NCBI GenBank assembly: GCA_017452265.1
Contig: JAFTMS010000001.1
Span: 1 to 33,275, forward strand
Source: Bacteroidales bacterium
Lineage (GTDB): Bacteria; Bacteroidota; Bacteroidia; Bacteroidales; UBA932
Direction of reading: 5' to 3'
Length of the DNA: 33,275 bases
Position 1 is the first letter of the stretch; the number at the start of each line of letters is the position of its first letter. The notes beneath the pieces are model-generated. The model ran no database searches and was not told where the DNA came from. It saw nothing but the letters and a program-made list of their open reading frames with translations. Positions 1 through 33,275 of the stretch are shown piece after piece. Both the position numbers and the translations under genes were made by a program.

Positions 1-895
1 ATCAGTAGCTCTACCTCCGTGAAGCTAAGTCGAGGCTGTCCCTAAAGACATTTCGGGGAGTACGAGCTATCTCCCAGTTTGATTAGCCTTTCACCCCTAC
101 CCACAGCTCATCCGAGCACTTTTCAACGTAAACCGGTTCGGCCCTCCATCCCCTGTTACGGGGACTTCAGCCTGGCCATGGGTAGATCACTAGGTTTCGC
201 GTCTGCTCCGTCCGACTGAACGCCCTGTTCAGACTCGCTCTCGCTTCGGCTCACGCACCTGAAGTGCTTAACCTCGCCGGACAGAAGCAACTCGTAGGCT
301 CATTATGCAAAAGGCACGCCGTCGCCCTCACGGGCTCCGACCGCTTGTAAACGGACGGTTTCAGGTTCTATTTCACTCCCCTGCCAGGGGTGCTTCCCAC
401 CTTTCCTTCACAGTACTGGTACACTATCGGTCTTCTGGGAGTATTTAGCCTTGCGGGATGGTCCCCGCGGATTCAGACAGGATTTCACGTGTCCCGCCCT
501 ACTCAGGTGCCGGCCTTGTCATACTGATCTTACCTGTACGGGATTATCACCCTCTGCGATTGAACTTTCCAGAACATTCCAGTTCAATCCGTATGATCCT
601 ATGACCGGTCCTACAACCCCGACCATGCCGTAACATGACCGGTTTAGGCTCTTCCCCGTTCGATCGCCACTACTAAGGGAATCGATAATTTCTTTCTCTT
701 CCTGCGGGTACTGAGATGTTTCAGTTCCCCACGTTCGCCCCAGCATCGCTGGTGACAGGCCTTCAGCCTGCCGGGTTGCCCCATTCGGACACCACCGGAT
801 CAATCCCTGTTTGCAGGTCCCCGGTGATTTTCGCAGCTTACCGCGTCCTTCATCGCCTCCAGAAGCCCAGGCATCCGCCGTCCGCTCTTGTAACC
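1..895 (-). rRNA. rrl: 23S ribosomal RNA, 5' part (3' part lies outside the window)
   Basis: On the minus strand the sequence begins near 895 with a GGTTACAAGAG start, equivalent to the GGTTAAGCGAC start of E. coli 23S rRNA. It continues through the conserved GGATGCCTGGGC, GGCGATGAAGGACG, CAGTACCCGCAGGAAGAGAAAG and CCAGTACTGTGAAGGAAAGG segments of domain I and into domain II, reaching GGAGGTAGAGC at base 1. That is roughly the first third of the molecule, and it runs off the window. The 5' boundary is set by homology only and may be off by a few bases. The gene reads away from the OPT transporter gene, and no 16S or tRNA gene lies upstream within the 495 bases that separate them. Confidence 0.97.
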
Positions 896-1085
896 TTCTC
901 TCTGTTTGTCTTTTCCTTTGATGAATGAATCACAAGAACTCTTTCGTGTCTATAAAAACACTTGTTCTCATTTACTCGTTGCCTTGAAATTGCAGTCCAC
1001 AACTTGCGATTGACTCTCTATCATTCTCTAGTTACAGACTAACTTATTTCTTCTTTAACTTTACCTCGTTATCTTTTCTCAAACT

Positions 1086-1096
1086 TGTCAATGAAC
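1086..1096 (-). promoter_or_regulatory. boxA-like antitermination element in the 23S leader
   Basis: The minus strand reads GTTCATTGACA here, one base away from the GTTCTTTGACA motif that precedes 16S and 23S genes in many Bacteroidetes rRNA operons and resembles the boxA of Nus-dependent antitermination. It lies about 30 bases downstream of the predicted start site, which is where a leader boxA is expected. The assignment rests on resemblance to the motif. Confidence 0.55.
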
Positions 1097-1130
1097 TTTA
1101 TTTTGTTTCCGTTATTTCTCAAACGGGCTG

Positions 1131-1162
1131 CAAAGGTACGACTTTTTTCTTTACCTCCAAAT
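1131..1162 (-). promoter_or_regulatory. Bacteroidetes-type promoter for the 23S rRNA gene
   Basis: On the minus strand there is a -33 element ATTTGG at 1162-1157 and a perfect -7 element TACCTTTG at 1138-1131. This matches the Bacteroidetes primary-sigma consensus TTTG / TAnnTTTG, with 19 bases between TTTG and TAnnTTTG. The A/T-rich stretch upstream (1163-1200) looks like an UP-type element, as expected for a strong rRNA promoter. Transcription would start about 1124-1127 and give a leader of about 230 bases before the 23S. Confidence 0.75.
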
Positions 1163-1305
1163 TTTTCTGCAATATTTTTTCAAAAATTTTCAATAAATTT
1201 TGCGACTGTAATGGTTAAAATATTGAAAATCCAAGCATTAGGCTAAAGGAAAAATTTTAGGAAATTTTATGGCGCAGGCGTATTTTCCGTTTCATATATA
1301 ATTCG

Positions 1306-1313
1306 TAATTTTG
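1306..1313 (+). promoter_or_regulatory. Candidate -7 element for the OPT transporter gene
   Basis: TAATTTTG fits TAnnTTTG and lies about 77 bases before the ATG at 1391. The matching -33 element is weak: only TTTTCC is seen at 1283-1288, with no clean TTTG at the preferred distance. Confidence 0.45.
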
Positions 1314-1390
1314 TAGTTCTGTCTTTGACGCATCAGCCGCGACGGAAGATGCCGGCATGACGGAAACGCGAAACCATAACCTATATATAC

Positions 1391-3370
1391 ATGGAACAGA
1401 AAAAGACACAACTTCCGGAGAATGCCCACAGGGAGCTGAAGCCGGGCGAAGAGTACGAACCGCTGCTCTCGCCGCAGAAAAGCTATCCGGAAGTGACGCC
1501 GTGGTCGGTGACCATAGGCCTCATCATGACCGTCGTATTCTCGGCTGCGGCCGCATATCTCGGCCTCAAGGTAGGTCAGGTGTTCGAGGCGGCCATACCT
1601 ATCGCCATCATCGCAGTAGGCCTTTCCAGCGGCCTAAAGCGTAAGAATGCGCTCGGAGAAAACGTAATGATACAGTCCATAGGCTCATGTTCGGGAGCCA
1701 TTGTAGCCGGTGCCATATTCACGCTTCCGGCCCTCTTCATCCTGCAGGACAAGTATCCTGAGCTGACGGTGAACTTCACGAAGGTGTTCTTTTCATCACT
1801 GCTCGGCGGTATCCTCGGCATACTTTTCCTGATTCCTTTCAGAAAATATTTCGTGAAGGAGCAGCATGGCAAGTATCCTTTCCCTGAGGCCACGGCGACC
1901 ACGCAGGTGCTCGTGAGCGGCGAAAGCGGCGGAAAGGGCGCGAAGACGCTCCTGCTGAGCGGTGTGATCGGCGGTCTGTACGACTTCATTGTCTCGACAT
2001 TCGGGCTCTGGGGTGAGACGCTTACGACGAAGATCATGCCGTGGGGAGCTGCGATAGCGGACAAGGCGAAGGTGCTCCTGAAAGTCAATACGGGAGCGGC
2101 CGTCCTCGGTCTCGGATATATCGTCGGCCTCAAATATGCGTTCATCATCTGCTGCGGAAGCTTCCTCGTATGGCTCGTGATAATTCCGCTCATGAACCTC
2201 ATATGGGGCGGTCAGGTCATAGACCTTATGAATACAGGCATCACCCAGACTATCGGCGAGATGTCGGCAGACCAGATATTCAAGGACTATGCAAGGCATA
2301 TCGGCATCGGCGGCATAGCAACCGCAGGAATCGTCGGAATCGTCAAGTCTTTCGGAGTGATAAAGTCGGCAGTGGGACTCGCTGCTAACGAGTTCAGGAG
2401 AAAGAAGGACGGATCAGAGGCCGAGGTCATCAGGACGCAGAGGGACATATCAATGAAGATAGTCGTCATAGGCATCGCCGTGGCTCTCGTCGCCGTATTC
2501 CTGTTCTTCGCATTCGGTGTCGTAGACAACATCTGGCATGCTGTCGTCGGCCTGCTCATAGTGGGAATCATCGCATTCCTGTTCACGACCGTGGCGGCAA
2601 ACGCAATCGCCATCGTCGGTTCGAACCCTGTCAGCGGAATGACGCTCATGACGCTTATCCTTGCATCACTCATCATGGTGGCTGTCGGTCTTGACGGTAC
2701 GGCAGGAATGACGGCAGCGCTTATCATAGGCGGAGTGGTCTGCACGGCACTTTCTGTGGCAGGAGCATTCATCACGGATCTTAAGATCGGCTACTGGATA
2801 GGCTCGACACCTAAGAAGCAGGAAAGCTGGAAGTTCCTCGGAACGCTCGTGGCGGCGGCAACAGTAGGAGGCGTCATGCTCGTGCTCAACAAGACATACG
2901 GATTCACCGGAGAAGGTGCTCTTGTCGCTCCGCAGGCCAACGCCATGGCAGCAGTGATCGAGCCTATGATGAATGGCGGCAACGCTCCGTGGCTTCTTTA
3001 CGGCATCGGAGCTGTGATTGCCCTTGTGCTCACCTTCTGCAAGGTTCCGGCCCTTCCGTTTGCACTCGGAATGTTCATTCCTATCGACCTCAACCTGCCT
3101 ATGCTCGTAGGTGGAGCCATCTCATGGTTCGTCGGAAGCCGCAGCAAGGACAAGGAACTGAATGAGGCACGTACCGAGAAAGGTACGCTGATTGCATCGG
3201 GATTCATTGCCGGTGGTGCACTCATGGGAGTGGTCAGCGCCATACTCAGGTTTGCGAAGGTGGATGCATATATGGAGCCACAGCCGTGGACAGAGCCGGT
3301 GGCAATCATTCCTTATGCAGCCATCATCGTGTTTATGATATGGTCGGCCCTGAAGGCAAAAAAGGCTTGA
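1391..3370 (+). CDS. OPT-family oligopeptide transporter
   Basis: A 659-residue, very hydrophobic protein with about 14-16 predicted membrane segments and a short charged N-terminus. This size and pattern fit the prokaryotic OPT (oligopeptide transporter) family, secondary inner-membrane carriers that import short peptides or metal-chelate compounds with protons. Family-type features are the early segment with AAYLGLKVGQVFEA (about residues 59-72), the GENVMIQSIGS stretch, and the KYPFPEATATTQVL motif (about 160-173). The ATG at 1391 is preferred because it gives a normal family start just before the conserved region. The gene is followed after 26 bases by a ZIP zinc transporter and then by pepT, which suggests peptide uptake followed by peptide hydrolysis. 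The actual substrate cannot be read from the sequence; siderophore or metal-chelate import is an alternative. Confidence 0.9.
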   Translation: MEQKKTQLPENAHRELKPGEEYEPLLSPQKSYPEVTPWSVTIGLIMTVVFSAAAAYLGLKVGQVFEAAIPIAIIAVGLSSGLKRKNALGENVMIQSIGSCSGAIVAGAIFTLPALFILQDKYPELTVNFTKVFFSSLLGGILGILFLIPFRKYFVKEQHGKYPFPEATATTQVLVSGESGGKGAKTLLLSGVIGGLYDFIVSTFGLWGETLTTKIMPWGAAIADKAKVLLKVNTGAAVLGLGYIVGLKYAFIICCGSFLVWLVIIPLMNLIWGGQVIDLMNTGITQTIGEMSADQIFKDYARHIGIGGIATAGIVGIVKSFGVIKSAVGLAANEFRRKKDGSEAEVIRTQRDISMKIVVIGIAVALVAVFLFFAFGVVDNIWHAVVGLLIVGIIAFLFTTVAANAIAIVGSNPVSGMTLMTLILASLIMVAVGLDGTAGMTAALIIGGVVCTALSVAGAFITDLKIGYWIGSTPKKQESWKFLGTLVAAATVGGVMLVLNKTYGFTGEGALVAPQANAMAAVIEPMMNGGNAPWLLYGIGAVIALVLTFCKVPALPFALGMFIPIDLNLPMLVGGAISWFVGSRSKDKELNEARTEKGTLIASGFIAGGALMGVVSAILRFAKVDAYMEPQPWTEPVAIIPYAAIIVFMIWSALKAKKA

Positions 3371-3396
3371 TGACCCACACTTGCAAAATTTGAGTT

Positions 3397-4230
3397 ATGA
3401 ACGGAGTATTGGAAGCACTGCTTATGACGCTTATAGCCGGAGCCGCGACAGGCTTGGGCGGAGCGCTTGTGCTGTTCAGGAAGAAGCTCAGCAGCAACTT
3501 TCTGGCAGGAGCCCTCGGTGTCAGCGCAGGAGTGATGATATTCATATCGCTGGCGGAACTGTTTCCGCAGGCTCAGGAAACAGTTCTTTCCACAGGTCTG
3601 CCTCACGGAAAGTCCTTCGTGCTGCTGGCATTCTTCGTCGGCATGGGCCTCATCACTCTGATTGACTTCCTTATACCTGAATATGAGAATCCGCACGAGG
3701 CGTCGGGCCTTTCACTTGAGGCAAGGACGCCGGCGGTCGGAATGCTGGAGCACGCAGGAAACGAAGCGGCTCTGAAGCGGCTTGGAATAATGTCGGCGCT
3801 TGCCATTGCAATCCATAATTTCCCTGAAGGCATGGCGACATTCATCGGAGCGCTCAATGACCCTGAAATGGGAGCCGGCATCACGTTCGCGATTGCCATA
3901 CACAACATTCCGGAGGGTATATCCGTGGCCATACCTATATATTATGCGACGAAGAGCAAGGGCAAGGCTCTGGGATTTGCGACACTTTCCGGGCTGAGCG
4001 AGCCAGTGGGAGCGGCTCTGTGCTATGCCGTGACGACGCTTTTCGGAGTGGAACTTACGGGAGGCAGTCCTGTATTCGCGCTCGTGCTGGCGGCCGTTGC
4101 CGGAATCATGATATACATTTCGCTGGACGAGCTGCTGCCGACGGCGGAGAAATATGGAAAGCATCACATTGCCATCGCCGGAGTGGTCGGAGGGATGGCG
4201 GTGATGGGGGTCAGCCTGTTGATATTGTAG
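3397..4230 (+). CDS. zupT: ZIP-family zinc/divalent metal transporter
   Basis: A 277-residue inner-membrane protein of the ZIP family, which carries Zn2+ and related divalent metals into the cytoplasm. Eight membrane segments are plausible. The two signature metal-binding helices are intact: HNFPEG at residues 140-145 and HNIPEG at 169-174, matching the ZupT subfamily. The loop between segments 3 and 4 (about residues 95-128) is short and acidic, with a few histidines. The start at 3397 lies 26 bases after the OPT stop, so the two genes are probably co-transcribed. A zinc importer beside a zinc aminopeptidase gene (pepT) makes biological sense, but co-regulation is inferred. Iron or manganese transport cannot be excluded, since ZupT proteins are broad in specificity. 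Confidence 0.9.
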   Translation: MNGVLEALLMTLIAGAATGLGGALVLFRKKLSSNFLAGALGVSAGVMIFISLAELFPQAQETVLSTGLPHGKSFVLLAFFVGMGLITLIDFLIPEYENPHEASGLSLEARTPAVGMLEHAGNEAALKRLGIMSALAIAIHNFPEGMATFIGALNDPEMGAGITFAIAIHNIPEGISVAIPIYYATKSKGKALGFATLSGLSEPVGAALCYAVTTLFGVELTGGSPVFALVLAAVAGIMIYISLDELLPTAEKYGKHHIAIAGVVGGMAVMGVSLLIL

Positions 4231-4254
4231 ATTCTCACGTCGGGCTTTGCCCTC

Positions 4255-4340
4255 CTCAGAATGACGTAAAATCGAGCTCAGAACAGTGTAAAAACAAGCT
4301 CAGAAGAGCGTAAGACGAGGTTCAGGAGATGTACATATGA
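4255..4340 (+). repeat. Degenerate 22-base tandem repeat (three copies and a decayed fourth)
   Basis: Three adjacent 22-base units start at 4255, 4277 and 4299. Each opens with CTCAGAA and has GTAA at the same place (offset about 11), and a decayed fourth copy beginning TTCAGGAG starts at 4321. The block is preceded by ATTCTCACGTCGGGC-type sequence right after the zupT stop, reminiscent of dispersed intergenic repeats in bacterial genomes. It fills most of the 133-base gap before pepT. Confidence 0.6.
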
Positions 4341-4363
4341 CGTAAATATAAAACTGATATAAT

Positions 4364-5587
4364 ATGGAAAATATAGTTGAACGATTTTTAAGATACGTGT
4401 CAGTGGACACACAGTCGGATCCGGAATCCGATTCACAGCCAAGTGCGGCAAAGGAGCTGAACCTCCTGAAGATGCTGCGCGACGAACTTCTGGCCATGGG
4501 CGTGGAAGCGGTTCTCGACGAATACGGCTATGTCATGGCCACAATACCGTCAAACTGCGGGAAAGACGTGCCGGCATTGGGTTTCATTGCCCATGTGGAT
4601 ACGGCTCCTGATGCTTCCGGAGCGGATATAAAGCCACAGATAATCGAGAACTATGACGGCGGTGAAATTCCCCTCAAGGGCGTGCCGGGCCTCAGCCTCA
4701 AGCCTTCGGAATTTCCGGAACTGGAGCTGTACAAGGGCCAGACACTCATCACCACTGACGGCACGACGCTTCTGGGAGCGGACGACAAGGCCGGTATCGC
4801 TGAAATAATGACGGCCGTGCAGTATATGACGGAACATCCTGAATTCCAGCATGGTGAGATAAAGATAGGATTCACTCCGGACGAGGAGATAGGACGTGGA
4901 GTCGTGAAGTTCGACGTGAAGAAGTTCGGGGCCCAATATGCATATACCCTCGACGGAGGACAGGTCGGAGAGCTTGAATACGAGAACTTCAACGCAGCCG
5001 GAGCGACAGTCCGAATACAGGGTCGCAACGTGCACCCTGGCACAGCAAAGGGCAAGATGAAGAATGCGATTCTGATCGGAATGGAGCTGAACAGCCTCCT
5101 GCCGGTGGAACAGCGACCTGAATACACAGAAGGCTACGAGGGATTCTTCCACCTCATCAGCTTCAAGGGTGAAGTGGAGACGGCTACGTTCTCATATATA
5201 GTAAGGGACCACGACATGGGCCTGTATGAACAGAAGAAGGCATATATGCAGAAATGCGTGGACTTCATAAATACGAAATACGGCGAAGGTACGGCCATGG
5301 TCGAGATAAAGCATCAGTACTACAACATGCGGAAGGAGGTTGAGCCGCACTACCACATCGTGGAGAAGGCCGTCAAGGCTATGGAAATGGAAGGCATACG
5401 TCCGAAGATCCAGCCTATACGAGGCGGCACAGACGGAGCGAACCTCTCGTTCATGGGTCTGCCATGCCCGAACATCTTCGCAGGAGGCCACAACTTCCAC
5501 GGCAAGATGGAATACGTCCCTGTGGAAAGCATGGAAAAAGCCGCAAAAGTCATCCTCAACATCATAAAGCTGTACGCAGAGGAATAA
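4364..5587 (+). CDS. pepT: Peptidase T (tripeptide aminopeptidase, M20B)
   Basis: A 407-residue cytosolic zinc exopeptidase that removes the N-terminal residue from tripeptides. Length and motifs match E. coli PepT closely. Expected two-zinc site residues are all present: H77 and D79 in IAHVDTAPD, D140 in GADDKAG, E174/E175 in TPDEEIGRG, D197 in TLDGG, and H379 near the C-terminus in HNFHGKMEYVP. The lid/dimerisation domain lies between about 205 and 320. The ATG at 4364 gives the standard N-terminus. The gene follows zupT by 133 bases filled with short repeats, so it may be transcribed separately or by read-through. A strong terminator follows it. Together with the OPT transporter upstream it suggests peptide uptake and breakdown. 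Confidence 0.96.
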   Translation: MENIVERFLRYVSVDTQSDPESDSQPSAAKELNLLKMLRDELLAMGVEAVLDEYGYVMATIPSNCGKDVPALGFIAHVDTAPDASGADIKPQIIENYDGGEIPLKGVPGLSLKPSEFPELELYKGQTLITTDGTTLLGADDKAGIAEIMTAVQYMTEHPEFQHGEIKIGFTPDEEIGRGVVKFDVKKFGAQYAYTLDGGQVGELEYENFNAAGATVRIQGRNVHPGTAKGKMKNAILIGMELNSLLPVEQRPEYTEGYEGFFHLISFKGEVETATFSYIVRDHDMGLYEQKKAYMQKCVDFINTKYGEGTAMVEIKHQYYNMRKEVEPHYHIVEKAVKAMEMEGIRPKIQPIRGGTDGANLSFMGLPCPNIFAGGHNFHGKMEYVPVESMEKAAKVILNIIKLYAEE

Positions 5588-5619
5588 AGCACAAAACGCA
5601 AAAGCCTGGCGTACAAACG

Positions 5620-5667
5620 ATTATAAAAAATCGCCTGCTCCAAATGACGCAGGCGATTTTTTATAAT
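5620..5667. terminator. Bidirectional terminator between convergent pepT and ostA-like genes
   Basis: A perfect 19-bp inverted repeat (5620-5638 and 5649-5667) with a 10-base loop. The stem is G/C rich at the loop end and finishes in a run of six T on the plus strand, mirrored by six A on the left arm. It therefore has the hairpin-plus-U-tract form of an intrinsic terminator in both directions. It sits 33 bases after the pepT stop and 33 bases beyond the end of the ostA-like gene. Confidence 0.9.
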
Positions 5668-5699
5668 GCACTGATAAACAGATTGTTATAGGCACCGTA

Positions 5700-8408
5700 T
5701 TACTTACGATTGTTTGCAGCACGGGAGGCAGTACGGGCAGCGGATTCTGCTTTCTGCTGCTCGTATTTTTTGCGGTAGGATTCGAGAATCTGGGCATCTT
5801 TTTCGGCCTGTCGGGCAGCTTCCTCCAGGGCTTTGCGCTTTTTGCGGCGCTCCTTTTCAAGCTTCCTGGCTTCTTTGGCTGCAGCTTTTTCAGCATCCTT
5901 CCTGTCGAGTTCGGCCCAACGTTTTTCACGCGCTTCCTGCTTTGCCTTCTTCCTGGCCTCACGGGCAGCGCGGACTTCTGCCTTTGCCTTTTCACGCTCT
6001 GCCTTCAGGGCTGCCTTTTCCGCAGCCTTCTGCTCTTCAGGAGTGAGAAGCCGCTGTAAAACTGTGGAATCCACTGCCGCCAGAGAATCTGAGGCAACTG
6101 CAAGGGAATCCTTTGCAATGGCAAGGCTGTCGGACAACGCGAGAGAGTCTGCCAGGGCGAGGCTGTCTGCAAGAGCAAGCGAATCGGCAAGCATAAGGCT
6201 GTCGGCGAGGGCGAGGCTGTCGAGCCGAGCCTGTGCGGCTGCTTCACGCTCTGCAATCTCGCGTTCCCTCTCGCGGACGGCACGCAACGAATCCCGCACC
6301 TCTATCTGCCTGTAGACATCGTTCATATAGCCCGGGAAATATACGTCCGTCTGCCTGAACTTCGCACGCGGACGGGCCGCATAACGGCTTCGCTCGCTCG
6401 GACGGAGCGAGAGCGGAGTCACAGCATCGCGGTCCGCCGGACGTTTGTCAGGCTGCCAGTTGAAGCCTTTGAGCTGCCTTTCCTCGCGGGAGAGCTGAAC
6501 GACAGGATAGCCGTCATTCTTCGCTTCCTCGAAATAATATATCCTCTGGATCTCTCCGTCCTTGAATGTGGCGGAAAGCATCTTTGATTCAGCCTTGTTG
6601 ACTGTCGCCAGTTCGTCATTCTCTTCAAGATAAAAGAGTGCGGAAGCGCCTCCAAGCACATCGAAACGCTTGAGGCCGCCCTTTGAGTCGAAATAGCCAA
6701 GCATCTCAGCACCCTTTATCTGGTCGAAATGAGCCGTATCTTCCTGTATTGTTATGAAGGCGTTGGACATGAGGCTGGCCTTTTCCATAGAACCGTTGCT
6801 GATTACGACGGTGACGCTGTCGGCCGTATACTGACGTACTTCCTCCTGCCATATCATCGGCTCCTTGTAGAGCCTTGCAAGAGAATCCAAGTCACTGTAT
6901 ATCAATGAATCGCACACGACCTGCATATTCTTCTTGTATATCTTCACCTTGCCTGTCGCCTCCAGAAAGCCGACCTTGGTCGTATCCTTAGGAGCTTCAG
7001 GAGCCAGAGCCAATGAATCCGCAACAGCAAGAGAATCAGCAGCCACATTCAACGAATCGACCACAGAAGCAAGAGAGTCGGCAGGCATTTCAGCTGGTCC
7101 GGCAGCCAGCGAGTCAGCCACTGGAGCAAGAGCAGAACCGGCCGGCACAGTATCCTGCACTCCGAGCGAATCGGCAACAGGTGGCGCAGCGGAAGCCTTT
7201 CTTGCCGGCTGTCCGGTGCCTGTCCTCTGCTGCGCGCCAGGAGTCTGTACCCCAGGGCCACCTTTGACCGCCCCTGCAGCCTTCTTCGCCCTCTGGTTCG
7301 GATCGTTCTGAGCCGCTTCCTCCGCCGCCTTTGCAGCCGCCTCTGCCGCCTTCTTGCGGAACTCGCCCACAGGATCCACATCCAGAGACTTCAGCCTTTC
7401 CTGCGACTGGACGACTGCCATCGAATCTATGTCACACATCTTCATCGTATAATACACAAGCTTGTCAGCACCCAGATAAAGCGTATCCACGGTGCCGTCC
7501 TGTTCCTCGGTCTGCGATATCACTGCCGGCTTGCGAGTCAGAGTGACCTTGGATGTCGTATCCACATATTCAATCCGCCCTGCAAGTCCGAAGACATTGC
7601 GTGTGGTGTCGTTCACCTGGGCATTTCCCAGCATCTCCACATTCGAGCTCATCCTGTAGAAATAAAGGCTGTCACACCAGCCCTCCTGATCCTGTGACAT
7701 CACATGAACCCTCTTCGTGAAGAAGAAAAGCTCACGCCCGCGGTCGTACCATCCGGCATCGGAAGAAAGCATGTTTTCCTCCTGCCATGCATCGGTATCC
7801 CGTCCGAAAGTCGCCAGATTCAGGTCAGATTCATATTTGAGATTCCTCGTCTTCACGAAAATGGAATCCGTGAACATATTCACTTCCTCGTCGAATGTGA
7901 ATGTCTTTATCTTCGAATCATACGTACCCAGACGGCTCTCAATGATCTGTCCGTCCTTGTCACGCATGGCTCCGCCGTTCTGAAATACAGCTACAGAGTC
8001 CGCCGTATTATAGTCCAGGTACCTCGTCCTCAGCGTGTTATGATCCTTGTCCGTAAGCTGCACAACGCCTCCCCTGAACTGTGCAAGATCCTCATCTATT
8101 ATATATGTGAGCTTGTCGCTCGTCAGAACCGTCTCCTCCTGCAGGATGCTCACATTGCCCCAGGCATCGATGATGCGCGTCTCGACATTCCACAAAGCGG
8201 TGTCGCAAAGCAGGAACGTGCCGTTATGAAGAAAACGGGCCGGACCTATCACCTGCCTGTAGCTCGCACCCTCGACATCCACCGTCTCCATGGACTTCGC
8301 GCTCAGGAGCACGATAAGACTGTCCTGCTGCTGGCTCTGCTGGGCAGCAACAGGAACGCAAAGCGCCAAAGCGCATAGGACATATGTGAGTCTTTTCAGG
8401 AAACCCAT
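5700..8408 (-). CDS. OstA/LptA-like periplasmic protein with DSLA repeats
   Basis: A 902-residue exported protein. Residues 1-22 form a signal peptide ending in VPVAAQ. The region from about 30 to 340 contains repeated short beta units (for example VEGASYRQVIGPARFLHNGTF, LTSDKLTYIIDEDLAQFRG) typical of the OstA/LptA-C family, which bridges lipopolysaccharide between inner and outer membranes. A second beta block spans about 470-630. Two low-complexity stretches (about 405-475 and 730-780) are rich in DSLA, and the C-terminus (about 780-902) is a highly charged Ala/Lys/Glu/Arg helix, probably coiled coil. I see no LptD beta-barrel. Its ATG shares one base with the stop codon of the SurA-like gene upstream (TAATG), so translation is likely coupled. 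The role in LPS export is inferred from the fold family and from the neighbouring periplasmic chaperone genes. Confidence 0.85.
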   Translation of the reverse strand: MGFLKRLTYVLCALALCVPVAAQQSQQQDSLIVLLSAKSMETVDVEGASYRQVIGPARFLHNGTFLLCDTALWNVETRIIDAWGNVSILQEETVLTSDKLTYIIDEDLAQFRGGVVQLTDKDHNTLRTRYLDYNTADSVAVFQNGGAMRDKDGQIIESRLGTYDSKIKTFTFDEEVNMFTDSIFVKTRNLKYESDLNLATFGRDTDAWQEENMLSSDAGWYDRGRELFFFTKRVHVMSQDQEGWCDSLYFYRMSSNVEMLGNAQVNDTTRNVFGLAGRIEYVDTTSKVTLTRKPAVISQTEEQDGTVDTLYLGADKLVYYTMKMCDIDSMAVVQSQERLKSLDVDPVGEFRKKAAEAAAKAAEEAAQNDPNQRAKKAAGAVKGGPGVQTPGAQQRTGTGQPARKASAAPPVADSLGVQDTVPAGSALAPVADSLAAGPAEMPADSLASVVDSLNVAADSLAVADSLALAPEAPKDTTKVGFLEATGKVKIYKKNMQVVCDSLIYSDLDSLARLYKEPMIWQEEVRQYTADSVTVVISNGSMEKASLMSNAFITIQEDTAHFDQIKGAEMLGYFDSKGGLKRFDVLGGASALFYLEENDELATVNKAESKMLSATFKDGEIQRIYYFEEAKNDGYPVVQLSREERQLKGFNWQPDKRPADRDAVTPLSLRPSERSRYAARPRAKFRQTDVYFPGYMNDVYRQIEVRDSLRAVREREREIAEREAAAQARLDSLALADSLMLADSLALADSLALADSLALSDSLAIAKDSLAVASDSLAAVDSTVLQRLLTPEEQKAAEKAALKAEREKAKAEVRAAREARKKAKQEAREKRWAELDRKDAEKAAAKEARKLEKERRKKRKALEEAARQAEKDAQILESYRKKYEQQKAESAARTASRAANNRK
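6113..6222 (-). repeat. 18-base repeat coding for ADSLAL hexapeptides
   Basis: The coding strand of the ostA-like gene contains consecutive 18-base units giving ADSLAL/ADSLML/SDSLAI, at least five in a row. Neighbouring units differ mostly at synonymous positions. A looser DSLA-rich segment lies at about 6985-7190. Confidence 0.75.
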
Positions 8409-9799
8409 TACTCGGTCTTACGGATTTTCGTCGACCATGCGTCACGTTCGAAGGCACAGTCCTTGAACAACGGGTCTATCACGATATATGTATCATCTAT
8501 CTTCGAATCCACGAAGCTGTCGATCGCCTCCATCTGCTTCTTTTCCTGAGCCTGATTCAGCATAAGGGTATAATCGTTTGTAAACGAAGCAGGATGTGCC
8601 GGTATGATCTTGTCCACCTTGATGACCTTGTACACGGTATTTCCGTTACGGCCCTCATTGTCAAGCGATTCGAAAGGCTCAGAAATGCCGCCTTCCTCAA
8701 GGTCCTTGATTGCGGCATAGTCCTGCGGCTTGAGCTGGTCTATCTCGAAATATGACGAACCGGTCATCGGATCAGCCATCTGTCCGCCGTTCGTCCTGGT
8801 CGCCGGATCCTCGGAGTAGAACCTTGCTGCAAGCTCGAATGTCACCGCATCATTCGCAAGTTCGGTCTTGAGGCTGTCAAGCGTTCTGAACGCCTTGTCC
8901 CTGTCTTCTGACGTATATTCCGGTTTCAGAAGGATGTGGCGGGCATTGAACATGTCTCCGTCCTTCTCAAGGATCTCGATGATGTGGAAGCCGTCCGGTG
9001 TTTCCACTATCTGTGACACGACGCCGGGCTTGAGGGCCATTGCCGCATCAGAAAATGCCGGCCAGAAGATTGACTTGGAGGCCATTCCGAGCTCGCCTCC
9101 CTTTCTCGCACTTCCCGGGTCCTGAGAATATATGCGCGCAAGTGTCGCGAACTTTTCTCCGTTGATGATACGCTCGCGGATTGCGAGAAGACGCTCCTTC
9201 ACCGCCATGTTTGCTGCCTCACGGTCCGGATAGATGCATATCTGGCTGAGCTGATACTTCGCAGGAACCATAGGAAGATCAGCAGGATCCGTCTCATCGA
9301 TATACTTCTGCACATCGTACGGCGTAAGCTCCGGAACCTTTCTGGCGATTTCCTGCTGCATCTGCTGCGTAAGGCTCATGTCTTCAAGGCTCTTGCGCCA
9401 TTCCTGGCGGAGCTTGTACAAAGGCTTTCCGAACTCCTTCTCCACTCCGGCATCACCGCCATAATACGTTCTGATACTTGCCACACGGTCGTTCAGGCTG
9501 CTCTCCACCATGTCGTTGTTGACCTTCAGAGAGTCCACCCTCGCCTGCATGAGGAAGAGCTTCGACACCATCATCTGCTCAAGGAGCTCACACCTGCTGG
9601 CCATGTCCGACATGTAGCTTCCGTAGTTCTGGAGCTTCATTTCCTCCTCCAGATCAGAAATCATTATCACTTCGTTTCCCACCACGGCCACGGTCTTGTC
9701 TATGATTCCGGACGAATATTTCTGTGCCGATGCCGACACAGCGAAGGCTGCACATGCCAAGGCAGCCGCAAGCGGTCTCATTATGCGGAGATTCTTCAT
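8408..9799 (-). CDS. surA: SurA-like periplasmic chaperone / peptidyl-prolyl isomerase
   Basis: A 463-residue exported protein. The signal peptide ends near residue 25 (AVSASAQ). It is followed by a SurA N-terminal chaperone domain (IDKTVAVVGNEVIMISDLEEEM onward, about 30-170) and two parvulin-type rotamase regions. The first rotamase spans about 180-285, with EKFATLARIYSQDPGSARKGGELG and GFHIIEILE. The second, about 288-400, begins with ARHILLKPEYTSEDRDKA and includes FYSEDPATRTNGGQM. This is the standard SurA layout. SurA escorts beta-barrel proteins, including LptD, across the periplasm. The gene starts three bases after the stop of the lipoprotein gene upstream and overlaps the ostA-like start by one base. 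The position next to an LPS-transport protein supports an envelope-assembly role. Confidence 0.9.
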   Translation of the reverse strand: MKNLRIMRPLAAALACAAFAVSASAQKYSSGIIDKTVAVVGNEVIMISDLEEEMKLQNYGSYMSDMASRCELLEQMMVSKLFLMQARVDSLKVNNDMVESSLNDRVASIRTYYGGDAGVEKEFGKPLYKLRQEWRKSLEDMSLTQQMQQEIARKVPELTPYDVQKYIDETDPADLPMVPAKYQLSQICIYPDREAANMAVKERLLAIRERIINGEKFATLARIYSQDPGSARKGGELGMASKSIFWPAFSDAAMALKPGVVSQIVETPDGFHIIEILEKDGDMFNARHILLKPEYTSEDRDKAFRTLDSLKTELANDAVTFELAARFYSEDPATRTNGGQMADPMTGSSYFEIDQLKPQDYAAIKDLEEGGISEPFESLDNEGRNGNTVYKVIKVDKIIPAHPASFTNDYTLMLNQAQEKKQMEAIDSFVDSKIDDTYIVIDPLFKDCAFERDAWSTKIRKTE

Positions 9800-9802
9800 A
9801 TA

Positions 9803-10663
9803 TCAAAAAATTACAAATTGTCCATTTTCGCGCGCGTCCTTGAGCAAATCCTGTTCCAAAGTGGAAACCAGAGCCTGTTTGCGTGCACTGATGATCATAT
9901 CCTTTATCGTCGGAGCAGAATATTCCACCGGAGCGTATTCCCCCTTCAGGATCATATCAGGCACATACGCCAGAGATATGTTCCCGAGGGTATCCGCCTG
10001 CTCGATCCAGCCGTTCTTCAGCATCGAAAGGGCCGTCACGTGATCCACGCCGAATTCCCGGGCAAGCACCGCGATGTCTATCCACCTGCCGTCCCATGCC
10101 ATGAACTTCTTTGCCGACGTATATGCGATGCTGTCCGCCGCCATGATGTCGTTCGCCTCAGACGAAGCCATCAGCTTCTTCAGCTGCGGCAGCATCGGCG
10201 AATCGGACGATATGTTCAGGTATCTTGCCTTCAGCACCGGCCTCTCCAGCACGAACTTGTCCTTGTGGGCCTCATAATACTCGTCCACCTTTTCGTCACT
10301 CACCGCCGTATCCAGCCTTTCGTTCACATACAGCTGCTCATAACGGTACTTCAGAAGAGACTTCCTGTATTCCTCAAGTTCCTTCGAGACATCCTGCTCT
10401 GCCTTGGAAAGCTGCATCTCCGCGATGTTAAGGAACACTATGTCGGAAGCCCATGTGTTTATGTACTGCTGAGCCAGACGGACGCTGTCCTCCGGAGCGA
10501 GCCCCTTCGGGATCACCTGCGAGATGTCGCTTCTGTACAGCTTCACCGGCCCGACTTCGGCCACGACCTCGTCGTCATGTAAAAACTCCGAAATCGCTCT
10601 GCACGAAGCCAATGCCGGCAGAACGATTCCAAAGATTGCGATCATATGTACAATCCTTCTCAT
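9803..10663 (-). CDS. SurA/PpiD-N-like lipoprotein without rotamase domain
   Basis: A 286-residue predicted lipoprotein: MRRIVHMIAIFGIVLPALASC has a lipobox with C21 as the lipidated residue. The region from about 35 to 150 resembles the helical SurA/PpiD N-terminal chaperone domain: it has VAEVGPVKLYRSDI, then long amphipathic helices, then DEKVDEYYEAHKDKFVLERP, which in relatives leads into the rotamase domain. Here I do not recognise the rotamase signature (no GELG or GYHI-type motif), so it is probably a pure chaperone or a decayed isomerase. It starts 9 bases after the guaB stop and ends three bases before the surA-like gene, so it belongs to the same operon. In Bacteroidetes such proteins are often annotated as peptidyl-prolyl isomerase; activity is doubtful here. 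Confidence 0.75.
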   Translation of the reverse strand: MRRIVHMIAIFGIVLPALASCRAISEFLHDDEVVAEVGPVKLYRSDISQVIPKGLAPEDSVRLAQQYINTWASDIVFLNIAEMQLSKAEQDVSKELEEYRKSLLKYRYEQLYVNERLDTAVSDEKVDEYYEAHKDKFVLERPVLKARYLNISSDSPMLPQLKKLMASSEANDIMAADSIAYTSAKKFMAWDGRWIDIAVLAREFGVDHVTALSMLKNGWIEQADTLGNISLAYVPDMILKGEYAPVEYSAPTIKDMIISARKQALVSTLEQDLLKDARENGQFVIF

Positions 10664-10672
10664 CGAAGGGGA

Positions 10673-12183
<1,511 letters not shown>

Positions 12184-12190
<7 letters not shown>

Positions 12191-12238
12191 AGAAAAATCC
12201 TGCGCAACTCGAGGGGGGCTTTGAGTTGCGCAGGGTTT
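12184..12238 (-). terminator. Intrinsic terminator after the S1/P1 nuclease gene
   Basis: A 16-bp stem (12195-12210 with 12223-12238, one G-U pair) and a 12-base loop containing six consecutive C on the minus strand. On the minus strand the stem is followed directly by a T-rich tract, TTTTTCTTTTG. It closes the transcription unit ending at 12312 and insulates guaB. Confidence 0.85.
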
Positions 12239-12311
12239 CCATATATAAACCAGCTAACCAAATGCCTTCCAGCCTGTCTGGCGGCAGACTGAAAGTTTTT
12301 TCCAATGTCAT

Positions 12312-13088
12312 TTAAAACAGACTGTTCAGGACTGCGGCAAGGCGGTAGCCGGCGTATAGGATCTGAGTCTCTATCAGCGGCATGGCGGCATTGAGGAAGT
12401 CCTGGTCGAGCTTCTGGTCCGGCTTGGCGAGGTCGAACTGCACCTCACAGCGTACGGCGCTGTCGTGCATCCAATCTCTCGGAGAACCGGCGACAATGGC
12501 TTTGGCAGCCTTTCTGTCGATATTGTCCAGTTCTTCGGCCCACTCCGTCGACGAGCAGATGCGGCACATCTGTATGATCGCATAATCCCATGCGGAATGG
12601 ACGTAGAGCGGTGTCTTCGACTTAGGCATATACACATCGTACTTCATGTTGTGCGTCGTGTACTTGACGTGCGCCGGACAATGCATGTCACCGACAAGGT
12701 GCACGATGTACTTGATGTTCACAGCCACAGCCGAATCCGACAGTTCCTTATAATTCTCCAGAGCATCGATGGCCTGCTCAAGTCCATAAACCGCATTTCC
12801 CTTCTTCGGGTTGAGCAGACTGTCCTGATACTCAAGGGCCTCGTTCACCGGAGCGGTATGCCAGTTCGTCGTGAACTTATACTCCGGAGTATGGCGGTAG
12901 TCATCCATCCACTTCGCCACATAGACGATCGAATGACCGCCGAGATACTTCTCTATTTTCTTTTTTACAGAAGGCTTAAGATGGTTTTCCGCAATCTTAG
13001 CCACAGTCTCGTGTCCCTCACGTCCCCATCCGAAGGCAGGGCCGCACATAAAGAGGGACACAAGAATACTTATGATTATCTTCTTCAT
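12312..13088 (-). CDS. Secreted S1/P1-type zinc nuclease
   Basis: A 258-residue protein of the S1/P1 nuclease family, zinc enzymes of the phospholipase C/P1 fold that cleave single-stranded nucleic acids and 3'-phosphates. The ATG at 13088 is preferred over the in-frame ATG at 13118 because it gives a clean signal peptide, MKKIIISILVSLFMCGPAFG, cut just before W21. In this family that tryptophan must be the mature N-terminus because it binds zinc. Other ligands are visible: H26 in WGREGH, the Asp of AKWMDD, His of NWHT, HLVGDMH, and HSAWD. It follows the GlpT-like gene by 35 bases and ends with a strong terminator. The likely role is periplasmic nucleic-acid or phosphodiester breakdown next to a phosphate-ester uptake locus. 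Mapping to that locus is positional inference. Confidence 0.88.
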   Translation of the reverse strand: MKKIIISILVSLFMCGPAFGWGREGHETVAKIAENHLKPSVKKKIEKYLGGHSIVYVAKWMDDYRHTPEYKFTTNWHTAPVNEALEYQDSLLNPKKGNAVYGLEQAIDALENYKELSDSAVAVNIKYIVHLVGDMHCPAHVKYTTHNMKYDVYMPKSKTPLYVHSAWDYAIIQMCRICSSTEWAEELDNIDRKAAKAIVAGSPRDWMHDSAVRCEVQFDLAKPDQKLDQDFLNAAMPLIETQILYAGYRLAAVLNSLF

Positions 13089-13099
13089 AATGATACGAT

Positions 13100-13122
13100 T
13101 TAATAAAAAACCGACCATCGGT
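13100..13122 (-). terminator. Possible weak terminator after the GlpT-like gene
   Basis: Just after the stop at 13124 the minus strand has ACCGA, a TGG loop and TCGGT, followed by TTTTTATTA. A 5-bp G/C-rich stem with a T-run is a minimal intrinsic terminator. It may let some transcription through into the nuclease gene, whose own promoter I cannot identify. Confidence 0.5.
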
Positions 13123-13123
13123 A

Positions 13124-14548
13124 TCAGATGTCCGCCTGCTTTCTGTTCCAGTTCAGGACAGGGAGGAGGAACGAAATTACAGCAGCGCCAATCCAGAATA
13201 TCGAAACATACGAGAAGTCATACTGCACGATTTCTCCAGAGGCATCTCTGACAGCCTGTCCGTCAATGAGCCAGCCGCTGATTATATTCATGATACCGGC
13301 CGCAACATAGGAAGCAAGCCCAACGATTCCGAGCGCCGCTCCCGTAGCCTTGCGAGGCACAAGATCTACCGCCATAAGTCCGCCGATGAAGCAGATCAGC
13401 ACACCGATTGCTATTCCGAAAAGCGCCATTGCGGCAATATTGACCAGCCAGCCGTCACCTCCGTAAAGGAAGAGGGCAAGAGCTACGGATTCCATAATTC
13501 CGGCAACCAATGCCGGCCATTTTCTATCCCCCTTGAAAAGGGTATCCGAAATCCATCCTGCGCAGACCGTTCCGATGATTCCGGCAATGGTATTCACGGC
13601 TATGATTATAGAAGCCTCCATCAGTTCGAATCCCTTGTTTTTCTGAAGGAAGAACATGCCCCACTCGTTGATTGCATATCGGCTCATATACATGAATGCA
13701 CTTGAAAGGGCCAGAATCCATACTCCCGGGTTTTTGAGCACCGCTTTCTGGATGCGCTGGGTTTCTGCAGCATTGCTTGCCGCCTGAGCCGCTTTCTCAG
13801 CAGCCTCTGCGTCAAGCTGCTCCTGAGTCTTCTCGCCTGCAAGCACCTCCACAGGAGAAAGCCCCTTGCTTTCAGGAGTATCATGAAGCCATAAAGCTAT
13901 GAGTGTCACGCCCAGCATTCCGGCAACAGCCGCACCGAAGAAGCCCCACTGCCATCCCGCAACAGACACAAGCTCAGCCACAAATACAAAGGAAAGACCT
14001 TCTCCGAAATTATGTGATGCACTGAAAAAACCGTAGAACGTACCGCGGATTCTCAAAGGATACCAGCGTGACAGTGAAATGATTGCAGGCGGAGAACCCA
14101 TAGACTGGCTCCAGCCGTTGATTATCCACATAGCGGAAAACATCACGAACATCATGGCACTTGAAATGCCCGCCAGGCCATGCCATACTCCGAGAAGTCC
14201 CATTATGCAGTTAGCGACAGCTGACAATGCAAGACCCGTAGCCATGAACTTCTTTATGTTGCAGTAGTCAGCAAGGAAGCCGTTCACGAACTTACCCACA
14301 GCATACGTCCAATAGAGACATGCTCCGACTACACCGAGCTGTTTCGCGTCAAGGATTCCTGCGTCGATTATCGGCTGCTTCATCACATTGAGCGATGTAC
14401 GGCACACATAGTAAAGACTGTAGCCGAGAGTTGCCGCGATAAACGCCTGAAGCCTTAATTTCTTGTATTTTTCATCTGCCTGATGAGCCGGCACCTTGTC
14501 CGCAGACGGTGCGCTGATGGAATAGAAACTTTTAATCTTGTCAAACAT
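13124..14548 (-). CDS. glpT: GlpT-like organophosphate:phosphate antiporter (MFS, OPA family)
   Basis: A 474-residue inner-membrane carrier with 12 expected membrane segments. It fits the OPA family (GlpT, UhpT, UhpC, PgtP), which exchanges glycerol-3-phosphate or sugar phosphates for inorganic phosphate. Key features are R50 in LYYVCRTSLN, corresponding to GlpT R45, and an arginine in MSRYAINEWG at the start of the second half, corresponding to GlpT R269; the pair binds the phosphate. INGWSQSMGSPP is also typical. The central loop (about residues 225-265) is long and Ala/Gln/Glu rich. It lies 27 bases after a glycerophosphodiesterase gene, which argues for glycerol-3-phosphate as substrate. 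Hexose phosphate uptake or a UhpC-like sensor remains possible. Confidence 0.85.
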   Translation of the reverse strand: MFDKIKSFYSISAPSADKVPAHQADEKYKKLRLQAFIAATLGYSLYYVCRTSLNVMKQPIIDAGILDAKQLGVVGACLYWTYAVGKFVNGFLADYCNIKKFMATGLALSAVANCIMGLLGVWHGLAGISSAMMFVMFSAMWIINGWSQSMGSPPAIISLSRWYPLRIRGTFYGFFSASHNFGEGLSFVFVAELVSVAGWQWGFFGAAVAGMLGVTLIALWLHDTPESKGLSPVEVLAGEKTQEQLDAEAAEKAAQAASNAAETQRIQKAVLKNPGVWILALSSAFMYMSRYAINEWGMFFLQKNKGFELMEASIIIAVNTIAGIIGTVCAGWISDTLFKGDRKWPALVAGIMESVALALFLYGGDGWLVNIAAMALFGIAIGVLICFIGGLMAVDLVPRKATGAALGIVGLASYVAAGIMNIISGWLIDGQAVRDASGEIVQYDFSYVSIFWIGAAVISFLLPVLNWNRKQADI

Positions 14549-14575
14549 CTGAATTACGGTCAGTTTGAGTTTGGT

Positions 14576-15511
14576 TTAGTCATGACGCCCCACAGAGCGT
14601 AGGTAGTTGATGAGGAACTCAGGACGGTCGGTCTGTATCATGGATACGCCCCAGTCGAGGTATTTTCCATATACGGACGCAGGATCTCCGCTTGCATATG
14701 CGGCATCGTCATCATTGCCGAAGCCTCCGCAGAGAGAAGGCCAGAGGGTGTTCACCCACACTTTCGAGCCGGTTTCCTGTATTCTTTTCATGCAGTCCAT
14801 TGTCCCATCGTCGAGCTTCTGCCAGCACACCTCGTATGCAAGAGGCACCTCGCCCGTCTCCATGTATTCTGCGAAAAGAGCCTTTCCCTGAGGCTTGTTG
14901 ATGTCGATGATAGGCATATACAGGAGGTTGTGCTCATGTCTGGCCATATCCTCGGCCACCTTCGCGACACTGCTCTTGCCCTTCATGAGCACCTGGCCTG
15001 TCACTCCGAGTTCCTCGGTGAGTCTCACGATTTCATCATAATAGTCATACGCATGGTCCACATTCACGAGGATTCTGTCCTTGCAGCAGAGAAGCGCCTC
15101 TCGCAGTGTCGTGATGCGGAGTGTGTCCACAGCCACATTGTGCGCCCTCTTCATCTTGAATGTCCTGAGGGAGTCATACGTGAAGTCGCTCACCTTGCCT
15201 TTGCCGTTGAACATACGGTCGATGGTCTTGTCGTGGCTGAGGACGAGGACGCTGTCCTTTGTCATCTTCACGTCGAGCTCCATCATGTCCACACCCATCT
15301 TTATTATCGACTCGATTGCCGGAATGGAGTTCTCCGGCCAGTTGCGCCAGTCGCCGCGGTGGGAGATCACCATCACATAGTCCGAATTCGGATTGTTGAG
15401 TTCCGCAAGAAGCTTTTCAGCCCTTGTGGCATACTGAGATTCCTGCTGCGCGCATGATGCCGCCATAAGGACGGCTGCAGCAGCGATAAAGATTCTGGTT
15501 AATCTGTTCAT
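14576..15511 (-). CDS. Glycerophosphodiester phosphodiesterase, lipoprotein
   Basis: About 311 residues. This family hydrolyses glycerophosphodiesters (deacylated phospholipids, glycerophosphate-linked groups) to glycerol-3-phosphate and an alcohol. The active-site motifs are complete: H51-R52-G53 followed by PENS, E78 and D80 in MMELDV, and H93-D94 in VLSHD. The N-terminus MNRLTRIFIAAAAVLMAASC is a lipoprotein signal with C20, placing the enzyme outside the cytoplasm. ATG 15511 is chosen because the signal starts there; ATG 15520, three codons upstream, is also possible. Immediately downstream is the GlpT-like carrier, so product release and uptake are coupled genetically. Upstream is a 97-base gap containing an 11-bp hairpin, so this pair may be a separate transcript from the SusCD genes. 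Confidence 0.92.
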   Translation of the reverse strand: MNRLTRIFIAAAAVLMAASCAQQESQYATRAEKLLAELNNPNSDYVMVISHRGDWRNWPENSIPAIESIIKMGVDMMELDVKMTKDSVLVLSHDKTIDRMFNGKGKVSDFTYDSLRTFKMKRAHNVAVDTLRITTLREALLCCKDRILVNVDHAYDYYDEIVRLTEELGVTGQVLMKGKSSVAKVAEDMARHEHNLLYMPIIDINKPQGKALFAEYMETGEVPLAYEVCWQKLDDGTMDCMKRIQETGSKVWVNTLWPSLCGGFGNDDDAAYASGDPASVYGKYLDWGVSMIQTDRPEFLINYLRSVGRHD

Positions 15512-15533
15512 GATTGTCATCAGTCAGCTTAAT

Positions 15534-15562
15534 TAGTGGCCTATCATATATATAGACCACTA
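15534..15562. promoter_or_regulatory. 11-bp hairpin/palindrome upstream of the glycerophosphodiesterase gene
   Basis: The arms 15534-15544 and 15552-15562 pair over 11 positions (one G-T mismatch/wobble) around a 7-base A/T loop. No T-tract follows on either strand, so it is not a standard terminator. On the minus strand the loop region contains TATATATG, one base from a -7 element, with TTTG 16 bases further upstream. An operator or an RNA processing/attenuation structure is possible. Confidence 0.55.
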
Positions 15563-15608
15563 AATAAGCAAAAACACTTAATCGAAAAAACGATTTTTGT
15601 TAAAAAAT

Positions 15609-17192
15609 TTAATTTGCAGGGGTAACCCACGTGAGTCCTGTGACGTTTGCAAGGTTTGCAGCGCTGCATGTTCCGATGTATTCCATGAAGTTTCCTTCAT
15701 TGATTGCCGCTGCGGCACCGCTGATCTCGATGCCTCCGCTCACGACTACATTGGACACGGTCGCGAACTTGCTGAAGTTGGCCACGAGAAGGCCTACATA
15801 TTTGCCGTCAGCTCTGTCTGTCCTGATCACGCCGTAGTTTCCGCCGCCGTCAACCGACACTGTCGCATGGTTGAGAAGGGCCACAAGGCCTGCACAGGTG
15901 CCGTTTCCGCCGCTGTTCATTGCCTCAAGGTCTCCGTTGTTGACGCAGTTCACGAGCTTTCCGTCCTGACCGATTACACAGCAGATGTTGGCAAGACGTC
16001 CGTTTGAAATGGCGTTCACCTGGTTTCCGTTGTTGGTACATCCGTCGAGCACGGTTCCGCCGTTAGGGGTCGCAACGATACCCGAGCAGCGTCCGAGGGT
16101 GACGGTCATGTCTCCGTTGTTCACGCAGTTTTTGATCGTAGAGCGTCCTTCTCCCTTGTTGTAGGTCGAGAAGCCTGCGATACCGCCGTACATCGCGCAT
16201 GTACCGCCGTTGGCAGTGTTTGCTCCACCGACTGCCTCAACCGCGACATTCGAAGTACAGTTCTCGATGAGGTTGTTCAGCGAGCCTGTCGCACAAGCGA
16301 AGCCGACGATGCCTCCGAGGGCGAATCGTGCGCTGGCCTCTGTTCCCGTAGAATAGAGCGTACCGTTCACGGTGACATTCTGAATCGTAGAGTTGAGCGA
16401 TGTACCCACGAGAAGGCCTGCATCGGACTGGCCTGTTGCAGAGATTGTCATGCTGCCTTCCAGAACGACATTCTTTATGACAGCCTCATTGACTGCCGGG
16501 AAGAGTCCGAACGTCTGGTTTGCAGCGAGTTCCACTGTCGGTTTGAATCCTGTAATCCTGTAGCCGTTTCCGTTGAATGTTCCCGAGAATGCATTGCTCT
16601 CGATCGTACAATCGTTGTTCGCATTGATTACGGAAGCGACATACTGCTGATATTCAGTCACTTCAGAAAGATCTACATTATCAAGGAGCACTACTTCTCC
16701 TGACTCGTCCTCCCATCTTGACGTGCCTGTGCCTCCGGCGACAGCCTTGAGGAAGTCCACGAAATGGTCAGGCGTAGCGATACCGCCGACAGGAGCTGCA
16801 GGATCGATATACGTGAAGCCTGACTGCTTTACAGGAATGGTCACGGTCACGCCGTCGCCGTTCATTGCACCGCCGCCGGAAATCTTTATCTCACCCGAAC
16901 GAGGCTGCACCGTCGTGGTCTCGTTCACATAGTTCTCGCCCACCTTGAAGGTGACGATTGCATTGCCGCTGCCGTAAGTGGCAGAAGGCGTGATCCATGA
17001 AGGAGTCTGGACTATCCAGTTGACATTGGAAGTCACCGACACCGCGAGGTCTGCAGGATTGCTGGCAGCCACTTCATTGAACGCCGTGACATCGACAGTG
17101 ATCACGCTCTTTGCAGACTCGTCCTTTGTGCATGACGCAAGGATTGCAGCGCCGCACAGAAGGCTCAGAATGGTCTTTATTGTATTTTTCAT
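15609..17192 (-). CDS. BACON/beta-helix surface lipoprotein, no enzyme domain recognised
   Basis: A 527-residue lipoprotein with C21 at the end of its signal and KDE right after it, close to the K-(D/E)-(D/E) surface-export signal described for Bacteroidetes lipoproteins. Residues about 32-130 form a BACON-type all-beta domain (VITVDVTAFNEV... VNWIVQTPSWITPS). A short helical link (GIATPDHFVDFLKAVAGG) leads to about 300 residues of GLUG-like parallel beta-helix repeats, with recurring N-C-x-N-N-G and G-G-I-x-G patterns. I see no catalytic motif. The build matches the N-terminal half of the neighbouring phosphodiester glycosidase, 8 bases upstream. By position behind SusD it may be a surface glycan-binding protein, but that is inference. 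Confidence 0.8.
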   Translation of the reverse strand: MKNTIKTILSLLCGAAILASCTKDESAKSVITVDVTAFNEVAASNPADLAVSVTSNVNWIVQTPSWITPSATYGSGNAIVTFKVGENYVNETTTVQPRSGEIKISGGGAMNGDGVTVTIPVKQSGFTYIDPAAPVGGIATPDHFVDFLKAVAGGTGTSRWEDESGEVVLLDNVDLSEVTEYQQYVASVINANNDCTIESNAFSGTFNGNGYRITGFKPTVELAANQTFGLFPAVNEAVIKNVVLEGSMTISATGQSDAGLLVGTSLNSTIQNVTVNGTLYSTGTEASARFALGGIVGFACATGSLNNLIENCTSNVAVEAVGGANTANGGTCAMYGGIAGFSTYNKGEGRSTIKNCVNNGDMTVTLGRCSGIVATPNGGTVLDGCTNNGNQVNAISNGRLANICCVIGQDGKLVNCVNNGDLEAMNSGGNGTCAGLVALLNHATVSVDGGGNYGVIRTDRADGKYVGLLVANFSKFATVSNVVVSGGIEISGAAAAINEGNFMEYIGTCSAANLANVTGLTWVTPAN

Positions 17193-17200
17193 GATTGTGT

Positions 17201-19633
17201 TTATTTCGTTCTTATAAGGATATAGTTCATACAGCTTCTTTCGCCCTTGGAATCGGACACGGAATTGACAAGGCCTCCCTTTCCGGCAGCGGAGTCATAT
17301 ATCCACATCGCTGAAGAGCCGCCTCCGTCGAAGCGTGTCACATTGTATCCTCCGAGCTTCTCCGCTATACGGTAAAGCTCATAGGCTGTGATTCCGATGG
17401 AGTACCAGTCCTGACGTCCGTCCACCTCGACGAGCCATATCTTCGATGCGTCCTTGCTGACGACAGGGAAGGTGAGCGGGTCACGCTGGATGTAGAATGT
17501 ATTGCTGGAGCTGATGCTGGATGTGTTGTCCTTTCCGTCCTGCATCACCCTGTACATCGTCGAGTTCTGGGTATATATAGGCCTTGTGGTCTCTCCTTCC
17601 ACCTCGATGTCGCAGCGCAGCTGGAGCGTTGTGCCGACGGAAACGAGTTCCGCGAACGAAGCGGCCGTGCTGCCGGAAAGGGCTATGCCGATCTGCCTGT
17701 CGGACGTGATGTACGGGCCTTCAGCCAGAGCGGTGCTCCTGCCGTCATGGATGGCCGTGACCTTCGCCGAAGCATATCCGGTGTTCACGGTCATCGGGCT
17801 GTCCTCATATTCAGCTATCACATACAGGGCATCAGTCGCCAGACTGTTCACAAGATCCGTATGATTCTTGTGCGGATGCTTCTTGTAGCGGCTGTTGTAG
17901 AGATTCACCTGATATTCCGCCGAGACATGCCTCATGATGGTATCGTTGAGCGAGCTGTATTCAAACTCCTTGTCAGCGACCTTGATGTTTCCCGAAAAGC
18001 TCTTCTTTCCGCATGAAGCGGTGCCGTCGGTGAAGACGGTGAACGCCCATGCGTGGTTGGCGAGCCTGTTCACCACATCAGGATTGTTGATGTACACCGG
18101 CTGGCCTTCCTCCACATGGAATCCACGAGATATTCCGTCGTTCGAATCGAAGAATCCCGTATTGATGCCCGCCACGATGTTCTGGCCCTCCGCACGCTTG
18201 CGCTCGCAGAGCTGCGACAAGGTCTCGCGTATCTTGAAGCCGTTGTTCTTGTTGGAATTGCCGTTCGGATTCGGAATGCAGTCGTCCGCATATGCGGTCG
18301 TGAGGTCGAGCGAAGCATTCTGCAGGTCGATTTCGAGGACATGGATATGACGGGGCACATTGAGGCAGTTGTAGTGGGCATATGAACATCCCGGGCTCAC
18401 TTCATATGTGCTGACCGTCTCCCAGTCGTAGAAGGATTCCGCCTTTTCGCTTATGGTCACGGCCTCGAGGTCGTAGGCTTCGGTTGCAGGGGAAGCTACG
18501 GCATTCCTGTAGGCATCTGATGGAGCGGATTCGGGATTGTCCCTGTATGCCGGGTATTCCCCGACATGGCCCTTGCCTGTATTGCCGGTGAACGAGGCGT
18601 AGTCCCTGCTGTATGAACAGCCCCATGCCGGGCCTATCTCTCCGGAACGGTCCGCAAGGATGCATCCTGCATTCGTGCAGGCGGTCACTTCCGCTTCGCT
18701 GTACGCAACAAAGCCTGCAGCACGTGCCACGCCGGCACATATCACATCACCGTTGTTCGTACAGTTCGCCACCTTCGCACCCGAACCTGCCATGAAGCGT
18801 CCGCATATTCCTGCGACGCACACATCCGCACCAGAAGCCGAGCCGCTGTACACCACATCGGCATTGTTGATGCAGTACGTGATTTCTCCGCCTTCGGCAT
18901 ATCCGGCCACGGCACCGGCGTTCACCTGTGCGGCATCGCCCGAAACCGTAATCCTGTCACCTTCTGCTCCGACAGTCAGGTTCTTCACCGTGGCATCCTT
19001 CGCATATCCGATGATTCCGGCATTTCCTGCATCAGAAACCGTCCAGTTGATGTTCCTGATGGCAAAATCACGTCCGTTGAACACTCCCGTGAAAGGATTT
19101 TCAGCGGTTCCTGCCGGAGTCCAGTCCTTTATGGAGGAAGCATCGATGTCGTTGAGAAGCACCACCACTCCGTTTTCCATGAAGCGTGTGAGAGAGGCCG
19201 ATTCATTCACGGCCTTTGCAAACGCCACAAGGTCGTCCGCCGTGGATATTCCCCTTGCCGTAACATTCTCACCGACAGGCTCCTGAGCTATATTTATCTC
19301 AGCCGTCGTACCGGAAAGCGTCTTCACCGTCACCACAGCCGTACGGGCAGCACCTTCAAGATTCATCTCGAAAGTCAGTCCGACATTCACAGCCGCAGAA
19401 GATCCTTTGCCGGACGATACGGAAGGCTTCACCCAGTTCTTGTCGGAACGGATGAGCCAGTCCTCGCCTGAAAGCACGGACACATATTCCTGACCGCCCT
19501 GGGGATCTGCCTCTATGGACAGCGGTGTCACCTCCAGAGCCTGGACAGGTTCGTCCACAGATCCGCCGCAGGACTGGACTGACAGTCCTGCGAGAATCAG
19601 CGAAGCTAAAATGCTGTTGAATCTTATCTTCAT
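17201..19633 (-). CDS. BACON plus phosphodiester-glycosidase (NAGPA-like) surface lipoprotein
   Basis: An 810-residue lipoprotein (C22, then GGSVDEP). Order of parts: BACON-type beta domain at about 35-120; helical link GISTADDLVAFAKAVN; GLUG-like beta-helix at about 150-345; and, from about 470 to the end, a domain of the NAGPA/phosphodiester glycosidase family (PF09992). The last is shown by AGINTGFFDSNDGISRGFH, WLVEVDGRQDWYSIGITAYEL, the glycine-rich FDGGGSSAMWI and the closing GERSCMNYILIR. The family is named after the human uncovering enzyme, which removes N-acetylglucosamine from a GlcNAc-1-phosphodiester; bacterial members attack related sugar-phosphate diesters. It follows susD by 14 bases, so it is probably the surface enzyme of this locus. 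The exact sugar and aglycone are unknown. Confidence 0.87.
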   Translation of the reverse strand: MKIRFNSILASLILAGLSVQSCGGSVDEPVQALEVTPLSIEADPQGGQEYVSVLSGEDWLIRSDKNWVKPSVSSGKGSSAAVNVGLTFEMNLEGAARTAVVTVKTLSGTTAEINIAQEPVGENVTARGISTADDLVAFAKAVNESASLTRFMENGVVVLLNDIDASSIKDWTPAGTAENPFTGVFNGRDFAIRNINWTVSDAGNAGIIGYAKDATVKNLTVGAEGDRITVSGDAAQVNAGAVAGYAEGGEITYCINNADVVYSGSASGADVCVAGICGRFMAGSGAKVANCTNNGDVICAGVARAAGFVAYSEAEVTACTNAGCILADRSGEIGPAWGCSYSRDYASFTGNTGKGHVGEYPAYRDNPESAPSDAYRNAVASPATEAYDLEAVTISEKAESFYDWETVSTYEVSPGCSYAHYNCLNVPRHIHVLEIDLQNASLDLTTAYADDCIPNPNGNSNKNNGFKIRETLSQLCERKRAEGQNIVAGINTGFFDSNDGISRGFHVEEGQPVYINNPDVVNRLANHAWAFTVFTDGTASCGKKSFSGNIKVADKEFEYSSLNDTIMRHVSAEYQVNLYNSRYKKHPHKNHTDLVNSLATDALYVIAEYEDSPMTVNTGYASAKVTAIHDGRSTALAEGPYITSDRQIGIALSGSTAASFAELVSVGTTLQLRCDIEVEGETTRPIYTQNSTMYRVMQDGKDNTSSISSSNTFYIQRDPLTFPVVSKDASKIWLVEVDGRQDWYSIGITAYELYRIAEKLGGYNVTRFDGGGSSAMWIYDSAAGKGGLVNSVSDSKGERSCMNYILIRTK

Positions 19634-19647
19634 CTTTTCCGTTTAGA

Positions 19648-21507
19648 TTAAAGGCCTACACCGTCTTCCCAGCCCGGGTTCTGCGAAAGCGCACCGCCGG
19701 TGATCTGACGCTGGTCTGCTGGAATCGGCCACAGATAATCCCTGTCCTCGTTCCACTCGTAAGCCTCTGCGGCATAATATGTAAGATGGCCGGAAGCAGA
19801 GAGCGACCAGTTGCCTGCAAGCTCCATAGTGTTGCTTGAAGGTGCTGTTGTGGAAGGAGCAGTGCCGTTGTATAGACAGAGGTCTGCCCTGCCGTCCTTG
19901 TCGAGGTCGTATTCTCCGGCAGAAGCCACATATATGCCCTGGAAACCGTCAGTAGAGGCTGGCACAAGCCATTTTCCTTCCTTCCAGCGGAGAAGGTCCC
20001 ACTGGCGGAAGCCCTCGAAGCAGAGCTCCACGGTACGCTCACGACGCACCTCAAGGATGGCTGCAAGCTGTGTTCCCTTTGCATTAGGGTAGTACTCCTT
20101 CATGAGAGGATCCTCAACAGTAGGGACGGTGCCCATCTTCGGCATACCCACACGTCCACGGATGACGTCGATAGTCTTGGCCACATCGGCATCCGTCAGC
20201 GTTCCGAGCTCGGCCTTTGCCTCCGCATAGTTGAGAAGCACCTCCGCATAACGGAAGAGAGGATAATCCGAAGTGGATGTGGTCGCGTTCTCATGGTCGG
20301 CATTCGAGATGAACTTGATGATGCGGTAGCCGCTGATCATGCGCTCCCATGAAAGGTCCTCATGTGCGCTTCCGTCAATGGCCACGTATGAAGGGCCGTG
20401 GAGGGTCTGGGCCATACGAGGGTCACGTGCCTGGAACTGGTCGTAATATCCCATGGTCTCCCAGCCGTCCTTGTTCTGAACAGGCTGTCCGTTCGACTGG
20501 AGATAGTGGTTCACGAAACGCTGGGTCGCGCTGAACTTCTTGTTCTTCATGGTGAACTGGAGTCCGTGACGCACGAGCAGATCGGTGTTGTAGCCCCTTG
20601 AGAGGATGGTTTCATTGGTTTCCGCGTTCTCAAGAACGAAATACTCACGATATGAGGCATTCGTTGCCTTTGAAGCGATTCCCATGGTGTTGTCCGTATA
20701 GAGGCTTCTCTTGCCGATGACGGTCTCCGCCGCCTTTGCAGCCTGCTCGAGGAACCATGTAGAAGATACGGTCACGCCGTCGTATGTCTCCTCGTCCGTC
20801 GGAACATAGGCGCTGCCGGCATGGTACTTTCTGAAGGTTCCCTCAAAAAGGGCCGCACGTGCCTTGAGAGCCATCGCAGCATCCTTTGAGACATGATATA
20901 CGGCACCGCTTCCCCATGCCTCAGGAAGACGCTCGTAGGCCTTGTCGCAGTCCTCGAGCACCTTCATCATCACGTATCCGCGAGGGTCGCGAGGCTTGTT
21001 GAGGGACTCTGTATCGCCTGAGCCGATCACATAGTCGTACCACGGCATGTCACCGTACTTGAGCACCATCTCGAAGTAGAAATATGCCCTGAAGAAATAC
21101 GCCACGCCGTTGTACTGCTCGCGCACGGCTGCATCGGAGCACTTCGATGAATTTGCGAGGAAATAGTTTATGTTCATCAGCGGAGTGAATGTACCGTTGG
21201 TCTCGATGTATCCGCTTGAATTCACCTTCGCCTCGGACCATGACTTTGAGGATGCCGTGCGGGTGCCCTTCTGGAGCGTGTTCAGCTCGGATGCCATAAG
21301 GTCATCGGCGTATGTACCCACGAGGCTCTCGGGAGTCGGAAGGATGTCGCTGTAGAACTTGTTCGTCCACATCTCAAGATCGGCCTCCGTCCGGAAGAAT
21401 GAGGATGTAGACAGGTTTGTCTCCGGAGTCTTCGTGAGGAAGTCCTCGCAGGAGGTAAGTGCAATGGCTGCAAGAGCCGCTGTCAGTATATATTTTGTCT
21501 TTTTCAT
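19648..21507 (-). CDS. SusD/RagB-family surface nutrient-binding lipoprotein
   Basis: A 619-residue protein that forms the lid over a SusC-type outer-membrane transporter and captures the substrate. The start at 21507 is chosen because MKKTKYILTAALAAIALTSC gives a lipoprotein signal with C20; the longer reading frame upstream would overlap susC. The residues EDF after C20 are acidic, as in exported surface lipoproteins. SusD features are the early FLTKTPETNLS, TPR-like helices (YNGVAYFFRAYFYFEMVLKYGDMPW, YAEVLLNYAEAKAEL), RRERTVELCFEGFRQWDLLRW and the C-terminal LSQNPGWEDG. It starts 14 bases after the susC stop, the usual arrangement. Ligand is unknown. Confidence 0.95.
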   Translation of the reverse strand: MKKTKYILTAALAAIALTSCEDFLTKTPETNLSTSSFFRTEADLEMWTNKFYSDILPTPESLVGTYADDLMASELNTLQKGTRTASSKSWSEAKVNSSGYIETNGTFTPLMNINYFLANSSKCSDAAVREQYNGVAYFFRAYFYFEMVLKYGDMPWYDYVIGSGDTESLNKPRDPRGYVMMKVLEDCDKAYERLPEAWGSGAVYHVSKDAAMALKARAALFEGTFRKYHAGSAYVPTDEETYDGVTVSSTWFLEQAAKAAETVIGKRSLYTDNTMGIASKATNASYREYFVLENAETNETILSRGYNTDLLVRHGLQFTMKNKKFSATQRFVNHYLQSNGQPVQNKDGWETMGYYDQFQARDPRMAQTLHGPSYVAIDGSAHEDLSWERMISGYRIIKFISNADHENATTSTSDYPLFRYAEVLLNYAEAKAELGTLTDADVAKTIDVIRGRVGMPKMGTVPTVEDPLMKEYYPNAKGTQLAAILEVRRERTVELCFEGFRQWDLLRWKEGKWLVPASTDGFQGIYVASAGEYDLDKDGRADLCLYNGTAPSTTAPSSNTMELAGNWSLSASGHLTYYAAEAYEWNEDRDYLWPIPADQRQITGGALSQNPGWEDGVGL

Positions 21508-21521
21508 GATTCCCTGGAGTT

Positions 21522-24500
21522 TTAGAATGTGATGTCGACACCGAATGAGAATGTCCTTGAATATGGATACATACATCCGTCCTTTGCGCTTGTGGTCGCG
21601 ATTTCAGGATCGATTGCAGTACACCATTTCTTCATCGGAGACCAGTACCAGAGGTTCTCTCCCGAGAAGTAGAACCTTACCTTCTCGACAGCCTTGCTCT
21701 TGAGCGGCAGGGTGTATCCGAGGGTGATGTTCTTCAGACGGATGTAAGATGCATCCTGAAGCCAGTAGTCGCTGGTCACGAGATATGAAGAATTCGAGAT
21801 ACGGCCACGGCGGCGCGGGAAGAGGGCCTTGCTGTTGTCGGCGCCTTCCTCGGAAGACCAGCACTTGCCGATAAAGTCGGAAGCGATGAACGAAGGCCTC
21901 TGGTATGAGTAGTTGTTCCAGAAGTAGATGCTGTTTGCAGCTGGCATCCAGTCACACTTGCCCACACCCTGGAAGAAGATGTTGAAGTCGAATCCGTACC
22001 ACTGGAAATCTCCCTTGAACGAATAGTTGTAGCGAGGGATGGAGTTACCTATCACCTTGCGGTCGCCCGGGTCGTCCACCGTATTCGAGCCGGTATCTAT
22101 CTTCTTGGAGCCGTCGACGTCCACATACTTTATGTCACCTGCCATAAGGTGGTTGTAAGGAGCCACACCTGCGTACACGCCTTTGTTTGCATTCGAATCG
22201 TCAACGACAGCGGCATATGCGGCTGCTTCTTCATCCGTAGCGAAAAGGCCGTCAGTGGTGTATCCCCAGATTTCTCCAAGCACCTTGCCCACATAATGGT
22301 CGGAAAGGAGCTTCTCCGAGTTCTCGTACTTCGTGATTACGGTCCTGTTGTCTCCGAGTGATGCACTCACACCATAGCTGAAGGGCTTTCCTGCAAGGTT
22401 GAACATATCCCTCCATGAGACAGAAAGCTCATAACCTGAAGTCCTGAGGTCGGCGGCATTCGTCTTAGGAGCGGATGAACCGTAAACAGAAGGAAGCGTC
22501 ATCGACTCCGTAAGCATGTTCTTCGTGTCGCGGATGAAGAAGTCCGCGGTCACATTGAGGCGGTCGCTGAAGAAGCCGAGGTCGATTCCGACGTTCTGCG
22601 TGATGACCGTCTCCCATGTCAGGTCTGAGGACACGGGAACCGTCGCAGCGGCATAGCTTGCCTTCGACGAGCCGTTGAGGATATAGCCGATCTGGCCTGT
22701 CTTGATGGTATCCCAGTAGTAATAGTTGCTGACCTGCTGGTTTCCGAGCGAACCGTATGAGACGCGTAGCTTGGCCTTGTTCCACCAGTTCTCCATCGGC
22801 TCCCAGAATGGTTCCTCTGAGATGCGCCAGCCTGCTGAAGCCGACGGGAAGAAGCCCCAGCGCGAATCCTTAGGGAAGCGTGAAGAACCGTCGTAACGGC
22901 CTGAAAGCTCGAGAAGGTATCTGTCATCATAGTTGTAGTTCACACGGGCGAAGAATCCGAGCGTACGGTATGCGGACACCGACTCGCCTGCCGAATAGAT
23001 GTTGTTGCTTCCGTCCTCGTTGTTGATGAGGGAGATGTATGAAAGGGCATCGCTCAGAGAGCCTTTCTGATGGATCGAGAGGGTCGAGCCCCTGTAGTCG
23101 TCGAAGTTGCCTCCGACTGTGGCCGAAATGCTGTTCTTTCCGAATGTGCCTGCATACTGGAAGTAGCCGTTGATGATGTGACCGTCCTGATAGTAGCGTG
23201 ATTCCTTGTAGAAATCGTATACGGAACCATTTGTGAATATACCTCCTTCAAGACCGTTTCCTGCGTACATGCGCTTGTTGGCGTTATCGTAGCAGTTGAG
23301 GGTCGGCAGACAGCGGTAAGATTCCACCTTGTCACGACGACGGTAGGTGTAGTCGGCGATGAACTTGAGGCCCTTCACTATGTCGAATGTGAAGCGGTTG
23401 GTCATCGTGATGTAGTTGTTCGTCCTCTTGTTCTCGTTGCGTCCGTCCATGAACACACCGCCTCGTCCGCTGAAGAGCGGAGATGTGGCATCCGCCATGT
23501 ATCCGGGCTGGATGTTGATGGTTCCGTCAGGGTTGTATGGGGTATACATAGGGCCGACGTTCTGGGTAAGGTTGAACATGATACCCTGGGATACGTTGCC
23601 CGTCGAGCCGTCCTGCTCCCAGAATCCGCCATAGTCATACAGCATGCGCTCGAAACTGAGGGAGCTGGAGTATGTAAGCCAGTCTGCGATTTTTGCATCC
23701 ACCTTGCTGCGGAGGGAGAAGCTGTTGTAGATGTCCTCTGCGGCATTGTTGAAGATACCCTCCTTGTAGAGGTAGCGGCCGCTGACGTAATACTTCACCT
23801 TGTCTGTGCCTCCACGAACGGTGATGTTGTGTTCGGTTTCCGGACGATTCTTCTTGAAGATGAAGTCGTACCAGTCGAAGTTGCCGAGGTAGGTGTATGT
23901 ATATGTGCCTGTCTCGTCCGGAATCACCCACGGACGCTCAGGGTTCTCGGTCACGTCGTTGCGACGGTCGTACATCATCTGGATCTGCTCGTCGCTGTAG
24001 GTGTATGCCCCATAGCCCTTGAGATAGTTGTAGAACTCGTTGCAGATGTTGATGTAGTCATACGACGAGGTGATGAAGTCTGTGCTCGTAGTGTTCTGCG
24101 ATATGCTCACGCGGCCGGAGTAGTTGATCTGGGCCTGGCCTTCGCTTCCGTTCTTCGTGTTCACGAGGACGACGCCGGCAGATGCCTTTGCACCGTAGAT
24201 GGCGCAGGCAGAAGCATCCTTGAGGACTGAAATGGACTCGATGTCGTTGGGGTTCACCTGCGAGAGCGAGCCTTCGATTCCGTCGATGAGGATGAGCGGA
24301 TCGCCCGAGTTGAGCGAAACGGAACCACGGATGGATACCGAATACTGGTTACCCTCGACCGAACCGTTTCCTGTCGTGAGAAGAAGAGACGGATCAGCAC
24401 CCTGGAGAGCCATTGCGGCATTGGTCACAGGCCTCTGCTGGAGGTCCTTTCCGTCGATCACGCTGACTGCACCTGTGAGGTTCACCCTCTTCTGAGTACC

Positions 24501-25124
24501 GTAGCCGACTACGACGACTTCGTCCAGATAGTTCTGGTCTGTCGAGAGAATCACCGTACAAGGGCTGTCTGCAGCGCTCGAAAGGGTGAATTCCTTGTCC
24601 GAAAGGCCGATGAACGAAGCGACGAGAGTCACAGGATATGTCACTCCCGGGAGTTCGAAATCACCGTCCAGATTCGTGATGCAGCCCTGCGTGGTGCCCT
24701 TCACAACGATTCCGGCGCCCATGAGCGGTTCACCGTTCTCGTCTGTCACGACACCCTTCACCGTGCCTTTGGTCTGAGCCGAAACCGGCTTGGCTGCCTG
24801 TTTTCTGGTGACGGAGATTCTGCGTCCTTCAATCACATACGAGACATCCTGTCCTGCGAAGACCTGGTCGAGGACTTCGCCGATCGATGCGTCCTTGGCA
24901 GACACGCTGATGCGCCTGCCGAGATCCACCTCGTCTGCGTTGAGAATGATGGAGTAGTTCTCGGACTGGTTCAGGGCCGTTATGGCTTCCTGCACAGTCA
25001 CGTTCTTCATTGAGAGGTCAATCTTCTGCGCATATGACGACAGCGGGGCCATCAGAGCGAAGAAGAGAGCCATGGACAGAAAGCGTCTGAAGGCGCCTGC
25101 TGTCTTTCTTGAATCATTTCTCAT
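21522..25124 (-). CDS. SusC/RagA TonB-dependent transporter with STN signalling domain
   Basis: A 1200-residue outer-membrane transporter. Residues 1-33 are a signal peptide (SSYAQ). An STN (secretin/TonB N-terminal) domain spans about 38-105 and marks transducers that talk to a FecR anti-sigma factor. A carboxypeptidase-regulatory-like beta sandwich covers about 120-195 (GVVTDENGEPLMGAGIVVKG). A TonB-box-like DEVVVVGYGTQKR is at about 201-213. The plug lies at about 215-325 (PLILIDGIEGSLSQVNPNDIESISVLKD), followed by the 22-strand barrel ending in FSFGVDITF. The gene lies 53 bases after fecR and 14 before susD. This is the transport pore of the locus, energised by TonB. Its regulation by the adjacent sigma/FecR pair is strongly suggested by the STN domain. 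Confidence 0.96.
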   Translation of the reverse strand: MRNDSRKTAGAFRRFLSMALFFALMAPLSSYAQKIDLSMKNVTVQEAITALNQSENYSIILNADEVDLGRRISVSAKDASIGEVLDQVFAGQDVSYVIEGRRISVTRKQAAKPVSAQTKGTVKGVVTDENGEPLMGAGIVVKGTTQGCITNLDGDFELPGVTYPVTLVASFIGLSDKEFTLSSAADSPCTVILSTDQNYLDEVVVVGYGTQKRVNLTGAVSVIDGKDLQQRPVTNAAMALQGADPSLLLTTGNGSVEGNQYSVSIRGSVSLNSGDPLILIDGIEGSLSQVNPNDIESISVLKDASACAIYGAKASAGVVLVNTKNGSEGQAQINYSGRVSISQNTTSTDFITSSYDYINICNEFYNYLKGYGAYTYSDEQIQMMYDRRNDVTENPERPWVIPDETGTYTYTYLGNFDWYDFIFKKNRPETEHNITVRGGTDKVKYYVSGRYLYKEGIFNNAAEDIYNSFSLRSKVDAKIADWLTYSSSLSFERMLYDYGGFWEQDGSTGNVSQGIMFNLTQNVGPMYTPYNPDGTINIQPGYMADATSPLFSGRGGVFMDGRNENKRTNNYITMTNRFTFDIVKGLKFIADYTYRRRDKVESYRCLPTLNCYDNANKRMYAGNGLEGGIFTNGSVYDFYKESRYYQDGHIINGYFQYAGTFGKNSISATVGGNFDDYRGSTLSIHQKGSLSDALSYISLINNEDGSNNIYSAGESVSAYRTLGFFARVNYNYDDRYLLELSGRYDGSSRFPKDSRWGFFPSASAGWRISEEPFWEPMENWWNKAKLRVSYGSLGNQQVSNYYYWDTIKTGQIGYILNGSSKASYAAATVPVSSDLTWETVITQNVGIDLGFFSDRLNVTADFFIRDTKNMLTESMTLPSVYGSSAPKTNAADLRTSGYELSVSWRDMFNLAGKPFSYGVSASLGDNRTVITKYENSEKLLSDHYVGKVLGEIWGYTTDGLFATDEEAAAYAAVVDDSNANKGVYAGVAPYNHLMAGDIKYVDVDGSKKIDTGSNTVDDPGDRKVIGNSIPRYNYSFKGDFQWYGFDFNIFFQGVGKCDWMPAANSIYFWNNYSYQRPSFIASDFIGKCWSSEEGADNSKALFPRRRGRISNSSYLVTSDYWLQDASYIRLKNITLGYTLPLKSKAVEKVRFYFSGENLWYWSPMKKWCTAIDPEIATTSAKDGCMYPYSRTFSFGVDITF

Positions 25125-25157
25125 AAGATCGGGTTATTATTTAATTGTTGGTTGTGT

Positions 25158-25192
25158 GTCATTTCCGGGATATCACGTCATTTCCGGGATAT
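25158..25192 (-). repeat. 16-base direct repeat at the fecR stop codon
   Basis: The same 16 bases (GTCATTTCCGGGATAT on the plus strand) occur at 25158-25173 and 25177-25192, a 19-base period. The right copy encodes the last codons and stop of fecR (ISRK-stop). The left copy lies in the gap before susC. It reads as a short tandem duplication or a paired binding site. Confidence 0.8.
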
Positions 25193-26158
25193 GTAGATGA
25201 CGCCGTCCCTTTTCCGGAAGCGCATCTTTCCGTCCACGTTGATGCCCTTGAGGATCTGGTCGAGGGTCTCGCTGTTGGTGAACCATGCGAAATAGCGTGT
25301 TTCAGCGAGGGATTCGTCCAGAAGGATTATCTTGGTTCCGAAGAGTCTTTCGAGATCCGAGGCTATGTCGCTCAGCCGCAGATTGAAGAAATGCATCGAG
25401 CCGTTTTCATGGAACCCTTTGAAGCTGAACGGATTGAACTCCTTCAGATCTATTTCGCCGCTCTTGCGGTCGTACTGCAGCATCTCGCCGGGATGAAGGA
25501 CAAGCTGCTGTGTCCTGTCCTTTGTATCTATGTCCATGCGTACGGCTCCGTCCAGCAGAAGAAGCTCCACGCATTCCGTGTTGTCATATGCCTTGAGGTT
25601 GAATGTCGTGCCGAGGACGTTCACATCTATATCCCCGGAATTGATGATGAACGGTCTTTCCGGATCCTTTGCGACGTCGGCAAAGACTTCTCCCTCCACG
25701 AATATCCTGCGTTCCGCACCGGTGAATTCCTCCGGATAGGTGATGCGGCTTCCAGCGTTCAGATGCAGGTGCGTGCCGTCTGAAAGGGTAAGTTCATCGG
25801 TCTGGCCGTAAGGCACCTTTATCTCATGCCATTCGGTCTGCTGCGGCGGCACGAGCATGCTGTAGGCCAAGGCTCCGGAAAGCGGCAGCATAATGAATAC
25901 GGCCACACGTGTCATCCAGCCGGCTGCCTTGCGGATCATCTTCCGTGTGCTCTTCCTGCGCTCGATACCGAGCTTGGCACTCACGGAAGCGAAGGCCTCC
26001 GCCGAAATCTCCGGCTCTTCCTTTTCCAGTTCCGACATCATGGCGTCGAGGGCACGGACCACCTGCGGATCGTCGGCGTGCTCAGCCAGCCAATCCTGCA
26101 CCTGAACCTCTTCCTGCGGCTCCAGACGGCCATAAAAATAATTCTTCAGAATATCCAT
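25178..26158 (-). CDS. FecR-family anti-sigma factor
   Basis: A 326-residue inner-membrane protein. Residues 1-80 form a cytoplasmic sigma-binding region, about 83-103 a single membrane segment (VAVFIMLPLSGALAYSML), about 113-208 the periplasmic FecR domain (GQTDELTLSDGTHLHLNAGS, GEVFADVAKDPERPF, VLGTTFNLKAY), and about 256-324 a C-terminal secretin-like domain (DUF4974 type; FFNLRLSDIASDLERLFG). It keeps the sigma factor inactive until the STN domain of the loaded SusC signals to it. The gene starts 20 bases after the sigma stop. Its last codons are duplicated just downstream. Position and domains make the assignment secure; the inducing ligand is unknown. Confidence 0.95.
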   Translation of the reverse strand: MDILKNYFYGRLEPQEEVQVQDWLAEHADDPQVVRALDAMMSELEKEEPEISAEAFASVSAKLGIERRKSTRKMIRKAAGWMTRVAVFIMLPLSGALAYSMLVPPQQTEWHEIKVPYGQTDELTLSDGTHLHLNAGSRITYPEEFTGAERRIFVEGEVFADVAKDPERPFIINSGDIDVNVLGTTFNLKAYDNTECVELLLLDGAVRMDIDTKDRTQQLVLHPGEMLQYDRKSGEIDLKEFNPFSFKGFHENGSMHFFNLRLSDIASDLERLFGTKIILLDESLAETRYFAWFTNSETLDQILKGINVDGKMRFRKRDGVIYISRK

Positions 26159-26178
26159 TTCTTTGGGGATTAGTTTTA

Positions 26179-26730
26179 TTAGGACATGGATTTCCTCAAG
26201 TCCTTCAACGCCAGCTCTATATGCTTTTCGACCGTCCTGACCGAGAGATTCAGCCTTATGGCTATCTCCATGTTGGAAAGATGCTCGTAACGGCTCATCT
26301 TGAAGACGGTACGGCGCTGCGGCGGCATAGCCTCTATGTCGCTCTGAAGAAGCGCGTTCGTCTCCATGTAGCTGTACCAGTCCTCCACCGTCCGTTCAGA
26401 TGTCTGCGGTTCGGGCACCTGCGAGCGCAGGGTGACGGTCTTGTTGCGTTTCGACTTGAGTATGTTTATCACCTCATTGCGCGCCATCACGCAGAGGTAG
26501 TTCTTGAGCGACTGCTCCTTGTTGAGACTGAAGCGGTGGATCCACAGCTTCATGAATATGTTCTGGGCCACATCCTCCGCCATGACATCGTCCTTCAGCA
26601 TGCCTTTGACGAAATGCAGCACCATAGGATAGTACCTGTGGAATATGCGTTCGTAAGCCTCTATGTCTGCCCCCCCCTGGAGAAGGTCAGCCAAAAGCTT
26701 CTCATCAGAATATTTGCCGTCCTGGCTCAT
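26179..26730 (-). CDS. ECF RNA polymerase sigma-70 factor
   Basis: A 183-residue extracytoplasmic-function sigma factor of the Bacteroidetes type. Region 2 is at about 25-90 (YERIFHRYYPMVLHFVKG, DDVMAEDVAQNIFMKLW) and region 4 helix-turn-helix at about 130-180 (MPPQRRTVFKMSRYEHLSNMEIAIRLNLSVRTVEKHI). The start MSQDGKYSDEKLL at 26730 is preferred; a longer frame exists upstream but adds 31 residues with no family match. The gene heads the fecR-susC-susD locus and presumably activates it. A TATTTTTG element at 26757-26750 fits a Bacteroidetes -7 box. A run of eight G lies in codons 18-21. Confidence 0.94.
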   Translation of the reverse strand: MSQDGKYSDEKLLADLLQGGADIEAYERIFHRYYPMVLHFVKGMLKDDVMAEDVAQNIFMKLWIHRFSLNKEQSLKNYLCVMARNEVINILKSKRNKTVTLRSQVPEPQTSERTVEDWYSYMETNALLQSDIEAMPPQRRTVFKMSRYEHLSNMEIAIRLNLSVRTVEKHIELALKDLRKSMS

Positions 26731-26749
26731 TATGTCCGTTTTAGTGCTG

Positions 26750-26757
26750 CAAAAATA
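26750..26757 (-). promoter_or_regulatory. Candidate -7 element of the ECF sigma gene
   Basis: TATTTTTG on the minus strand fits TAnnTTTG and is 19 bases from the ATG at 26730. No clear TTTG is found 19-21 bases upstream, so the promoter is weak or needs an activator. Confidence 0.4.
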
Positions 26758-26897
26758 GTGGTTCCTTCCGCCCGTTGTCCCGTCTTGACCGAAACATAAC
26801 GGACTTTTAACATTTAAGAACAACCGAGCAGCTCCGACTACGTAAGCGGACAGGCAAAACTTTTTGCGTTTTCAGCAACCACCTGCCTTTCAACCAG

Positions 26898-26943
26898 TTA
26901 CAGAAAGTGCGTGCTCCCCCGCGGCGGCACGCACTTTCTGTAA
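26898..26943. terminator. 17-bp perfect hairpin after nuoN
   Basis: Arms 26898-26914 and 26927-26943 are perfectly complementary over 17 bp, with a 12-base G/C loop. The hairpin begins about 40 bases after the nuoN stop, the natural place for a terminator. However, neither strand has a real T-run after the stem (the arms end TTTCTGTAA), so it is not a textbook intrinsic terminator. Confidence 0.6.
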
Positions 26944-26982
26944 ATCAATGATTATTAGCTGATTATATTTCACGCATTACCG

Positions 26983-28398
26983 TCAGGCGAGGGTGGTGAA
27001 GAGGGTGTAGACGCCGGAGGCGAGGCCGAGGAAGAGGACGCCGCAGAGGCAGAGCACGAGGGAGATGCGCATATACGGGCTGCTGCGGAAGGGGGCGACC
27101 GGCTCTTCGGAGGTGTCGATGAACATGGCCTTGACCACGAGAAGGTAGTAGTACAGCGAGATGACCGTATTTATGAGGGCGAGGAACACCACGACATAAT
27201 GGCCCTGGCTGAAGGCGGAGGCGAACACCATGAACTTGCTGAAGAATCCTGCAAACGGAGGGATGCCTGCGAGCGAGAAGAGGGCAAGCGTCATGACCAT
27301 CGTAAGCTTGGGATTTGTGGCATAGAGGCCCTTGTAGTCGTCCCTCAGCACCTTTCCGTGCGTCTGCTGCTCAATCGAGTTAATGACTCCGAAGACTGCA
27401 AGGTTCGCAAAGACATATACCGCTATGTAATACACCAGCGAGGCGCTTCCCTGTCCGTAATCGCCGAGCATGGCGAGCATGATGTAGCCGGCCTGGGATA
27501 TGCTGCTGAAAGCCATGAAGCGCTTCATGTTCTTCTGCCGCATCGCAAATAGGTTTCCGACTGTGATCGTAATGACGATGACTATCTCGAGCATAAGCTC
27601 CCACTGCGCAGCCATCCTGCCGAACACCTTGAACAGTATGGTCATGAGGGCGAAAGCCGCAGCACCCTTCGATATCGCCGAAAGCATTCCGGACACAGCT
27701 GTCGGCGCGCCCTGATATGTGTCCGCAGTCCATAGGTGGAACGGCACGAGGCTGAGCTTGAAGGCCAGTCCCGTAAACACAAATACAAGCGCAAGTATCT
27801 GAAGCTCACAGCCGTGAAGATGGAGCTGCATATCCTCGAAATACAGCGAGCCGACTGCTCCGTATATGAGCGAGACGCCGTAAAGGAAGATTCCGCTGGA
27901 GAACAGGGCGTACAGGATGAACTTCGCTCCGGCCTCTGCGCTGTTGCCCTTGTACTTGTCGAAGGCCACCAGACATGCCATCGGCACCGTGGCAAGCTCC
28001 AGACCGAGGAAGAACAGCAGGAAATGCCCTGCACTCACCATGAAGTACATTCCTATGAGCGTGCTCAGCGCGAGGGTATAGAATTCACCCGTCTTATGCC
28101 TTGCATCCGGCCTGTTCAGCCACTGCGTACTCTGCAGAAAGACCAGCAGCGTGCCGAAAGACAGAATCGTCTTGAGGGCGGAGGCCAGTTCCGTGGAATG
28201 ATACATGCCGGCGAAAAGCGTCACATCCTCGGGCCGGGCCGTCAGGACGGTCTGCAATGCAAGAAGGATGCAGGCTGTAGGGTGCAGGAGATTGCGGTGC
28301 TTCTCCGAAAGGAAGAGGTCTGCAACGAACATGAGCAGGAAGACGGCTGTCAGTCCGATTTCCTGACGCATCTGGAAGAATTGTGTCATACTTTCCAT
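26983..28398 (-). CDS. nuoN: NADH-quinone oxidoreductase subunit N
   Basis: A 471-residue membrane subunit of complex I, one of three antiporter-like proton-pumping subunits. About 14 membrane helices are expected. It carries the proton-channel lysine/glutamate patterns of the family, for example the helix-5 ELATVPMACLVAFDKYKGNSAEAGAKFILYALFSSG and the PFHLWTADTYQGAPTAVSGMLS motif. The ending AGIPPFAGFFSKFMVF is also typical. It is the last gene of the nuo cluster, 8 bases after nuoM, followed by a strong hairpin. ATG 28398 is used; a second ATG three codons on (MTQFF) is possible. Confidence 0.95.
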   Translation of the reverse strand: MESMTQFFQMRQEIGLTAVFLLMFVADLFLSEKHRNLLHPTACILLALQTVLTARPEDVTLFAGMYHSTELASALKTILSFGTLLVFLQSTQWLNRPDARHKTGEFYTLALSTLIGMYFMVSAGHFLLFFLGLELATVPMACLVAFDKYKGNSAEAGAKFILYALFSSGIFLYGVSLIYGAVGSLYFEDMQLHLHGCELQILALVFVFTGLAFKLSLVPFHLWTADTYQGAPTAVSGMLSAISKGAAAFALMTILFKVFGRMAAQWELMLEIVIVITITVGNLFAMRQKNMKRFMAFSSISQAGYIMLAMLGDYGQGSASLVYYIAVYVFANLAVFGVINSIEQQTHGKVLRDDYKGLYATNPKLTMVMTLALFSLAGIPPFAGFFSKFMVFASAFSQGHYVVVFLALINTVISLYYYLLVVKAMFIDTSEEPVAPFRSSPYMRISLVLCLCGVLFLGLASGVYTLFTTLA

Positions 28399-28406
28399 AC
28401 CTTTCT

Positions 28407-29891
28407 CTACTTGATCAATTGTGATACGACAGGCTCCACACCCGTCGCGATGAGGTCACTGAATATAAAGGGGACGACACCGAGGCCGAAGACGCAGGCT
28501 ATGAGGATGAATACGGCCGTACGCTCATCCCACGTGGCGTCCTTAAGTTTTAGGAATTCGGGATTTTTCACCTCGCCGTACAGGAATCTGCCGACTGTAC
28601 GGAGGATATACACGGCCGTTATCACGATGCTGCATGTGGCGATGACGGTGCAGATCCTGCGGAAGAGGTCGGGATTCTCGAAAGAGCCTGTGAATACTGT
28701 CATTTCCGCAACGAAGCCGCTGAATCCGGGCAATCCGAGGTTTGCGAGTCCGGCTATCACATAGCACACCGCCAGACAAGGCATCACCTTCATCAGTCCG
28801 CTCATCTGCCGGATGTCACGGGTATGCGTCCTGCCGTAAATCATTCCGATGAGGGCGAAGAAGAGGGCAGTCATGAGGCCGTGGGACAGCATCTGAAGGA
28901 CAGCTCCGGTGCATGAGGTACGCGTCATCATAAGCAGGGCGAAGAGCACCAGACCGCAATGGGACACCGAAGAATAGGCATTGATATATTTGAGGTCCGT
29001 CTGCACTACAGCGCTGAAAGCTCCGTATACAACGGAAACAGTCGTAAGCACAAGGAAGACCTCGTCCCACATCTGTGCCCCCTCTGGCATCAGATACATG
29101 GCTATGCGGAAGCATCCGTAACCTCCCAACTTCATCAGCACGCCTGCATGGAGCATGGACACGGCTGTCGGTGCGCTCGCATGACCGTCCGGGCTCCACG
29201 TGTGGAACGGGAACAATGCTCCGAGTATGCCGAAGCCGAGGAAAAGAAGAGGGAAGAACGTGTTCTGCATCTGCACCGGTATATCGACCTGAGCTATCTC
29301 AAGTATGTTCATGGACACAGCGCCGGCGCCATAGTAGACACCGAGTATTCCTATGAGTATCAGCGCAGAACCTCCCATGAGCATAAGCGTGAGCTTCATT
29401 GCGGAATATTCCTTGCGTCCGCTGCCCCATACGCCTATGAGCAGATACATCGGTATCAGCGCCACTTCGTAGAACATGAACATCGTGAAGAGGTCTGTGG
29501 ATATGAAGAATCCGTACACTCCGAGGCTGAGAAGCGTGTACCACAGAAAATATTCCTTGGTCATAGGCTGTAGCCTCCATGAAGCGAACACGCCCGTGAA
29601 CACGATTACCGAGCTGAGCAGCAGCATGGCCACGGAAATGCCGTCCACGCCGAGCGAAAGACAGATATGCAGAGGCTCATACCATGAGATGCTTGAAGTA
29701 TGGAGCATCTGGGCGGTCTCTCCGGAACGGCGGAGGCCTATGTAATCACACAGCAGCCATATCGAAAGGGCGAGCAGGAGGGAGGCTCCCGTCACCATCA
29801 CTCCCCTGACCTGCCTGATGTTACGTGAGGCCCAGAGGCCGGCCATCATCAGCAGGGGTATCAGAACAAACAACATCAGTATATTGAACAT
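28407..29891 (-). CDS. nuoM: NADH-quinone oxidoreductase subunit M
   Basis: A 494-residue polytopic subunit of complex I with about 14 helices, homologous to Mrp-type antiporters. Diagnostic stretches are GVDGISVAMLLLSSVIVF, FFISTDLFTMFMFYEVALIPMYLLIGVWG (with the channel glutamate) and FPFHTWSPDGHASAPTAVSMLHAGVLMKLGGYG, the NuoM form of the conserved loop. The C-terminus is ordinary. It starts 7 bases after nuoL and runs into nuoN with an 8-base gap. Confidence 0.97.
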   Translation of the reverse strand: MFNILMLFVLIPLLMMAGLWASRNIRQVRGVMVTGASLLLALSIWLLCDYIGLRRSGETAQMLHTSSISWYEPLHICLSLGVDGISVAMLLLSSVIVFTGVFASWRLQPMTKEYFLWYTLLSLGVYGFFISTDLFTMFMFYEVALIPMYLLIGVWGSGRKEYSAMKLTLMLMGGSALILIGILGVYYGAGAVSMNILEIAQVDIPVQMQNTFFPLLFLGFGILGALFPFHTWSPDGHASAPTAVSMLHAGVLMKLGGYGCFRIAMYLMPEGAQMWDEVFLVLTTVSVVYGAFSAVVQTDLKYINAYSSVSHCGLVLFALLMMTRTSCTGAVLQMLSHGLMTALFFALIGMIYGRTHTRDIRQMSGLMKVMPCLAVCYVIAGLANLGLPGFSGFVAEMTVFTGSFENPDLFRRICTVIATCSIVITAVYILRTVGRFLYGEVKNPEFLKLKDATWDERTAVFILIACVFGLGVVPFIFSDLIATGVEPVVSQLIK

Positions 29892-29898
29892 AGTCTTC

Positions 29899-31785
29899 TC
29901 AGAATAAAAGGATTAAGACAAGGACGACAGCTCCGGCAAGGTACCATATGGTGTACTGCTGGATATTGGAATTCTGCATAGGGCGGATCTTCTCCGAAAG
30001 CCAGGCCGCAGCCTTTCCGCACAGGTTGAAGAAACCGTCAATGACATGGCGGTCGAACCACGCTACCGGGGCGCTGATGCAGCGGAATATGACCTTCTTC
30101 GTGATGAAGAGCCATATGGAATCGATGTAGAAACGGTTGTATGCAGCCTTGTGGAGCACACTGAACTTCGATGCAAGCATATCCGTAACAGGCTGTCTGT
30201 CACGGGCATACATCCATGTGGCAAGACCTATGGCGCAGAGCGAAACCGTAAGCGAAACAGCCGCTATGGCCGGATCTATATGGATATGATATGCCTGTCC
30301 GTCACTGCTGACGAAATCTCCGAACGGGATGAATCCGGCGATACAGGTCACGAGGGCAAGGAACACGAGCGGAAGCGTCATGTTCAGCGGCGACTCCTTA
30401 GGCCTGTGGGCGGCATGCAGTTCCCTGTTCTCCGTGCCCCAGAATATGCCGAAATACAGGCGGAACATGTAGAAGGCCGTCAGTCCGGCGACCGCTGTCA
30501 TCACCCAGCCCATGACGGGACTGAATCCGAAAGATGCGGCAAGTATCTCGTCTTTCGAGAAGAAGCCGGAGAACGGCCATATTCCTGCTATCGCAAGACA
30601 GGCGACGAGGAAGGTGATATGCGTGAGGGGCATATATTTACGCAGGCCTCCCATTGCGCTCATCTCGTTGGAATGCACGGCGTGGATTATGCTGCCGGCG
30701 CCGAGGAAGAGCAGGGCCTTGAACATCGCATGGGTGAAGAGGTGGAACATCGAAGCCATATATCCGAGGCCGCCGTCATGCGGATCCGTCGATGTGCATA
30801 CGCCCAGAGCCACCATCATGAAGCCTATCTGGGATATGGTCGAAAAGGCCAGGACACGCTTGATGTCGCTCTGGACACACGCCACCACTGCGGCATACAG
30901 GGCCGTAAACGCCCCTATATATGCGATCCACGGCAGAAGGTCGGGCGCATATCCGACAAACAGAGGAAACATCCTCGCCACAAGATACACTCCGGCAACG
31001 ACCATTGTCGCGGCATGGATGAGCGCACTGACCGGAGTCGGGCCCTCCATCGCATCAGGGAGCCAGATGTGCAGCGGGAACATGGCGCTCTTTCCGGCAC
31101 CGCCGACGAACATCAGCCCGAGGGCAAGCGGAATCATCATTCCTGCCGACATAAGCCTTGAAGCCTCAGGAGTGAAGCCGAAAGTGCCTGCATAATAACC
31201 GTATATCAGGATGCCTATGAGGAAGCCGAGGTCCGCGAAACGCGTCACGATGAAGGCCTTCTTGCTGGCTGCAATCGCGGCAGGCTTAGTATAATAGAAT
31301 CCGATGAGCAGATATGAGCTCACGCCCACAAGCTCCCAGAACACATACATCTGGAAGATGTTCGTGGCTACGACAAGGCCGAGCATGGCCATTGTAAACA
31401 GCGACAGGAAGGCATAATACCTCTGGAATCCCTTCTCGCCCTTCATATATCCGAACGAATAGATGTGTACCATGAGGCTCACCGTGGATATGACGACGAG
31501 CATCATCACGGCAATCGGGTCCAGCATCACGCCCATGTCTATGCCCAAGGTGTCATTGAAGGGAAGCCACCTGAAGTTGTACGGCATCAGCGTCGGGAAA
31601 ATTCCGTCCGCGCCACGGCCGGCCGAGAAGTAGCGGAAGGCCGTGAAATATGACAGCATAGTCACCGCTGCCGTCGAAAGCGTGCCTGTAATGCCTGCTG
31701 CCTTGGGTTTCATGAAGTTTCCGCAAAGCCCCAGCAGCAGGAAGCTCAGAAGCGGAAGCAGCAGTATGAATATCGTATATCCCAT
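29899..31785 (-). CDS. nuoL: NADH-quinone oxidoreductase subunit L
   Basis: The ATG at 31785 gives 628 residues; a TTG two codons upstream would overlap the nuoK stop, so ATG is chosen. This is the distal pumping subunit of complex I, with about 16 helices and a long lateral helix near the C-terminus. Signatures are YVFWELVGVSSYLLIGFYYTKP (channel glutamate) and FPLHIWLPDAMEGPTPVSALIHAATMVVAGVYL, the hallmark NuoL loop. AAYNRFYIDSIW and a final hydrophobic anchor close the protein. Spacing is 2 bases after nuoK and 7 before nuoM. Confidence 0.97.
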   Translation of the reverse strand: MGYTIFILLLPLLSFLLLGLCGNFMKPKAAGITGTLSTAAVTMLSYFTAFRYFSAGRGADGIFPTLMPYNFRWLPFNDTLGIDMGVMLDPIAVMMLVVISTVSLMVHIYSFGYMKGEKGFQRYYAFLSLFTMAMLGLVVATNIFQMYVFWELVGVSSYLLIGFYYTKPAAIAASKKAFIVTRFADLGFLIGILIYGYYAGTFGFTPEASRLMSAGMMIPLALGLMFVGGAGKSAMFPLHIWLPDAMEGPTPVSALIHAATMVVAGVYLVARMFPLFVGYAPDLLPWIAYIGAFTALYAAVVACVQSDIKRVLAFSTISQIGFMMVALGVCTSTDPHDGGLGYMASMFHLFTHAMFKALLFLGAGSIIHAVHSNEMSAMGGLRKYMPLTHITFLVACLAIAGIWPFSGFFSKDEILAASFGFSPVMGWVMTAVAGLTAFYMFRLYFGIFWGTENRELHAAHRPKESPLNMTLPLVFLALVTCIAGFIPFGDFVSSDGQAYHIHIDPAIAAVSLTVSLCAIGLATWMYARDRQPVTDMLASKFSVLHKAAYNRFYIDSIWLFITKKVIFRCISAPVAWFDRHVIDGFFNLCGKAAAWLSEKIRPMQNSNIQQYTIWYLAGAVVLVLILLF

Positions 31786-31787
31786 CG

Positions 31788-32105
31788 TCAATCCTCCTTC
31801 ATCTTGTCCAGATTCTTCACCTGGATGTTCTTCATGTTCCTGTATATGTTGATGATTATGGCTATTGCCACAGCAGTCTCAGCCGCACTCACGCCTATGG
31901 CGAAGATCGTGAAGAACACGCCTTCCAGCTGTCCCGGGAAGAGAAAACGGTTGAAGACGGCGAAGTTTATGTCCACCGAATTGAGTATCAGCTCCACGCT
32001 TATGAGCATGGCGAGCAGGTTGCGTCTTGTCAGGAATCCGTAGATTCCGCAGAACATCATGACGGTCGCAAGGACCAGATACCATTCCATCTGTACCATA
32101 TCCAT
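31788..32105 (-). CDS. nuoK: NADH-quinone oxidoreductase subunit K
   Basis: A 105-residue subunit with three membrane helices. The two buried glutamates expected in the middle and last helices are visible in LISVELILNSVDINFAVF and GVSAAETAVAIAIIINIYR. Length matches the family. It lies 5 bases after nuoJ. Confidence 0.95.
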   Translation of the reverse strand: MDMVQMEWYLVLATVMMFCGIYGFLTRRNLLAMLISVELILNSVDINFAVFNRFLFPGQLEGVFFTIFAIGVSAAETAVAIAIIINIYRNMKNIQVKNLDKMKED

Positions 32106-32110
32106 TCCTC

Positions 32111-32614
32111 CTATCTTTTACGTGCTATCATTATTCCGCCCACGATGCATGCGAGCAGAAGTATGCTTATGACCTCGAAGGGAAGCAGATACTGGAACTT
32201 GTCCGTACCCATGAGCGCCTCTCCGATGGTTCTCACCTCAAGCTCACCCGTCTGGAACACGGACGGGAAGAACTTATGCTTGATTATCACGAACAGGCAT
32301 ATCGCGAGACCGGCCAGAGTGGACACGAGGCCGGCGATCATCTTGCCCGTCTTCAGCGGCTCAGCCTTGTCTCCTTCGCTGGAGGTGAGAAGGATGCTGA
32401 ACACATACAGGATGGTGATGCCTCCGGCGTAGATGAGCAGCTGCACGGCTCCAAGGAAAGAGTAGTTCAGCTGGAAGTATATGCCTGCCGTCGCGAAGAG
32501 GACGAAGAGCAGATACGTCGCGGAGCGCAGGATGCGTTTCGTCGTTATGGCCAGCACCGAACATACGCATATCACGACGGCGAGAATTATGAAAACTATT
32601 GTCTGTAAAGTCAT
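32111..32614 (-). CDS. nuoJ: NADH-quinone oxidoreductase subunit J
   Basis: A 167-residue complex I membrane subunit with five helices. The helix-3 region containing YSFLGAVQLLIYAGGITILYVFSILL, whose pi-bulge is important for coupling, is well kept. It begins 7 bases after nuoI. The last residues (ARKR) are a normal basic end. Confidence 0.94.
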   Translation of the reverse strand: MTLQTIVFIILAVVICVCSVLAITTKRILRSATYLLFVLFATAGIYFQLNYSFLGAVQLLIYAGGITILYVFSILLTSSEGDKAEPLKTGKMIAGLVSTLAGLAICLFVIIKHKFFPSVFQTGELEVRTIGEALMGTDKFQYLLPFEVISILLLACIVGGIMIARKR

Positions 32615-32621
32615 TTTATAT

Positions 32622-33062
32622 CTATTTTTCTTCGTTCAACGTAAGTCTGAGGTCGTCACGCCTGTACACCGCATTCTCGAACGATGTCGAGAAGGATATG
32701 GCATCGTGAGGGCACGAGTTCACGCACAGCTGGCAGAACATGCATGCACCGAGGTCGTATTCATAACGTATGAGCCTTTTACGTTTCCTTCCCGTCTCCT
32801 CGTCCGTAACCATTTCGCTTACAACATTTATCGTGTCATTAGGACAGTTGATCTGGCATAGGCCGCAGGCTATGCACTTATGCGGATCAGGCATGACGAG
32901 CCTGCCTCGGAATCTCGGCGAAAGCTCCAGAGTATCCCTGTTGTCCGGATACTCCTCCGTAACCTTCTTCGTGAAGAACTCCTTTCCCGTCACCTTGAAG
33001 CCTGTCGTAAGGCTTCTGATGCCGTGTATTATGCTTCCTATATAGCTTCTTTTCTGTTCCAT
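32622..33062 (-). CDS. nuoI: NADH-quinone oxidoreductase subunit I (two 4Fe-4S clusters)
   Basis: A 146-residue ferredoxin-like subunit that passes electrons through clusters N6a and N6b toward quinone. Both cluster motifs are intact: C63-x2-C66-x2-C69-x3-C73-P and C107-x2-C110-x2-C113-x3-C117-P. The N-terminus has the amphipathic membrane-contact helix. It is the first nuo gene in view; subunit H, expected directly upstream, is not seen in the remaining 213 bases. Confidence 0.95.
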   Translation of the reverse strand: MEQKRSYIGSIIHGIRSLTTGFKVTGKEFFTKKVTEEYPDNRDTLELSPRFRGRLVMPDPHKCIACGLCQINCPNDTINVVSEMVTDEETGRKRKRLIRYEYDLGACMFCQLCVNSCPHDAISFSTSFENAVYRRDDLRLTLNEEK

Positions 33063-33275
33063 AGCTCAAGTTTCGCAAGTGATAAATTATTGATATATTG
33101 AAGGTTGGCGGGACTTGCGAAACTTTTACCCACCGCACCTTCTATATTTACGTTACCCCTATCCTAAATCCTGCCGTCACTCCGTGCTGCTCGCTGCAAA
33201 AGTCCACTGGACTGTTTGCTTATCGCTCACGACCCTCGGGGAAAGGACTTACTATCGACCTAAAGGTCTCAAAAA
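33063..33275. other. Palindrome-rich non-coding spacer upstream of nuoI
   Basis: No start codon-led gene is seen. There is a perfect 13-bp inverted repeat (33068-33080 and 33113-33125), an 11-bp stem with one bulged base around AGTCCACTGGACT (33196-33219), and a small GACC-TAAA-GGTC palindrome (33257-33268). The plus strand is free of stop codons from 33094 to the edge but lacks ATG, which looks incidental. The block has the feel of an intergenic repeat inserted in the nuo cluster. Confidence 0.6.
33068..33125. repeat. 13-bp perfect inverted repeat just upstream of nuoI
   Basis: AAGTTTCGCAAGT at 33068-33080 and its exact reverse complement at 33113-33125, separated by 32 A/T-rich bases. The inner arm ends six bases before the nuoI start codon, so in RNA it would form a stem close to the ribosome binding region. 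Confidence 0.8.

Follow-up and report, generated by a model that had tools for sequence, protein, structure and literature searches.

Nine genes on the minus strand make up the locus described here, within a window of 33,275 nucleotides (the whole stretch of DNA that was analysed) from an uncultured Bacteroidales genome. They run, in order, from an ECF sigma factor and FecR through a SusC with an STN domain, SusD, a PF09992 lipoprotein and a companion lipoprotein to a GDPD, an OPA-family carrier and an S1/P1 nuclease-family protein. This gene set and order had been proposed in an earlier sequence-only reading, and profile matches confirm both. The features are as follows.

26179..26730, minus strand: ECF sigma factor (Sig70_bacteroi1); TIGR02985 at 148.8 bits (cut-off 126.4)
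25178..26158, minus strand: FecR-type anti-sigma factor; PF04773 and PF16344
21522..25124, minus strand: SusC/RagA TonB-dependent transporter with an N-terminal STN signalling domain; TIGR04056, PF07660 and PF07715
19648..21576, minus strand: SusD-like surface lipoprotein; PF07980 and PF14322
17201..19633, minus strand: NAGPA-domain glycosidase lipoprotein; PF09992, 61.8 bits against 25
15609..17192, minus strand: companion lipoprotein; homologous to the N-terminal region of the glycosidase
15535..15561, minus strand: hairpin between the companion and GDPD genes; AGTGGTCT..AGRCCACT
14576..15520, minus strand: GDPD lipoprotein; PF03009 (89.5 bits) and DUF4996
13124..14548, minus strand: OPA-family (GlpT-like) organophosphate carrier, MFS; match to 1pw4
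12312..13118, minus strand: S1/P1 nuclease-family protein with a signal peptide; PF02265, 139.9 bits

The TIGR02985 score was taken on the open reading frame 26179-26823, of which codon scoring prefers the ATG start at 26730; the same scoring prefers starts at 25073 for SusC, 21507 for SusD and 13088 for S1/P1. With codon-scored starts, the gaps from the sigma factor to S1/P1 are 20, 104, 14, 14, 8, 88, 27 and 35 bp, and IMPDH (ORF start 12142) comes 169 bp after S1/P1. The susC and susD genes are adjacent. SusC scores 862.5 bits against TIGR04056, its STN domain spans residues 57-108, and the ECF sigma factor, FecR and STN-bearing TonB receptor are all present by profile match. No glycoside hydrolase or polysaccharide lyase was matched among the nine proteins in Pfam (E up to 0.001), and the Pfam search of the locus likewise found no EEP phosphoesterase, MINPP-type phosphatase or DUF4886 protein. 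A search of a plasmid collection returned a single weak match, to an actinobacterial record.

Protein features

The glycosidase lipoprotein carries a BACON domain (residues 59-118), a repeat region that resembles the companion protein and that we infer to be beta-helix/GLUG-like, and a C-terminal NAGPA domain (residues 691-807) whose PF09992 match spans only profile positions 67-168 of 169. In profile comparisons, this C-terminal domain matches 3ohg at E 9.5e-12 and 6pki, the uncovering enzyme, at E 0.002, and its N..FFD, DG and DGGGS motifs align with both structures. The companion had been described as a BACON lipoprotein. It is homologous to residues 1-323 of the glycosidase (26%, E 3.6e-14), but its BACON match, at 15.7 bits, falls under the Pfam cut-off of 25, and no catalytic domain was found in it in Pfam up to E 1.

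The GDPD active-site motif (His/Glu-Asp/His), present in 35/35 copies, is intact in the window copy, whose nearest solved structure is 3i10 (E 7.2e-57). The carrier matches 1pw4 (E 1.4e-43) and keeps the equivalents of R45, H165 and R269; in E. coli numbering, we take R45, R269 and H165 to be the two arginines and the histidine of the OPA substrate site. Across a 40-row carrier alignment that includes the window, the R45 equivalent is kept in 40 rows and those of H165 and R269 in 27 each. The earlier description of this protein as a GlpT-like antiporter holds as far as likeness to GlpT goes, but its score against the GlpT equivalog TIGR00712 (209.4 versus a cut-off of 632.55) is far short of GlpT proper, and its substrate could be an organophosphate other than glycerol-3-phosphate. 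In the S1/P1 protein, Trp31 of the open reading frame aligns with residue 1 of 8qjl; this tryptophan is the predicted mature N terminus, with signal-peptide cleavage placed from the alignment only.

Conservation of the gene set among related loci

Same-strand runs at 63 related glycosidase loci contain SusD in 58 cases and SusC in 53, both upstream of the glycosidase, together with an EEP phosphoesterase in 28, a DUF4886 protein (presumably SGNH-like) in 27, GDPD in 19, the carrier in 12 and S1/P1 in six. These are counts of codon-scored gene calls, a few distant loci (L112, L113) being described from their longest open reading frames. GDPD was counted only above 120 bits, with weak copies such as that on the other strand of L151 omitted, and the S1/P1 genes in divergent units of L176 and L179 lie outside the count. 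At 37 of the 63 loci the run extends to the end of the fetched stretch; where it ends more than 400 bp inside (26 loci), GDPD or the carrier is present in 17. Five of the 63, each with more than 10 kb downstream (L131, L134, L160, L163 and L180), have zero partner enzymes in the run, and in L160 a MINPP-type gene lies on the opposite strand. A sample of 56 proteins from the loci and flanks of relatives matched 53 Pfam families; of the 25 listed, two are of glycoside hydrolases (GH43 and melibiase, one member each). One distant locus, in G054, has the order SusCD-EEP-GH3-GDSL-GDPD-GlpT, without NAGPA and with GH3.

The association extends to whole genomes. In 200 congeners, which are related and not independent, GDPD occurs in 29/30 genomes with the glycosidase versus 56/170 without it, EEP in 28/30 versus 52/170, and the window-type carrier in 20/30 versus 37/170 (rows with E up to 1e-175; G186, matching at 65% over a partial stretch with E 8.7e-161, was dropped). 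For S1/P1, co-occurrence gives p = 0.02 in the same related, non-independent genomes. A same-strand GDPD no more than 25 kb away accompanies 11 of 35 glycosidase loci against 0.42 expected, or 10 excluding the window. GDPD is missing within that distance and strand on the other 24 of the 35 contigs, so conservation is partial; in G106, for example, it lies about 210 kb from the glycosidase on the other strand. The association with the glycosidase is real for GDPD, EEP and the carrier and weak for the nuclease.

In trees built without identical rows and without copies under 75% coverage (for example, the GDPD of L122 and L142), the window GDPD falls in a set of eight (support 99) and the window carrier in a set of four (support 98), with all rows in both sets from glycosidase loci. 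The locus label shows no significant clustering on the GDPD tree (nine changes; 59/500 shuffles as low), on which three rows of unknown linkage were unscored. A single gain of GDPD is unsupported; the GDPD tree shows repeated recruitment.

These data bear on whether GDPD, GlpT and S1/P1 belong to the locus or form a separate glycerol-phosphate unit that lies downstream of a SusCD-NAGPA locus by chance. The 88-bp gap before GDPD contains a hairpin common to the window and two relatives (L123 and L171), in which a T-run follows it in a terminator-like arrangement. The window hairpin itself is absent from the terminator-like sites listed for the window, which total 10 versus 12.1 in shuffles, no excess over chance, and include one at 13122-13110, before S1/P1. 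The conserved hairpin speaks against a simple operon, and because of it GDPD and GlpT may still be bystanders as far as transcription in the window is concerned. A chance neighborhood would also fit the GDPD-GlpT pairs that stand apart from the glycosidase in G009 and G023, those on a separate contig from it in G071, G072, G086 and G129, and the GDPD that lies near PPI2-SurA, without the locus, in G022. Against it stand the co-occurrence and proximity statistics and the tight packing among relatives, where GDPD, GlpT or S1/P1 overlaps the preceding gene or follows within 25 bp at 13 of the 63 loci. In G034, GDPD overlaps the sigma factor start by 4 bp. GDPD moreover occurs on either side of the glycosidase, upstream in some loci and downstream in others, and GDPD, the carrier and EEP recur with it in varying orders and at different chromosomal locations (nuo/IMPDH in the window, next to rpoA in L123). 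After these tests of co-occurrence, proximity and packing, we do not favor the chance arrangement and consider it quite improbable.

Proposed function

That related genomes keep versions of this gene set points to a feeding system. We think it probable that the locus belongs to a general class of SusCD loci for phosphodiester-linked glycoconjugates. The fuller statement, that its substrate induces it and that it serves to acquire such glycoconjugates through SusCD, most likely teichoic-type glycopolymers of Gram-positive cell walls, seems to us evenly balanced between right and wrong; the identification of teichoic-type polymers as the substrate is, taken singly, a guess that is somewhat more apt to fail than to hold. 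The sequence-only reading had likewise proposed use of a phosphodiester-linked glycoconjugate, and had named as evidence against itself a lack of conservation of the GDPD, GlpT and nuclease genes beside SusCD. The recurrence of GDPD, the carrier and EEP with the glycosidase partly supports the proposal and leaves it unrefuted, but the conservation is partial and the nuclease, at 6/63, contributes little to it.

By analogy with known ECF/FecR/STN systems, we infer that ligand binding at SusD/SusC would be relayed through the STN domain to FecR, freeing the ECF sigma factor to switch the locus on. At the surface, the NAGPA lipoprotein with its binding domains would cut the sugar C1-O-P bond, and the freed chain would be bound by the companion lipoprotein and SusD and imported by SusC. 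GDPD would convert glycerophosphodiesters to glycerol-3-phosphate outside the cytoplasm, the OPA carrier would bring glycerol-3-phosphate in and phosphate out, and S1/P1 may serve as an accessory phosphoesterase. Wall teichoic acid, as described in PMC7831098, has an alpha-GlcNAc-1-P murein linkage unit, a Gro-P backbone and D-alanine substituents. There, the NAGPA target would be the alpha-GlcNAc-1-P bond through which the polymer is attached to MurNAc. A bolder and more tentative idea is that the NAGPA lipoprotein acts as a surface 'reverse LCP', cutting the GlcNAc-1-phosphodiester through which teichoic acids or other cell-wall glycopolymers are held on peptidoglycan. Gut Bacteroidales might in this way strip and eat the walls of Gram-positive neighbors through a dedicated substrate-sensing locus.

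The partner enzymes at related loci invite other substrates. MINPP-type phosphatases, found at seven of the 63 loci, suit inositol phosphates better than teichoic acid, and together with DUF4886 (27/63) and EEP (28/63) they could serve the use of inositol phosphates, glycerophosphoinositol or glycosylated inositol-phospholipids: EEP and MINPP would strip phosphates, DUF4886 would deacylate, GDPD would split glycerophosphoinositol and the carrier would take up glycerol-3-phosphate. The window locus, however, has none of MINPP, DUF4886 and EEP. Such a diet would also leave NAGPA without a clear task because, to our knowledge, the sugar in GPI-like lipids is not linked via its C1 phosphate. We regard inositol compounds as an improbable substrate.

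Nucleic acids are a still poorer candidate, and we hold their use to be very unlikely. S1/P1 and EEP would here act as nucleases, with SusCD importing nucleotides or oligonucleotides. The best solved-structure profile match of EEP is 2v0s (named LR1; E 1.5e-4), which we take to be a retrotransposon endonuclease, but the EEP matches are weak and include mannosyl-6-phosphatase 4c1r (E 0.041). S1/P1, moreover, is in the same-strand run at few loci, and we know of no part for GDPD or NAGPA in DNA or RNA breakdown. Nucleic acids have been proposed for SusCD loci with phosphodiesterases (PMC6499787).

Bacteria commonly carry phosphodiester-linked glycans, teichoic acids and phosphoglycan capsules among them. 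As a concrete, testable candidate for their use, the analysis offers a conserved, ECF-controlled set that combines a putative sugar-phosphodiester glycosidase with GDPD and an organophosphate carrier. If the proposal is true, it would provide a role for the PF09992 proteins of bacteria, found in 137 of 200 genomes of the genus.

Comparison with known systems

The window locus shares with SusCD polysaccharide utilisation loci its adjacent susC and susD genes, its surface lipoproteins and its sigma/FecR/STN-SusC regulators. It differs from them in that its enzymes are directed at phosphodiesters and phosphoesters; neither glycoside hydrolases nor polysaccharide lyases were matched. An ECF sigma/FecR pair with an STN-SusC is the usual mark of substrate induction.

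SusCD loci built on phosphoesterases are already described in PMC8115612 and PMC6499787. In the former, the Flavobacterium PUS (PusCD) has, in place of CAZymes, phosphodiesterases and organophosphate transporters of the inner membrane alongside SusCD-like complexes, as in the window, which likewise combines SusCD with a phosphodiesterase or phosphomonoesterase. The window locus might accordingly scavenge organic phosphorus, for phosphate instead of carbon, from phospholipid head groups or other phosphodiesters; GDPD, the OPA carrier, EEP and MINPP-type phosphatases are compatible with this. PUS is induced by low phosphate, however, whereas the window regulators are ECF sigma/FecR with STN-SusC and the glycosidase is of the predicted sugar-phosphodiester type, and we judge phosphorus scavenging unlikely. 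The term 'GDPD' is absent from the main text of PMC8115612. The CAZyme-free SusCD loci of PMC6499787 show the same combination with phosphodiesterases but were counted by PF00149 and PF01663, neither of which was matched in the window locus. Among the papers listed by our literature search there was no report of a SusCD locus that uses teichoic acids, phosphoglycan capsules or other phosphodiester-linked glycans, and no teichoic-acid or NAGPA SusCD locus; the earlier statement that no described locus has exactly this gene set is uncontradicted by it.

With the uncovering enzyme and the DUF2233 structure 3ohg, the putative glycosidase has in common the PF09992 domain and its motifs. It differs from these proteins in being a lipoprotein of a SusCD locus in which this domain is joined to BACON and a repeat region. 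GlpQ and GlpT form a glycerophosphodiester pathway, and the window likewise contains a GDPD and an OPA carrier, encoded by adjacent genes. Unlike that pathway, the window has a GDPD that is a lipoprotein with DUF4996 and a carrier far under the curated GlpT cut-off.

Gene order and surroundings of the locus

The locus is real, conserved and coherent. As the sequence-only reading had described, its minus-strand genes run in the order ECF sigma factor, FecR, SusC with an STN domain, SusD, BACON-NAGPA lipoprotein (the glycosidase), companion lipoprotein, GDPD, OPA-type carrier and S1/P1 nuclease, separated by gaps of 20, 104, 14, 14, 8, 88, 27 and 35 bp, with a further 169 bp between the S1/P1 gene and the IMPDH ORF. 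The companion had been called a BACON lipoprotein; its BACON match falls below the Pfam cut-off, but it is homologous to residues 1-323 of the glycosidase. Upstream lie nuo-like genes of the Proton_antipo_M family, followed, before the sigma gene, by a hairpin at 26901-26940 with a perfect 14-bp stem (judged by eye) that is probably their terminator. Downstream are the IMPDH, PPIase and OstA-like genes. The window is the entire 33275-base contig, C16 of its genome, and opens within a minus-strand 23S rRNA gene, of which the contig end has left the 5' portion (1-901). The same genome (G000) holds a second S1/P1 gene at C7:67978-68751, 69% identical to that of the window.

Gene content of related glycosidase loci

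Scanning genome contigs with an alignment of five glycosidases yielded 63 loci (L numbers), which overlap in part with the genomes (G numbers) of our other comparisons (e.g. G005, G011 and G034). They come from uncultured Bacteroidales or Bacteroidia MAGs, many with ruminant gut labels; two are named Rikenellaceae or Alistipes. Upstream of the glycosidase, the same-strand run includes SusD in 58 of the 63 loci, SusC in 53, FecR in 35 and sigma in 23. The runs also contain EEP (28), DUF4886 (27; an SGNH-like, esterase-like family), GDPD (19), GlpT (12), S1/P1 (6) and a MINPP-type phosphatase (6, or 7 by profile). In 37 of the 63 loci no more than 400 bp separate the end of the run from that of the fetched sequence. 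The other 26 loci have GDPD in 13 runs, EEP in 10, GlpT in eight and S1/P1 in two, with GDPD or GlpT in 17.

At least one of these six partners is present in 49 of the 63 loci. Among the 14 with none, nine stop within 5 kb 3' of the glycosidase (L125, L126, L127, L133, L144, L156, L165, L169 and L182), and five extend more than 10 kb downstream (L131, L134, L160, L163 and L180). GDPD and GlpT occur together in seven (L122, L123, L149, L161, L170, L173 and L179). The exact window order of glycosidase, companion, GDPD and carrier recurs in L123, which adjoins rpoA rather than nuo, and one contig of G192 carries a companion-like protein, GDPD, S1/P1 and GlpT in series. In L176 and L179, SusCD, sigma, FecR and S1/P1 lie on the opposite strand, pointing away from the glycosidase run.

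With some starts moved to the furthest ATG, GDPD, GlpT or S1/P1 overlaps the preceding gene or follows it within 25 bp in 13 of the 63 loci (L121, L128, L130, L132, L135, L136, L148, L149, L152, L157, L159, L161 and L175). In G034 the overlap between GDPD and the start of sigma measures 4 bp, and in G004 GDPD shares 4 bp with a different NAGPA gene.

Co-occurrence and ancestry of the partners

The glycosidase is found at E up to 1e-50 in 30 of 200 genomes of the genus. These genomes are enriched, by statistics that ignore relatedness and contig ends, in GDPD (29/30 versus 56/170 others, p 1.3e-11), EEP (28/30 versus 52/170, p 5e-11), the window-type carrier at E up to 1e-175 (20/30 versus 37/170, p 2e-6) and S1/P1 (13/30 versus 39/170, p 0.02). 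By manual count, 11 of the 35 contigs with the glycosidase (G000, G005, G034, G062, G065, G095, G156, G162, G183, G186 and G209) have GDPD within 25 kb on the same strand, where random placement, with the same disregard for relatedness and contig ends, expects 0.42. It is absent from that range at the other 24, whose contigs are often short. GDPD is about 210 kb from the glycosidase on the same contig in G106, and a GDPD-carrier pair sits on a different contig in G071, G072, G086 and G129.

Among 198 genomes spanning the order, the window's own is the only one with a match to the domain (E up to 1e-40). Taken with the 200-genome scan, this makes the system appear restricted for the most part to this genus; most of the 63 named loci carry no genus label. 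PF09992 proteins as such are abundant in the genus (137 of 200 genomes, with a maximum of 13 matches per genome).

In quick trees with SH-aLRT support only and long branches flagged, the window GDPD belongs to a group of eight (support 99) and the carrier to one of four (support 98), every member of both coming from such glycosidase loci. Locus labels cluster on the carrier tree, where none of 500 shuffles needs as few as the six changes observed. On the GDPD tree their clustering is not significant (nine changes; 59 of 500 shuffles do as well), and GDPD therefore probably joined such loci repeatedly.

Transcription of the two halves

An 88-bp gap parts the sigma-to-companion half from the GDPD, carrier and S1/P1 half. 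Among 203 fetched loci, the hairpin pattern found there recurs only in L123, L171 and two copies of the window (L021 and L051).

Window 15535-15561, minus strand: hairpin AGTGGTCT..AGRCCACT, in the 88-bp gap before GDPD
L123 12946-12969: hairpin between the preceding lipoprotein and GDPD
L171 21990-22014: hairpin likewise after the preceding lipoprotein and before GDPD

In L123 and L171 a T-run 3' of the hairpin gives it the look of an intrinsic terminator; the window hairpin has no T-run behind it and is not listed by the scan for terminator-like sites. That scan places sites at 13122-13110 (carrier-S1/P1 gap) and 12295-12266 (after S1/P1), and the number in the region is not above chance (10 versus 12.1 in shuffles). 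Transcription of the two halves may therefore be separate or unequal.

Enzymes and carrier

In the 810-residue glycosidase, the PF09992 match spans residues 691-807 (profile positions 67-168). The C-terminal domain profile built from 25 relatives matches the solved structures 3ohg (E 9.5e-12) and 6ozd (E 1.4e-9). It also has a weak match to the uncovering enzyme (6pki, E 0.002), and the N..FFD, DG and DGGGS motifs align. The solved structure nearest to the window GDPD is 3i10 (E 7.2e-57), and all 35 copies compared carry the GDPD motif.

The carrier resembles GlpT (1pw4, E 1.4e-43) and retains the equivalents of R45, H165 and R269; it fails NCBI's curated GlpT cut-off, and we therefore assign it no substrate. 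In a 40-row carrier alignment, 13 rows have Pro at the H165 position and 13 have Gln or Lys at the R269 position. A second carrier copy in the same genome (L114, on C26) belongs to a 13-row clade of the carrier tree; these are presumably the same rows, and the clade thus appears to have lost the histidine and the second arginine of the organophosphate site. Proteins closely related to the window carrier (76-78%) occur in L184 (G159 C83), L185 (G159 C74) and L092 (G032 C8); two NAGPA genes adjoin the carrier at one of these places and two EEP genes at the other two.

Candidate substrates and known systems

No classical glycoside-hydrolase family was matched among the window proteins or recurrent partners; among the 25 of 53 families listed for the relatives' locus and flank proteins, two are glycoside-hydrolase families with one member each. 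According to PMC7831098, wall teichoic acid conventionally has beta-ManNAc-(1-4)-alpha-GlcNAc-(1-P as its murein linkage unit, together with glycerol-phosphate backbones and D-alanine substituents. This structure matches the NAGPA name reaction and the GDPD substrate class, and DUF4886 could be suited to the D-alanine esters. The MINPP-type and EEP partners widen the candidate substrates to other organophosphates.

Two genomes of other families carry SusC, SusD, GDPD and GlpT in one string without this glycosidase, ordered SusC-SusD-EEP-DUF5689-GH3-GDSL-GDPD-GlpT in G054 and SusC-SusD-fn3/PQQ-unknown-GDPD-GlpT in G060. The sequence-only reading knew of no described locus with exactly this set, and the literature searched likewise yielded no locus that joins NAGPA, GDPD and an OPA carrier under ECF control. 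The principle has precedents: the PUS loci (PMC8115612) and the SusCD loci without CAZymes and with phosphodiesterases, 576 of 14,713 (PMC6499787).
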